The notes beneath the pieces were generated by a model. It saw only the letters and a list, made by a program, of their open reading frames with translations. It did not search any database and had not been told where the DNA came from. Below are positions 1 through 53,312 of a stretch of DNA of 53,312 nucleotides, in pieces. The stretch is from Opitutus sp. GAS368. GTDB taxonomy: Bacteria > Verrucomicrobiota > Verrucomicrobiia > Opitutales > UBA953. Each line of letters starts with the position of its first letter. Position 1 is the first letter of the stretch. Both the position numbers and the translations under genes were made by a program. The DNA lies in assembly GCA_945882655.1 (NCBI GenBank), contig CAMCWL010000004.1:1-53312 (forward strand), given 5' to 3'.

Positions 1-680
1 AAGACTTCGGCGAGCTCCGGCGTGATGCGCTGGGGCAGGAAGACTGGGATGCGCGAGCCGATGCGGATGAACTCGACGTGCTTGATCGCGCGGAGGCGTC
101 CGAGAAGCGCATCCAGCTTGGCGTCCGAGAGCAGCAACGGGTCGCCGCCGGAGAGCAGCACGTCGCGGATCTCGGTATGCTCCTCAATATACTTCAGGCC
201 GGCTTCGAGCTCAGGGTGGAAATCATAGGCCTGGGCGTTGGAGACCAGGCGGCTGCGCGTGCAATAACGGCAGTAGGAGGCGCAGCGGTCGGTGACCAAG
301 AAGAGCACGCGATCCGGGTAGCGGTGGACGATACCAGGGACCGGCATCGTGCCCTCTTCGCCGACCGGGTCCTCGGATTCACCCGGAGCAATGTAGGATT
401 CCTCGATGCGCGGGATGACTTGCCGGCGCACCGGGCAGTTTGGGTCCTTCGGGTCGATGAGGTTGAAGAAATGCGGCGTGATCGAAAGCGAGAGCTTATG
501 GGGGGCAAAAAGGCACCCTTCCCGCTCCTCCTTGGTCAGCTCCAGCATCTCTTCCAGCTGGGCCAGCGTCGTGATGCGGTTGCGCAGCTGCCAATGCCAG
601 TCGTTCCACTCCGCGGCGGGCACGTCCTTCCATCGGCCTTGGCCAGCATGCCAGTTTTCGCGTAGGTCCTGAGGATACAT
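1..680 (-). CDS. kamA: KamA-family radical SAM lysine 2,3-aminomutase-like protein, truncated by the left edge
   Basis: Reading from an ATG at 680 gives 226 codons open to the left edge, so only the N-terminal part is present. The radical SAM cluster motif reads DRCASYCRYCTR, with Cys at about residues 133, 137 and 140 binding the [4Fe-4S] cluster. It is followed by LLSGGDPLLL, typical of KamA/EpmB proteins. The long N-terminal region rich in Trp and Arg before the SAM motif fits KamA better than EpmB. The family moves an amino group from C2 to C3 of lysine using SAM and PLP; the PLP lysine would lie beyond the edge. It is the last visible gene of a minus-strand run, 59 bp downstream of the desaturase gene. 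Substrate cannot be fixed from this fragment. Confidence 0.88.
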   Translation of the reverse strand, partial: MYPQDLRENWHAGQGRWKDVPAAEWNDWHWQLRNRITTLAQLEEMLELTKEEREGCLFAPHKLSLSITPHFFNLIDPKDPNCPVRRQVIPRIEESYIAPGESEDPVGEEGTMPVPGIVHRYPDRVLFLVTDRCASYCRYCTRSRLVSNAQAYDFHPELEAGLKYIEEHTEIRDVLLSGGDPLLLSDAKLDALLGRLRAIKHVEFIRIGSRIPVFLPQRITPELAEV

Positions 681-739
681 TGGCTAAAAGCCTACCCTAG
701 CGGTCGTGACGCCCAATGCAAACGGGGAAGCATATCGCC

Positions 740-1570
740 TTACCGCAATGGCGGCGGGCCCTTACGCCGGAACCAGCCCGCGAATGGGTGCCAGAGCTGG
801 CCGAAATAGCCCGTCGGCACCTTTTCCGGGACGCCGAAGTCACAAGGCATTCGGTCACGCGGCATGTAATAAGTACCGAAAATAATATCCCACAGCGGGA
901 GGAGACCGGCGAAATTCTTATCGATGGCCTGCGGGTCCTTCGAGTGGTGCCAGCGATGGAAGACGGGCGTCGCGATGACCGAACGCAACGGGCCGAAATC
1001 CCAATCCACGTCGGCATGCAGGAAGATCGCGTAGAAAGTCAGGAAGCCGGCGACGCCTGCCGTCACGGTCGGATCGAAGCCGAGGAAGAGCAAGGGTACG
1101 ACAGGGGCGATGTTATTGACGACCTCGTTGATGGGATGCACGCGGACAGCCGAAAACCAGTCGAGGTGCTCGGAACTATGATGTACCGCGTGGAATGGCC
1201 ACCAGGCGCCGGTGTGGAAGAGCCGGTGCAACCAGTAGCCGAGGAAATCAGCCAGCAGATAGATTTCGATCGCCTGGAGCCAAACCGGCTGGGCGGCCAC
1301 GGGGCCAAAGCCGCGGTACTGCTGAGCCTTCAGTTCTTCCGCCGTCGTGACTCCGGCCACGACGAGTACGATGAGAGGCGCGATTAGCAGGAAACGAGAG
1401 GCCTGTTTGAAGAGCTCAATGGTAAAGAAATACGCCGCGTCGGTCAGCATGCCGGGGCGGAAGAATCCCGGACGTCGACGCGCCCCCATGACCCGCTCAA
1501 TGAAATAGAAGATGAGACCCAGTAATAGCAGGCCCAGCAGGGTCTTGACCGTGTGAGCCTGGATTACCAT
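740..1570 (-). CDS. Sterol desaturase / fatty acid hydroxylase family membrane protein
   Basis: 276 aa. Three histidine clusters of the membrane di-iron hydroxylase family are visible: HRLFH (about 115-119), HAVHHS (about 127-132) and HRWHHS (about 205-210). Hydrophobic segments near residues 8-25, 58-75, 100-113 and 155-185 fit an integral membrane enzyme. Family members use O2 at a histidine-bound di-iron site to hydroxylate or desaturate lipids; the substrate is not readable here. The gene starts 9 bp after the stop of the DUF1080 gene and is probably co-transcribed with it and with the KamA-like gene. No Shine-Dalgarno motif is obvious. Confidence 0.87.
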   Translation of the reverse strand: MVIQAHTVKTLLGLLLLGLIFYFIERVMGARRRPGFFRPGMLTDAAYFFTIELFKQASRFLLIAPLIVLVVAGVTTAEELKAQQYRGFGPVAAQPVWLQAIEIYLLADFLGYWLHRLFHTGAWWPFHAVHHSSEHLDWFSAVRVHPINEVVNNIAPVVPLLFLGFDPTVTAGVAGFLTFYAIFLHADVDWDFGPLRSVIATPVFHRWHHSKDPQAIDKNFAGLLPLWDIIFGTYYMPRDRMPCDFGVPEKVPTGYFGQLWHPFAGWFRRKGPPPLR

Positions 1571-1579
1571 CGGGACGGC

Positions 1580-2377
1580 TTACTTCTTCTCGACGACCCA
1601 CATATTGCGGAACTCGACGGCGTCGCCGTGCCACTGCAGGCCGAGCGGGAGCTTGTCCGCATGCTTCACGTAAGGGGGATTCTTCTTATGGCTGCTCGGG
1701 CCAATGTATTCGATGCCGTCCTGCACCTTGACGCCGTTCATGACGACAGTGATGCGGGTCTTGCTGGCGACGGAGCCGTCGGCGTTGAAGCGCGGCGCGG
1801 TGAATTCGATGTCGTAGCTGTTCCAGCTGCGGGAAGGCAGGCAGGCGTTGAAGGCGGGCGGCTGCTGGCCGTAGATCGCAGCGGTCATGCCGTCGGCGTA
1901 AGTCTCGGTCTTGGAGCAATCGAGGACCTGGAGCTCGTAGGTCTTCATGAAGAAGATTCCGCTGTTCGAGTTACCCTGGCTCTTTTTCTTGGGGTCGGTG
2001 TCGTAACCAGCGGCGGAGCGCCATTCGACGTGCAAGGTGACGTCGCCAAAGGTGCGCTTGGTGCGGATGCCGTTAGTGCGGGCGATCATCACGCCGTCCT
2101 TGATCTCCCAGGTGACTGGAACCTTGAGCTTCGCGTTCGGGACGGCATCAGCCACCCACTCGTCAGCCGAGTCGGCACCGCCGACGAGCACGATGGCTCC
2201 AGCGGGGGCGGCGGCCTCGTTGCACTTGAGCTTGGAAGCTTCGGCGCGGGGCGGCTGCGGGCGCGCGGAGTCATGCACGCGCCACTGGGTACCAGGGATG
2301 AAAGGAGTGTCGGTGTAGCCTTCGGCGGCGATGAGGCCGGCAGCGGCAAGAAGAGACAGGAAGGAAGCGAGGCGCAT
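1580..2377 (-). CDS. Secreted DUF1080 (3-keto-disaccharide hydrolase-like) protein
   Basis: 265 aa from the ATG at 2377, chosen because it begins directly with a signal peptide (MRLASFLSLLAAAGLIAA). An upstream ATG at 2419 would add 14 residues before it. The body has DUF1080 features: WEIKDGVMIAR, DVTLHVEWR, GNSNSGIFFM, YELQVLD, and a closing stretch in which LQWHGDAVEFRNMWV gives the typical end of this concanavalin-like fold. DUF1080 proteins are abundant in Planctomycetes and Verrucomicrobia and some act on 3-keto sugars. It is the first gene of the minus-strand run with the desaturase and KamA-like genes. A functional link to them is not evident. Confidence 0.85.
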   Translation of the reverse strand: MRLASFLSLLAAAGLIAAEGYTDTPFIPGTQWRVHDSARPQPPRAEASKLKCNEAAAPAGAIVLVGGADSADEWVADAVPNAKLKVPVTWEIKDGVMIARTNGIRTKRTFGDVTLHVEWRSAAGYDTDPKKKSQGNSNSGIFFMKTYELQVLDCSKTETYADGMTAAIYGQQPPAFNACLPSRSWNSYDIEFTAPRFNADGSVASKTRITVVMNGVKVQDGIEYIGPSSHKKNPPYVKHADKLPLGLQWHGDAVEFRNMWVVEKK

Positions 2378-2437
2378 GGGAGGTAGGGGTGGAGACAGGC
2401 TGGCGGACCCTTGGTTCAACGGAAAGGGGAAACCTAC

Positions 2438-2620
2438 TCAAGGGGTAGGGATAGGGGTGGGGGTAGGGGCAGTCGATCCAGCCACCCGCCACCTGCCACC
2501 CGAAAAGACTAACCCCACCCCTACCCCTACCCCTATTTGTGGGTATTTTCCCTAATTCTAGCCCTGTCCCTAGCCCTAGCCCTGTCCCTGCATCGGCCCA
2601 ATTCCATTGCCCTACCCTAC
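2438..2620. repeat. Opposed G-rich and C-rich tandem micro-repeats between DUF1080 gene and accA
   Basis: The top strand first carries G-runs (about 2438-2471: repeats of GGGGTAGGGAT and GGGGGTAGGGG type), then from about 2510 C-runs (CCCCTACCCCTA, then CCCTGTCCCTAGCCCTAG). The two halves are roughly complementary, so the DNA could form a long imperfect hairpin, and each strand carries several runs of three or more G. It separates divergent genes and ends about 40 bp before accA. Confidence 0.8.
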
Positions 2621-2642
2621 CCAATTCTCCAACTTACGGCCC

Positions 2643-3611
2643 ATGTCCGCGCCCAAGGCCCGCTTCACCCTCGAATTCGAAAAGCCCCTCCGGGAGCTCG
2701 AGGACAAGATCAACTCCCTCCGGGCCTCCTCCGAGTCCGCCGGGATGGACGTCGCCAAAGAGGTCAAGTCCCTCGAGGTCAAGATGGAGCAAACCCGCCG
2801 CGAGGTCTACGGCAACCTGAACCCCTGGCAGCGCGTCCAGCTGGCCCGCCACCCTCGCCGCCCCTACTCCCTGGACTACATCGGTATGCTGTTCGACGAC
2901 TTCCAGGAGCTGCATGGCGACCGTCTCTACATGGACGACGAGTCCATCGTCGGCGGTACCGCTTTCTTCGAAGGACGTCCGGTCATGGTCCTCGGCCAGC
3001 AGAAGGGCCGCGACACGAAGGAGAACCTCCGCCGTAATTTCGGCTGCCCGAATCCCGAAGGTTACCGCAAGGCCCTTCGTCTGATGAAGATGGCCCACAC
3101 CTTCGGCCTGCCGATCATCACCCTCGTCGACACCCCCGGCGCCTTCCCTGGCATTGGTTCCGAAGAACGCCACGTCGCCGAAGCCATCGCGGTCAATCTC
3201 CGTGAGATGAGCCAGTTCGGCGTGCCGATCATCACCTTCGTCATCGGCGAAGGCGGTTCCGGCGGCGCCCTCGGCATCGCGGTCTCGAACAAGGTCTACA
3301 TCCTCGAGAACGCCTACTACTCCGTCATCTCGCCCGAAGGTTGTGCGGCCATCCTCTTCAAGGATCGCGCCCATGCCCCGAAGGCCGCTGAAGCCCTGCG
3401 CCTCGACGCCCCCAATCTACTCAAGCTCGGCGTCGTTGACGGCGTCGTCAAGGAACCGCTCGGCGGCGCCCAGGAAGATCCGGCTGCCACCGGCTCCGCC
3501 ATCCGCAAGACCCTGCGCGACTCACTTGCCGATCTCTCGAAGGCCTCGCCCGAAAAACTCATTGCGATGCGATACGCGAAGTTCCGCGCGATGGGCGTCT
3601 TCTCGGAGTAA
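2643..3611 (+). CDS. accA: Acetyl-CoA carboxylase carboxyltransferase subunit alpha
   Basis: 322 aa from the ATG at 2643, close to the usual length of about 320. An upstream in-frame ATG at 2607 lies in repeat-rich DNA and adds only unrelated residues. The start MSAPKARFTLEFEKPL and the coiled N-terminal segment are typical, followed by NPWQRVQLARHPRRP, DDESIVGG and the crotonase-like core with GYRKALRLM, DTPGAFPGIGSEER and EGGSGGALGIAVSN. AccA pairs with AccD to transfer CO2 from biotin to acetyl-CoA, giving malonyl-CoA. It stands alone as a transcription unit, with an unusual repeat region upstream and a strong palindromic terminator downstream. Confidence 0.97.
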   Translation: MSAPKARFTLEFEKPLRELEDKINSLRASSESAGMDVAKEVKSLEVKMEQTRREVYGNLNPWQRVQLARHPRRPYSLDYIGMLFDDFQELHGDRLYMDDESIVGGTAFFEGRPVMVLGQQKGRDTKENLRRNFGCPNPEGYRKALRLMKMAHTFGLPIITLVDTPGAFPGIGSEERHVAEAIAVNLREMSQFGVPIITFVIGEGGSGGALGIAVSNKVYILENAYYSVISPEGCAAILFKDRAHAPKAAEALRLDAPNLLKLGVVDGVVKEPLGGAQEDPAATGSAIRKTLRDSLADLSKASPEKLIAMRYAKFRAMGVFSE

Positions 3612-3625
3612 GTTCTCCAGCCAGA

Positions 3626-3667
3626 CCAAAGAAAAGGGGCGCCGAACGGCGCCCCTTTTCTTTGGTT
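3626..3667. terminator. Bidirectional terminator between accA and the prepilin operon
   Basis: Perfect 19-bp inverted repeat (3626-3644 and 3649-3667) around a GAAC loop. The GGGGCGCC/GGCGCCCC core is flanked by AAAAG on one side and CTTTT on the other. It is T-rich on both strands and lies between convergent genes, so it can stop transcription from both sides. Confidence 0.92.
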
Positions 3668-3681
3668 CATTCACGGACCTC

Positions 3682-4968
3682 TCAACCGCCGTTGGCAAGC
3701 ACCCGAACATAGCGGGTGAAGTTACGTCCATGCTGGAAGACGATGCGACGGAAGGCCGCAGTATCGGCCAAGGTCGACTGATTATTCAACTGCTGGAGGC
3801 CGCGCAGCTCCTTCGAGCCTTCGGGCGTCAGGATGGTGATCGAGATTTCCACGCCGCGGATCGTATAAGGCATGTAAGGCAAGGGAGCGGCGTTGACCGT
3901 GGGGCCGGGGTTAAGGATGTCCGGATACATGCGGTTCGAGAAGACTCGCAGGCGACCGAAGTAGTAATCCTTGGGATGAATCTCGCCCGCAGTGGGCATC
4001 GCCACCGCTGCCGGGAGACCAGTCGGAGCGTAGCGCAGGCCGGCGGCCGGAGTCGTGCTGGCGGCGGTAGCAGACTTGAAGACGACGCCATAGCCGCCAA
4101 TCGCCGCATTGGCGTTGTACTTCTGCGTCTCGCCCAAGGTCGCCGGAATCACCGGACGAAGGGCCGAATCGACGCGTGCCAGGGGATCACGAAGCGCCGG
4201 GGCGGTCGAGGCAGAAGGAAGCGAAGAACTGCACCAGAGCACCATGTTCATCGCCACGACATTCGAACCGATGAAGTTCTGCTCGTCCAAGGTCCAGCAA
4301 TTGGGCGTGCTATCGATCAGCGTCTTGCTCTTAGGACCAGAGGCACCGGTGAGCGGGGCAAATTCGGAGATAGTGCGGCTCGCGGACCAATAATCCCAAG
4401 GGGTCTTCATCGTCGATGCGATGGGCCCGTCGAGAATGATCGGCAAGGCCTCCTTGAAGGTATTCTCGGAGTCGACGACCGTACGGTAGACGCCGTAGAT
4501 CTGCTGGATTTTCTCGCCCGGCATATCGAACGGCGAGCGGTGTCCGATACGGTAAGCCACCGCACAAACATCGCCGCGCACTTGGCGACGCGAAGTCGCG
4601 TCGGCATTCCAGCGCGGGCGGTCCAACGGGGCCGCAAAGAGCATGATGATGGGCTGGTCTACCTTATGGATATTGCCCACGGCCGCCGGCGCCGAGGCCG
4701 GAGCGCCCGCTCCGCCAGGAATGATGACTTCCATCCAGCATCGTCCATCGGAGCGAAGCGAGGCGGTGGAGAAGTCGTTCTCCATGGCATCAAGGACGCC
4801 ACGGGCTTCCGACTGGCTGGACAGATCGGCGACCGCACGGTCGTAGACGCGCAGCGTGTCGGAAGCGATGGAGACCACCGTCAGTACGATGACCACCATG
4901 ATAACGGTGGAGAGCAGGACCTCAAGGAGCGTGAAGCCGGCGCGGAGCTTGCGGGAGAGGGTGTTCAT
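3682..4968 (-). CDS. Prepilin-type protein, Verru_Chthon cassette C-like (GspJ-like)
   Basis: 428 aa. A class III prepilin signal is clear: a short basic leader, then GFTLLEVLLS with Glu at +5 of the predicted mature protein, followed by a hydrophobic helix. Downstream is SQSEARGVLDAMENDF, typical of the amphipathic N-terminal helix in minor pseudopilins. The large globular C-terminal part is much longer than in classical GspJ (about 200 aa) and matches my recollection of the verrucomicrobial 'Verru_Chthon cassette protein C' families. It is the last of four prepilin-type genes and overlaps the previous one by ATGA. Role: minor pseudopilin or pilus-tip-type protein, by inference. Confidence 0.8.
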   Translation of the reverse strand: MNTLSRKLRAGFTLLEVLLSTVIMVVIVLTVVSIASDTLRVYDRAVADLSSQSEARGVLDAMENDFSTASLRSDGRCWMEVIIPGGAGAPASAPAAVGNIHKVDQPIIMLFAAPLDRPRWNADATSRRQVRGDVCAVAYRIGHRSPFDMPGEKIQQIYGVYRTVVDSENTFKEALPIILDGPIASTMKTPWDYWSASRTISEFAPLTGASGPKSKTLIDSTPNCWTLDEQNFIGSNVVAMNMVLWCSSSLPSASTAPALRDPLARVDSALRPVIPATLGETQKYNANAAIGGYGVVFKSATAASTTPAAGLRYAPTGLPAAVAMPTAGEIHPKDYYFGRLRVFSNRMYPDILNPGPTVNAAPLPYMPYTIRGVEISITILTPEGSKELRGLQQLNNQSTLADTAAFRRIVFQHGRNFTRYVRVLANGG

Positions 4969-5756
4969 CGGCTGATGACGATATTCTGGACGAGGATGGG
5001 GGCGCTACCGGGGTTTTTGAAGATATTGAAATCCGTGTAGTCGTGGGGGAAGAACTCCGCCACGACAGGCAGGTAGGCCAGGGCGTAATCCGAAGGCTCG
5101 AGCGGCAGGTCGGTCGTGCCGGGGACGTACTTGATCGTGGGATCGGGTTCGCCGTTGGCATTGATTTGGACGCGCTGACCATTGAGCAGCTTCGAGAGCG
5201 TCAAGCGCACGCGCATCGGGGTGCCGATGACGTTACGCGCCGAAGCGCCCATCGCCGTGAAGTTCTTGCCGTTACCGTCCGCTGAGGCCACCTCCATGAT
5301 CGATGGATTGGAGGAGAGTGCGTACACCGCACCGTTGAAGTCGACGGTCGCCGTCACAATCTTGCGCTCGTAGACGTAGAGCCAGACGGCCGCATCGGTG
5401 TTCTTCGCGCCGCGGAGGAGACGATAGGCGAGGTCGAAATTCGAGGCTGGCTGGGCAATCGGAGAGGGATCGAGCGCCGGGATACCCACCTGTAGGTAAG
5501 TTGAATTGGCCACCATTGAAGTAGTGTCGCCAGGCTGATGATAGATAATCGAACGAGGATTATCCAAGGCGGCCACCAAACGGGTGACGCCCGAAAGCGC
5601 CCGGTTGGTCTGCATGATGTCGTCGACCTGCTGGAAAGTGGAACCAAGAATGCCGACGAGTGATAAGATCGCGACGCCGACGATGCCAATCGCGAGCGTG
5701 ACCTCGACGAGGGAGAAACCCCGGCGGGCGGACGTTGAGCTGGGAGGGGGAATCAT
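4965..5756 (-). CDS. Prepilin-type protein, Verru_Chthon cassette B-like
   Basis: 263 aa from the ATG at 5756 (MIPPPSSTSARRGFSLVEVTL), which places a short basic leader before the prepilin cleavage motif RRG/FSLVEV. An upstream ATG at 5795 would overlap the preceding gene and over-lengthen the leader. The motif is followed by about 20 hydrophobic residues and GSTFQQVDDIMQTNRALSG, resembling the helix of minor pseudopilins of the GspI/PilV kind. The rest has no catalytic motif I recognise. It sits third in the prepilin operon, 10 bp after the previous stop and overlapping the next start by 4 bp. Confidence 0.78.
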   Translation of the reverse strand: MIPPPSSTSARRGFSLVEVTLAIGIVGVAILSLVGILGSTFQQVDDIMQTNRALSGVTRLVAALDNPRSIIYHQPGDTTSMVANSTYLQVGIPALDPSPIAQPASNFDLAYRLLRGAKNTDAAVWLYVYERKIVTATVDFNGAVYALSSNPSIMEVASADGNGKNFTAMGASARNVIGTPMRVRLTLSKLLNGQRVQINANGEPDPTIKYVPGTTDLPLEPSDYALAYLPVVAEFFPHDYTDFNIFKNPGSAPILVQNIVISR

Positions 5757-5766
5757 CTGAGGGAAA

Positions 5767-6600
5767 TTACTTGGCGGTATCCATCTCGCCGGCATCGAGC
5801 GTCATCGAGATGTCGCCGTTCGGGCGGAGGGAGATCGCCGCAAACTGGGTCTCACTGGAGACGTCGATCGCGGCCTTACCCGCTCCGGTGTTGCGGGCAG
5901 TGGCGAGGGCGAGCACCAGCAAGGTGCGGCCGAGGTGGTTGGAAGCACCCGTTCCCTGCAGCTCGACATAATACCATGTCTTCGGGTTGAAGTCGGCGCC
6001 GATGGCGTCCAAGGACGTCGGCTGGGTCACCGGCGCGTACTTCATCGTCGGCGGACTGGAAGTCGGCGAATCCAGCGGGGCCTTGTTGGCAATATTATCC
6101 GCGACCTGGCCGATGACGCTACGCCGGGTACCGGCGGCGACGGAAAGACTCATGGTCGTGGCGGTGTCCGTGGCCGGCGGAACGAAGACGACCCCCTTGG
6201 GCAGGAGCTGAGGGGGCTCGGGAGAGAACCACTCGTAAGGAGTGACCGTGGTGTCGGTGATCGCGGCAGGGTCGCGGCCGCCCAGTTTCGCGGCGCTGAC
6301 GCCCCCGACGACCAGCACCACCTGGCGCAGATGGTTTAACTCGTCATCGGGATCGTTGAGAATGAGGAGGCGGTAGCGGGTGGCGTAACTGACGCCGCCC
6401 ACACCAGGCCCACGGTTCATCAATGCCATCGCCCGAAGCGTACGCAGCGAGGAGCCGACCACGCGCTGCCCCGCGGCCAAGCCGCCGCCGTCGCCAGGCG
6501 AGAGGCCAAGGAACAAAGAGGAGATAAGCAGGATGATCGTAATGACCACCAGCAGCTCGACCAACGTGAAGCCCTTGCGAGCTAAAGAGCGGACGGTCAT
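5767..6600 (-). CDS. Prepilin-type protein, Verru_Chthon cassette D-like (GspH-like)
   Basis: 277 aa. Prepilin N-terminus KGFTLVELLVVITIILLIS with Glu +5. The helix is followed by AAGQRVVGSSLRTLRAMALM, as in GspH/FimT-type minor pseudopilins, then a beta-rich C-terminal region. Position and content resemble the verrucomicrobial cassette D type, but this assignment is from memory. The start codon overlaps the stop of the upstream gene by one base (TAATG), indicating translational coupling. Confidence 0.78.
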   Translation of the reverse strand: MTVRSLARKGFTLVELLVVITIILLISSLFLGLSPGDGGGLAAGQRVVGSSLRTLRAMALMNRGPGVGGVSYATRYRLLILNDPDDELNHLRQVVLVVGGVSAAKLGGRDPAAITDTTVTPYEWFSPEPPQLLPKGVVFVPPATDTATTMSLSVAAGTRRSVIGQVADNIANKAPLDSPTSSPPTMKYAPVTQPTSLDAIGADFNPKTWYYVELQGTGASNHLGRTLLVLALATARNTGAGKAAIDVSSETQFAAISLRPNGDISMTLDAGEMDTAK

Positions 6601-7262
6601 TATTGGATGGCGAGCACCTGCGCGTAGTCACTGGGGTCTACGCTGGTCTCGAGATTGGAGAAATCGCCAAGGAGATCGGTGGTGTAGATAATCACCCGGG
6701 CTGGGATACCGCTGGTGCCCGTTATGGAACGAATGTCTTCCGGCATGGAAGGTGCCCCCAAGGGGACGACGATATTACGGATGTTCGTGTTATTATCGGT
6801 ATCGAAGATAACGCGAATGTTGTAGTTGCCGAAGCGATCCACCAGTCGGCTGGTGTTGCTCAGGTTCTCGGGATCATCGAAGTCGTCCTTACCGAAGGAA
6901 CAGAACTCCTCGCCGTTACGATTCAGCAGTTTGCGGTCGGCAACGGCAAGGGCCGTGCCGGTCGGCTGACGCCCTGAGAGCGCCTTCACGAATTTGAGGT
7001 TAGTCGCAGGATCTTCGAGCAGGTGCACGCTGTCCTTCGTCGAGTCGTAGGCGGCACCGATATTGGGATAGAAACCGTAAATCTGGCGGTAGCGATTGAT
7101 GCCGCCAGCCCACTGCGAAAAGGCGGTTGTCGCCGAGGACTGCTTGGCCTTCTTCCGGACCCCCTGGATGGCGGGGAATAAGGCGGCCGACATGATGCCA
7201 ATAATGGCGATCACGGTCAGGAGTTCGATCAGGGTAAAACCGGCACGACGACGAGGAGTCAT
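6600..7262 (-). CDS. Type II secretion / type IV pilin-like major pseudopilin (GspG-like)
   Basis: 220 aa, first gene of the prepilin operon. The start MTPRRRAGFTLIELLTVIAI gives a short basic leader, cleavage before Phe and Glu +5. The helix ends in ALFPAIQGVRKKAKQSSA, and a GspG-like segment INRYRQIYGFYPNIG follows. In GspG-like proteins this region forms the alpha-beta loop of the fibre subunit. No GspD, GspE or GspF gene is nearby, so the assembly machinery must be elsewhere. A plausible promoter lies about 30 bp upstream. Confidence 0.82.
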   Translation of the reverse strand: MTPRRRAGFTLIELLTVIAIIGIMSAALFPAIQGVRKKAKQSSATTAFSQWAGGINRYRQIYGFYPNIGAAYDSTKDSVHLLEDPATNLKFVKALSGRQPTGTALAVADRKLLNRNGEEFCSFGKDDFDDPENLSNTSRLVDRFGNYNIRVIFDTDNNTNIRNIVVPLGAPSMPEDIRSITGTSGIPARVIIYTTDLLGDFSNLETSVDPSDYAQVLAIQ

Positions 7263-7292
7263 GGAAAATCGGGGTAGGATTGGGGAGTAACC

Positions 7293-7320
7293 ATTGTATG
7301 CGTTACGATACCCTGTTGAA
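7293..7320 (-). promoter_or_regulatory. Candidate sigma-70-type promoter of the prepilin operon
   Basis: On the minus strand TTCAAC (7315-7320) and TACAAT (7293-7298) are separated by 16 bp, and TACAAT lies 30 bp upstream of the ATG at 7262. This is the only convincing -10-like box in the 94-bp gap. It is a pattern match only. Confidence 0.4.
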
Positions 7321-7356
7321 CAGTCAAAAACCGCCCTCTTTCGCCACCCAGCCCCC

Positions 7357-8745
7357 TCACTTTAGCCAAATGAAGCAACCAAGGGCCACACAGGTAGGTG
7401 CTAACGCCCACAGGAATAGCCGCCACGCCGAAACGCCCTCCGGAAACCAAGGAGAGAGAATCGACTGGCCCGCCGGGTTCGGGGCGTTGGCAATCACGGT
7501 CAGACCGCCCCCCGCCAAGGCCCCAGCCACCACGGCATGCCGCAAGGCCTCCGCCGCCGGGCCGGCCACCGACAAGGCCGGCACCTGCGATGCCAGATAG
7601 GTCACGGCTGCGTTGTCATTGAACGCCGTCAGGAAAGTTGCCACGGCAAGCAAAGCACCCTCCCCCATCCGTCCGAGGATCGGCGAAATCCACCAACCCT
7701 GAACGCCGCCGAGGACAACGAGTCCGGCCAGAAAAAAACCGACGAGCGCCGGCCCACGCAACCCGGGCGTAGGCTGCCAGCGGGAAGTCGCGGCGGTGAA
7801 CGCCAAGAAGACCAAGAAACCACCCAGCATGAGCACGGGGCGATGCTCGGTCAGCATCAGGACCGTCCAGACCATGCAGGCGAGATGAAAGACGACGACC
7901 CAGCCGGGCATGGGAGGCTCGGTCGTATTCCGCTCAGTCGCTCCCTTGAGCGCCGCGAGCTCGCGTCGAAACCAAACCAGATACGCGAGATTCGAAATCA
8001 GGATAGAGACGAGCGCGGCGACACCAAAGTGCGCGAAAACCTCTTTCAACCCCCAACCCCATTTCGCGGCGACCATCACAATGGGCGGCGCGGCGAAATG
8101 CGTCAGCGCACCGCCAACGGAGACGTTCACAAACAACAGCGCAATCGTGGCGTAACGCAGCGGCTCGGAAGGTTTTAGGCTGTAGAATTGGGCCGAAAGT
8201 AGCATTGCCCCGATCGTCATCGCCGCAGGCTCGGTGATCAGCGACCCGAGCAACGGCGCGAGGGTGAGCACCACGAACCAGTGCGCCATCGGCGAACCGC
8301 CGAACAACCGCCCGACCCCGCCGAGTAGGCCCGAAGCTAAGGCCATCACCGGCTTGGACGCGGCCATGACCATGATGACGAAGACAAAAAGAGGTTCGAC
8401 GAACTTGGACGGGCCATTCGCGGCGGTAGCCACATACTCCCCTGTCTCGATGTAACGCGTCGCGAAAGCCCAACCCTTACCCGGCCAGCAGACCATCAGG
8501 GCGAATAACACAATCGCCCATAATCCAAAGACCGCTTCGACCTCGCCAAGAAGGTGCAGCACCGCCCCCTTGAGTCCGCCCTTCTTCTCCGCGACATGAG
8601 CAGCCCGCGCAATCGACGGACAGAGAAACGCGTGGGCGACCGCCGCGAAGAAGACCACGGTACCGGCCAAGAGGAAACGATCCGAAGACATCGCGGCGGC
8701 GAGTTGGGACCAGAGATCGTGCTGCGCGGGCATGCCCCACCTCAC
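7357..8745 (-). CDS. Putative Na+/H+ antiporter-type membrane transporter
   Basis: 462 aa with about 10-12 hydrophobic segments. The N-terminal part (LLAGTVVFFAAVAHAFLCP, EKKGGLKGAVLHLLGEVEAV) and the later TFLTAFNDNAAVTYLASQVP and VIANAPNPAGQSIL resemble the putative Na+/H+ antiporter family formerly called DUF1504, within the ion-transporter superfamily. The paired conserved Asn/Asp-Asn and Asn-Pro segments are typical of its two inverted halves. It follows the efflux outer membrane gene by 36 bp on the same strand and may be read through from the efflux promoter. Ion specificity cannot be read from sequence. Confidence 0.68.
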   Translation of the reverse strand: MRWGMPAQHDLWSQLAAAMSSDRFLLAGTVVFFAAVAHAFLCPSIARAAHVAEKKGGLKGAVLHLLGEVEAVFGLWAIVLFALMVCWPGKGWAFATRYIETGEYVATAANGPSKFVEPLFVFVIMVMAASKPVMALASGLLGGVGRLFGGSPMAHWFVVLTLAPLLGSLITEPAAMTIGAMLLSAQFYSLKPSEPLRYATIALLFVNVSVGGALTHFAAPPIVMVAAKWGWGLKEVFAHFGVAALVSILISNLAYLVWFRRELAALKGATERNTTEPPMPGWVVVFHLACMVWTVLMLTEHRPVLMLGGFLVFLAFTAATSRWQPTPGLRGPALVGFFLAGLVVLGGVQGWWISPILGRMGEGALLAVATFLTAFNDNAAVTYLASQVPALSVAGPAAEALRHAVVAGALAGGGLTVIANAPNPAGQSILSPWFPEGVSAWRLFLWALAPTCVALGCFIWLK

Positions 8746-8781
8746 CGCAACACAACGGGGTTGGCAATCCTAGGCGAACGG

Positions 8782-10179
8782 CTACTTGGCCGGCACGACG
8801 TCCGGCCGGGCACCGCCCAAGGCCTTCACGAGGTCGACCTGCGCGGCCAGGCGGTCCTGCCGCACCTTGGCCACAGCCACCTGGGATTCGGCCCGCAGAC
8901 GGCGGGCGGCGAGCAGCTCCATTGGGCTGGTCTGCCCCTGCCGAGCACGCTCGGTGGCGATACGATAGGCCTCGTCCGCCGCCTTGGCACGACGCGCGGC
9001 GGCAGTGGCCGATGATGCGGTCTCCCGGACATCAACCAAGGCGTCGCGGACCTCGCGACAGGCATTGAGGAAAGCCTTCTCGTAGGCGGCGGCAGCCTGG
9101 TGCTGCTCTGCGATGGCTCCTTCGACTCGCGCCGCACCGCGACCGAAATCGAGCAAGGGATAACGGAGATCGACGCCGAGCGAGTTAGTCGCGGTCGCCC
9201 CGTCAAACAAGGCGTTGAGCTCGCGGCTTTCGGACCCGATTGCGCCCGTCAGAGTGAAGCTAGGGAAACGCGCGGCCTTGACGAAGCCAATGCGCGCATT
9301 GGCAGCGACGAGTACCTGCTCCGCGGCAACGACGTCGGGACGGCTCGCCAAAAGATCTGTCGGCAGACCCGCCGCCACCGGCGCTGGGAGGCGTAGTCCA
9401 TCCTGACGGCGCACGGCGATGGTCAGTGCCGGCTGGCCCGTCAGCGTGCCGAGGAGGTGCTCGGCAGCGGAGCGCGTCCGGCGGGCATCGGCCAGCGCGG
9501 CCACCGCCGCAGAGCGGGCGACTTCGGCCTGAGCGACTTCGTTCGGACCAGCAGCGCCCACGGCGGCGCGTTTGGCAATAATAGCGACTTCCTCATCGCG
9601 AGCAGCGAAGACTTCTTGAGCGGCCAGCGATTGTGCGTCCGCGGCACGGAGGGCGGCGTAAGCCCGCACGACAGCAGCCCCGACGGAAAGCTCGACCATG
9701 CGCCGCGCCTCGCGAGCGCCTAACAACTGCGCGCGCGCCGACTCCTCGGCGCGGCGGAGCTTACCCCAGAAATCCAGCTCGAACGAGGTGGTGAGACCAC
9801 CACGTGCGGTGGTACGGTGCCGGCCAGTCGTGGCCAGGTTCTGATTATAAGCGCCTTCGCTCAGCTTGCTTGAATTGATCCCGCCGGCGGCGTCGATCTG
9901 CGGGATGCCAGCGCCTTCGGTTTCCCCTAAGACGGCAGCCGCCTGCTCGACGCGGCCCACCGCAATGCGCAGATCCGCGTTGGCGACCAACGCCTTCGCC
10001 ACCAAGGCGTCGAGTTCCGGATCACCGAGCGACTTCCACCATTCGGCACGGATGGCCGTGCCGCCCTTACCAGCTTCCGGGAAGACGTCAGCCTTGGGCA
10101 GCTCAGGCCGGACGTAATCCGGTCCGACGGTGCAGCCACCGAGGAGGATGGCGGATAAGAGTGCGAAGCGGGGCATCAT
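8782..10179 (-). CDS. RND efflux outer membrane lipoprotein (NodT/OprM family)
   Basis: 465 aa from the ATG at 10179, which overlaps the RND gene stop (ATGA). An upstream start at 10233 would lie inside the RND gene. A lipoprotein signal ends in LLGGC, followed by TVGPDYVRPELP, the hallmark of the family. Two repeats of long helices rich in Ala, Glu and Arg follow, with the strand motifs LLASRPDVVAAEQ and FPSFTLTGAIGS that mark the trimeric TolC-like channel. It is the third gene of the MFP-RND-OMP operon and should form the outer membrane exit duct. Confidence 0.95.
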   Translation of the reverse strand: MMPRFALLSAILLGGCTVGPDYVRPELPKADVFPEAGKGGTAIRAEWWKSLGDPELDALVAKALVANADLRIAVGRVEQAAAVLGETEGAGIPQIDAAGGINSSKLSEGAYNQNLATTGRHRTTARGGLTTSFELDFWGKLRRAEESARAQLLGAREARRMVELSVGAAVVRAYAALRAADAQSLAAQEVFAARDEEVAIIAKRAAVGAAGPNEVAQAEVARSAAVAALADARRTRSAAEHLLGTLTGQPALTIAVRRQDGLRLPAPVAAGLPTDLLASRPDVVAAEQVLVAANARIGFVKAARFPSFTLTGAIGSESRELNALFDGATATNSLGVDLRYPLLDFGRGAARVEGAIAEQHQAAAAYEKAFLNACREVRDALVDVRETASSATAAARRAKAADEAYRIATERARQGQTSPMELLAARRLRAESQVAVAKVRQDRLAAQVDLVKALGGARPDVVPAK

Positions 10180-13100
10180 GGCTGGACGGGAGTCGGCTTT
10201 TCCTTTCGGCCCGAAAGCAGATGGAAGAACCACGGGATGAACAAGGTAGCGACGAAAGTGTCGAGCAACATGCCGCCCAGCACGCCGGTACCCATGGACT
10301 GGCGGGCCGCAGCGCCCGCGCCACTGGCGAAGGCAAGCGGGACGACTCCGAGCACGAAGGCCATCGAGGTCATGACGAGCGGACGAAGGCGCATGCGCGC
10401 AGCTTCGATGGCGGCATCGGCCGCCGAACGGCCCGCCCGACGAGCGGTCTCGGCAAACTCGACGATCAAGATGGCGTTCTTGGCGGCGAGACCGATGAGC
10501 GTCACGAGCCCAATCTGGAAGTAGATATCGTTTGGCATCCCGCGCACGAGCACAGCGAGCAGCGCGCCGAGGAGCGCGAACGGTACGGTGAGTAGCACGC
10601 CTAAAGGTAACGCAAGGTCTTCATACAAGGCCGCGAGAATCAGGAACACCATCAGGAGCGCGAGCAGGAACGCGGGCAAGGCAGAGGTCGCCGCACGCTT
10701 CTCCTGTAAGGCCTGCGCCGTCCAATCGATACCGTAACCGACGGGCAGGATATCCTCGGCAATCTCTTCGACCAGCGCGATGGCCTGGCTAGAACTCACG
10801 CCCGGGGCGGCTGCACAAATGAGGCGCGCGGACAGGAAGCCCATGTGCCGCTCGAGCTGCTCTGGTCCCGAGGAGGGCTTAAATTTCACGAAGCTGGAGA
10901 GCGGGATCATCGCACCGTTCGCCGAGCGGACATGCACGCGGCCAGCGGCGGCAGCATCCATACGATCAGCCGCCTCCGACTGAACAAGCACGCGGTAGGT
11001 GCGGCCCGATAACGTGAAGTCGTTGGCGTAGACGACGCCAATGGTGGCCTGTAGGGCTTCGTGAAGGTCAGGCAACGTCACCCCAAGGGCGGCGGCGCGG
11101 ACGTCGTCGACCTCGGCGAGAAACTGGGGCACGGCCGGCCTTAAGAAGACGCGGATACCGGTGAGCTCGGGGCGAGCGCGCAGCGCGACCTCCAGCTTCT
11201 CGATATTCGCCGCGAGCCGGGCGGGGTCATCATCATCCTTCGCCTGCAGATAGAATTCGAAGCCACCGGCGCTACCGATACCGCGAATGGCGGGAGGGTT
11301 TACCACCAGGCACATGCCGTCGGGCTGCGTCATCCCAATCGCGTTGAGCTGACGAGCGAGGGCCTCGCCGCCAGGTGGACGAGTTCCGAAATCCTTGAGC
11401 GGAAGGAAGATCGTGCCGGAGTTCGTGCGCTCGCCGCCACCGAGGAGGTCGAAGCCGCTGATCGCGAAGGTGTGACGGACGGCGGGGTTCTCGCGCAACT
11501 TTGGCGTGAGATTGTCCATGAAGGCCTTGGTGCGATTGATGCCCGAGCCGTCAGGGAGTGCCACCATGGCGAGCAGATAGCCTTGGTCTTCCGCAGGCAG
11601 GAAGCTACGCGGGATCTTCACGACGAGTACGATGTTCGCGATGACGATCGCCAGGAAGGCACCCGCCGCCGAACGCGGGTGATCAAGTAGCCAGCGGACC
11701 ACGCGGCCATGCCAGGCGGCCACGGCGTCGAAGCCGCGACCAAAACCCGCGACGATGCCAGCCAGCCAGCCCGTCGGCGCGCCGGGCGCATGCGGCTTGA
11801 GCAGCAGAGCACAAAGGGTCGGCGTCAGCGTCAGGGCGACGAAGCCAGAAAGGATGACGGAAAAGGCAACGGTGACCGCGAACTGGCGATAAAGCACGCC
11901 GGCGATACCGCCGAGGAAGGCGACCGGCAAGAAGACGCACACAAGCACGCAGACGATCGCGACGATCGCGCCAGCGACCTCACGCACGGATTCCTTGGCG
12001 GCCTCAAACGGACTGAGCCCCTTCTCGCGCATGAGCCGTTCCGTGTTCTCAAGCACGACGATGGCGTCGTCGACCACGATACCGATCGCGATGACCATCG
12101 CGAAGAGAGTCAGGATATTAATGCCGTAGCCCATGATCCACAGCCCGGCGCAGGCGCCGATGAGCGAGACGGGCACCGCAATCATGGGGATGATGGTGGC
12201 ACGCCACGAACCCAGGAAGAGGAAGACGACGAGTGCGACGAGGAACGCGGCTTCAACGAGCGTATTGCGCACCTCACCGATGGCGGAACGCACGAAGCGG
12301 GTGGTGTCGAACGGGATGCTGTACTCGACGTCCGGCGGAAACTGCTTGGTCAGCTCATCCATCCGCGCGCGGATACGGTCGGCGGTCTCGAGGGCGTTCG
12401 AGCCAGTCTGCAGGAAGACGCGGATGCCGGCGACAGGCTTACCATCCAGCATGCTGAGCTGCTCATAGCTCTGGGACCCGAGTTCCACGCGGGCGACATC
12501 CTTAAGGCGGAGGACACCGTCGGCGGAGCTGGAGCGAAGGACGATATCACCAAACTGCTCGGGGGTCGAAAGGCGCCCGCGGGCCACGACGGGCACCACA
12601 AAGGCGGCGTCTACCGACGGCTCCTGGCCGAGGCGGCCAACGGCATACTGAGTGTTCGTGGCACGGATGGCACGGACGACCTCAGCGGAAGTGACACCGA
12701 GTGCCGCCATGCGGTCCGGCCGCAGCCAGACGCGCATCGCGTAGTCGCGGGAACCGAAGACACCGGCGTCGCCGACGCCGGGCAGGCGCTTGATTTCCTC
12801 GACGACCACCGAGGACGCGAAGTTGCTGAGGAAGACGGAATCGCGCGTGGCCTTAGGTGAAACGATCGAGACCGACATGAGGATGTCGTTCGAGCGCTTC
12901 TTGGTGATCACACCGAGACGGCGAACCTCTTCCGGCAGGCGCGGCTCAGCGAGCTTGACGCGATTGGCCACGAGGATGGTCGCCATGTCCGGGTCGACGC
13001 CGTTCTCAAAGGTAACGGTAATGCTGAGCGCACCGCTCGACGATGAGTTGGACGAATAATAAAGGAGGCCTTCGACGCCGTTGATCTGCTCCTCGAGGGG

Positions 13101-13292
13101 AGCAGCGACGTTATTGACGAGCGACTCTGGCGAGGCGCCCGGGTAGCTCGCAACGACCGTCACGGTCGGCGGTGCGATTTGCGGATACTGCGACAACGGC
13201 AGGTTCTGCAGCGCCAGCCCACCAACCAGGACGATGATGAGCGAGAGGACGGCCGAGAAAATCGGTCGCTTGATGAAGAAGTCCCAGCCCAT
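10176..13292 (-). CDS. RND multidrug efflux permease (AcrB/MexB, HAE1 family)
   Basis: 1038 aa, normal for HAE1 transporters. It begins MGWDFFIKRPIFSAVLSLII. The proton-relay residues are present: the Asp-Asp pair in GIVVDDAIVVLENTER (TM4) and the Lys in LAAKNAILIVEFAE (TM10). Two large periplasmic loops occur at about 35-335 and 555-860. It pumps hydrophobic substrates from periplasm or inner leaflet using the proton gradient. The start codon directly abuts the MFP stop, and the end overlaps the outer membrane gene, so the three are tightly coupled. All key residues are intact. Confidence 0.97.
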   Translation of the reverse strand: MGWDFFIKRPIFSAVLSLIIVLVGGLALQNLPLSQYPQIAPPTVTVVASYPGASPESLVNNVAAPLEEQINGVEGLLYYSSNSSSSGALSITVTFENGVDPDMATILVANRVKLAEPRLPEEVRRLGVITKKRSNDILMSVSIVSPKATRDSVFLSNFASSVVVEEIKRLPGVGDAGVFGSRDYAMRVWLRPDRMAALGVTSAEVVRAIRATNTQYAVGRLGQEPSVDAAFVVPVVARGRLSTPEQFGDIVLRSSSADGVLRLKDVARVELGSQSYEQLSMLDGKPVAGIRVFLQTGSNALETADRIRARMDELTKQFPPDVEYSIPFDTTRFVRSAIGEVRNTLVEAAFLVALVVFLFLGSWRATIIPMIAVPVSLIGACAGLWIMGYGINILTLFAMVIAIGIVVDDAIVVLENTERLMREKGLSPFEAAKESVREVAGAIVAIVCVLVCVFLPVAFLGGIAGVLYRQFAVTVAFSVILSGFVALTLTPTLCALLLKPHAPGAPTGWLAGIVAGFGRGFDAVAAWHGRVVRWLLDHPRSAAGAFLAIVIANIVLVVKIPRSFLPAEDQGYLLAMVALPDGSGINRTKAFMDNLTPKLRENPAVRHTFAISGFDLLGGGERTNSGTIFLPLKDFGTRPPGGEALARQLNAIGMTQPDGMCLVVNPPAIRGIGSAGGFEFYLQAKDDDDPARLAANIEKLEVALRARPELTGIRVFLRPAVPQFLAEVDDVRAAALGVTLPDLHEALQATIGVVYANDFTLSGRTYRVLVQSEAADRMDAAAAGRVHVRSANGAMIPLSSFVKFKPSSGPEQLERHMGFLSARLICAAAPGVSSSQAIALVEEIAEDILPVGYGIDWTAQALQEKRAATSALPAFLLALLMVFLILAALYEDLALPLGVLLTVPFALLGALLAVLVRGMPNDIYFQIGLVTLIGLAAKNAILIVEFAETARRAGRSAADAAIEAARMRLRPLVMTSMAFVLGVVPLAFASGAGAAARQSMGTGVLGGMLLDTFVATLFIPWFFHLLSGRKEKPTPVQP

Positions 13293-14414
13293 TTACTTCT
13301 TGGCCGGAGCGACGACGACCGGGGAGCCCGGGCGCAGCTTGTGCAGCTGGTTGAGAATGACGCGGTCGCCGGGACGCAAGCCAGTGAGGATGACGATATT
13401 CGAACCCAGGGCCTCGCCCAAGGTGACCGGACGGGCCTCGGCGCGATCACCCGCACCGACGACGAAGACGGAACGTCCCGACGGTGCTTGGACGAGCGCG
13501 AGCTGCGGTACGAGGGTGGCGTCCTTGGCCTTACCACCGGTCACGCGAACGCGAACAAACTGGCCCGCGAGCAAACCGCCGTCGGCATTGGCGAAACGGG
13601 CGCGGAGCTGCACCGTACCGAGACGGGTGTCGACCTGGGGCGAGGCGAAGTCGATCTTGCCGCGCACAGGATAAGCAGAGCCATTAGGGAGCAGGAGCGT
13701 GACCTCAGCGCCCTGGGCGGATTTGGCTCCGATGGCAAAGAGGCGATGGAAATCATCTTCGGAAAGACCGAAGCGCGCCCAAACCTCATCCGCGTTCACG
13801 ATCGTGGTGAGCAGGCCGTCAGATCCGGTCGGAGTAACCAAAGTGCCTTCAGTAAGCAGGCGACGGCCGGCGATGCCGGCGACGGGCGAGCGAACTTCGC
13901 AGTAATCTAAGTCGAGCTTAGCGAGGCTGGCCTTCGCGGCGGCGGCATCACGCGCGCCCTTCGCGGCGTCGGCCAAGGCCTTTGCGTCATCGGCTTCCTT
14001 ACGACTCGCGGCCTTCTGGCGGAAAAGCTCGGCCTGACGGACAGCTTCATCGGTCGCCTGCTGCGCCCGCGCAGTCTCTTGGGCGAGTTGTGCCACGGCC
14101 AACGCATGGGCGGCGACATAAGTCGCTGGATCGATTCGGAAAAGAAGGTCGCCGGCTTTCACTTGGGCGCCCTCGGCGTAATTGACCGTCTGCAAGATAC
14201 CCGTCACGCGGGCGCGCACTTCCACTTCGCGCACGCCTTCGGTCTGCGCCGGTGCAATCGCCGTCTGAGCGAGGTCGGCCGGGGTGACCGTAAGGACTGC
14301 GACCGGCAATGGCCCGGAAGGCGGCATGGCCGACTCCTGGCGACAACCGAACAGGCCGAAGACCAAGACCGCAAAGAGAAGACCCTCGACAGGGCGAGAT
14401 TTACATACAGACAT
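13293..14414 (-). CDS. RND efflux periplasmic adaptor (membrane fusion protein, AcrA/MexA-like)
   Basis: 373 aa from the ATG at 14414. The frame stays open upstream to 14630 but that part is antisense to the TetR gene and is rejected. The start MSVCKSRPVEGLLFAVLVFG is a lipoprotein signal with lipobox LFGC. Features in order: a lipoyl-like half-motif (VRARVTGILQTVNYAEGAQV, then LFRIDP), an alpha-hairpin rich in Ala, Lys and Gln at about 90-160, the second lipoyl half (DYCEVRSPVAGIAGRRLLTE), a beta-barrel and a membrane-proximal domain. It bridges pump and channel. The start codon lies inside the 14398-14425 palindrome, so repressor binding would cover it. Confidence 0.93.
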   Translation of the reverse strand: MSVCKSRPVEGLLFAVLVFGLFGCRQESAMPPSGPLPVAVLTVTPADLAQTAIAPAQTEGVREVEVRARVTGILQTVNYAEGAQVKAGDLLFRIDPATYVAAHALAVAQLAQETARAQQATDEAVRQAELFRQKAASRKEADDAKALADAAKGARDAAAAKASLAKLDLDYCEVRSPVAGIAGRRLLTEGTLVTPTGSDGLLTTIVNADEVWARFGLSEDDFHRLFAIGAKSAQGAEVTLLLPNGSAYPVRGKIDFASPQVDTRLGTVQLRARFANADGGLLAGQFVRVRVTGGKAKDATLVPQLALVQAPSGRSVFVVGAGDRAEARPVTLGEALGSNIVILTGLRPGDRVILNQLHKLRPGSPVVVAPAKK

Positions 14415-14425
14415 GTATGTAAATC
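14398..14425. promoter_or_regulatory. Operator for the TetR/AcrR-type repressor of the efflux operon
   Basis: Perfect 12-bp inverted repeat: GATTTACATACA, spacer GACA, then TGTATGTAAATC. The half-site TTACATACA closely resembles the known E. coli AcrR box (TACATACATT...) and the TtgR operator. It lies between divergent efflux and regulator genes, overlaps the adaptor start codon and ends 13 bp before the regulator start. Confidence 0.88.
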
Positions 14426-14438
14426 TATTTGCCCGACC

Positions 14439-15050
14439 ATGGCTCGCAAGACCAAAGCAGAAGCTGCCCTCACCCGTGACCGAATCGTTACCTGCGCCCG
14501 ACAGGTTTTCAGCCGCGAAGGGGTCACGAATACGTCCTTGGAAACGGTCGCCAAAGAGGCCGGCGTCACCCGCGGGGCGGTCTACTGGCACTTCCGTGAC
14601 AAGGCCGACCTCTTCATGGCGGTGCGACAACAGACGGGAACGCTCCTGCGGTTCGACGACTTTCGGACGGGGGACGCCCTGGAGCGGCTCGAGGCCGGCT
14701 TGCAGGCGGCCCTTGATCGCCTGCGCACCGACCGGCAGGCGCTAGAGACCTACGAGGTCATGCTCTGGAAATGCGAATACGTGGGCGCCTTCGCCGACGT
14801 CCGCAAAGACCTGATGTCGGCCAGCTCGCTGTTTCTGACCGAAGTGACGGAATTCTACGGGGAAGCCGTCCGGATGAAACTGGCATCCGCCGATCTCGAC
14901 CCGGCCTTAGCCGCCCGCGAGACACTGTGCTTCTACGCTGGCTTGCTCAAATTGTGGCTAGCCGATGAAAATGGAGTGACGGTCCGCGCCGAGGTTCGCC
15001 AGCTGATCAAGCGACACGTCGCCGGGCGTCGCCTGCAGAAGGCAGTTTGA
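14439..15050 (+). CDS. TetR/AcrR-family transcriptional repressor
   Basis: 203 aa from the ATG at 14439 (MARKTKAEAALTRDRIVT). The N-terminal HTH is canonical: FSREGVTNTSLETVAKEAGV, then TRGAVYWHFRDKADLFMAV at about residues 28-68. The C-terminal two thirds form the helical ligand-binding and dimerisation domain of the AcrR/TtgR/MtrR group, which binds pump substrates. Divergent from the RND operon with a perfect operator in between, it is very likely the local repressor and autoregulated. Only 24 bp separate the two start codons, so each promoter must overlap the other gene's 5' end. Confidence 0.94.
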   Translation: MARKTKAEAALTRDRIVTCARQVFSREGVTNTSLETVAKEAGVTRGAVYWHFRDKADLFMAVRQQTGTLLRFDDFRTGDALERLEAGLQAALDRLRTDRQALETYEVMLWKCEYVGAFADVRKDLMSASSLFLTEVTEFYGEAVRMKLASADLDPALAARETLCFYAGLLKLWLADENGVTVRAEVRQLIKRHVAGRRLQKAV

Positions 15051-15081
15051 CTGCCTTCACCGTCACCCATATTAAAATAGC

Positions 15082-15708
15082 GTGAAGGCCCTCCCCGCCC
15101 TGCTCTGCCTGCTCCTGCTCGGAATAGCTCCAGTGTGGGCCGCCGACCCGGACGCGCCCCAGACGTTGCCGATTATCTACGACCAGCCGGGTGAGAAATA
15201 TATCCTCCGCATCGATAATCGCCGCTATCAGCTGCCCTATGTGACGAAGGAAGGCGTGGTCCGCCTGATGTCCGCCGCCAACTACCCGCGCACGAAGCTA
15301 CGCTTTGACGAGTACAAGCGCTCGCTCGAGGACAAGGCGAAGGCCGAGACGCTCGTCAACCGCGCGCAGTCCAACGTCACCCGTGAGTCAGACCGCGTGA
15401 CCCGCCTCCGCCGTAGCCTCGAATCCCTCCGCTCCCAACTCGCCCTGCTCCGCTCCCAACCGAATATCGATGTGCGCGAACTGCAGTTCCTTCAGGAACA
15501 GATCCGCATCACCTCGGCGTCGCTGGCCTCCGCCGAAGACATGGAAGCCAAAGCCCAATCGAACCTCGATAAGACCAAGTCCTCCACGGAGTCGGCGTTC
15601 CAGCGCGCCGATAAGGCCCGCGAAGACTACGTCGCCGCGCTCGACGAATACGAGAAGCCGCTCGCGGCGATTCGCACGATCGCGCTGACGCACGGCACCG
15701 CGCTCTGA
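15082..15708 (+). CDS. Secreted coiled-coil protein of unknown function
   Basis: 208 aa from a GTG at 15082, chosen because it starts a clear signal peptide (KALPALLCLLLLGIAPVWAA). After a short beta-like segment (YDQPGEKYILRIDNRRYQLP) residues about 80-190 are a nearly continuous heptad-rich coiled coil, including RVTRLRRSLESLRSQLALL. No catalytic motif is seen. It lies 31 bp after the TetR gene and 12 bp before a GDSL hydrolase gene, so it may share a transcript with the latter. I do not recognise the family. Confidence 0.72.
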   Translation: MKALPALLCLLLLGIAPVWAADPDAPQTLPIIYDQPGEKYILRIDNRRYQLPYVTKEGVVRLMSAANYPRTKLRFDEYKRSLEDKAKAETLVNRAQSNVTRESDRVTRLRRSLESLRSQLALLRSQPNIDVRELQFLQEQIRITSASLASAEDMEAKAQSNLDKTKSSTESAFQRADKAREDYVAALDEYEKPLAAIRTIALTHGTAL

Positions 15709-15720
15709 TTTTCCAAGACC

Positions 15721-16875
15721 ATGAAGACCACCACCCTGCTCCTCGCCTTACTCTGCGCCAGCTCCGCCAGCTTCGCCCAGCAGACCAAGCCCGCCGCGAA
15801 AGCCCCCGCCGCCAAGGCCGCGCCGAAGTCGATCGACCGTTACGCCATCCGCCCGGACGAGAAGGTCACCTGGCATGACGTCCGCGAGACGGACCTCGAA
15901 GGCCGCGCCTTCCCCGACGCCGAGCGTAAGAGCTACTTCGACCGCCTGCCCGCCGAGGCCGACGGCAAGGTCACCCCGGCCGTCTGGGGCCTGAGCCGCG
16001 ACAGCGCGGGCCAGATGTTCCGCTTCCGCACCGACGCGACGTCGATCTACGCGCATTACAAGGTCACCAAGGCTCAGCTTGCGATGCCGCACATGCCCGC
16101 CACCGGCGTCAGCGGCCTCGACCTCTACGCCCGCGACAAAGATGGCAAATGGCGCTGGGTGCAGGTCGTCCGCCCCGGTACGCAGGAGATGAAGGTCCGC
16201 GTCGCCGATGGTCTCGACGCCGGTGAACGCGAATATGCAATCTACCTACCGCTCTACAATGGTGTCGAGTTTCTCAATGTCGGCGTGACCGAAGGCAAAA
16301 AGTTCGTCGGCCTCAAACCGCGTGCGAAGCCCGTTGTCTTTTACGGCACCTCGATCACCCACGGTGCCTGCGCCAGCCGACCAGGCATGGTGCACACCGG
16401 TATCCTCGGCCGCCGCTTCGACGTGCCGGTGGTCAACCTCGGCTTCTCCGGCAATGGCCGCATGGACAAGGCCGTCGGCGAATTCCTCGTGCGGATTGAC
16501 GCCGCCGTCTACGTGATCGACTGTCTCCCGAACATGAACGCGAAGGAAGTCTCAGAGAAGTGCGCGCCGCTCGTGAAGCAGCTCCGCGCCGCCCGCCCGG
16601 ACACCCCGATCATTCTCGTCGAAGACCGCCGCAACACCGATTCCTGGATCATCGCCGGCCGCCGCCAGCACCACGATGAGAACCACGCCGCGCTCAAGGC
16701 CGCCTATGAGCAGCTCGTGAAGGAAGGCGTCAAAGGGCTTTCCTACGTGCCCGGCGACCACCTTTACGGCGACGACAGCGATGGCGCCACGGACGGCTCG
16801 CACGCGAGCGACTTGGGCTTCCATCGCCAAGCCGATATCTTCGAGCCCTTCCTCAAGGCCGCCCTCGGACGCTGA
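15721..16875 (+). CDS. Secreted SGNH/GDSL hydrolase with N-terminal GxDLY domain
   Basis: 384 aa. Signal peptide MKTTTLLLALLCASSASFAQ, then an Ala/Lys/Pro linker. The N-terminal beta domain carries GVSGLDLYARDKDGKWRW, matching the 'GxDLY' domain that precedes some SGNH esterases. The catalytic domain has block I VVFYGTSITHGACASRPG (nucleophile Ser), block II NLGFSGNGRM (Gly/Asn oxyanion residues), block III-like DCLPNMN and block V DGSHASDLGF (Asp-x-x-His). Expected role: periplasmic or extracellular carbohydrate esterase, possibly deacetylase. Exact substrate is unknown. Confidence 0.88.
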   Translation: MKTTTLLLALLCASSASFAQQTKPAAKAPAAKAAPKSIDRYAIRPDEKVTWHDVRETDLEGRAFPDAERKSYFDRLPAEADGKVTPAVWGLSRDSAGQMFRFRTDATSIYAHYKVTKAQLAMPHMPATGVSGLDLYARDKDGKWRWVQVVRPGTQEMKVRVADGLDAGEREYAIYLPLYNGVEFLNVGVTEGKKFVGLKPRAKPVVFYGTSITHGACASRPGMVHTGILGRRFDVPVVNLGFSGNGRMDKAVGEFLVRIDAAVYVIDCLPNMNAKEVSEKCAPLVKQLRAARPDTPIILVEDRRNTDSWIIAGRRQHHDENHAALKAAYEQLVKEGVKGLSYVPGDHLYGDDSDGATDGSHASDLGFHRQADIFEPFLKAALGR

Positions 16876-16928
16876 TTTTTAACGCTCCCCGCTGGCGAAC
16901 GGGCCTATTCCTTTCACCCTAAGCGACG

Positions 16929-17633
16929 ATGACCCGCAGCTTTCGCTACTACGACCTCATCCTCGGCGCGTTCGTCGCGGTATTACTCTGCTCCAACCTC
17001 ATCGGCCCAGCGAAGATTGTGCAGCTTGCCCTTCCCTTCTTTGGCAAGGTCGACTTCGGCGCAGGCATCCTGTTCTTCCCGCTGTCCTATATCTTCGGCG
17101 ACATCCTTACGGAAGTCTACGGCTACGCCCTCGCCCGTCGCGTGATCTGGTCTGGCTTCGCCGCCATGCTCTTCGCGACGGTGATGACTTGGGTGGTGCT
17201 CGCGATGCCGGCTAGTCCGGACGCAAGTTTCAACGCACAGCTACAGCCCGCACTCGAGACCTGCTTCGGCGGCGGCTGGCGCATCGCCCTCGGCTCGATC
17301 ATCGCGTTCTTCGTCGGCGACTTCCTTAACTCCTATGTGCTTGCGAAGATGAAGGTGCGCATGGGCGGTAAACATCCGTGGGCCCGCTTCATCGGATCGA
17401 CCGTCGTCGGCCAGGGCGTCGACAGCCTGATCTTCTACCCCATCGCCTTCATGGGAATTTGGAGCCCCGAAAAAGTCCTCGGGGTGATGCTCATCAACTG
17501 GATACTCAAGATACTCGTGGAAGCGGTGATGACGCCGGTCACGACGATTGTCTGCGCGAAGCTGAAGCAGGCGGAGGGCGTCGATGCCTTCGACACCGAC
17601 ACCGATTTCACGCCCTTCAGCCTTAAGCGCTAA
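16929..17633 (+). CDS. Queuosine precursor transporter-type (VUT/YhhQ family) membrane protein
   Basis: 234 aa with about six hydrophobic segments. Family features: YDLILGAFVAVLLCSNLIGP at the N-terminus, FFPLSYIFGDILTEVYGY, then FVGDFLNSYVLAKMKVRMGG and GSTVVGQGVDSLIFYPIAF. YhhQ-type proteins import preQ0/preQ1 for queuosine synthesis. Length and motif order fit. A stem-loop with a T-rich tail lies 10 bp after the stop, so it is probably monocistronic. Confidence 0.88.
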   Translation: MTRSFRYYDLILGAFVAVLLCSNLIGPAKIVQLALPFFGKVDFGAGILFFPLSYIFGDILTEVYGYALARRVIWSGFAAMLFATVMTWVVLAMPASPDASFNAQLQPALETCFGGGWRIALGSIIAFFVGDFLNSYVLAKMKVRMGGKHPWARFIGSTVVGQGVDSLIFYPIAFMGIWSPEKVLGVMLINWILKILVEAVMTPVTTIVCAKLKQAEGVDAFDTDTDFTPFSLKR

Positions 17634-17643
17634 GCGCGGCACC

Positions 17644-17681
17644 CCGATTAGAGGCCTTTATCGGCCTCCAATCGGTATTTC
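17644..17681 (+). terminator. Terminator of the queuosine precursor transporter gene
   Basis: Stem CCGATTAGAGGCC / GGCCTCCAATCGG (13 bp, one mismatch) around TTTATC, followed by TATTTCT. Confidence 0.7.
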
Positions 17682-17934
17682 TGTCATAATTTCAGGGTTT
17701 TCCGACGAATCCATTGACAGCACCCCCTGGGACCAGCACAACACCCTCAGTCAATTTCACTCAGGTAAGAGCCTCCCTTATAAAGGACGCATCAGTCGCG
17801 AGGGCGACTAACGGAATCAGGATTCAAACTCTCCGTACCCGACCCCAGAGTCCCGTAGCTAGGACTCTGGACTTATTTGTCCCGGAAACGGGAAGACAGG
17901 CCGCACCACCCGTGCGGCCTGTTTCGTGTTGTCG
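17682..17934. other. Intergenic stretch with hairpins, no gene seen
   Basis: No convincing coding region. It holds three stem-loops: CCAGAGTCC/GGACTCTGG (17845-17870) followed by ACTTATTTGT; the tetraloop hairpin CCCG-GAAA-CGGG near 17881-17892; and ACAGGCCGCAC/GTGCGGCCTGT (17896-17922) immediately 3' of tRNA-Leu on the minus strand, probably its terminator or processing hairpin. A short T-arm-like match near 17820 is not supported by any tRNA fold. Confidence 0.5.
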
Positions 17935-18015
17935 TGCCCAAGACCGGACTCGAACCGGTAAGCCTTTCGGCGGCAGATTTTAAGTCTGATGTGTATACCG
18001 TTCCACCACTTGGGC
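17935..18015 (-). tRNA. tRNA-Leu(UAA)
   Basis: Minus strand, 81 nt without an encoded CCA. Acceptor GCCCAAG pairs with CTTGGGC. The anticodon loop CTTAAAA gives anticodon UAA. A long variable arm (GCCGCCGAAAGGC region) and the T-arm with GGTTCGAGTCC confirm a class II tRNA. It is antisense to and just upstream of trpA. Confidence 0.95.
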
Positions 18016-18119
18016 CGACGGCTCCAAAGTGCGGACGCGCCCCCGATTGGCAACCCGGGAAAGCGGGCAGGATTCTCCTTCGCCTTGCCCTCGGGACCAA
18101 ACCCGGCTTCCTTCCGCAC

Positions 18120-18911
18120 ATGGATCGCTTAGCCCAGACGTTCGCCCGCTGTAAAGCCGAAGGCCGCCCGGCCTTCGTAAGCTACGTCTGCGCCGGCGAC
18201 CCCGACGTCGAGACGTCCAAGGCCATCCTGCTTTCCCTAGCGAAGAACGGCGCCGACGTCCTCGAAGTGGGTGTGCCCTTCTCTGACCCGCTCGCCGACG
18301 GCCTGACGAACCAGCTCGCCTCCCAGCGCGCCCTCGAAGGCGGCATGACCTACGACGGCCTCCTCGATGTGCTCCGCGCGGTGCGCGCCAGCACCGACAA
18401 GCCGATCGTGCTCTATTGCTATTATAACCTGCTTTTTTCCTTTGGCCTCGAGAACTACTGCGCCAAGGTCCGCGAAGCCGGTGCCGACGGTATGCTCGTC
18501 CTCGACTGCCCACCCGAAGAAGCCGAGGAGCTGATCGCGGCCTCGAAGAAGCATGGCCTCGCCAACATCTTCATCGTGGCTCCGACCACCCCGCCCGAGC
18601 GCATTAGCCTCATCGCCAAGCATGCTTCCGGTTTCATCTACTACGTCTCCCGCGAAGGCGTGACCGGCGAGCGCTCCGAACTGGCCGCCAATCTTTCGTC
18701 CGCCGTCGCCGAAATCCGTAAGCACACTTCTCTGCCGATCTGCGTCGGCTTCGGCGTCTCCACCGCCGCGCACGTCCAAGCCATCGCCAAGGTCGCCGAC
18801 GGCGTGGTCGTCGGCAGCGCGCTCGTCAACGTCGTCGCCGCCCATAAGGACAAGAAGGGTGAAGCCGCCGCCGCCATCGGCGCGAAGGTGCGGGAACTGC
18901 TGGCGAAGTAA
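18120..18911 (+). CDS. trpA: Tryptophan synthase alpha chain
   Basis: 263 aa from the ATG at 18120, matching the usual length of about 265. Motifs: FVSYVCAGDPDVETS, then ADVLEVGVPFSDPLADG (catalytic Glu and Asp), GMLVLDCPPEEAEEL, IFIVAPTTPPERI, GFIYYVSREGVTGER and ICVGFGVSTAAHVQ with the phosphate-binding GFGVS and VVVGSALV. It cleaves indole-3-glycerol phosphate to indole and glyceraldehyde 3-phosphate for TrpB. No trpB or other trp gene is adjacent, so it is separated from the rest of the pathway. The long open frame upstream of the ATG runs through the tRNA-Leu gene and is not coding. Confidence 0.97.
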   Translation: MDRLAQTFARCKAEGRPAFVSYVCAGDPDVETSKAILLSLAKNGADVLEVGVPFSDPLADGLTNQLASQRALEGGMTYDGLLDVLRAVRASTDKPIVLYCYYNLLFSFGLENYCAKVREAGADGMLVLDCPPEEAEELIAASKKHGLANIFIVAPTTPPERISLIAKHASGFIYYVSREGVTGERSELAANLSSAVAEIRKHTSLPICVGFGVSTAAHVQAIAKVADGVVVGSALVNVVAAHKDKKGEAAAAIGAKVRELLAK

Positions 18912-18921
18912 ACGAACAGAA

Positions 18922-19035
18922 GGGCTAGGGCTCGGGCTCGGGCTAGTCATACATCAGGACAAATCTTCTGACACGGTGCTTTTGCTTGGTATTCACCTAG
19001 CCCCAGCCCTGCCCCTGGCCCTGTCCCTATCTCCG
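18922..19035. repeat. G-rich then C-rich micro-repeats between trpA and pyrB
   Basis: GGGCTAGGGCTCGGGCTCGG at about 18922-18944, and from about 18997 the opposing CTAGCCCCAGCCCTGCCCCT and CTGGCCCTGTCCCTA. The halves are partly complementary, giving the same opposed-repeat layout as upstream of accA. It ends about 75 bp before pyrB. Confidence 0.7.
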
Positions 19036-19109
19036 CCCTTGACCAAGGGCCTTCCCTCCGCACTTTCCCAATGGTCCTAACCTCGTTAGGGCCACCGGAA
19101 CCTCACCGC

Positions 19110-20051
19110 ATGGCCTCACAAGACACCTGGACGAAAAAAGACCTGACCGGCATCGAGGAGCTTTCCCGCCCCGAGATCGAACTGCTCTTCCGCCAAGCCG
19201 ACCAGTTCCTACCCGCGCTCGCACCGGGCAAGGGCCTCGAACTGATGAAGGGCCGCACGGTGGTGAACCTCTTCCTCGAGCCGAGCACGCGTACCCGCAC
19301 GGCCTTCGAAATCTCGGCCAAGAAGCTCGGCGCCGAAGTGGTCTCGATCAACACGACGGCCTCCTCCCTGGTGAAGGGCGAGACCCTCCGCGACACGGCG
19401 ATGAACATCCGCGCGATGGGCGTCGACGCCATCGTGATGCGCCACTCCTCCGCCGGCTCGGCCCGCTACCTGGGGTCGGTCCTCGACATCTCGGTCATCA
19501 ACGCCGGCGACGGCGCCCACGAACACCCGACGCAGGCCCTGCTCGACGCCTTCACGCTCCGGCAGCGCTTCGGCAAGGTCGAAGGCCTCAAGGTCACGAT
19601 CCTCGGCGACATCCTCTTCAGCCGCGTCGCCCGCTCGAACATCCTCTGCCTCTCGAAGCTCGGCGCGCAGGTCACCCTCGCGGGCCCCGCGACACTCGTC
19701 CCGGCCTCGCTGAAGGAAGCCTTCCCGCAGGTCCGCATCGTCCATGACCTAAAGGAAGCCCTGAAGGACTGCGACGCGGTGATGCTCCTGCGCATCCAGC
19801 ACGAACGCCAGACGACCACCCACTTCCCCTCGCTCGGCGAATACACCTCGCAGTTCGGACTCAACGCCGAACGCGCCGCCTGGCTCAAGCCCGAGGCGAT
19901 CGTGATGCACCCGGGCCCCATCAACCGCGGCGTCGAAGTCGAAAGCGAAGTCGCCGACGGCCCCCGTTCGGTCATCCTCGAACAAGTGCGCAACGGAGTC
20001 GCCGTCCGCATGGCCGTCCTTCACCTCTGCACTGGAGCCATCAGCCGATGA
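19110..20051 (+). CDS. pyrB: Aspartate carbamoyltransferase catalytic subunit
   Basis: 313 aa from the ATG at 19110 (MASQDTWTKKDLTG); the in-frame ATG at 19071 lies in repeat-flanking DNA. Carbamoyl-phosphate motif EPSTRTRTAFEISAKK, then SSLVKGE, RHSSAGSARYLG, HPTQALLDAFTLRQ, VTILGDILFSRVARSN and LLRIQHERQ, and the aspartate-domain MHPGPINRGVE. It makes carbamoyl aspartate, the second step of pyrimidine synthesis. Its end overlaps the next gene by 4 bp (ATGA), the arrangement known for pyrB-pyrC' in Pseudomonas, where the partner is needed to assemble the enzyme. Confidence 0.97.
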   Translation: MASQDTWTKKDLTGIEELSRPEIELLFRQADQFLPALAPGKGLELMKGRTVVNLFLEPSTRTRTAFEISAKKLGAEVVSINTTASSLVKGETLRDTAMNIRAMGVDAIVMRHSSAGSARYLGSVLDISVINAGDGAHEHPTQALLDAFTLRQRFGKVEGLKVTILGDILFSRVARSNILCLSKLGAQVTLAGPATLVPASLKEAFPQVRIVHDLKEALKDCDAVMLLRIQHERQTTTHFPSLGEYTSQFGLNAERAAWLKPEAIVMHPGPINRGVEVESEVADGPRSVILEQVRNGVAVRMAVLHLCTGAISR

Positions 20052-21343
20052 ACCCCGCCGACAACTCCCCTCTCTGGATCCGCGGTGCCCGCGTGATTGA
20101 TCCCTCCGCGAAGCGCGATGAAGCCAAAGGCGACGTCTTCGCCCTCGACGGCAAGTTCGTCGATAAACTCTCCACCGCCGACCAGGCCAAGGCCCGCGTC
20201 ATCGACGGCACGGGTCTCGTAGTCGCCCCGGGTTTCGTCGACCTGAACTGCCGCCTCGGCGAACCAGGCCTCACGCCCCGCGAGACGATTCGCACCGGCA
20301 CCCGCGCGGCCGCCGCCGGCGGTTTCACCACTGTCGTCACGATGCCCGACTCGCTCCCCGCGGCGGACAACGTCGGCACGATTCAACTCCTTCGCGAAAT
20401 CTGCTCGCGCGATGCCGCTGTGCGCGTGCTCCCGACCGGGACCCTCACGAAAGGCCATGAAGGCAAGGCCCTCGCGCCGCTCGGCACGATGAAAAAGGCC
20501 GGCGTGGTCGCCGTCACCGACACGACCTCAGGCGTCCAGAACAACGAAATCATGCGTCGCGCGCTGGAATACGCCGCGATGTTCGACCTCGTCGTCCTCG
20601 ATCATTGCCAGGATAGCAGCATGACCGAAGGCGGCCAGATGCATGAAGGCGCTTGGTCCCTCCGCCTCGGCCTCCGCGGCCTACCCCGCGCCGCCGAAGA
20701 AGTCGTGGTCTCGAGTGACTGCCTGCTCGCCGAACTGACCAAGGCCCGCATCCACCTGCAGCACCTTTCTTCCGGAGGCTCCGCCGACATCGTCCGCCGC
20801 GCCAAGGCGAAGAAACTCGCGGTCACGGCTGAAGTCTCCGCCCTGCACCTACTCCTCACCGACGCCGCGCTCGCCCACTACGGCACGAGCCTAAAGACGA
20901 ATCCGCCTCTCCGCGAGGAAGCCGACCGTCTTGCCCTTATCGCTGCGCTCATCGACGGCACCATCGACGCGATTTGCTCCGACCACTCACCCTGCACGGC
21001 TACCGAGAAGGATTGCGAGTTCGACCTGGCTCCCTTCGGCGCTGCGACACTCGAGACGGCTTTCGCGGCCGCCCACACGGCGCTTGTCACCGGCGGCCAC
21101 GCCGACCTCGCCCTACTCATCGCTCGCCTGACGCACGGCCCGGCCAAGGCCCTTGGCCTCGAAGCAGGAACGCTCAAGGTCGGCGCCCTCGCGGACCTAG
21201 TCATCCTCGACCCCAAGGCCGCCTGGACGCCCGCTTCCGCCGATCTCTCTTCGAAGTCCGGCAACAACCCGCTCGTCGGTCGCGCGCTCACCGGTCGTGT
21301 CCGCGCGACGTTCGTCGGCGGTCGTCAGGTCTTCGGCGCCTAA
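20048..21343 (+). CDS. pyrC: Dihydroorotase-like protein with degenerate metal site (PyrC' type)
   Basis: 431 aa, normal type I dihydroorotase length. The fold is clear: VIDGTGLVVAPGFVDLNCRL, GEPGLTPRETI, GGFTTVVTMPD, HLQHLSSGGSADIVRRAK, SDHSPCTATEK and the terminal GRVRATFVGGRQVF. However, the metal-binding H-x-H of active enzymes (DxHxHLR) is NCR here, the usual VTPHH is VSALH, and DHAPH is DHSPC. These are the ligand and catalytic positions, so the protein is probably not catalytic but a PyrC'-like structural partner of PyrB. It overlaps pyrB by 4 bp. A functional dihydroorotase should exist elsewhere in the genome. Confidence 0.9.
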   Translation: MNPADNSPLWIRGARVIDPSAKRDEAKGDVFALDGKFVDKLSTADQAKARVIDGTGLVVAPGFVDLNCRLGEPGLTPRETIRTGTRAAAAGGFTTVVTMPDSLPAADNVGTIQLLREICSRDAAVRVLPTGTLTKGHEGKALAPLGTMKKAGVVAVTDTTSGVQNNEIMRRALEYAAMFDLVVLDHCQDSSMTEGGQMHEGAWSLRLGLRGLPRAAEEVVVSSDCLLAELTKARIHLQHLSSGGSADIVRRAKAKKLAVTAEVSALHLLLTDAALAHYGTSLKTNPPLREEADRLALIAALIDGTIDAICSDHSPCTATEKDCEFDLAPFGAATLETAFAAAHTALVTGGHADLALLIARLTHGPAKALGLEAGTLKVGALADLVILDPKAAWTPASADLSSKSGNNPLVGRALTGRVRATFVGGRQVFGA

Positions 21344-21349
21344 GCAAAG

Positions 21350-22285
21350 ATGGGCGAGCTCACGCAATCCCTCGACGCTTTCGGGCCTTGGGATTGGGCG
21401 TGCGTAGTCGTTAATCTCCTCGCGGCGTTCATCGGCATCTATGCGCTGAAGTGCTGGCGGAACCTTCCGGGCAAAGTTGAAGCGACAGCCATTTCTGTCA
21501 GCGACGCGGTGATGGGGCTTTGCACGGGCCTACTCGCTTTTGGTATCCTCTTCGGGGTGGTGACGCAAATGGTGATGCAAAGCTTCTCCACCTACTTCGG
21601 CATCGCACAGGCGCACGTCTTCACCGCGGCATTCAGTGGTCAGCTCGCCGCAGCCTTGGCGATGCTCGGCATGGGAGCACTCGCCCCTCGAACACTCGAC
21701 TGGGCGCCCTCCGTCGCGACGGATGAGCCTAAGTCCGAAGGCTCGCCTCTCCGTCAGGCCCTCCGCGGCTTCAGTGTCCCCCGCGTGCTCCTCGGGTTAC
21801 TCTCCATCTTCGCGCTGGGCCTCGTCGCCTCGGTGGTCTGGAAGGGTTTCCACGTCGCGTGGGAACAGCTCTTCCTCAGCGGTTGGGCCGGCCAGCCGCC
21901 CGCCGACGAACCCCAAGAGATTGTCGATGCGGTGCTCAAGACCGACGTCGACACGTGGCGCTTCTTTACGATCGCTTTGGCGGTCACCATTGGCGCCCCG
22001 ATCATGGAAGAACTCGCCTTCCGCGGCATGATCTACCCGGGCCTCCGACGCCTTGGCGCCGTTTCCGAACGCTATGGCCGGTGGATCGCGATTTGCCTCA
22101 CTGGTGCGCTCTTCAGCGCCGCGCACCTGAGCCCCTCCGCCGCCCTGCCTTTGTTCGCCTTTGGGGCCTTCATGTGCCTGGTCCGCGACCGCTATGGACT
22201 CCTGACCTGCATGGCCATCCATTGCTGTTTCAACGGTTGGAATTTACTCTGGTTGAAACTGGCCCCCAACGCCTCCACGCTCTGA
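21350..22285 (+). CDS. CPBP-family intramembrane glutamic protease (CAAX protease-like)
   Basis: 311 aa with about eight hydrophobic segments. The family's three motifs are intact: APIMEELAFRGMIYPGL (EExxxR, about residue 215-230), FSAAHLSPSA (His, about 257) and MAIHCCFNGWN (His and Asn, about 290). Such proteases cleave prenylated proteins, bacteriocin precursors or other membrane peptides. It begins 6 bp after pyrC' and ends 4 bp before thiL, so it is part of the same run, without an obvious link to pyrimidine synthesis. The N-terminal third is poorly conserved. Confidence 0.88.
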   Translation: MGELTQSLDAFGPWDWACVVVNLLAAFIGIYALKCWRNLPGKVEATAISVSDAVMGLCTGLLAFGILFGVVTQMVMQSFSTYFGIAQAHVFTAAFSGQLAAALAMLGMGALAPRTLDWAPSVATDEPKSEGSPLRQALRGFSVPRVLLGLLSIFALGLVASVVWKGFHVAWEQLFLSGWAGQPPADEPQEIVDAVLKTDVDTWRFFTIALAVTIGAPIMEELAFRGMIYPGLRRLGAVSERYGRWIAICLTGALFSAAHLSPSAALPLFAFGAFMCLVRDRYGLLTCMAIHCCFNGWNLLWLKLAPNASTL

Positions 22286-22289
22286 GGCC

Positions 22290-23252
22290 ATGGGAGCCCT
22301 CACCACCCTCGCGGACCGTTCGGTCGCCAAGCTGACCGAGGAAGAACTCATCCGTCGCGTAGTGCAGTCGCTCGCCGAAGCCGCCCCGCCTTTCCCCGAA
22401 GGACCAGGTGGCGATTGCGCGCATCTCCCGACTACCGGCGGGCGCTCCATCCGGGCGAGCACGATTGACTCGGTGATCCTGGGGCGACACTTCGACGCCG
22501 CGTGCGACGGCATCCGCGCTGGCACTAAGCTGGTGAACCGCAATCTCAGCGACCTCGCTGCGGCCGGAGCTGTGCCTTCCGACGCCTTGCTCTCCCTCGT
22601 GATCGGAGCCGACGTCGACGCGACCTGGCTGACCGACTTCGCCCACGGTGCCGGGCGCGCCGCCGCCAAGGCCGGCCTGCGCATCGTCGGCGGCGATATC
22701 TGTCGCGGACCCAACGGCGCCTTCATCGGCACACTCGCCGTCCAAGGCTTCGCCCATCGCATCCTCACGCGCAAGACCGCTTCCATCGGTGATGTGCTCT
22801 TCGTCACCGGCCAGCTCGGTGGCTCGCTCTACGGCAAGCACCTCGACTTCTCCCCGCGCCTCGCGGAAGGCGAATGGCTCTGCGGGCACGGCGAAGTCAC
22901 GGCGTGCACTGACCTTTCCGACGGTCTCGCCAAGGACCTGCCCGGACTGCTAGGCCCCAAGCTTGATGCACGCATCAACGTGGCGGCCTTACCGGTCTCC
23001 GACGCCGCGAACGCCCTTTCGAAATCAGACGGTAAGCCCGTGCTCGAGCACGCCCTGCAGGATGGCGAGGACTACGAGCTACTCTTCGCGGTCAGTGACG
23101 ACCGGGCTGACCTACTAGAATCTTCGTTCCGCAAGGCCTTCCCGCTCACGCCACTCACACGCCTGGGCACGGTCGAAGCCGGCACGGGCCTCGCCCGCGA
23201 TATCGCTGACGGTGAACCGATCAAGGTTCGCGGCTTCGGCCACTTCGCCTAA
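22290..23252 (+). CDS. thiL: Thiamine-monophosphate kinase
   Basis: 320 aa, usual ThiL length. Order of motifs: a metal/nucleotide loop GPGGDCAHLP (GDD in E. coli, here GGDC), DSVILGRHFD (substrate region, typically D-x-L-x-E-x-x-HF), RAGTKLVNRNLSDLAAAGA, RIVGGDICRG (GGDTx), DLSDGLAKDLP and LQDGEDYELLFAV near the C-terminus. ThiL phosphorylates thiamine monophosphate to thiamine diphosphate. The substitutions in the first loop make substrate or metal binding slightly atypical, but the overall pattern is clear. Last gene of the pyrB-pyrC'-CPBP run; it converges on the next gene with 12 bp between. Confidence 0.93.
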   Translation: MGALTTLADRSVAKLTEEELIRRVVQSLAEAAPPFPEGPGGDCAHLPTTGGRSIRASTIDSVILGRHFDAACDGIRAGTKLVNRNLSDLAAAGAVPSDALLSLVIGADVDATWLTDFAHGAGRAAAKAGLRIVGGDICRGPNGAFIGTLAVQGFAHRILTRKTASIGDVLFVTGQLGGSLYGKHLDFSPRLAEGEWLCGHGEVTACTDLSDGLAKDLPGLLGPKLDARINVAALPVSDAANALSKSDGKPVLEHALQDGEDYELLFAVSDDRADLLESSFRKAFPLTPLTRLGTVEAGTGLARDIADGEPIKVRGFGHFA

Positions 23253-23264
23253 GCCTCGCTCCGC

Positions 23265-23717
23265 TTACATGCGGAACCGACGGATGCCCACGAACAGCGC
23301 GAAGATCAGCGCGGAAGCACCGAAGGTCACCGTGACGGTCTCATAGGTGGCGAGCAGTTCGATCACCTGGTCAAGTAGCTTGATGGATTGCTTCGTATCG
23401 CGCTCGGCGACTTCCAAGGCACTGGTCGCCGCGGTCGCGGTCACTTCGACGTTCTTATTGTCCGACTTCGTCCCTTGGTCGGTGAAGAGCACGACGCCCG
23501 TATCAGCGGACTTCATGGCGCTCTTATAGGCTTCGAAGGAAGACTGAATACTGATGGTGGTGTCCTTCACGCGCTTGGTCGTGTCACGCAGCTCGTGGCT
23601 GAACCAGAGGCCGGCTAGGGAGACGAGCAACGTCACGACGGCCATGCCGACGATGCCGATCTCGGCTTGGATGAGGTTGTTCTTGGCGGATCGACCGCGG
23701 CTACGCTGGGCACACAT
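23265..23717 (-). CDS. Small two-TM membrane protein of unknown function
   Basis: 150 aa. The N-terminus is basic (CAQRSRGRSAKNN), followed by a TM segment at about 20-40, a helical extracytoplasmic or cytoplasmic region of about 85 residues with coiled-coil character (RDTTKRVKDTTISIQSSFEA), and a second TM at about 125-143 ending in VGIRRFRM. No enzymatic motif. It lies 12 bp downstream of the larger basic-tailed membrane protein gene and is probably co-transcribed. Family not recognised. Confidence 0.65.
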   Translation of the reverse strand: MCAQRSRGRSAKNNLIQAEIGIVGMAVVTLLVSLAGLWFSHELRDTTKRVKDTTISIQSSFEAYKSAMKSADTGVVLFTDQGTKSDNKNVEVTATAATSALEVAERDTKQSIKLLDQVIELLATYETVTVTFGASALIFALFVGIRRFRM

Positions 23718-23729
23718 GGTGGTTTTTGT

Positions 23730-24356
23730 TTAAAGATTGAGGGTGGACTGACCGTCGTCGGGCTTCTTGGCGGGCGGCTTCTTTTCGGCCGGTGCCTTCT
23801 TGGCGGCAGGCTTCTTGGCGGCAGGCTTCTTGGCGGCGGGTTTCTTGGCGCCTTTCTTAGGCGCAGCCTTCGCCGGCGCGCCCTTCTTCGCCGAGGCGGC
23901 AGTCTTGGCGGTCGTGCGACGTCGACGCTTGGGCTTCTTCTTGCGGGAGAAAAGACTCCGCCAGGCGGGAATCTTCTGCTTGTCCTTGAAACCAAGTTTC
24001 TTGCGGATGGTCGTCGAAAGCCAGTCCACGAGTTCCGGCGCGACGGCACCGCAAAGACCCTGGACGATAGCTTTATTCAGCGCCGAGAGTTCCCACTGGA
24101 ACGTGACGAAATAGGCGATGACTGCGAAGATCGCAGCGGCGATGACGTGACGGAGCGAACGCTGCCAGCTGGCGTCGGCGGCCTCGTCGACGAGCAGGCG
24201 ACCGACCATCGCGGCGGCGCCGATCAGCGCGACGATCCAGCCACCCGACTTAAAAGCCAGCAGGGCGACTTGGAAATTATTCACGATGGCCGGCGATGCT
24301 TTCGCCACCACCGGAGCCTGTTCGGCCACCTGAGCCAAGACCAGTGACAGGATCAT
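23730..24356 (-). CDS. Membrane protein with lysine/alanine/proline-rich histone-H1-like tail
   Basis: 208 aa from the ATG at 24356 (MILSLVLAQVAEQAP); the frame opens further upstream to 24500 but that part looks like leader DNA. Residues about 1-90 hold two or three hydrophobic segments. From about residue 120 the protein is very basic: SRKKKPKRRRRTTAKTAASA, then repeated AKKPA/KKPAA units (AAPKKGAKKPAAKKPAAKKP and similar), resembling eukaryotic H1 tails and bacterial histone-like tails. A membrane-linked nucleic-acid or polyanion-binding role is an inference. Followed by the small two-TM gene. Confidence 0.7.
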   Translation of the reverse strand: MILSLVLAQVAEQAPVVAKASPAIVNNFQVALLAFKSGGWIVALIGAAAMVGRLLVDEAADASWQRSLRHVIAAAIFAVIAYFVTFQWELSALNKAIVQGLCGAVAPELVDWLSTTIRKKLGFKDKQKIPAWRSLFSRKKKPKRRRRTTAKTAASAKKGAPAKAAPKKGAKKPAAKKPAAKKPAAKKAPAEKKPPAKKPDDGQSTLNL

Positions 24357-24455
24357 GCGCGTCCCTCCCCGGTCCGAAGACCGTTCCCCGTTGGACGGGG
24401 CGTTGATGTGAGAAGGCGACGCAAAGCGAAGAAGTATCGGCAAAGATACGGTTCG

Positions 24456-24494
24456 TAAAAAGGGGAGGTTCAGCCTTGGGCTGGCCGCCTCCCC
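24456..24494 (-). terminator. Terminator of the DUF5069 gene
   Basis: On the minus strand a compound stem (GGGGAGG/CCTCCCC outside, CAGCC/GGCTG inside, small internal loop) is followed by TTTTTACG. It lies about 40 bp after the stop at 24535. Confidence 0.75.
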
Positions 24495-24534
24495 TCTCAA
24501 CCCCTAATTATAAGGTTATTCTGACAAACCCGCC

Positions 24535-24981
24535 TTAAAGCGCCGCTTTTCGTGCCGGGCGCCCTTCATCGACCTCGATGTAGTCGAACATCGTGTCGAC
24601 GCCGGCGTCGGCGGTGAGACCGTTCTCCTTGAGCCGACGCACGAGCACTTCGTTGGCTTCGTCGCGCCAGCCGCGCTTAGTCATGAAGCCGTTCCAGATT
24701 TCGATCTCGTTCGTGGAAAGTTTGCGTCCCTTGGCTTCGGCCCACGCGAGGACCTCGTCCTGCGTCGCGGCGGGATTCTGCAGCACCCACACGCGCAGGT
24801 CGTCATACTTGATACCGAGATATTGGCAGCAACGGTCGTCGAAAGCCTTGCCGAGATTGTTCACGAAATCCGCGTGGAGCTGACCGGCCGCGTGCAGGCG
24901 GATCTTCGAGACCAGGCGGGGAAGGTACACGAAACCACGGACGGCTTCATAGGGGCTGAGGAGACCAGGGACGAGGGGCAT
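24535..24981 (-). CDS. DUF5069-family protein
   Basis: 148 aa from the ATG at 24981 (MPLVPGLLSPYEAVRGF); an upstream ATG at 25041 lies in repeat-rich DNA. The pattern SPYEAVRGFVYLPRLVSKIR, then HAAGQLHADFVNN, LGIKYDDLRVWV and a C-terminal region with EIWNGFMTKRGWRDEANE matches my recollection of DUF5069, a small soluble family common in Verrucomicrobia and cyanobacteria with unknown function. It is a single-gene unit with its own terminator. No catalytic residues are evident. Confidence 0.72.
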   Translation of the reverse strand: MPLVPGLLSPYEAVRGFVYLPRLVSKIRLHAAGQLHADFVNNLGKAFDDRCCQYLGIKYDDLRVWVLQNPAATQDEVLAWAEAKGRKLSTNEIEIWNGFMTKRGWRDEANEVLVRRLKENGLTADAGVDTMFDYIEVDEGRPARKAAL

Positions 24982-24984
24982 GGG

Positions 24985-25290
24985 TGGGAAGATAGATGAA
25001 AGATGACGGATGACAGATGGCAGAGGAAAGACAAAAGCCACGAACGGTGTCTGCGGTTAGCGGTTGGCGGTTAGCGGATAGGAAAAACAAAGGACGACCG
25101 GAAGATGGGCTATGGAGCCTGCCACCCGGGGTAGCTTTCCGCCTTCTTTTCTCCCTCCGCATGCTGGTGCTCCCAACCGCTTACCGCCAACCGCTAACCG
25201 CTTTCACCTCTCCTTGGCACTTCTTGCCCGCTTGCCCTCCTCCCCTCCCTGCGTTTTCATACCCCTACCCCCCCCCTACCCCGACCCCTT
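24985..25290. repeat. Intergenic region made of several micro-repeat clusters
   Basis: No gene. From left to right: AGATGAAAGATGACGGATGA-type repeats (about 24990-25020); GCGGTTAGCGGTTGGCGGTT (about 25053-25077); a copy of that cluster in inverted orientation, CCGCCAACCGCTAACCGCT (about 25182-25202); and a C-rich run of CCCCTACC type (about 25258-25290) ending just before the hydrolase ATG. The inverted pair is about 105 bp apart. Confidence 0.75.
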
Positions 25291-25295
25291 TCAAA

Positions 25296-26003
25296 ATGAA
25301 AGCCCTCCTCGCCTGCCTTCTTGCGGTGTCCGCCTTCGCGGCCGACGTCGCCAAGCCCCACATTCCGCTAGCCCAGCAGCCGCTGCGCATGGCCAAAGAC
25401 ATCGCCGCGTTCGAGGCTGCCGATAAAGCCAACCCGCCTCCGCAGCACGCCCTGCTCTTCACCGGCGCTAGCACGCTGCGCATGTGGAAGAACGTCGCCG
25501 AGGAGATGAAGCCCTATCCGGTAATCAACCGCGGCTTCGGCGGCTCCTTCACGACCGAGGTCCTCGGCTACATGGATCGCATCACGCTGCCCTATCACCC
25601 GCGCGTGGTCGTCTTCCAGTGCGGCGGCAACGACATCAATTCCGGCGATCCGGTCGAAGCGCCCATCGCCCGCATCCGCGAATACCTCGCCCGCCTGCGC
25701 AAGGAGAACCCTGATTGTGCCGTGGTCTTCGTGGCCACCACCCGTGCGCCTTCCCGCAAAGCCAAGTGGCCCCTGCTCGACGAGTATAACCGCCAGCTCG
25801 AACAAATCGTGAAGGAAGGCAAAGGCCTCTGGTATGTGGACATCAACGTCGCGCTAAATCTCCCGAACGGAGAGGGCAAGCCCGGCAGCTACCTCAAGGA
25901 TAACCTCCACCCCGACGTCGAAGGCTACAAGGCCATCGCCGCGGTGCTGAAGCCCGCCGTCGACGCCGCCTGGAAGGCGACGGAGAAGGCTTATAATAGG
26001 TAA
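25296..26003 (+). CDS. Secreted SGNH/GDSL-type hydrolase
   Basis: 235 aa from the ATG at 25296. Signal peptide MKALLACLLAVSAFAAD. The catalytic blocks are modified but recognisable: LLFTGASTLRMWKN (block I, with Ser in GAST), VINRGFGGSFTTEVL (block II Gly), VVFQCGGNDINSG (block III Gly-x-Asn-Asp) and DNLHPDVEGYKAIA (block V, Asp-x-x-His). This pattern is typical of platelet-activating-factor acetylhydrolase-like or carbohydrate-esterase SGNH proteins. Likely a periplasmic or secreted esterase. It stands alone between two repeat-rich intergenic regions. Confidence 0.9.
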   Translation: MKALLACLLAVSAFAADVAKPHIPLAQQPLRMAKDIAAFEAADKANPPPQHALLFTGASTLRMWKNVAEEMKPYPVINRGFGGSFTTEVLGYMDRITLPYHPRVVVFQCGGNDINSGDPVEAPIARIREYLARLRKENPDCAVVFVATTRAPSRKAKWPLLDEYNRQLEQIVKEGKGLWYVDINVALNLPNGEGKPGSYLKDNLHPDVEGYKAIAAVLKPAVDAAWKATEKAYNR

Positions 26004-26007
26004 TAGT

Positions 26008-26245
26008 GGATAGCGGTTGGCGGTTAGCGGTTGGGGTAACTCGGAAAGGGACAGGGACACGGACAGCTTAAGAAGCTTAGGTACAGCCGCAGGCACTGGG
26101 GCGGTAAGACTGCAACGGCCCCTGAGCCCGCCCCTAGATCTTTCAACCTGTCCGTGCCCCTGCCCCTGTCCCTTATCGTCGAGGACTGCTCAGTATCATT
26201 TAACCTATACTCGATACTCCATACTCGATACTCGCCTAGGAGTCC
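26008..26245. repeat. Intergenic micro-repeat clusters upstream of the MFS gene
   Basis: Third copy of the GCGGTTGGCGGTTAGCGGTT cluster (about 26012-26034), then a G-rich GGGACAGGGACACGGACAG (about 26048-26066) opposed by C-rich CCGTGCCCCTGCCCCTGTCC (about 26151-26170), then ATACTCGATACTCCATACTC-type repeats (about 26210-26237). No gene seen. Confidence 0.7.
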
Positions 26246-26264
26246 CTGATGCTCCGGCCGACCA

Positions 26265-27527
26265 ATGCCCTCCCCCTCCGCCAGTCCTACCGCTGAACGT
26301 TTCCCGAATGGGCCGTTCACGCGCTACATGGTTGGCGAAGGGATTTCGATGACGGGCACCTGGATGCAGGGCATGGCGCTCGGCTGGGTGATGACCGAAG
26401 TCGTCGTCCGAGACGGACTCCAGAAGTACGAAGGATTGCTGCAGGCGGCGCCACACCTCGCAACCGGAGTGGTCATGCTGGCACTCTTCCGCTTCGGCGG
26501 GGCGTGCGCCGATCGTCACGACAAACGGTTCATCCTGCAAGTCTGCCAGATCGCGCAGATCGGCTTCGCCCTCGCGATCGGTCAGCTCATCGCCCACGGA
26601 TCCTTACACACCTGGCATCTCATCGTGGCCGCGGCCCTGCTGGGCGTCTCCAGCTCCTTCGAGATGCCCGCCGCCGCGGCGATCGTCCCGGAACTCGTCG
26701 CCAAAGAGAACGTCGCCAAGGCTATCTCGGTGGACCGTGCGGTCTTCCATGCGACCCGCCTCGTCGGCCCAGCCGCCGCAGGCTTCCTTGTCGGTCGCTA
26801 TGGTGCTGAATGGGCCTTCTACCTAAACGCAGCCTCTTTCTTGGCGCTGATGGCCGCCTTGGCTACGTTACCCCGCCGTGCACAGGGTACGGTCGAAGAG
26901 GAACAAAAGCGCCAAGGCGGCGCGGGCGAAGGTTTCCGCCACGTCCGTCAGGACAAGCCCAGCCTCGCGATGGTCGCGCTCCTCGCCACCAATACCCTTT
27001 TCGTCTTCCCCGTCATCATCGTGCTACTGCCGTTGTACGCGAAGAATGATCTCCACGCCACGGCGGAGCAGATGGGCCTGCTCATGCTTTGCTCAGGCCT
27101 TGGCTCGGTCTCTGGCTCACTCCTCATCATGGCCCTGCGCCCGAGCCTTCGCCGCATCGCCATTCTCACCGGGATGATCCTCGCTTGCGGTGCGCTCGTC
27201 AGCCTCAGCCAGTCGCACGAACTGATTTGGGCGGGCGTCTCGCTCGTCTGCCTTGCCGTTGGCGTCTCGACGCTCGTCGGACTGGCCAACACCATTGTCC
27301 AAGAACGTTCGCCCGCCGAACTACGTGGCCGCGTCTCGGCCGTCGCCGGCCTGAGCTTCTTTGGCTTCCTACCTTTCGCCGCAATCATCATGGGCGTGAT
27401 GACCGACCTCTTCGAGCTGCGTAACGTGCTCCTCGGCTCCTCGATCTGCTACGCGATCATCGGACTATTCGTGATGCTCACCGTCGGGAGTAAGGTAACG
27501 GGAGAGCAGGAGCAGGAGGTTCAATAG
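26265..27527 (+). CDS. MFS transporter (EntS/MFS_3-type exporter)
   Basis: 420 aa with 12 likely TM segments. The N-terminal FTRYMVGEGISMTGTWMQGM resembles the MFS_3/EntS group, which begins with a conserved 'S..G.w....a' helix. The inter-helix loop FGGACADRHDKRFIL is the motif A equivalent (normally G-G-x-L-A-D-R-x-x-R). A large cytoplasmic loop (RRAQGTVEEEQKRQGGAG) separates the two halves, and QERSPAELRGRVSAV is a hallmark of the second half. Substrate unknown; relatives export siderophores or drugs. The stop codon directly abuts a GGTAGGG hairpin repeat. Confidence 0.88.
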   Translation: MPSPSASPTAERFPNGPFTRYMVGEGISMTGTWMQGMALGWVMTEVVVRDGLQKYEGLLQAAPHLATGVVMLALFRFGGACADRHDKRFILQVCQIAQIGFALAIGQLIAHGSLHTWHLIVAAALLGVSSSFEMPAAAAIVPELVAKENVAKAISVDRAVFHATRLVGPAAAGFLVGRYGAEWAFYLNAASFLALMAALATLPRRAQGTVEEEQKRQGGAGEGFRHVRQDKPSLAMVALLATNTLFVFPVIIVLLPLYAKNDLHATAEQMGLLMLCSGLGSVSGSLLIMALRPSLRRIAILTGMILACGALVSLSQSHELIWAGVSLVCLAVGVSTLVGLANTIVQERSPAELRGRVSAVAGLSFFGFLPFAAIIMGVMTDLFELRNVLLGSSICYAIIGLFVMLTVGSKVTGEQEQEVQ

Positions 27528-27555
27528 GTAGGGACGTGATTGCCATCACGTCCGT
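27527..27555 (+). repeat. GGTAGGG hairpin repeat, copy A
   Basis: 29-bp unit: GGTAG, then 9-bp arms GGACGTGAT / ATCACGTCC around TGCC, then GT. Starts at the MFS stop codon. Identical to copy C. Confidence 0.9.
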
Positions 27556-27623
27556 TTGAAACGGCACGCCAAGACATCGACCGAGGCTAGCCAAGGGCCG
27601 ACGACTTCCGGCCTCGGAGTCGA

Positions 27624-27652
27624 ACGGATGCGATGGCAATCGCATCCCTACC
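27624..27652 (-). repeat. GGTAGGG hairpin repeat, copy B
   Basis: Minus-strand unit with the same frame (GGTAG ... GT) and loop TGCC but different arms: GGATGCGAT / ATCGCATCC. Lies 68 bp from copy A, in inverted orientation. Confidence 0.9.
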
Positions 27653-27688
27653 CCAACCCCTATCCCTCGCGAACTGGTTCGCGTAAAG

Positions 27689-27763
27689 TGGTGCTCCCGT
27701 TGGGAGTCGAACCCAAATCGCCGGCTTCGGAGGCTAGCATTCTATCCATTGAAATACAGGAGC
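27689..27763 (-). tRNA. tRNA-Arg(CCG)
   Basis: Minus strand, 75 nt including an encoded CCA. Acceptor GCTCCTG pairs with CGGGAGC. The anticodon loop CTCCGAA gives anticodon CCG. The T-arm TTGGG-TTCGACT-CCCAA is perfect. One A-C mismatch occurs in the anticodon stem. Confidence 0.94.
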
Positions 27764-27831
27764 GTGAGGTTTCAAAATCCCCTTAAACGGAGGTTAGTCA
27801 ACCCTTCCCGAAACCAGCGGTTAGCGACGGC

Positions 27832-29115
27832 CTACTTCGCAGGCATCACGCGGTCGGCGAAATCGGCGTAGTTCTTCCAGTCCTCCAGGAGGATGTCGTG
27901 CGCACCAGGGCGGATATGGTAGCCGACCGTCTGGCCGACGGACTTGCTGACGGGCGGGTATTCCTTGGTGGCGAGGCCTGGCTGGCCGAGCACCTGATAG
28001 ACGGGGTCGGCGTGCACGGCACCGAGGAACTCGCCCAGCGGATCGGCCCAGCTGTCCTCCGAAGCGCTGGCGACGTAGAGTGGACGCGGCGCAGCGAGCG
28101 CGAGCAGGTAATGCGCGTCGAGCGGCAGCTGGTCTTCCTTCTCCGAGAAAGTCTCGAAGCGCGCGGTGAACCAATGCGGAAAACCGCGGCCCTTATAGTG
28201 ACCCGAGATGACGCCGACGGTCTCGCCAAAGATGCGCTTGTTGAGCGCGGCGCCGCCGCAACCAGAGTTATTGGAGATCACGAAAGCAAAGCGTTGATCC
28301 TGGGCGCCGGCCCAGAGCGAGGCCTTACCGAGACGCGAGTGGCCGTGCACCGCGGCGCGCTTGGCGTCGACGGAGGGTACTTTCTCCAGAACGTCGAGCA
28401 TGCGAGAGAGACCCCAAGCCCAGCAGCCGATGGCGGCCCATTCGCCGTCCTTCCACTGCGTGTTCGCGCCATCGGGCGAAATCGCCGCACGAAAACCATT
28501 CTTCCAGCCTTCGGGATGGTCGGGCTCGAAGTCGCCATAATAAACTGTGGCCGAAGCGTAACCACGGTCGATGAGCGTTTCAAATTCCCAGCGACGCGCC
28601 TGCCCGCCACGTAAGGCCGGATCCGCCTGAGTAGTCCCCTTCAAGGCCCACTGCTTAGAGACCCAACTTGTAGCGACGAAGACCGCAGGGTCTTCGGTCG
28701 TGGTATGGTTGCTGCCAAAATTCAGCCCGACAAACACCGGCGCCGGGCGCTTGGCGGCATTAGGGACATAGAGCAACATGTCGAAGGACGGGCCCTTCTT
28801 GCCGATTGGCCAGACTTTGAACTGCGTGCGCGTGGCCTTGCCGCCAAAGGCGTCCTTCGACTGCTCGCGAATCTCGACGACGGCCTGCAGTTTAGAAGTG
28901 TCCGGCGTGCGCCCGAACATGTTCTCTTCGACGAGTCGGAAGACTTCAGGACGTCGGACCTCGTTCCAGGTCTTCGCGTCCGTTACCTTCCGGCCATCCG
29001 CGCACACGAGCGGATCGGGCAAGGTGTACGGCGGAACCTTTGACTCTTCGGAGATCGTCGGCGGAATCGTAGCCAGTAGGAGCAGGGGAAGCAGCATGGC
29101 GCGACTATGGATCAT
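27832..29115 (-). CDS. Secreted glucuronoyl-esterase-like (CE15-type) alpha/beta hydrolase
   Basis: 427 aa from the ATG at 29115; an ATG at 29097 (MLLPLLLLATIPPT) also starts the signal peptide and avoids placing the start in a hairpin. The catalytic domain shows VHGHSRLGKASLWAGAQ, the nucleophile elbow of bacterial CE15 enzymes (GxSRxGK), NNSGCGGAALNKR, PRPLYVASASEDSWADP and a late RPGAHDIL with the probable catalytic His. CE15 enzymes cleave ester bonds between lignin and glucuronoyl units of xylan. The N-terminal half (EVRRPEVFRLVEENMFGRTP) is also typical. A secreted plant-polymer enzyme is the likely role. Confidence 0.87.
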   Translation of the reverse strand: MIHSRAMLLPLLLLATIPPTISEESKVPPYTLPDPLVCADGRKVTDAKTWNEVRRPEVFRLVEENMFGRTPDTSKLQAVVEIREQSKDAFGGKATRTQFKVWPIGKKGPSFDMLLYVPNAAKRPAPVFVGLNFGSNHTTTEDPAVFVATSWVSKQWALKGTTQADPALRGGQARRWEFETLIDRGYASATVYYGDFEPDHPEGWKNGFRAAISPDGANTQWKDGEWAAIGCWAWGLSRMLDVLEKVPSVDAKRAAVHGHSRLGKASLWAGAQDQRFAFVISNNSGCGGAALNKRIFGETVGVISGHYKGRGFPHWFTARFETFSEKEDQLPLDAHYLLALAAPRPLYVASASEDSWADPLGEFLGAVHADPVYQVLGQPGLATKEYPPVSKSVGQTVGYHIRPGAHDILLEDWKNYADFADRVMPAK

Positions 29116-29123
29116 AGTCGCGC
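29099..29123 (-). repeat. Perfect hairpin at the CE15-like gene start
   Basis: 11-bp arms GCGCGACTATG / CATAGTCGCGC around a 3-nt loop. It overlaps the ATG at 29115 and ends one base from the ATG at 29097, so it could limit translation or mark the upstream start as wrong. Confidence 0.75.
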
Positions 29124-29137
29124 GGGGGCAAGGCCGA

Positions 29138-29166
29138 GGTAGGGACGTGATTGCCATCACGTCCGT
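29138..29166 (+). repeat. GGTAGGG hairpin repeat, copy C
   Basis: Identical over 29 bp to copy A (27527-27555), here 22 bp upstream of the CE15-like start. Confidence 0.9.
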
Positions 29167-29227
29167 GGGCGGACGGACGTCTTATGTTCAAATCACCCTG
29201 CCCGGCTCATCGAGCCCGACGTGGCGA

Positions 29228-29256
29228 ACGGCGGCCATGGCAATGGCCGCCCTACC
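29228..29256 (-). repeat. GGTAGGG hairpin repeat, copy D
   Basis: Minus-strand unit with loop TGCC and arms GGCGGCCAT / ATGGCCGCC. It faces copy C at 61 bp, repeating the A/B arrangement. Confidence 0.9.
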
Positions 29257-29321
29257 CTATACACCGCCCCATATCCCCGTGTCACCTTGCGCACGTGCCC
29301 CCCTCGCGGCGTCAGCCGCGC

Positions 29322-29816
29322 TCACCTCTCCCAAACTTCAAACGTGTACTTGAGCCCTTGGTACTCACCGTCCTTCGCCGAAACCAGTTTCGTGAAATAG
29401 CGCTGCCAATCGGCGGGGAAGAAACGATCGCCATCGAAGTCGCGGTCGATGCGCGTGATCAGCAGGCGTTCGCAGAGTGGCAGGCCTTCGGCGTAAATGC
29501 GCTCTCCACCGGTGATCCAAGTCGGCCCCTTCCACTGGTCCATGCGCTCAGCGATGACGATAGCCTCAGCCAAGGATGTCGCCCGCTCAGCACCGGGGAA
29601 GGACTTGGCGGGATCCCTTGAGACGACCACCGTCCCGCGATTCGGCAGCGCCTTGCCCAACTCGGCATAACAGGTCGGCCCCTCAATCATGATACCCCCA
29701 GCGGTCTGGTCCATGAACCAGGCCAGGTCCTCGGGAATATGCCATGGGAGCCTGCCACCCGAGCCGATGACCCCGTTACGGGCCACGGCGACGATGCAAT
29801 GGAGGGGTTTTGGCAC
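29322..29816 (-). CDS. folA: Dihydrofolate reductase
   Basis: 164 aa from a GTG at 29816 (PKPLHCIVAVARNGVIG), chosen because it puts the family's first strand at the N-terminus and gives normal length; the frame is open upstream but no ATG fits. Motifs: ARNGVIGSGGRLPWHIPEDL (Met20 loop and catalytic Asp), GPTCYAELGKALPNRGTVVV (NADPH site), PTWITGGERIYAEGL and LLITRIDRDFDGDRFFP. It reduces dihydrofolate to tetrahydrofolate. Divergent from the SurA-like gene with 97 bp between starts. No thymidylate synthase gene lies adjacent. Confidence 0.93.
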   Translation of the reverse strand: MPKPLHCIVAVARNGVIGSGGRLPWHIPEDLAWFMDQTAGGIMIEGPTCYAELGKALPNRGTVVVSRDPAKSFPGAERATSLAEAIVIAERMDQWKGPTWITGGERIYAEGLPLCERLLITRIDRDFDGDRFFPADWQRYFTKLVSAKDGEYQGLKYTFEVWER

Positions 29817-29913
29817 GCCCCCAAGGGATGTTAATAACCCCGCCAGATGCAAGCCCACGGGAGCGGGCTTGGACTGATTGACACCCGCCGAAAGACTGGG
29901 GTAAGTTGCCCGA

Positions 29914-31503
29914 ATGATTACCTGGCTCCAGAACGCCACCAGCAAGCACCACCGCATTATCTTCGGATTCCTGCTCGTGGTCATCGTGGTCTCCTTCGTC
30001 TTCTACGGGTTCGCCGGTCGCGGCGCCCTTAGCTCCGGATCCAGCATGTACCAGGGCGTCGACCTGAATGACCCTTCGGTCCGCGCCCGCTTCCGTGATG
30101 CGACTTTCTTCGCCCAGATGACAGGTCGGCGCATGAACGAAAATGGCCTGGTCCAGCGCGTCGCCGAGCTCAGCCTCGCCGACTCCCTCGGCATCCCCTC
30201 CCCCTCCGTCGTCGAGATCCGCCGCTTCGCCAACGAGATGACCACCGCACCCGACGGCAAGAGCGCCGACGGCCTCAATAAGTTCGTGGAGTTCGCCGCC
30301 AAGCAGCTCAACGTTTCCGACGATGAGACCCGCGCCCGTTTTGAGGCTTACATTGTAGACACCTGGCGCATCCAGAAAGCCATCAGCACGCTCGCTGGCT
30401 CCGGCCACGCCACATCCAGCCAGATCAAACGCATTCTCGATCGCGAACGTACCAATTGGACCGTCGACGTTGCCACCTTCTCCGCCGCCGGCTTCAAGCC
30501 CGAGATCAAGGTCGATGACGCCAAGGTAAAGGAATCCTTCACGGTCAATATCGAGAACTACCGCCTCCCTCCGCAGGTCGCCGTCACGGCCGTCACCATC
30601 ACCCCTTCCATTGCCGACACGGCTCCAGTCTCCGACGACGAAATCATCAACATGGGCTATAATCAGGCCGAAAAGTTCAAGTTCGAGACGGGTAAGGTCA
30701 AGGAACAGGCCCTCGCCAAACGTGCTGAGCTCGAGAAGTTCGTTCGGGCCGACCGCGCGATCACCAACCTCGCCGGACAGATCTCCGACGAGCTCGCGGA
30801 GAAATTCGCCATCGATACCGCCAAGGCTGACAGCAAGGAACTCGCCGCCTGGATTAAGGCCAAGAACGCCAAGGTCACCGTAATCCCCTCCTTCGAAGTC
30901 ATCAATCCGCCGACCGTCGCCAAAATCCCCGCCGAAGCCTTGCGCGTCGCCGGCGAGCTCAACGAAAAAGAGTGGCGCACCGAAGTCTACCGCTCCGAAG
31001 AAGGCGCCACTTTTATCCTCCTCAACGTACGCACAGCTGATCGCCTCCCGACCTACGAAGAAGCCAAGATCAAGGCCGTCGAGAATTGGAAGAAGTCCCA
31101 GCTCAACCGCCTCCTCGCCGAAGAAGTCGCCAAGGTCGGCAAGGCTCTCCAGGCCGATATCGCCGCTGGCAAGTCCTTCACCGATAGCGCCAAGGCCCAT
31201 AAGCTCGTACTGAGCTCCCCCGCAGCCTTCTCGATCTACTCCCTGCCCGAAGCACTCAAGGGCGCCGACGCGAACACTGGCCCCCTCATCGAAGCGGCTG
31301 GTGTCGGCAAACTGACCTCCGCCATCCGCGTAGCCAACGGCGATCATGTTTTCATCCGTCCGGCCAAGAAGGATTTGACCGAGGATAAGACCAACGCCGA
31401 AGAGGCCCGCATGTTCGTCCAGCGCGTCTCCCAGCGTAACGCCTACTTCACCGGCATCGGCCTCGTCCAAGAAGTCGTCCCAGCCCCCGTCCAAGCCAAG
31501 TAA
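29914..31503 (+). CDS. Membrane-anchored SurA/PpiD-like periplasmic chaperone
   Basis: 529 aa. A single N-terminal TM (FGFLLVVIVVSFVFYGFAG, about 17-36) preceded by MITWLQNATSKHHRI is characteristic of PpiD and verrucomicrobial SurA_N-type proteins. The helical SurA-like N-domain (RRMNENGLVQRVAELSLADS) and a C-terminal helical region with RNAYFTGIGLVQEVVP follow. A classical parvulin domain with its conserved His/Cys residues is not obvious, so chaperone activity without PPIase activity is possible. Expected place: inner membrane facing the periplasm, helping envelope protein folding. It ends at a strong terminator. Confidence 0.82.
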   Translation: MITWLQNATSKHHRIIFGFLLVVIVVSFVFYGFAGRGALSSGSSMYQGVDLNDPSVRARFRDATFFAQMTGRRMNENGLVQRVAELSLADSLGIPSPSVVEIRRFANEMTTAPDGKSADGLNKFVEFAAKQLNVSDDETRARFEAYIVDTWRIQKAISTLAGSGHATSSQIKRILDRERTNWTVDVATFSAAGFKPEIKVDDAKVKESFTVNIENYRLPPQVAVTAVTITPSIADTAPVSDDEIINMGYNQAEKFKFETGKVKEQALAKRAELEKFVRADRAITNLAGQISDELAEKFAIDTAKADSKELAAWIKAKNAKVTVIPSFEVINPPTVAKIPAEALRVAGELNEKEWRTEVYRSEEGATFILLNVRTADRLPTYEEAKIKAVENWKKSQLNRLLAEEVAKVGKALQADIAAGKSFTDSAKAHKLVLSSPAAFSIYSLPEALKGADANTGPLIEAAGVGKLTSAIRVANGDHVFIRPAKKDLTEDKTNAEEARMFVQRVSQRNAYFTGIGLVQEVVPAPVQAK

Positions 31504-31523
31504 GGGAGTCCCAAGGCCCACTG

Positions 31524-31563
31524 GAACCCCTCCGGAGGCCTCCTCCCGAGGGGTTCTTTATTT
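31524..31563 (+). terminator. Terminator of the SurA/PpiD-like gene
   Basis: Stem GAACCCCTC / GAGGGGTTC (31524-31532 and 31548-31556) with an inner GGAGG/CCTCC, followed by TTTATTT. Confidence 0.88.
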
Positions 31564-31574
31564 GGCCCCGATTA

Positions 31575-31620
31575 CGGCTTTACCAACCCCTACCCCACCC
31601 CCTACCCCTTTCCCTATCCA
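31575..31620. repeat. C-rich micro-repeat just upstream of gltX
   Basis: Run of ACCCCTACCCCACCCC and CTACCCCTTTCCCTA ending one base before the gltX start codon. Same class as the runs before accA and the 25.3-kb hydrolase. Confidence 0.7.
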
Positions 31621-31621
31621 A

Positions 31622-32986
31622 ATGTCTCAGGTCCGCGTCCGCTTCGCTCCCAGCCCCACCGGCTTCTTCCACATTGGAAGCGCCCGGACGGCCCTATTCA
31701 ACTGGCTCTACGCCCGTCACACGGGCGGTAAGTTCATCCTCCGCATCGAGGACACGGACAAGGAGCGCAACTCTGAGGCCTTCCTGAAGGTGATCTTCGA
31801 TTCGATGCGCTGGCTCGGCATGGATTGGGACGAAGGCCCCGAGGTCGGCGGCGAATTTGGTCCCTACTTCCAGTCGCAGCGTACCGAACTCTATAAGGCC
31901 AAGCTCCAGGAGCTCGCCGCCAAAGGCCGCGCTTACGAAAAGGACGGCGCCTGGTGGCTCCGCCTCGAAGGCGCACGCTCCCCAGCCTACGACGATCACC
32001 TGAAAAAGGATTACGAGAAAGTCGACACCGTCCCGATGGTGCTGCACGACATGGTCCGCGGACAGGTCGCGCGCGTCGAGGACCGCGACTTTGTGATCTT
32101 CCGCTCCAACGGCGAGCCAGTCTTCCACTTCGTCAACGTCGTCGATGACATCGAGATGCAGATCACCCACGTGATTCGCGGCGAGGACCACCTCTCCAAC
32201 ACCTCGAAGCACCTCGAGCTTTTCAAGGCCTTCGGTGCCAAGCCGCCCATTTACGGACACATCCCGCTCATCCTCAAGACCGACGGCCCGGGCAAGATGT
32301 CCAAGCGCGACAAGGGCGCCCTCATCGAGGAATACCAGCAGCGCCGCTACCTCCCTTCCGCCGTCCGCAACTACCTCTGCTTGCTTGGCTGGACGCCCGC
32401 CGACGGCAAGGAAGTGCTGCCGATTGAAGAAATCATCAAGCAGTTCGAGATCTCCGCGGTGCACCAGTCCAACGCCCGCTTCGACGAACGGAAGATGTCG
32501 CACATCAACGCGCAGACGCTCCGCACCCTGCCCGCCGCCGAATTCGCCACGCTCGCCCGTCCGATTCTACTCGAGACGAAGGTCATCGACGCCTCGGTCT
32601 CCGACGCCCGCCTCACCGAAGTCCTGGGCATCGTCCAGGAGAAGGTGACCTCGCTCGAACACCTGCCAGAGTTCATGGGCTTCTTCTTCACCACCGACTT
32701 CAAGAAGGACGAAGGTGCCTTAGCCAACCTCACCAAGAAGGGCGGCGATCCGGTCGCCCGCGTCCGCGAGCTCCTGCCTACGCTCGAAGCCGCCGCCTGG
32801 ACCGAGCCGGCCCTCGAAGCCGCCTTCGCGGCCGTCGGCGCTGCCCGCGAGCGCAAGCCGACCGACTACTTCGCCCCGGTGCGCTTCGCGACCTCCGGCC
32901 AGGGCGGCGGCGCCCACCTGCTCGGCGTCCTCCGCGTCCTCGGCCGCGACACCACCCTCGCCCGCCTGAAGGCCTTCATCGCCTGA
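31622..32986 (+). CDS. gltX: Glutamate--tRNA ligase
   Basis: 454 aa from the ATG at 31622 ([20 protein letters not shown]); the upstream ATG at 31562 lies in terminator and C-rich repeat DNA. Class I signatures: [20 protein letters not shown] (HIGH-like) and [14 protein letters not shown] (KMSKS). [20 protein letters not shown] follows between them as expected, and [17 protein letters not shown] opens the anticodon-binding part. It charges tRNA-Glu, and possibly tRNA-Gln in other species, but a separate glnS is adjacent here. The start is preceded by a C-rich repeat instead of a Shine-Dalgarno motif. Confidence 0.97.
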
Positions 32987-32989
32987 TCC

Positions 32990-33040
32990 CACCTTTGCAC
33001 TTTTGCACAGGCGCTCGCGCCGATTTGCACCTTTGCACCA
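32990..33040. repeat. TTTGCAC repeats around a small hairpin between gltX and glnS
   Basis: CTTTGCACTTTTGCAC, then hairpin GGCGC-TC-GCGCC, then TTTGCACCTTTGCACC. Four TTTGCAC copies in 45 bp, two either side of the hairpin. Confidence 0.8.
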
Positions 33041-33057
33041 CTCCTGAACTTTCCGTC

Positions 33058-34746
33058 ATGTCTTCCGAAACCCCTGCGCCGACGGCCCACCGCCACTTCA
33101 TCCAGCAGATCATCGACGCCGATCTGGCCGCGGGTAAGCACGCGTCCGTCGCCACCCGCTTCCCGCCGGAGCCCAACGGCTACCTGCACGTCGGCCACGC
33201 AAAGTCCATCTGCCTGAACTTCGGCCTCGCCCTCGAATTCAAGGGCCGCTGCCACCTGCGCATGGACGACACGAATCCGACCAAAGAAGAGGTCGAATAC
33301 GTCGACTCGATCAAGGAGGACGTCCGCTGGCTGGGCTTCGATTGGAACGAGCACTACTACCAGGCGTCGAACTACTTCGAACGCATGCATGCCGACGCCA
33401 TCAAGCTGATCAAGCTCGGCAAGGCCTACGTGTGCTTCCTCTCGCAGGACCAGATCCGCGAATTCCACGGCGACGAGAAACACCCCGGCAAGCCGAGCCC
33501 GACCCGCGACGCGTCCGTCGACGAGAACCTCGCGGCCTTCGAGAAGATGACCCGCGGCGAGTTCGACGAAGGCAAGGCGGTGCTCCGCGCCAAGATCGAC
33601 ATGGCGTCGCCGAACATGCACATGCGCGACCCGGTGATCTACCGCATCCGCAAGGTCCATCACCACAACACCGGCGACAAGTGGTGCGTCTACCCGATGT
33701 ACGACTACGCCCACCCGCTCGAGGACGCGTACGAAGGCATCACCCACTCGATCTGCACGCTGGAGTTCGAGGTGCACCGCCCCTTCTACGACTGGCTCCT
33801 CCGTACGCTCGACACCCCCGCCAAGCCGCAGCAGATCGAATTCGCCCGCCTCAACCTGACCTACACGGTCATGTCCAAGCGCCGCCTGCTCGAACTCGTG
33901 CAGGAGAAGCGCGTGTCCGGCTGGGACGATCCCCGCATGCCCACGATCTCCGGCATGCGCCGCCGCGGCTACACGCCCGCCGCGGTCCGCAAGTTCTGCG
34001 AGACGATCGGGATCACGAAGCATAATTCGCTCTCCGACGTCGCCCTGCTCGAGCACGCCGTCCGCGACGACCTCAACAAGACCTCCTCCCGCTTCATGGC
34101 GGTGCTGGATCCGGTCCGTCTCGTCATCGAGAACTACCCCGAAGGCCAGGTCGACGAGCTCGACGCCGTCAATAATCCCGAGGACCCCTCCGCCGGCACC
34201 CGCAAGGTGCCCTTCTCCAAGACGCTGCTCATCGAGCGCGCCGACTTCATGGAGATCCCGGAGAAGAAATATTTCCGCCTCACGCCCGGCCAGGAGGTCC
34301 GCCTCCGCTGGGGTTACTTCGTGACCTGCACCGGCTGCAAGAAGGACGCCGCCGGCAACGTCATCGAGGTCACCTGCACCTACGATCCCGCCACCCGCGG
34401 CGGCGACGCCCCGGACGGCCGCAAGGTCAAGGGCACCATCCATTGGGTCTCCGAGCAGCATGCCGGCGACGTCGAGGTCCGCGTCTACGACCGCCTCTTC
34501 GCGCACGAAGACCTGAACGACATTCCTGAAGGCACCGACTGGCGCACGCTCCTCAACCCCGGCTCGCTCAAGACCATCCGCGGCTTCGTCGAACCAGCCC
34601 TCCTCGCCCTCGCGCCGAGCACCCGCGTGCAGTTCGAACGCACCGGCTACTTCTGCGCCGACGCCAAGGACTCCCAGCCCGGCAAGCCCGTCTTCAACCG
34701 CACCGTCGGCCTGAAGGACTCCTGGGCCAAGGCCGTAGCCAAATAA
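33058..34746 (+). CDS. glnS: Glutamine--tRNA ligase
   Basis: 562 aa from the ATG at 33058 ([18 protein letters not shown]). [20 protein letters not shown] is the HIGH region with the GlnRS-typical PPEPNGYLH start. [20 protein letters not shown] and [16 protein letters not shown] follow. The KMSKS equivalent is [12 protein letters not shown], and [20 protein letters not shown] is diagnostic of GlnRS. C-terminal anticodon-binding beta-barrels are complete. It attaches glutamine to tRNA-Gln, so this organism does not need only the GatCAB route. Its stop is followed at once by a GGTAGGG hairpin repeat. Confidence 0.97.
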
Positions 34747-34775
34747 GGTAGGGACAGCACCACGTGCTGTCCTCT
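34747..34775 (+). repeat. GGTAGGG hairpin repeat, copy E
   Basis: Unit abutting the glnS stop: GGTAG, arms GGACAGCAC / GTGCTGTCC, 3-nt loop CAC, end TCT (not GT). Confidence 0.85.
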
Positions 34776-34782
34776 GTCTCTT

Positions 34783-34810
34783 GGTAGGGACGCGACGACG
34801 TCGCGTCCGT
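34783..34810 (+). repeat. GGTAGGG hairpin repeat, copy F
   Basis: Unit 7 bp after copy E in the same orientation: GGTAG, arms GGACGCGAC / GTCGCGTCC, loop GAC, end GT. Confidence 0.88.
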
Positions 34811-35078
34811 TCGCCGCTTGACCGAGATACCGAAAAGTACTTACATAAACCTGTATCTGAAAGTACCCTCTGGGTTCCGTATGATACCACCAGGAAGCCG
34901 CCGCTAGGCGGCTTTCCTCTTTTCAGGCCCCTACCCATTCTTCGGCCACGCCCTGGCCAACTGGCCCTCTGGTCAACCGATCAACAAGACTACCCCTACC
35001 CCTGCCACTACCACTCCCTTAAACACCCTTGACCCACCCCCCGCCCTCCCTTTGATGCACCTTCTAGCTGGTAACAAA
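34811..35078. other. Intergenic stretch between glnS repeats and tRNA-Ser
   Basis: No gene seen. It contains an intrinsic terminator: stem AAGCCGCC-GCTA-GGCGGCTT (34895-34914) followed by TCCTCTTTTC, suitable for glnS. From about 34925 there are C-rich micro-repeats (CCCCTACCC, CTACCCCTACCCCTGCCACT) up to about 35030, the same class as upstream of accA and gltX. Confidence 0.75.
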
Positions 35079-35166
<88 letters not shown>

Positions 35167-35177
35167 GCTAGGACTAA

Positions 35178-35209
35178 GACGATAACCATGAACGGGTTAT
35201 CGTCCTTTT
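35178..35209 (+). terminator. Terminator downstream of tRNA-Ser
   Basis: Perfect 10-bp stem GACGATAACC / GGTTATCGTC (35178-35187, 35195-35204) followed by CTTTT. Confidence 0.88.
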
Positions 35210-35228
35210 GGTGTCATTCGGGAGGCGG

Positions 35229-35252
35229 AACTCTAACAAAAACTCTAACAAA
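35229..35252. repeat. Tandem 12-bp duplication AACTCTAACAAA
   Basis: Two exact adjacent copies (35229-35240, 35241-35252), 63 bp after the tRNA-Ser end. The plus frame through it continues as TKSIYDFPKSKKPRIARQAS until it meets the 3' end of the next minus gene. This could be the start of a lost element gene, but that is speculative. Confidence 0.7.
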
Positions 35253-35339
35253 GAGCATCTACGATTTCCCAAAATCAAAGAAGCCACGGATAGCACGTCA
35301 GGCTAGCAAACTAGCCCAAGTTGATTGGGCAAAGGATTG

Positions 35340-36098
35340 TTACTTCCGGCGTCCATCTTTCTTAATCCGGTACGAATTTGCCTTAATCGCTATTTCACGG
35401 GCTATGTCCATGTCCTGGCTAGTCTCGTAAGAATACATTCTCCATTCCTTCGCATCGGAGTATTCGATCGAAGACCAGTTAGCAAAGGCCGGCCCAGCCA
35501 AATGAACAAAGAAGTTCCAATGTCCAAAACGGACGAGGCATCCTATGGATTCGCCATCCACGAAACATTCAGGGGATATGATTAGCTGGAGATCGGTCAT
35601 ATCCTTCCTGAACACGACCAGCATCTGCCTACTTACATTCCTCGACCTAATCTCGCCGCCAATCCTTGCAGCGACCTCACAACTGTTCGGGCAATTCTTT
35701 AGAAGTCTGAAAAATTCGTTAGTAGAGGATAAGGCCCTAAACACTAAACTCAGCGCAAAGAGATGGATGTCTTCGGCATATTGTAAAGGAACACGAAACT
35801 CCCAACCCGGAAACATGGCCGTTTCAACGAACCATGCCTTCATCCGCCGATAAGTTGTACAGGCCTTATCCTCAATTCCGCCGATAATCCTGTTATCGCA
35901 ATCACGACAAAGGAGCTCCTCACTGATCCCTTTGGGGAACTTTTTAGGGTATGCCCCTTGGTTGCTGCTTATCAAAAAGGGTACCCCATTCTTAGGCTGC
36001 AAGTGGTCCTTGATAAACCAAGCTGGGTAAATATGGCTATCGACCAGTTTACTCGGATTAGCGCATAGCCTACAAACAGTTAGGTCATTACACTGCAT
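35340..36098 (-). CDS. HNH/treble-clef zinc-binding protein of unknown function
   Basis: 252 aa from the ATG at 36098; a TTG at 36125 is possible. The N-terminus has CRLCANPSKLVDSHIYPAWF and then ELLCRDCDNRI: two CxxC pairs around a conserved SHI-P, the layout of HNH-type treble-clef domains often found in genomic-island proteins. The remaining 170 residues are helical with no motif I recognise. Divergent from the 36191 gene with 92 bp between starts. GC content is well below the chromosome. Nuclease activity or defence role is inference. Confidence 0.62.
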   Translation of the reverse strand: MQCNDLTVCRLCANPSKLVDSHIYPAWFIKDHLQPKNGVPFLISSNQGAYPKKFPKGISEELLCRDCDNRIIGGIEDKACTTYRRMKAWFVETAMFPGWEFRVPLQYAEDIHLFALSLVFRALSSTNEFFRLLKNCPNSCEVAARIGGEIRSRNVSRQMLVVFRKDMTDLQLIISPECFVDGESIGCLVRFGHWNFFVHLAGPAFANWSSIEYSDAKEWRMYSYETSQDMDIAREIAIKANSYRIKKDGRRK

Positions 36099-36159
36099 CT
36101 TCAAGGTACGTTTGGGGTTAAACAAAAACTAGGTCTAAAGCACCTATGTGCAATAATTG

Positions 36160-36190
36160 ACGCGACTCCCCCGCCTGACAGGCTGACAGG
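36160..36190. promoter_or_regulatory. Short direct repeats in the divergent promoter gap of the accessory segment
   Basis: Two adjacent copies of CTGACAGG just before the ATG at 36191, with related GATGACAAC and CCTGAC following. Possible protein-binding or iteron-like site; weak. Confidence 0.35.
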
Positions 36191-37108
36191 ATGACAACCC
36201 CTGACGCCCCGCAGGAAGAACCCACGAAAGAGGCAAATAATGGCCCCCTAATCGACAATTTGAGGGCTCCGGTGAATGTCACGGAGTTGTCAGCCTTGGG
36301 CAGTCCGACTGACGAGCTGGAGCGCGACTTCCTATGGATTGAGAATGTCCAGGAGTTCATTCGCGTAAGGGACTACGAATTCATCCGGGAGGCATTCATC
36401 ACTGCCCTCCAATTGCTGAGATCGGTAGGCATGACCGAAAAGGCCGACTCCCTGCTAACACGCTTGGCCGAGCAAGACCTAGACCTGGCTTTCCCTTTAA
36501 TCGGCAGCGCAGAGGCTCGCCGGCAGTTCTCTGCACAGATGCTATACATGCTTATGGTGTGCAAGGCGATGGGGGCGTCCGATGAACCGCCACATTCAGT
36601 GCTATGTCGCGATCAGTTAGCGCGCTTCCATCCGATCACGATAGGCGAAACGGATATCTCAGTAAGCGTCAACGAAGTGATTCCTGGCCAGGTCGAAGAG
36701 CAGAAACATTCATGGTCCGACAACGGTAAGCGCGAGCTTCGCATCACCTTCAGCGAACATTCATTCCCTGCAGTGACTACGCAGGACATCATCGAAGCAG
36801 TGAAAGCACGGGCCGATCAGATGCTCCAATCAGATGATGGAGGGCGTAATCAAACCGTGCTGCTCAACCTTAAGTTCTGGAGATTCAGCAAAGGCCGCGG
36901 GAAGATGAACATGGCCCACTCACTGGCATTCATGAAAGAGCTGGAGAAGTACTCGGCGCACCGCACTCCCTACGCTTCGAGGGTGTTTGCGACCCTTTTT
37001 AAGGACGATCGGACCAGCATGCCGGAACGAAATTGGGAGGAAGGAATCCGTCGCCTAAGCTCAAGCCTGCAGATTCCTATCAGTATGATTTTCAGCACTT
37101 TGCGTTAG
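36191..37108 (+). CDS. Unknown accessory protein
   Basis: 305 aa, no recognised family. The N-terminal 45 residues are acidic and probably disordered (MTTPDAPQEEPTKEANNGP). Residues about 45-130 look like helical repeats (FIREAFITALQLLRSVGM, AFPLIGSAEARRQFSAQMLY). The C-terminal half includes KRELRITFSEHSFPAVTTQD and MNMAHSLAFMKELEKYSAHR. No catalytic motif, signal peptide or TM. It is divergent from the HNH-like gene and located in low-GC DNA. The pair may act together, but nothing in sequence proves it. Confidence 0.6.
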   Translation: MTTPDAPQEEPTKEANNGPLIDNLRAPVNVTELSALGSPTDELERDFLWIENVQEFIRVRDYEFIREAFITALQLLRSVGMTEKADSLLTRLAEQDLDLAFPLIGSAEARRQFSAQMLYMLMVCKAMGASDEPPHSVLCRDQLARFHPITIGETDISVSVNEVIPGQVEEQKHSWSDNGKRELRITFSEHSFPAVTTQDIIEAVKARADQMLQSDDGGRNQTVLLNLKFWRFSKGRGKMNMAHSLAFMKELEKYSAHRTPYASRVFATLFKDDRTSMPERNWEEGIRRLSSSLQIPISMIFSTLR

Positions 37109-37200
37109 CAAATTCCGCTGCCACATAAAACCCCCTCTGAGGTTCTGTGTGGGGCTCGGTTGTTCCGGGAGAGGGCTTCCGCGATACTTTGCCTGATGCT

Positions 37201-37479
37201 ATGAATATGGCATCAATCGGAGCCACCGCCGACAACAACGGTGGCAACAAGAACTCCCAGGTGAACCGCCCCGAGTGGGTGCGGCTTCCTAAGCCTGGGC
37301 AACACTGCAACATCACCGGTCTGGGCCGCTCGTTCCTCGCGAAGCTCATCCGCGAAGGCAAGGTCGACTCGATCAGCCTCCGCGAACGCGGCGCGAAGAA
37401 AGGCGTCCGTCTGATTAAGTACGACAGCCTGATGGCGTTCATCGAGAAGATGGGCCGTCTCAACAAGGAGGACGCCTAA
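37201..37479 (+). CDS. Excisionase-like helix-turn-helix protein
   Basis: 92 aa from the ATG at 37201; another ATG follows at 37207. After a 20-residue disordered start the protein has LPKPGQHCNITGLGRSFLAK and LIREGKVDSISLRERGAKKG, then VRLIKYDSLMAFIEKM. This is the winged-HTH layout of MerR-like excisionases (helix 'xxGxSRxxLxxLI', wing, 'RIxxxSLxxFI'). Such proteins guide excision or regulate element genes. It sits 3 bp upstream of the primase-like gene and is likely co-transcribed, as in many integrative elements. Confidence 0.72.
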   Translation: MNMASIGATADNNGGNKNSQVNRPEWVRLPKPGQHCNITGLGRSFLAKLIREGKVDSISLRERGAKKGVRLIKYDSLMAFIEKMGRLNKEDA

Positions 37480-37482
37480 GCC

Positions 37483-38469
37483 ATGGATAACACCCAAGGC
37501 AATAAGCCCCTCCCCTCCCTCGAGTTCATCTGGAGCCACCTGAACCTCGAGGGGACTGTTAAGGTCGGCATGCTCAAGTGCCCATGCCACGAGGACAAGA
37601 ACGCCTCGCTTTCGATTTTCGAGAGCCGAGACCGTTCCCGCCTCCTGTGGAAGTGTCACGCCGGCTGCGGCGGAGGCGACTCCGTCGATCTCTACGCCAT
37701 GGTCAAAGGCTGCAGTCGAAAGGTTGCCCTCCGCATCCTGACCCTGACCCCTAACGAGATCGTGGATGATTTCACGGCCCACATCCTGCGAAAGTCCAAG
37801 GAGGCCCTGCGCGACGACACCCTGAAGCCCACATTCCAGTTCAGCCAGATAGGCATCAACGAGCGGATTAGGCAGCTGGCTGAACTTCGGAAAATCCCGC
37901 AGGAGGGGGTGGCCTTGGCCTACCGCCGTGGCTTGCTCGGGTTCGGAAGCCACGAGGGCTATGCCGCCTGGGTCGTCCACGACTCGAGTGGCCTGAACAT
38001 CCAAGCTAGGCGCCTGAGTGGTCACCTCTGGTGGGGAAAGTCCAAGTCTCACACCATGCGCCATTCCAAGGCCTCCCTACCGGTCGGCATACGCGAGTGC
38101 TACCTCGCCAAGGTGGTGCATATCACCGAGGGGGCGCCCGACCTAATCGCCGCCCATGCCGTAATCGCCGGCATGGCTGCCCCGGAGGACCATAGCGCCA
38201 TCGGCCTGCTCGGGGCCTCCATGCACCCCTCCAAAGCCGTATTCGGCCCGCTGGAGGGCAAAGATGTGGTGATCTGGGCCCATTCAGACTCCGCAGGCAA
38301 GAAGGCGGCTGATGCCTGGACCAAGAGCCTGTTTGGGCTAGCCAGGTCCGTGGTCATCCTTGCAGCCGAGGACGTCCTGCCAGGGCACAAGGACCTGAAT
38401 GACCTGGTTGCCAGCCAGACTGGCATGAGGGCGATCATCTCGAAACTCAAGGAGGTGGGTCATGCTTAA
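37483..38469 (+). CDS. Phage/plasmid primase-like protein (CHC2-type zinc finger and TOPRIM)
   Basis: 328 aa. Residues about 30-70 hold CPCHEDKNASLSIF and WKCHAGCGGGDSVDLYAM, a DnaG-like CHC2 zinc finger. A TOPRIM-like core follows: VVHITEGAPDLIAAHAVIAG with the catalytic Glu and VVIWAHSDSAGKKAADAW with the Asp-x-Asp-like position. The end GHKDLNDLVASQTG is typical of plasmid and phage TOPRIM primases. It likely primes element replication. An AAGGAGG lies 11 bp before the start. It overlaps the next gene by 8 bp. Confidence 0.84.
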   Translation: MDNTQGNKPLPSLEFIWSHLNLEGTVKVGMLKCPCHEDKNASLSIFESRDRSRLLWKCHAGCGGGDSVDLYAMVKGCSRKVALRILTLTPNEIVDDFTAHILRKSKEALRDDTLKPTFQFSQIGINERIRQLAELRKIPQEGVALAYRRGLLGFGSHEGYAAWVVHDSSGLNIQARRLSGHLWWGKSKSHTMRHSKASLPVGIRECYLAKVVHITEGAPDLIAAHAVIAGMAAPEDHSAIGLLGASMHPSKAVFGPLEGKDVVIWAHSDSAGKKAADAWTKSLFGLARSVVILAAEDVLPGHKDLNDLVASQTGMRAIISKLKEVGHA

Positions 38470-39940
38470 TAGAGACGACGCTTCCCCCACCCCCGCCGGC
38501 CCGTTCCCTTCTCACGTCCTCCCTCCTGTCCTTCGGGACATGGCGGAGGCGGCGAAGCACGCCGTCGGTGGCGGTCATGACCTTTCGGGCATCATCGCCC
38601 TCGGGGTTACCGCACTGGCAACCGCCCCAGGCCTTCAGGTCGGGGTCAAGCCGTCGGATAGCCTGAGGACTCCGGCCTGCCTCTTCATCCTCGTCTCCGC
38701 GATCAGCGGCTCAGGCAAAAGCCGAACGGCCAAGTTCTTCATGGACGTGGTCTACCGGCGGGAGCGTGAGCTGCAGGAGACGTTCAAGAAAAAGACCAAG
38801 CCGGATATGCTGGCCGAGAAAGACCGGCTAGTCGCGGAGATGGCCATACGAAACGATGAGGTTCGCCGCCGGCTGAAAGGGATGGAAGCGGGGGCTCAAG
38901 CCGAGCCCGATGAACTCGACGCTAGGATCAGCGCCCTCCATGCCCGGCTAGAGGCTATCGAGGACTCCTTCCAATGGCCTAACCTTGTGGCCGAGGACTT
39001 CACCTCCAGCGCATTAGCCAGGCTCATGGCTGGCAGCAAAGGCCGGTGCATGATCTTCTCCTCAGACGCACGAACCCCCATCAAGAACCTACAGGGACGC
39101 CACCAGAAGGACGGGCCTGACGACGCGCTCCTCATCAAGATCTGGAGCGCCGAATCGGTCAGCCTATCGCGACGTGGCAGCGGGAACGGAGTCGACCAAG
39201 TGACGGTCAACCGGCTTACCGCTAGCCTGCTGCATTTGGTTCAACCGGACTTGGTCAATGAAGTCATGGGCAACAAAGCCCTTCTGGACAGCGGTTATAT
39301 GTGCCGAACCTTGGTGGCCTTCACGGACTCCAAGCCGGCCATGCCTGACGAGCTGAAGGACGTACCCCCTGAACTGCAGCGCAAATACGACACCCTCATG
39401 ATGGACCTGATGCAGACCTATTACGAACGGGACGAACCGGCGACGGCCTACTTCACCGTAGAAGCGCTGCATCTGCTGATTGAACGAGATCGGGCAACGG
39501 TTCAGGCCTATCGTGACGGCAACACCGAAGGCTGGTCCATCCGCAGCCGCGACGGGGAGCAGATTCGACGTATCTCCATCGTCCTCCACGCCGGCCTGCA
39601 CGGAGGCAAAGCCCACGAAATGCCGGTCGAGGCAGCCAGGGTCTCAGAGGCCATGCAGATCATGGACTGGTTCATTCGTCAGCGCCAACCCCTCATCGAG
39701 AAGCAGCAGGTCGAGGTGGACACCCAAGTAAGGGCCGTGGTCGCTACCCTAGCCGAAGCCAACCCTAGAGGCTTCACCGTCCGGGACGCCCAACGCCGGA
39801 GCATCATCCCGGGACAAGGGACCGCGGCCGAGGTCCAAGCCCTGCTGGAAGATCTGGTGAAAAGGGGCATCTTGGTCTCGACCATCGAAAAAACACCCGG
39901 CAAGGCTGACAGACCCCTCTATTTGTCAGCCAGGAACTGA
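38462..39940 (+). CDS. DUF3987-type P-loop replication protein
   Basis: 492 aa. Walker A SAISGSGKSRTAKFF at about residues 80-94, with the region before it (HDLSGIIALGVTALATAPG, PACLFILVSAISG) typical of DUF3987. A coiled insert follows at about 105-165. The core contains FSSDARTPIKNLQGRHQKDG and LLIKIWSAESVSLSRRG. The C-terminal part carries a winged-helix-like end, RDAQRRSIIPGQGTAAEV. These proteins accompany primases in integrative elements and may act as helicase-type ATPases. AAGGAGGT lies 5 bp before the ATG, one of the few strong Shine-Dalgarno motifs in the window. Confidence 0.82.
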   Translation: MLNRDDASPTPAGPFPSHVLPPVLRDMAEAAKHAVGGGHDLSGIIALGVTALATAPGLQVGVKPSDSLRTPACLFILVSAISGSGKSRTAKFFMDVVYRRERELQETFKKKTKPDMLAEKDRLVAEMAIRNDEVRRRLKGMEAGAQAEPDELDARISALHARLEAIEDSFQWPNLVAEDFTSSALARLMAGSKGRCMIFSSDARTPIKNLQGRHQKDGPDDALLIKIWSAESVSLSRRGSGNGVDQVTVNRLTASLLHLVQPDLVNEVMGNKALLDSGYMCRTLVAFTDSKPAMPDELKDVPPELQRKYDTLMMDLMQTYYERDEPATAYFTVEALHLLIERDRATVQAYRDGNTEGWSIRSRDGEQIRRISIVLHAGLHGGKAHEMPVEAARVSEAMQIMDWFIRQRQPLIEKQQVEVDTQVRAVVATLAEANPRGFTVRDAQRRSIIPGQGTAAEVQALLEDLVKRGILVSTIEKTPGKADRPLYLSARN

Positions 39941-39953
39941 CAAGGAATGCGCA

Positions 39954-39984
39954 GGGGGTCGGGCAACCGACCCCCTTTTCTTTT
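39954..39984 (+). terminator. Terminator of the primase-DUF3987 operon
   Basis: Perfect 9-bp stem GGGGGTCGG / CCGACCCCC followed by TTTTCTTTT, 14 bp after the DUF3987 stop. Confidence 0.93.
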
Positions 39985-40180
39985 AACGAGTTATGACTAC
40001 AGGACAAAGATGACCGTCAGCGTGTCACTCTGTCATCTGACATTTGGCCTCGCTTGGGCTATGTTGGGAGAAAATCTGCCAATCGGGCACACCAACGAAA
40101 TCACAGCGCACCCGACCATTCGAACTCGCTCATAGAAAGCCGCGCCGCATACGGGAATGCGGTTCCGAAAGGGGGTAAGA

Positions 40181-40723
40181 TCAGCGTTTACGGAAAACCA
40201 ATACGCCGATCATGCCTAGGCAGAAAATCACCGCCAAAGCGGACCAACTATCCAGGAAGTCGGATGGCTTAGACCCCGATTGATATGCGACCTGCCTCGG
40301 CTGGACAGAAGCCTGCGGCTTGACCGTCGGACCAGACGTAGCAGCAGGCCCAACCCTCGGAGCCCCGGACTTCACCTGCGCCGGCTGGGCCTGCTTAGAT
40401 GCGCGCCTCGCCTGCATGTCCTGCTGAAGTTTGTGCGTCTTATCCAAAATCGAGGCGGACTTGGGCTCGATCTCCACGGCGGACAGTTCGATGGCCTCCT
40501 GATATTCCTTGCTCGCCTTAGCCACCTCGTCTCTTGCGGCCTTAAGCTTGGCTTCGGCTTCCTTCGCCTTCGGAGTCGCGATCGCCTTGGCAAGAGTCAG
40601 CTGAAGTGTCTTGGCCTCATCCGGCGTAAGCGGAGCCGGAGGAGTATTGGTCACCTCCTGTGCCCCCAGCAAGCAGATGGACGCGAAAAACAGGAGGATG
40701 CCTGGCGATACAAAGGTCTTCAT
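40181..40723 (-). CDS. Small surface-anchored coiled-coil protein, paralogue 1
   Basis: 180 aa. Signal peptide MKTFVSPGILLFFASICLLG, then PLTPDEAKTLQLTLAKAIAT and a coiled coil (AEAKLKAARDEVAKASKEYQ), a Pro/Gln/Ser linker, and a C-terminal TM (SALAVIFCLGMIGVLVF) ending RKR. It is clearly paralogous to the 47831 protein: same order, the same PDEAK start and a shared KTHKLQQ/KTRRLQQ segment. Both are divergent from a thrombospondin-type-3 repeat gene (140 bp gap here). The tripartite end (linker, TM, basic tail) resembles surface-sorting tails, but no known sortase motif is present. Function unknown. Confidence 0.78.
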   Translation of the reverse strand: MKTFVSPGILLFFASICLLGAQEVTNTPPAPLTPDEAKTLQLTLAKAIATPKAKEAEAKLKAARDEVAKASKEYQEAIELSAVEIEPKSASILDKTHKLQQDMQARRASKQAQPAQVKSGAPRVGPAATSGPTVKPQASVQPRQVAYQSGSKPSDFLDSWSALAVIFCLGMIGVLVFRKR

Positions 40724-40863
40724 GACTCGGGGTGCCTGATGACACCTCAGCCCGCCACATGCGTCAACCCATTCCTACGATCTCCAATTCGTAAATCGTA
40801 TGTAAAAAATAGGACGATAATTGCTACAATAATACCATTGCTGCCTACTGATGACCGAGCACG

Positions 40864-42780
40864 ATGAGCCGCGTCATGAACCCCGTGATACGCGCAGCGC
40901 GCCGCTTACTTGCGGCTGCCCTGATTATCTCCATCTTCGTCAAAGTCCCCCTGTCGATGGGTGTCGCCGCGACGTTCCCCGACGATCAGATAAACTACAG
41001 TCCCGTAAATGGATTCTCCTGGTATGAGGATGGCTTCGGCGACGCGGACGAAGACGGCATCCCTAATTTCCACGATCCCGCGCCCTACGACCCGTCAAAC
41101 ACCAGTCCGGTGAATGGCATAAGCTGGGGACAGGATGCCCTGTCCGACGCGGACGGGGACGGGACGCCCAACTTCAACGACCAGTATCCGTACGACATGT
41201 TCGACGGCAACCCGCCTCCGTCCGACCCGGACAGCGACGGAGATGGCATCCCCGACTCAGCCGATCCCGCGCCTTGGGATTATTCGAACTACAGCCAGGC
41301 TAACGGCATGTTCTGGAATGGCTCCGCCACAGGCGATGCGGACGGAGACGGCATCGCCAACTTCAACGACCTGTATCCGTACGACATGTATAATGGTAAT
41401 CCGCCCATGTGGGCGACCGATTCCGACGGTGACGGGATACCGGATACGTCTGATCCTTCTCCATGGGATAGCTCGAACTTCAGTTCCGCCAACGGGCAGC
41501 CTTGGTACATATCCGCATTAGATGACCTTGATGGCGATGGCATCGCCAACTTCTACGATCAGTGGCCTGACGACCCCTACAACGGCAATCCGCCTGTCTT
41601 TTTCGCGGATTATGACGGCGACGGCATCGCCGATGAGGAAGATCCGGCGCCCTACGACTCCATCAACCTGAGCCCCATCAACGGAATCGCATGGCTCAGC
41701 GCTGCGCTAAGCGATGCGGATGGAGATGGAAATCTCAACTTCAACGACCCTTGGCCATACGATCCCAACAATGGTAACGGCTCACCCAGCGGCCCTCCCG
41801 AAAACGAACCGGATTCTGATGGAGACGGCATACCCGACCGTGATGATCCAGCGCCGTACGACTCCACGAATACAAGCCCTGTCAACGGCATCGCCTGGTA
41901 CAACTCGGTCTGGGTAGATTCGGATCTGGATGGCGTCCAGGACTACTGGGATCCGGAGCCCTACGGCCAGATGCAGCAAGACACCGACGGAGACGGACTG
42001 CTCGACAACGTGGATCCGGCGCCGAACGACCCCAACAACTACAGTAGCTATAACGATACGAATTGGAATTCCGACGCGCTCGGCGACAATGACGGCGACG
42101 GTACGCCTAACTTCTTCGATGCTTGGCCGTATGACCCCTACGATCAACGGGATTCGGACATGGACGGAATCACCGATGACACAGACCCTGCTCCCGAAGA
42201 TTCGGGCAACTACAGCAACCACAATTCGACGACCTGGGGATTCGACGCGCTTGGCGACCTAGACAACGACGGAACACTGAACTTCTTCGACCCTTACCCG
42301 TATGATTCCCACAACGGGGACCCGTCCATGATGGATTCAGACAACGACGGCTATACCGATGACATCGATCCGGCGCCACAGGACCCGAACAACCACAGCG
42401 AAGAAAACGGGCTGGATTGGTATGATAACGCGCTCGGCGATAATGACGGGGACGGCATCAACAACTTCAACGATCCTACCCCGAACGGCGACCCTAACGA
42501 CCCGGATGGCGACCACTTCACGGACAACGACCCCGCCCCCGAAGATTACTCCAATTACAGCAGCCATAACATGGTCAGCTGGTATCAGCGAATCTTCGGA
42601 GACGACGACAATGACACCATCCTGAACTTCTTCGACCTCCGCCCGGATACCTACGACGAACCTAATCCGCCGGATCCAAATAATCCCACTGATCCGAACG
42701 ACCCCAACGATCCGAATAATCCGCCACCTCAGCCCGAAGGCGACGGAAACACCGAACCTGCCTCCCAGGACTGCCCATAA
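40864..42780 (+). CDS. Secreted thrombospondin type-3-like repeat protein, tip missing
   Basis: 638 aa with a signal/TM N-terminus (AARRLLAAALIISIFVKVPL). Residues about 40-600 are calcium-binding TSP3-like repeats of about 62 residues, built as DSDGDGIPD-x-x-DPAP, then NYS-x-x-NG-x-x-W, then GDADGDG-x-x-NF and PYD-x-x-NG. The end is low complexity (DPNNPTDPNDPNDPNNPP) and stops at QDCP, where the two related proteins continue into a shared linker domain and a large tip. It therefore looks truncated, and the downstream DNA holds a relic reading frame. Divergent from paralogue 1 of the small anchored proteins. Confidence 0.88.
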   Translation: MSRVMNPVIRAARRLLAAALIISIFVKVPLSMGVAATFPDDQINYSPVNGFSWYEDGFGDADEDGIPNFHDPAPYDPSNTSPVNGISWGQDALSDADGDGTPNFNDQYPYDMFDGNPPPSDPDSDGDGIPDSADPAPWDYSNYSQANGMFWNGSATGDADGDGIANFNDLYPYDMYNGNPPMWATDSDGDGIPDTSDPSPWDSSNFSSANGQPWYISALDDLDGDGIANFYDQWPDDPYNGNPPVFFADYDGDGIADEEDPAPYDSINLSPINGIAWLSAALSDADGDGNLNFNDPWPYDPNNGNGSPSGPPENEPDSDGDGIPDRDDPAPYDSTNTSPVNGIAWYNSVWVDSDLDGVQDYWDPEPYGQMQQDTDGDGLLDNVDPAPNDPNNYSSYNDTNWNSDALGDNDGDGTPNFFDAWPYDPYDQRDSDMDGITDDTDPAPEDSGNYSNHNSTTWGFDALGDLDNDGTLNFFDPYPYDSHNGDPSMMDSDNDGYTDDIDPAPQDPNNHSEENGLDWYDNALGDNDGDGINNFNDPTPNGDPNDPDGDHFTDNDPAPEDYSNYSSHNMVSWYQRIFGDDDNDTILNFFDLRPDTYDEPNPPDPNNPTDPNDPNDPNNPPPQPEGDGNTEPASQDCP

Positions 42781-43151
42781 ATAATTGGGGTAAATTCTGG
42801 GATGGCAAAACTTGGCGTACCTTAGTCATGAATGGCGGAAAAAGTCGTAGCCAGCCCGGCCGCCCCCTCTAACGGGTTCGGGCCGGCCAGCGACTAGGGC
42901 TACGCCTCCAACTGGACCGAGTTCTCCGAGGCCGACTTCGGCGGCGGTTTCACCCTGCCCGTGCGCCTGGATTTCCTAAACGAACACAACATCGGGATAT
43001 GCCCGATTGTATAACAACGCCGGTGCCGCCGAAGCCACACATGCAGGACACATAGGCGGAGCCGGCGACGCAACTAGAGGACTAGGACCTTGGGCATAAC
43101 TGCCATAGGCTTCCGGCGTAGGTAGACAACCATGCGACCAGATCAACTCAG
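42781..43151. other. Intergenic relic region downstream of the truncated stalk gene
   Basis: Contains a broken reading frame (listed separately at 42832-43014). A second short frame (about 43010-43099) reads NNAGAAEATHAGHIGGAGDA. No intact gene, tRNA or strong terminator seen. Confidence 0.5.
42832..43014 (+). pseudogene. Probable decayed gene fragment with in-frame TAG
   Basis: ATG at 42832 reads MAEKVVASPAAPSNGFGPAS, then Asp and TAG at 42895-42897. The same frame continues GYASNWTEFSEADFGGGFTL and PVRLDFLNEHNIGICPIV to TAA at 43014. Codon use (GGC, GCC, CTG, GTG) is chromosome-like on both sides of the TAG, which suggests former coding DNA. Family not recognised; it might be a remnant of a lost tip or partner gene of the stalk protein just upstream. 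Confidence 0.4.
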
Positions 43152-43793
43152 TCACTTGCGACGCTTGAGCAGCCACCACAGCAGGCCACCAGCCGCGATC
43201 AACACCGAGATGACAATCCACAGCCATGGAAATTCTTGCTCCAGTGAAAGCTTAGAAGGATTACCAGGCAACACTGCCGACTGATTCTCATTACTACCCG
43301 AAGGTGTCTGGAGCGATTTAGGCTTTAGATCGCGCTTCTTATTTGCAGCTACAGCTACGAAAGGTTTGTCCACGCCCGGACTTCCCTCCTTGAACTCCAA
43401 TTCTGTCTGTGAAAAGAGCAGGGTATATTTTGTCTCTTCCAGCTCCTTGCCAAAGGATCTAGCGTCAAAGGCGGATGTGACTTCATATACATTGCCAGAA
43501 CCGACTCTCTTAATTGAAATCCAACTGTGCCTTTCTACGAAATGGACTTCCTCGAATCCGGGGGTAAGGCTTATGGTTTCCCCCTTTTCAAGCAGTACGC
43601 TCACTCTACCATCTTTAACATAGTTAACATATGAAATACGCACACCGTTTGGATCGAGGGTAATCGTAATGCGCCCAGGGGCGACTGTTACATTCGAAAA
43701 ATATTTACCTAGAACAGTTTTTAGTTCTGGTTCTGAGCAAAATGCTGCCTTCACAAAGCAGAGCATTAACAGGACGATTGTGATCTTCTTCAT
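43152..43793 (-). CDS. Secreted, C-terminally anchored partner of the 43798 stalk protein
   Basis: 213 aa from the ATG at 43793 (MKKITIVLLMLCFVKAAFCS, signal peptide). The start lies 4 bp after the stop of the large stalk gene, so the two are one operon. The body is beta-rich (GRITITLDPNGVRISYVNYV, KGETISLTPGFEEVHFVERH), followed by a Ser/Asn/Pro linker and a C-terminal TM (WLWIVISVLIAAGGLLWWLL) ending KRRK. Architecture resembles the small coiled-coil anchored proteins but the sequence is unrelated. It may hold or modulate the neighbouring secreted protein. Low GC for the region. Confidence 0.72.
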   Translation of the reverse strand: MKKITIVLLMLCFVKAAFCSEPELKTVLGKYFSNVTVAPGRITITLDPNGVRISYVNYVKDGRVSVLLEKGETISLTPGFEEVHFVERHSWISIKRVGSGNVYEVTSAFDARSFGKELEETKYTLLFSQTELEFKEGSPGVDKPFVAVAANKKRDLKPKSLQTPSGSNENQSAVLPGNPSKLSLEQEFPWLWIVISVLIAAGGLLWWLLKRRK

Positions 43794-43797
43794 GGAA

Positions 43798-46700
43798 TTA
43801 AGGTTTGGGCCCAAACCGGCGGAAACTCTGACAACCAGGATTGGCCCAGTCTAGTGTTGGATAGATTCCAATGCTGTGCGTCATCTCTATCTTCCTACAG
43901 CGCACCTCACTGTCGCCGTAAGTTGAATACTGCGTTTGACGTGTTGCAGTAGCCACGTTGTAGGTGTCAGCGTTCAAGGGGTCGGACTTTATGCCATCTA
44001 AATGTGGCTCATCTGAATCATCTACATCATCACGGTCGTCATCTTGCCAAAATGGAAACCAGCCACTACGACTATAAAGAGCCAGATGATGAAGTTCATG
44101 CGCTACTATTTCCGCGACGCACTGTATCCCTCTGCCTTGTCCTGTGACCGTGATCGTTCCATAGGTTGATTTAAGAGTATGAGTCCCATCGTTTTCTTCT
44201 GGAGCCATTCTTCCAAGCCTTATGGTTTTTTCTCTGCGCAATGCTATGCCGTAGCCTAATACATTATGATCATATTTGGCGGTATCAGGAATTCCGCACA
44301 CCTGTCCGTCTTTCCAGTAGAAAAACCAATTTGGGACCGTGCCGGAACCTTCACCTGGATGGTTCATCCAATCCTTCGGGAAGAACACCTCGAACCTCGC
44401 TTCTCCGGCATTGCTGCTGCCATGCTTCACGCGTGCTGTCTTTAACCCAAAGTCTGAGTTGTTCCGTGGGAGCCCCGTGTAGGTCGCCGTAGCTGTGATG
44501 AACTCTCCGCTCACAGTGGCTTTACCTCCGGGGTTTGCAGCATCCCATGCGAATGTCGAGTTACCGATGGAATCCAATGCGAAGTTTAACTTGGCCTGTT
44601 CGTCAGCCGGCATCGAACCGATGCCCGTCACTTTAGCTTTCAACTTCACCGTCAACACTCCGACTTCGGCCGCGCTGTAAGTGAACTCATTGGCACCGTC
44701 GGGGATGTTTGCTGGAGTGATACCAGCATCGACAGGAGCCTTCACCGGATCTCCTGATGGAGTGATAAACTCCACCTTTACCACCTGAATCGTCAGCGTA
44801 CCCGGTGCGGTTGACGAAGAATCGGCCGACGACCAATCATAGTTCAGGGTGATGCAATCCGTCGCGCCGCATCCGGGCGGCCGATGTGCTTCGCGGTATT
44901 CGCCGGACTCCGGAAACTCATATTCCAGCTTCACCTCGCCGGCCCTCGTCCCCTCGACCCAATACTGCCACCCGTCACCCTGCTTAAGGACGAATCCCGT
45001 CCCACTGCTATAGACGCAGTCTTCTTCATTCCCTCGGACGGCATGGATCCTCACCTCGCCAGCGCCGCTCGACCGGATTACGATCGACCGCTGACCGTTA
45101 GCATAACCGTCCGGAAGGGATATCGCCAGGGGCATAAGACCCTCGGTCTTCGGCGCACCTTCTCCGCCAGCCTTCAGCGTCACAGTCTCAAAATCACGCT
45201 TGGACTCAGGCGTCCATGGGCCGGTCAGCTCGTCGAAGTTATCATTGAGCAGGACGAACGAGGATGCGGAAACAGACGGTGCGGACGGCCAGGTGCAAGT
45301 GCATGAAGGACCCGGCTCAGGTTCCGGGAGCTTGGGATAAGGCTCAACGTCGTCGAAATTTCTGATTATGTCCCCGTCGGCATCTTCGTTGGCCGAACCG
45401 CCAGGCCAAGGCAGTTCGTTATGGGGACTGACGTTATACGGATCATCCTTGGCAGGGTCGATGCTGTCGGCCAGACCATCGCCGTCGGTATCAGGGTCCG
45501 TGACCGGGGAATTGCCGTCGTAGAAGTCCTCCGGATACCGATCGAAGAAGTTGAGCCTGCCGTCGTTGTCGAGGTCGCCGAGCGCTTCGGTCCCGTACCA
45601 GTTACGGTCGTTATAGGAGCTGTAGTTCATCGGGTCTCCCGGCGCCGGGTCGGAAAGGTCAGGAATGCCGTCCATGTCCGCGTCGGCAGTGCCGTTCATG
45701 CTGTCGTTCGGCCAGACATCGAAGAAGTTCGGGACGCCGTCCCCGTCGAAATCACCGAGGGCGTCAGACGGCCAGCTGGTCATGTTGTGCCGGCTGTAGT
45801 TACTTTGATCTACGGGAGCCGGATCGACGAACGTAAGCAGACCGTCTCCATCAAAATCACCCTCAGGCGAACCAAAAGGCTCCAAATCCCAGAAGTTTTG
45901 CACTCCGTCGGAATCCATATCGCCGCGGACGTCGGCGTACCACTCTAGTCCGTTTAACGGGCTGAGGTTCTTCGGGTCGGTTTGCGCCGGGTCGCTGACG
46001 TCCGGGATGCCGTCCTGGTCGAAGTCCGCGTTGTCGTAGGGGTCGTTCGGATAGGGGTCTTGCGAATCCGGCCGTCCGTCACCGTCCGTGTCGGGCTCAG
46101 GCTGCGGATCTCCGCCGCCACCCGTGCCACCGTTGGTTGCGTCATAGGGGTACGGATCCTGCGAATCCATGATCCCGTCGCCGTCCGCATCGCCATTTCC
46201 GTTGTTCGGATCGTTCGGGTACGGGTCGGAAGAATCAGGGACGCCGTCGGCGTCGGAATCCGGCCCGGAGTAGCTGCCGTTATAATAATCGTAGGGATAG
46301 GGATCCTGGAAATTGGCGATGCCATCTAAGTCCAAGTCGCCGACAGCGTCCGCATACCACGACGTGCCGTTGTAGATGCTGAAGTTCAGCGGGTCGGCCA
46401 GGGCCGGATCCTGCGCGTTAGGAATACCGTCGCCGTCGGTGTCGGCCGACGGGCTGTCCCATTCGGGCGGCAGGTTGCCGTTGGTCGGATCGTAGGGCCA
46501 AGGATCCGTGAAGTTCGGGTTCCCGTCGCCGTCGGCGTCGGCTAGGGCGGCCGTATACCAAAGACCCCCGTTGATAGGGCTCAGGTTGGTGGGGTCAGTG
46601 GGCGCCGGGTCTTCGGCATCAGGGATACCGTCGCCGTCCATGTCGGAGACCGGCATGTTGCCGTTGTAAAAGTCGTACGGAAACTGGTCGTAGAAATTCG

Positions 46701-47661
46701 AGATACCGTCGCTGTCGGCGTCGCCGCGGGCGTCCCCCTGCCAGCTGACGCCGTTGGCGGCGCTGAAGTTATAATAATCCCAAGGCGACGGATCGGATGA
46801 GTCCGGGATGCCGTCGCCATCCGCGTCGGGTTCAGAGGGGACGTATCCGTTGCCGCTGTCGTAGGGATAGGCGTCGTAGAAATTGGCGATGCCGTCGGCG
46901 TCGGAGTCGCCGAAGGCATCCGCGCCCCAGGAGATGCCGTTGGAGAAACTGTAGTTCGAGTAATCATTGGGGTTCGGATCGGAGCCATCCGGGATGCCGT
47001 CATGATCTCCGTCCGTAACCGCATCCCAGCGCGAGGCGTCGTAAGGATACCAGTCGTGGAAATTAACGACGCCGTCGCCGTCCGCATCAGCCAAGGCGTC
47101 GCCCAGCCAGGGAAAACCGTTGGCCGGACTGATGTTATAAGGATCACCAGGAGCTGGGTCGACGGGGTCGGGGATGCCATCGTCGTCACTGTCAGGGTCG
47201 ACGGCTGGGCCGCCGGCTCCATAAGGGTCTGCGTCCGTGAAATTCGGGATGCCGTCGCCGTCGGCATCGTCCATGGCGAAGGCGCCCCAGTCGATGCCGT
47301 TGGCCTGACTGGAATTCGAGGAGTCCAGAGGCAGCGGGTCGAAGGCGTCCCACAGGCCGTCACCGTCGGTGTCCGCCACGAAAGGGTCGGTGCCGATCGC
47401 CAGCTCCTGCGCGTTGGAAAGCCCGTCGCCGTCGATGTCGTCCGAGAAAGCGTCCAGTTCGGCCAAGGTGAACACGCGGCCGCTCAAGGGGTCGACCCAG
47501 GAGTCGGGTTGCCCGTCGCTGTTGGCGTCGGCCCAGAAGGCCAGCAAGGCCGGGACAGGCGAGAGCAGCGCGATCAGCATGATCGCAAGGGCACGACGCC
47601 AGGCCGGCTGGCCAGTGCGTACGGCTCCGCCGTGCGCGGAGTCCGATAACATGGTCTTCAT
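43798..47661 (-). CDS. Giant secreted TSP3-repeat stalk protein with HELHH zincin-like tip
   Basis: 1287 aa. Signal region RRALAIMLIALLSPVPALLA, then a short EF/dockerin-like start (SDDIDGDGLSNAQELAIGTD) and TSP3-like calcium-binding repeats to about residue 785. A linker domain follows (SASSFVLLNDNFDEL, SSGAGEVRIHAVRG) that is shared with the 50088 protein. The C-terminal 350 residues are unique and contain IVAHELHHLALYSRSG at about 1185-1200, a His-Glu-x-x-His zincin motif, with a later EPHLDG and an acidic DDDRDDVDDSD stretch. Likely an extracellular protein with a metallopeptidase-like tip; catalytic activity is inference. Divergent from paralogue 2 and followed by its partner at 4 bp. 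Confidence 0.88.
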   Translation of the reverse strand: MKTMLSDSAHGGAVRTGQPAWRRALAIMLIALLSPVPALLAFWADANSDGQPDSWVDPLSGRVFTLAELDAFSDDIDGDGLSNAQELAIGTDPFVADTDGDGLWDAFDPLPLDSSNSSQANGIDWGAFAMDDADGDGIPNFTDADPYGAGGPAVDPDSDDDGIPDPVDPAPGDPYNISPANGFPWLGDALADADGDGVVNFHDWYPYDASRWDAVTDGDHDGIPDGSDPNPNDYSNYSFSNGISWGADAFGDSDADGIANFYDAYPYDSGNGYVPSEPDADGDGIPDSSDPSPWDYYNFSAANGVSWQGDARGDADSDGISNFYDQFPYDFYNGNMPVSDMDGDGIPDAEDPAPTDPTNLSPINGGLWYTAALADADGDGNPNFTDPWPYDPTNGNLPPEWDSPSADTDGDGIPNAQDPALADPLNFSIYNGTSWYADAVGDLDLDGIANFQDPYPYDYYNGSYSGPDSDADGVPDSSDPYPNDPNNGNGDADGDGIMDSQDPYPYDATNGGTGGGGDPQPEPDTDGDGRPDSQDPYPNDPYDNADFDQDGIPDVSDPAQTDPKNLSPLNGLEWYADVRGDMDSDGVQNFWDLEPFGSPEGDFDGDGLLTFVDPAPVDQSNYSRHNMTSWPSDALGDFDGDGVPNFFDVWPNDSMNGTADADMDGIPDLSDPAPGDPMNYSSYNDRNWYGTEALGDLDNDGRLNFFDRYPEDFYDGNSPVTDPDTDGDGLADSIDPAKDDPYNVSPHNELPWPGGSANEDADGDIIRNFDDVEPYPKLPEPEPGPSCTCTWPSAPSVSASSFVLLNDNFDELTGPWTPESKRDFETVTLKAGGEGAPKTEGLMPLAISLPDGYANGQRSIVIRSSGAGEVRIHAVRGNEEDCVYSSGTGFVLKQGDGWQYWVEGTRAGEVKLEYEFPESGEYREAHRPPGCGATDCITLNYDWSSADSSSTAPGTLTIQVVKVEFITPSGDPVKAPVDAGITPANIPDGANEFTYSAAEVGVLTVKLKAKVTGIGSMPADEQAKLNFALDSIGNSTFAWDAANPGGKATVSGEFITATATYTGLPRNNSDFGLKTARVKHGSSNAGEARFEVFFPKDWMNHPGEGSGTVPNWFFYWKDGQVCGIPDTAKYDHNVLGYGIALRREKTIRLGRMAPEENDGTHTLKSTYGTITVTGQGRGIQCVAEIVAHELHHLALYSRSGWFPFWQDDDRDDVDDSDEPHLDGIKSDPLNADTYNVATATRQTQYSTYGDSEVRCRKIEMTHSIGIYPTLDWANPGCQSFRRFGPKP
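45880..46660 (-). repeat. Segment of high nucleotide identity to 52515-53295 (stalk duplication)
   Basis: Aligned by eye at an offset of about 6,635 bp. Within 46421-46640 and 53056-53275 most positions agree, and the encoded stalk sequence is almost the same (for example GLWYTAALADADGDGNPNF in both). Identity falls off below about 45,880. The right-hand partner runs to the window edge. Confidence 0.85.
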
Positions 47662-47830
47662 GTGCGGGAAAAGCCGACGGGGCGGTCGGCGGGGGTGACC
47701 CCAGCATCAAACCGAGCGGAGGTTATTCAAGCGTTTTATAGACCGTCAGTATTTACAAATTTATTACAAATCCACACGGTATCAGTCCCGTTGACAGGCT
47801 TAGGCGGAAGGACCACCCTGCCCGCACCCC

Positions 47831-48370
47831 ATGAGAAGCCTCTTGCTCGCCTGCTGCCTCGGCCTGTCGGCCGTCTGCGCTACCCTTTCCGGCCAGGTCG
47901 CCCCGAAGTCCCCGGCAGACGCACCCCTTGCCCCCGATGAGGCCAAGAAGCTGCAAGCCGTGATGGCCAAGGCCACCGCTTCGCCGGAAGCCAAGGCCGC
48001 GGAGGAGAAACTCCGGAAGGCACGCGAAGAACTCGCCAAGGCCACGCAGGCCTACCAGACGTCCGTCGAGAAGGCCGCGATCGACGCCGACCCGGCAGCC
48101 GCCCCCGTCATCGAGAAGACCCGACGCCTCCAGCAGGAGGCACTAGCCCGCCGCAGCGCGGGCAAGCCCGCCGGCAGCTCAGCGGTCGCCTCCGCGCCCC
48201 GTCAGGCGCCTCGAGTCGCCGCACCGTCCCAGGTAGGCCAGCCGATCGCCACCGCCCGCGCCACGACGGGTTTCCCCCGGCCTTCGGAACTATTCGACAA
48301 CTGGGCCGCCGTCGGCCTGCTCATCGCGTTGGGCGTCATCGCCGTGCTGCTCCTGCGCAAGCGCGGCTGA
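47831..48370 (+). CDS. Small surface-anchored coiled-coil protein, paralogue 2
   Basis: 179 aa. Signal peptide MRSLLLACCLGLSAVCATLS, then APDEAKKLQAVMAKATASPE, a coiled coil (AEEKLRKAREELAKATQAYQ), an Ala/Pro linker and a C-terminal TM (AAVGLLIALGVIAVLLL) ending RKRG. Every element matches the 40181 protein in order and spacing, including the Phe-x-x-Trp before the TM (SDFLDSW there, SELFDNW here). It is divergent from the 1287-aa stalk gene (169 bp gap), as paralogue 1 is from the 638-aa one. Its high GC fits the flanking stalk DNA. Function unknown. Confidence 0.78.
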   Translation: MRSLLLACCLGLSAVCATLSGQVAPKSPADAPLAPDEAKKLQAVMAKATASPEAKAAEEKLRKAREELAKATQAYQTSVEKAAIDADPAAAPVIEKTRRLQQEALARRSAGKPAGSSAVASAPRQAPRVAAPSQVGQPIATARATTGFPRPSELFDNWAAVGLLIALGVIAVLLLRKRG

Positions 48371-48759
48371 GACGAGGACAAAAAAGGCTCAAGGCCTGTG
48401 GCGGATGGCAAGCGGAGCGCCCTGTTGGCTTTGGTCCTCGATCTCCCGAAAGCCATTGGACAAATATTGGACAAGATAAGGGGCTCTTTTGGCAGAACCT
48501 GCCTAACCGTGCAAAAGCCGAAGCCCCATTTCACTGGGATTTCACGGTTAAAGTGGCGGAGAGAATGGGATTCGAAATCCGTTCCTCATAACGTAAACCT
48601 TAGTGTTTATTGATGTTCGCCGTTTCGTTAGACAAAACATTGGACAACTTTACGACTAAATCAGCCTAATCCTGCAGAACGTGCAGAGGCAAGGGAGTTT
48701 CGCGCGTAACAATTCCGGAGAAAGGGAGGATGGACTTGATCGGGTCACTATCCAATTGC
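48371..48759. other. Intergenic relic region with tRNA-Ser 3'-end-like sequence
   Basis: No intact gene. At 48554-48576 the minus strand carries TTCGAATCCCATTCTCTCC followed by GCCA, matching 20 of 23 bases of the tRNA-Ser 3' end at 35144-35166. The rest of a tRNA is absent. ATTGGACAA occurs three times (about 48456, 48467 and 48641), spaced unevenly. These are plausible traces of a former tRNA-targeted insertion. Confidence 0.55.
48554..48576 (-). repeat. tRNA-Ser 3'-end fragment (possible att relic)
   Basis: 23 bp on the minus strand covering a T-loop, part of the acceptor and CCA, 3 mismatches to the intact tRNA-Ser(GGA). The T-stem cannot pair, so it is not a functional tRNA. Orientation is opposite to the intact gene. 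Confidence 0.6.
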
Positions 48760-50091
48760 TCAGTAAAACAGATCGAGCTTGAACAAGCCCTCCCATCCTC
48801 TCGTTTCGGCCAGGAACTGCGAGGTTTCCATGACATGCTTATCACCGTTAAACATTATTTCTGCCAACGAAGCGGAGGATGAATCGTCAAACAACATCAA
48901 CGCCTTTCCTGTCGTCGTGAACAAGGTGTCTTCAAACGTTCTGCGTTTCACCTGAACTGAACGGGCCACATCCCAGAGAGCATTACGTGCCGACTCGCTC
49001 CCGATCTTCGCCAAAAGCACGATGGCAGTCCTGCTGAAGCGCACGTTGTCAGCGTCGATGGCGATGTCTCGAAGCACCGGAACTGCTAAATCGGGCGTAA
49101 CAGCTTCAATGCCGTGCTCGAGCACAAACACTGCGTTGTCATCCCAGGCAGGCGTTATCTCGCCAAACACCTTGGGCTTCATGCCTGGCTTGTAGGTGCC
49201 GTCGGCATTCAGCGGCTGCGGCAGTCCCGACACTCTCTTGGCCACTTCTATAAGCCGCTGCTGAGCCGCCACATCACCCTGGCTTGCAAGCACTACATCC
49301 GCTGCGTGTTTCACCTTATTAGTGCTGCCTTCCTGTGATATCTCATGCATGAGAGCAGTCACGCTCGGGTCACGGATATTTTTCAGCATTAAGATGGCAT
49401 CGACAGACATGCTCGGCTCTCGCTCGTTCACCGGGAGCAAATACCTCACTGAGTCTGCATCGCCAAGCTGTGCGAGCACTTGAGCGGCGACGTACACATC
49501 AACCTCACTATCCACTTTGCTCGTGAGCAGAGCTTTGATTCTCGGTAGATATTGTGTTGGATTCTGACTCGCAAAGTCCTTCAGGAAGACCCCCCACCAC
49601 TTAGCCGAATCAGGACCTTCAATCTTGCTCATCACAAAATCGAACCCTCGCTTATCGCCAAAGGAGCAAAGAACCTGGGCGGCCACCAGCTGCACATTCA
49701 TATCCGCGTCATGCAGCAGGCCTGCCACAAGTGGCAATGCCTCAATAATTTCGTGCGTCTGCACTCGTCCTAACCATCTCAGCAAGTCCTTACCGCCTTG
49801 AAGTCCTTTCAAAGCATTCTCAATCTGTGCATTGCCGTGAAAAGTTCTGATCATTGATTCACGACGTGCATAGTAATCGCGAGCTGCGGACGGAAAGAGT
49901 TTGGGATCACGCGATGCATCATAACGATGCAGACGATCTTTCGTGATTGAAACAGAGGGTGCGAATCGAGGAACGGGGGATAACCAAACCTTGTTTGGTT
50001 GATCTCGTCGTGATTCGCGTTGCCACAAAAGCGCACCCGTCAAAGCCACACAGATTCCGACGAGTATGATCAAGTAGGTTTTCTTGCTCAT
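48760..50091 (-). CDS. Membrane-anchored HEAT-repeat partner of the 50088 stalk protein
   Basis: 443 aa. N-terminal TM/signal anchor (KTYLIILVGICVALTGALLW). Residues about 95-420 consist of HEAT-like helical pairs, for example LPLVAGLLHDADMNVQLVAA, QVLCSFGDKRGFDFVMSKIE, VAAQVLAQLGDADSVRYLLP and RTAIVLLAKIGSESARNALW. Such repeats bind proteins. The start codon overlaps the stop of the upstream stalk gene (ATGA), so the two are translationally coupled. Unlike the partner of the other stalk gene it has no C-terminal anchor, so the partners are unrelated in sequence and fold. Confidence 0.8.
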   Translation of the reverse strand: MSKKTYLIILVGICVALTGALLWQRESRRDQPNKVWLSPVPRFAPSVSITKDRLHRYDASRDPKLFPSAARDYYARRESMIRTFHGNAQIENALKGLQGGKDLLRWLGRVQTHEIIEALPLVAGLLHDADMNVQLVAAQVLCSFGDKRGFDFVMSKIEGPDSAKWWGVFLKDFASQNPTQYLPRIKALLTSKVDSEVDVYVAAQVLAQLGDADSVRYLLPVNEREPSMSVDAILMLKNIRDPSVTALMHEISQEGSTNKVKHAADVVLASQGDVAAQQRLIEVAKRVSGLPQPLNADGTYKPGMKPKVFGEITPAWDDNAVFVLEHGIEAVTPDLAVPVLRDIAIDADNVRFSRTAIVLLAKIGSESARNALWDVARSVQVKRRTFEDTLFTTTGKALMLFDDSSSASLAEIMFNGDKHVMETSQFLAETRGWEGLFKLDLFY

Positions 50092-53000
50092 CGCATGATT
50101 GGCCCTCCGAGTTGAATAAATTCCTCCATCTTTGCCTCGCTGATTGAGTTGGTGAGCGGGTCGATTCGCCTCCCGTTGTAATAAACGTGATAGACCGGGA
50201 AGATTTCATGTTCTGGAATTGCAGTGGTTCCGGCTTTCGCATGGGCAACCCCAAACTCAATGAGCGACCAAATCCAAGGCACCGTTAGGTTGTTAAGTCG
50301 CTGGCTGATTTGTCCACCACTCAACGTGCCGCTCGTGGAGATTCGGCCCTGGGTGTATTGCTCGAAGTCGTCTGCTAGATTTGCGCTGTATGTCTTGCCA
50401 CTCTTCGGATTGAACATAACGGATGTTCCGTTAGTATTCACCGTTCCATCGTATGGGCCGGTTTCACCGGCTGGATCAGGCAGCCAGTCTACGGGAGTGA
50501 CGCCGACTTGTGTTGTTTGCTTAAGATAGTGAGGTTCTCCTTTGATCTTACCGGAGTCGTCCAATTCAAATCTGGCCTGGAAGCGTTGAAACGATCGGAA
50601 CTTGTCTGTCTGTGATTTGAACATCGTGAATCCGGCATCATCGACCATTTTTCGGTTCTTAGAACCTGGCCAATACAACTGGAACTCAGCAGGTGGCGCA
50701 TTGTTTGGCGAACTCTTAATGAGATAGGCATTCACATACTTTCGTCCGCCATCCGGAGAGTGTGGCGTGGTCCAAAGCGGACTGGAACCCGACAGGACCG
50801 CTGCATCCAGCAAAAAGCCGTTTCGAAGCACGAACGAATCCATCACACTGGCATAAGACAATCCATAGTAACTGGGATCGGGCACCATGTCGGTGCCTTT
50901 CGGTAAATTAATCTGCTCACCATCAATCCAGCCAATCACCGTGACGTCAGGGCTTCGATAGCCGAGGTTCTGTTCGAAATCGAACTCGGCAACGGCTCCA
51001 CCCGATGGCGTGTAACGGCAATGAATGCGCCACTTTCCAGGCAACCAGTCAAGCGGGTCGTCGAGTTTCCATTCGTTGTCAGTTCCAACTGGAGCGTCTT
51101 TACGGGAGCCGCTCGGACCAGTTGCCCACCATTGGAATGAGCCGCTTGTTAGCCCCGGAACGCTCCAACTTATGAGGTCGCCGTTTCTGACATCATCGAC
51201 CTCTGGAATTGTCGGACTTGTGTAAGCAATTGGGCCTGATGAGACTGGCCCGGTTGTCCAAGTTTTTGTTGGATCATCACGATTCACAATCTTTACTAAC
51301 ACCGATTCTAGGGTCAAATTAACGTCTACATCCGATGACATGGTCCCAGATGGATGGCCACTAGTAGTCTCACCGTACAACAACCAAGGAAAGTGGCACG
51401 TCAGCGTAACGCCCCCACCGCTCACGGACTCGATCAGATGCACCCATGTGCCGTCATCGGGGGGCACGTAGGGAACGCCCATCGATATCTCCCTGTCTTC
51501 AACTCCTTCGCCATCCACCATCCTGACGGCGTGAAGCCGGACAAAACCTGCGCCTGACTGAGTAAAAGTAACCGAACCGCCCGCATTCACATAATCAGTA
51601 GGCAACGAAAGATTCAGCGTACTGAGCCTACTGATGGCCATCTTTCCTGCCCGAGACCCAGCCTTGATGGCCAAAGATACATCCGCCATGTCGCGGTCCG
51701 GCGTGACACCGGGATCAGGCGATACGCCTAGTTCGTCATAGCCGTCGTTAAGTATGACCAACGGGGAGGCCGAAGCCGAAGGCTGAGGAACATCCGGTTC
51801 GCGGGGCGGGCCGCCATCCGGCTCGGGGTCGTAGAAGTTCAGGTCATAGTCCAGGTCGTTGTCGCCTAGGGCGTCAGCATACCATTCGCGCTGATTGGCT
51901 TCACTGTAATTGGTCCAATCATCCGGGGCAGGATCAAGGTCGTCGCGTATCCCGTCCCCATCTCGGTCATCCCCGAAAGGGGTGTAATCCCAATAATTGG
52001 CCGTACCGTCGTTATCCGCGTCTCCATTCGCACCCTCCCCCCAGTTGATACCGTTATACGGGCTCGTATTTGTGCCGTTCCTGGGATCCGGATCTTGTTC
52101 GTTCGGAATACCATCGCCATCGGCGTCACCCCCGGGAGGCAGGCCGTCATAAGGGTCATCGGGATAGGCGTCGAAATAGTTCAGGATGCCGTCGTTGTCG
52201 ACGTCGCCGAGCGCGGAGGTGCCACTCCACATCGCACCATTGTGAGAGCTGTTATTATAAGGGTCTTCGGGAACGGGGTCGCTCGCATCGGGCAAGCCGT
52301 CCATGTCCGCGTCCCCAGTCCCGTTTAGGCTGTCATACGGCCAGGTGTCGAAGTAATTAGGGATGCCGTCCCCGTCGGCGTCCCCCAAGGCGTCCGACGA
52401 CCAGATGGTCTTGTTATATGCGCTAAAATTATACGGGTCCTCCAGAGCCGGGTCGATACTGTCGAGCATGCCGTCGCCGTCGGTGTCGACCGGCGTCGGA
52501 CCATAGGGCTCGAGGTCCCAGAAGTTAAGGATGGTGTCGCCGTCGGCGTCGCCGCGGACGTCAGCGTACCACTCGACGCCGTTGAACGAGCTATGGTTGT
52601 TCCGGTCGGCTTGCGCCGGGTCGCTGACGTCCGGGATGCCGTCCTGGTCGAAGTCCGCGTTGTCGTAGGGGTCATTCGGATAGGGGTCTTGCGAGTCCGG
52701 ACGGCCGTCACCGTCGGTGTCGGGCTCAGGCTGCGGGTCTCCGCCGCCGCCCGTGCCACCCGAACCGTTGGTCGCATCATAGGGATACGGATCCTGCGAA
52801 TCCACTATCCCGTCGCCGTCAGCGTCACCGTTTCCGTTGTTCGGATCGTTCGGATACGGGTCGGAGGAATCCGGCATGCCGTCACCGTCGGAATCCGGCC
52901 CGGCATAGCTGCCGTTGTAATAATCGTAGGGATAGGCGTCCTGGAAATTGACGATGCCGTCCCCGTCGACGTCTCCATTGGCGGCCCCATACCAGGACGT

Positions 53001-53312
53001 GCCGTTGTAGATGCTGAAGTTCATCGGATCGGCCAAGGCCGGATCCTGCGCGTTGGGAATACCGTCGCCGTCGGTGTCGGCCGTCGGGCTGTCCCATTCG
53101 GGCGGCAGGTTGCCGTTGGTCGAATCGTAGGGCCAGGGGTCCGTGAAGTTCGGGTTCCCGTCGCCGTCGGCGTCGGCTAGGGCGGCCGTATACCAAAGAC
53201 CGCCGTTGACCGGGCTCAGATTGGTGGGGTCGGTAGGCGCAGGATCCTCGGCGTCGGGGATGCCGTCGCCGTCCTGATCGAACACCGGCACGTTGCCGTT
53301 GTAATAGTCGTA
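50088..53312 (-). CDS. Giant secreted TSP3-repeat stalk protein, 5' end beyond the right edge
   Basis: At least 1074 codons; the frame is open to the right edge (YDYYNGN before the first in-window Met), so the signal peptide and first repeats are missing. The stalk (to about 51800) is TSP3-like and close to that of the 43798 protein. The linker domain SASASPLVILNDGYDEL ... QSGAGFVRLHAVR is shared, but the following 400 residues (GKWRIHCRYTPSGGAVAEF, HEIFPVYHVYYNGRRIDP) have no similarity to the zincin-like tip. No catalytic motif is clear. Followed with ATGA overlap by the HEAT-repeat partner. Confidence 0.87.
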   Translation of the reverse strand, partial: YDYYNGNVPVFDQDGDGIPDAEDPAPTDPTNLSPVNGGLWYTAALADADGDGNPNFTDPWPYDSTNGNLPPEWDSPTADTDGDGIPNAQDPALADPMNFSIYNGTSWYGAANGDVDGDGIVNFQDAYPYDYYNGSYAGPDSDGDGMPDSSDPYPNDPNNGNGDADGDGIVDSQDPYPYDATNGSGGTGGGGDPQPEPDTDGDGRPDSQDPYPNDPYDNADFDQDGIPDVSDPAQADRNNHSSFNGVEWYADVRGDADGDTILNFWDLEPYGPTPVDTDGDGMLDSIDPALEDPYNFSAYNKTIWSSDALGDADGDGIPNYFDTWPYDSLNGTGDADMDGLPDASDPVPEDPYNNSSHNGAMWSGTSALGDVDNDGILNYFDAYPDDPYDGLPPGGDADGDGIPNEQDPDPRNGTNTSPYNGINWGEGANGDADNDGTANYWDYTPFGDDRDGDGIRDDLDPAPDDWTNYSEANQREWYADALGDNDLDYDLNFYDPEPDGGPPREPDVPQPSASASPLVILNDGYDELGVSPDPGVTPDRDMADVSLAIKAGSRAGKMAISRLSTLNLSLPTDYVNAGGSVTFTQSGAGFVRLHAVRMVDGEGVEDREISMGVPYVPPDDGTWVHLIESVSGGGVTLTCHFPWLLYGETTSGHPSGTMSSDVDVNLTLESVLVKIVNRDDPTKTWTTGPVSSGPIAYTSPTIPEVDDVRNGDLISWSVPGLTSGSFQWWATGPSGSRKDAPVGTDNEWKLDDPLDWLPGKWRIHCRYTPSGGAVAEFDFEQNLGYRSPDVTVIGWIDGEQINLPKGTDMVPDPSYYGLSYASVMDSFVLRNGFLLDAAVLSGSSPLWTTPHSPDGGRKYVNAYLIKSSPNNAPPAEFQLYWPGSKNRKMVDDAGFTMFKSQTDKFRSFQRFQARFELDDSGKIKGEPHYLKQTTQVGVTPVDWLPDPAGETGPYDGTVNTNGTSVMFNPKSGKTYSANLADDFEQYTQGRISTSGTLSGGQISQRLNNLTVPWIWSLIEFGVAHAKAGTTAIPEHEIFPVYHVYYNGRRIDPLTNSISEAKMEEFIQLGGPIMR

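Follow-up and report, generated by a model that had tools for sequence, protein, structure and literature searches.

Membrane-anchored coiled-coil proteins encoded head-to-head with repeat-stalk genes in an Opitutales genome, and the cassette-like behaviour of one such locus

Results

Stalk genes and their neighbours

The stretch of DNA analysed here, hereafter the window, comprises all 53,312 bases of contig C4 in the Opitutus sp. GAS368 assembly (genome G000). Its right part carries large genes for secreted repeat proteins (stalks), small genes for anchored proteins divergent from two of them, and 3' partner genes on the strand of the stalks that they follow:

40181-40723, minus strand: small 1, 180 aa, paralogue of small 2 with identical architecture and an RKR end
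40864-42780, plus strand: stalk 1, 638 aa, signal peptide and repeats alone, without a tip domain
43152-43793, minus strand: P7, 3' partner of stalk 2; signal peptide, ectodomain and C-terminal transmembrane segment (TM) with KRRK; its ATG lies 4 bp past the stalk 2 stop
43798-47661, minus strand: stalk 2, 1287 aa; signal peptide, Asp-rich TSP3-like repeats of about 60 residues (25 DxDxDG-type motifs), Ig-like middle and a tip with HExxH at residue 1188
47831-48370, plus strand: small 2, 179 aa; signal peptide, helical coiled-coil domain (residues 33-109), disordered Pro/Ala linker (115-150), C-terminal TM and RKRG end
48760-50091, minus strand: HEAT-repeat protein, 3' partner of stalk 3; N-terminal TM and HEAT repeats; its ATG overlaps the stalk 3 stop (ATGA)
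50088-53312, minus strand: stalk 3, 5' end past the contig end; repeats, Ig-like part and a tip unlike that of stalk 2

The first-pass annotation had the third stalk gene running off the right edge and predicted a third anchored small gene beyond it; the contig does end inside this stalk gene. No exact repeat of the contig end occurs within the window (the last 21-200 bases are unique), and neither the missing 5' half of stalk 3 nor a further stalk fragment was found elsewhere in the G000 assembly (1.84 Mb, 86% complete), the rest of which also yielded no third anchored small copy.

Two paralogous anchored proteins

Small 1 and small 2 are homologous over nearly their full length (38% identity over 174 aa, E 3e-37; 41% in a MAFFT alignment), and chance resemblance was rejected on that E value. 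Together with hydropathy, the alignment bears out the earlier description of both proteins as sharing a signal peptide, a PDEAK segment, a coiled coil, a linker, a W at the start of the TM and an RKR end. In both, the helical domain opens with PDEAK, W stands at the start of the C-terminal TM, and the hydropathy profile contains two TM-like windows, the N-terminal signal and a second one from residue 157/159. The AF2 model of small 2 (mean pLDDT 67, above 90 in the coil) places helices at 35-49, 52-86 and 88-109, disorder at 115-150 and a terminal helix at 151-178. The features of a type I, C-tail anchored inner-membrane protein (signal peptide, one C-terminal TM, basic tail) are thus found by hydropathy in both paralogues and by AF2 in small 2. 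From these predictions the C-terminal TM would sit in the inner membrane, with the RKR end cytoplasmic and the coiled coil periplasmic.

The coil of small 2 is helical and of low complexity, and neither a PDB fold search nor sequence searches with the small protein returned a match pointing to a specific function. Weak helical similarity to Com_YlbF (PF06133) was seen in 10 of the 14 coiled-coil family members scanned (best E 0.0007); small 2 remains under the Pfam gathering score (18.7 versus 23.9 bits), and proteins of the small 1/small 2 type differ from that family in being secreted and anchored.

An anchored form within a genus-wide secreted family

A three-sequence profile searched against 55 genomes of the genus gave matches in 29. 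The matches for which open reading frames were inspected are secreted proteins; they carry the same helical domain once or twice, together with hydrophilic tails, and lack a TM. The start of this domain is spelled PDEAK in the anchored proteins and PDEQ or PEEQ in the wider family. A homologous helical domain therefore follows the signal peptide in small 1 and small 2 and in the unanchored proteins, which differ in having no C-terminal TM and, where their surroundings were read, in adjoining a sialate O-acetylesterase gene (e.g. G000 C8:29.6 kb) and not a stalk gene. The secreted PEEQ coiled-coil protein, seen across the genus (e.g. L032 4533-5117), belongs to no Pfam family.

Of the 55 genomes, only 3 contain the anchored form: G000 has it twice, G011 (JANRFG01, 'Opitutales bacterium MAG_315') once, and G041, a third species, as a fragment of 30 codons from the 3' end, located at a contig edge. 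No other case was found among 373 order-level genomes, and G011 was the sole match in a genome-contig search. Nothing was recovered from IMG/VR when it was scanned with the small family and with stalk 1, or from plasmids scanned with small 2 and with stalk 3. We consider the small protein to be an anchored offshoot of the genus-wide secreted coiled-coil family; the domain homology is established by the searches above, and the TM was presumably gained rather than lost, since the anchored form is rare.

The proposal that the small anchored gene is a stalk partner accordingly stands in part. The head-to-head arrangement recurs, the gene is kept in G011, and its 3' fragment persists in G041; the coil domain, on the other hand, is not specific to stalk loci, being widespread in unanchored secreted proteins.

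Common shaft, unrelated tips

The repeats of stalks 2 and 3 are 80% identical over about 400 aa, identity falls to 37% in the Ig-like part, and the tips that follow are unrelated. With the Pfam cut-off of 25 bits for TSP3_bac/TSP_3, stalk 2 passes (30.8 bits), stalk 3 falls below (20.8 bits) and stalk 1 has no match; stalks 1 and 3 are counted as TSP3-repeat proteins because they are homologous to stalk 2. TSP3-type repeats bind calcium. Like bacterial thrombospondin type 3 repeat proteins (TSP3_bac PF18884, TSP_3 PF02412), the stalks are secreted and carry Asp-rich repeats of the Ca-binding type, whereas their unit is of about 60 residues, with NxSxxNG..W and NFxDxxPYD segments. Nothing comparable to the stalk-type repeats was found among the 373 order-level genomes. 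The distant profile neighbours are MtsC (NCBIfam NF047638), of which the stalk is not a member (53.9 bits, cut-off 350), and CglD (NCBIfam NF033765), whose cut-off of 400 lies far above the 22.1 bits obtained.

Ordinary TSP3-repeat proteins of the genus, opened on two contigs, had no small anchored neighbour. Other TSP3-repeat proteins of the genus (L039 3114-5900 and L040 1-2286) are of about 900 aa and end in a hydrolase-like domain with an AHSLGN motif; their likeness to the stalks is limited to the repeats.

The stalk 2 tip had no match in Pfam, NCBIfam, PADLOC, PHROG or PDB sequences; its HExxH motif is retained in G011, where a P7 orthologue also sits behind the stalk tip. A variable tip on a common shaft, each with its own 3' gene, was found for stalks 2 and 3. 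Stalk 1 has neither a tip nor a following gene on the same strand, the next gene, P7, converging from the opposite strand, and no tip remnant was found behind it, yet it keeps its small gene. Because this tipless stalk retains the small gene, the comparison of two or three loci suggests an assignment of the small protein to the shaft and of P7 or the HEAT-repeat protein to the tip. Tip and 3' gene possibly form a second exchangeable pair, resembling an effector and its immunity protein.

Related divergent gaps with a spaced repeat

Each small gene lies head-to-head with a stalk gene, with the reading frames and the gaps of 140 and 169 bp that the first-pass annotation had given. The intergenic regions contain the following features:

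40724-40863: small 1/stalk 1 head-to-head intergenic region, 140 bp, related to 47662-47830 in the same orientation
40788-40805, minus strand: TTAC-N7-TTAC direct repeat, candidate regulator site, 82 bp upstream of the small 1 ATG
47662-47830: small 2/stalk 2 head-to-head intergenic region, 169 bp, conserved in G011
47753-47770, plus strand: TTAC-N7-TTAC direct repeat of 11-bp period, candidate regulator site, 78 bp upstream of the small 2 ATG

Comparison of the two gaps, which had been proposed as a check, showed them to be related and to have the TTAC-N7-TTAC repeat in common. Their local alignment in the same orientation scores 37 against a shuffle mean of 23.5, a value equalled in 12 of 2000 shuffles; in the opposite orientation the score is 25.5. 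Among shuffled gap pairs, any common 4-mer repeat with a period of 9-13 bp appeared in 42 of 5000. An extended TTAC-N7-TTAC pattern has two matches in the assembled genome, one per small/stalk gap; as the pattern was itself drawn from these gaps, this count speaks for its specificity and is no independent test. In the G011 promoter gap the first TTAC is TTAT. A scan for sigma-70 consensus promoters gave matches at chance level only, none inside the gaps.

The stalk 2 locus behaves as a mobile cassette

G000, G011 and G041 are all draft assemblies, and the small/stalk pairs sequenced in full number two. The features that bear on mobility are listed below:

35079-35166, plus strand: tRNA-Ser(GGA), left of a mobile-element-like region
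37483-39940, plus strand: a Toprim primase-like and a DUF3987 helicase-like gene that overlap each other, both of a type known from phages and integrative elements, adjoining small 1
43135-48373: extent of the cassette [P7, stalk 2, gap, small 2], which G011 and G041 share in part; flanks differ in each genome
48554-48576, minus strand: tRNA-Ser 3'-end fragment TTCGAATCCCATTCTCTCCGCCA, 23 bp, situated some 180 bp to the right of small 2 and possibly an att scar

The G011 orthologue of small 2 is 88% identical at the amino acid level, and its contig ends in the promoter gap; a second G011 contig starts in the stalk 2 tip and continues into P7. Blastn of the window against the fetched G011 stretches returned two blocks only, 43135-44178 and 47688-48363 (the latter at 88%). 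The G011 stalk body is unassembled, and the adjacency of the two parts is deduced from the two contig ends and the empty site.

In G011 the cassette lies between a superoxide dismutase (SOD) gene and an esterase gene, at the ends of contigs C4 and C36. The corresponding sites are empty in G000 C24 (4133-5841) and G041 C40 (1703-3405), where SOD and the BD-FAE-type esterase are 87-90 bp apart. Homology between G011 and the empty G041 site ends at base 2453, in the SOD terminator, and restarts at 2477, so that about 23 bp of this terminator have been replaced in G011. The small 2 fragment of G041 is located upstream of a different gene, and the G011 orthologue of that gene is without the cassette. 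Comparison of the insert positions thus places the set at three sites in three species, and [3' partner, stalk 2, small 2] behaves as a mobile cassette that moves as a unit to different chromosomal sites. No transposase was found within it.

Several traces of mobile elements lie nearby. In the window, the tRNA-Ser is followed, up to 39940, by a lower-GC stretch with the primase-like and helicase-like genes, and the fragment at 48554-48576 is inverted relative to this tRNA-Ser. On G011 C4 (L123 1226-1354), a short remnant resembling the N-terminus of an IS3-type OrfA was identified by eye; it lies in the interval from P7 to SOD, with inverted GGGGTCAGGCC sequences close by.

Unequal evolutionary rates within the cassette

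Between G000 and G011, dS is 0.21-0.44 across all genes compared; being similar throughout, it indicates that divergence between the two lineages is about equal for cassette genes and host genes. The dN/dS ratio of small 2 is 0.19 (0.13 for the signal and coil part), against 0.15 for SOD and 0.10 for the esterase, whereas the stalk tip reaches 0.50 and P7 0.66 in this one species pair, over 141-209 codons. By these ratios small 2 is apparently constrained like a housekeeping protein while the tip and P7 change fast together.

Discussion

We tentatively favour, at somewhat less than even confidence, a model in which the small protein is anchored in the inner membrane with its coiled coil in the periplasm, tethers or assists the secreted Ca-repeat shaft and is divergently co-regulated with it. 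Derived from a genus-wide secreted coiled-coil protein by gain of a TM anchor, it would be exported via its signal peptide and retained in the inner membrane by the C-terminal TM, so as to hold the helical coiled coil in the periplasm on a flexible linker. The divergent gap carries a conserved repeat of 11-bp period, for which reason we infer that the small gene and the stalk are under shared control from this gap. The small protein would most likely bind, tether or help assemble or export the Ca-binding shaft, and its task probably lies with the shaft since the small gene accompanies it even where the tip is missing, in stalk 1. The tip and its overlapping or abutting 3' gene would make up a separate exchangeable pair, P7 with the HExxH tip and the HEAT-repeat protein with the tip of stalk 3, and the stalk 2 set would move as a single cassette between chromosomal sites. 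The weights that we give to this model and to the readings below are not mutually exclusive.

The stalk loci recall polymorphic toxin systems (Zhang et al. 2012, PMC3482391) in their repeat shaft, exchangeable C-terminal tip, overlapping 3' gene and mobility. They may accordingly represent a conflict system of polymorphic-effector type, in which the shaft bears an exchangeable tip (HExxH peptidase-like or of unknown kind), P7 or the HEAT-repeat protein serves as anchored 3' immunity protein, and the small protein is a dedicated export or anchor factor. This is a possibility of which we remain doubtful, and it is compatible with the membrane-partner model. It would account for unrelated tips on the common shaft of stalks 2 and 3, for the different 3' gene that each tip gene overlaps or abuts, for the mobility of the cassette and for dN/dS ratios of the tip and P7 well beyond the 0.10-0.19 of small 2 and the host genes, and it has precedents, as toxin domains with HExxH and immunity proteins with HEAT repeats have both been listed, the HEAT-repeat type also from verrucomicrobia (PMC3482391). 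However, the tips and P7 match no toxin, immunity, PADLOC, PHROG or Pfam entry, the single PADLOC match of the HEAT-repeat protein is weak, a tip is missing from stalk 1, and the raised dN/dS may also reflect relaxed constraint. The loci further differ from polymorphic toxin systems by the absence of a recognisable toxin or immunity family and by the additional divergent anchored coiled-coil gene on the 5' side.

That the small protein is a generic periplasmic helical protein of the envelope or stress response, standing beside the stalk through duplication history and playing no role with it, seems unlikely to us. The occurrence of the same domain throughout the genus away from stalks would fit such an origin, whereas the restriction of the anchored form to stalk cassettes (3 of 55 genus genomes), twice over in G000, and the conservation of gap and coil while the tip and P7 change both argue against it. 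More improbable still is an exosortase-type sorting signal in the W-TM-RKR tail, by which the small protein would be processed and sent to the surface or matrix instead of being kept in the inner membrane: the tail has the tripartite look of a short motif, a TM and a basic end, and the genome encodes an exosortase (C174:899-1807, 110.8 bits), but the small protein has no NCBIfam match at E up to 1, PEP-CTERM-type sorting-signal families included, and the D-[NS]-W motif was seen only in these paralogues and their orthologues.

Under the model of a shaft partner in the inner membrane, a membrane-anchored coiled-coil family without a name becomes linked to one particular shaft protein. The whole set changes place as a single cassette, related species having clean empty sites, and its conserved part, the shaft partner, can be separated from its fast-evolving part, the tip with its 3' gene. 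For repeat-shaft proteins of uncultured Opitutales, an effector/immunity interpretation thereby becomes directly testable. More speculatively, and with low expectation on our part, Opitutales might possess a mobile, modular surface display made of a Ca-repeat shaft, an exchangeable tip, a fast co-evolving 3' membrane partner and, for each shaft, a divergently transcribed coiled-coil protein of the inner membrane drawn from the genus-wide secreted family, which would together act in contact-dependent competition or kin recognition.
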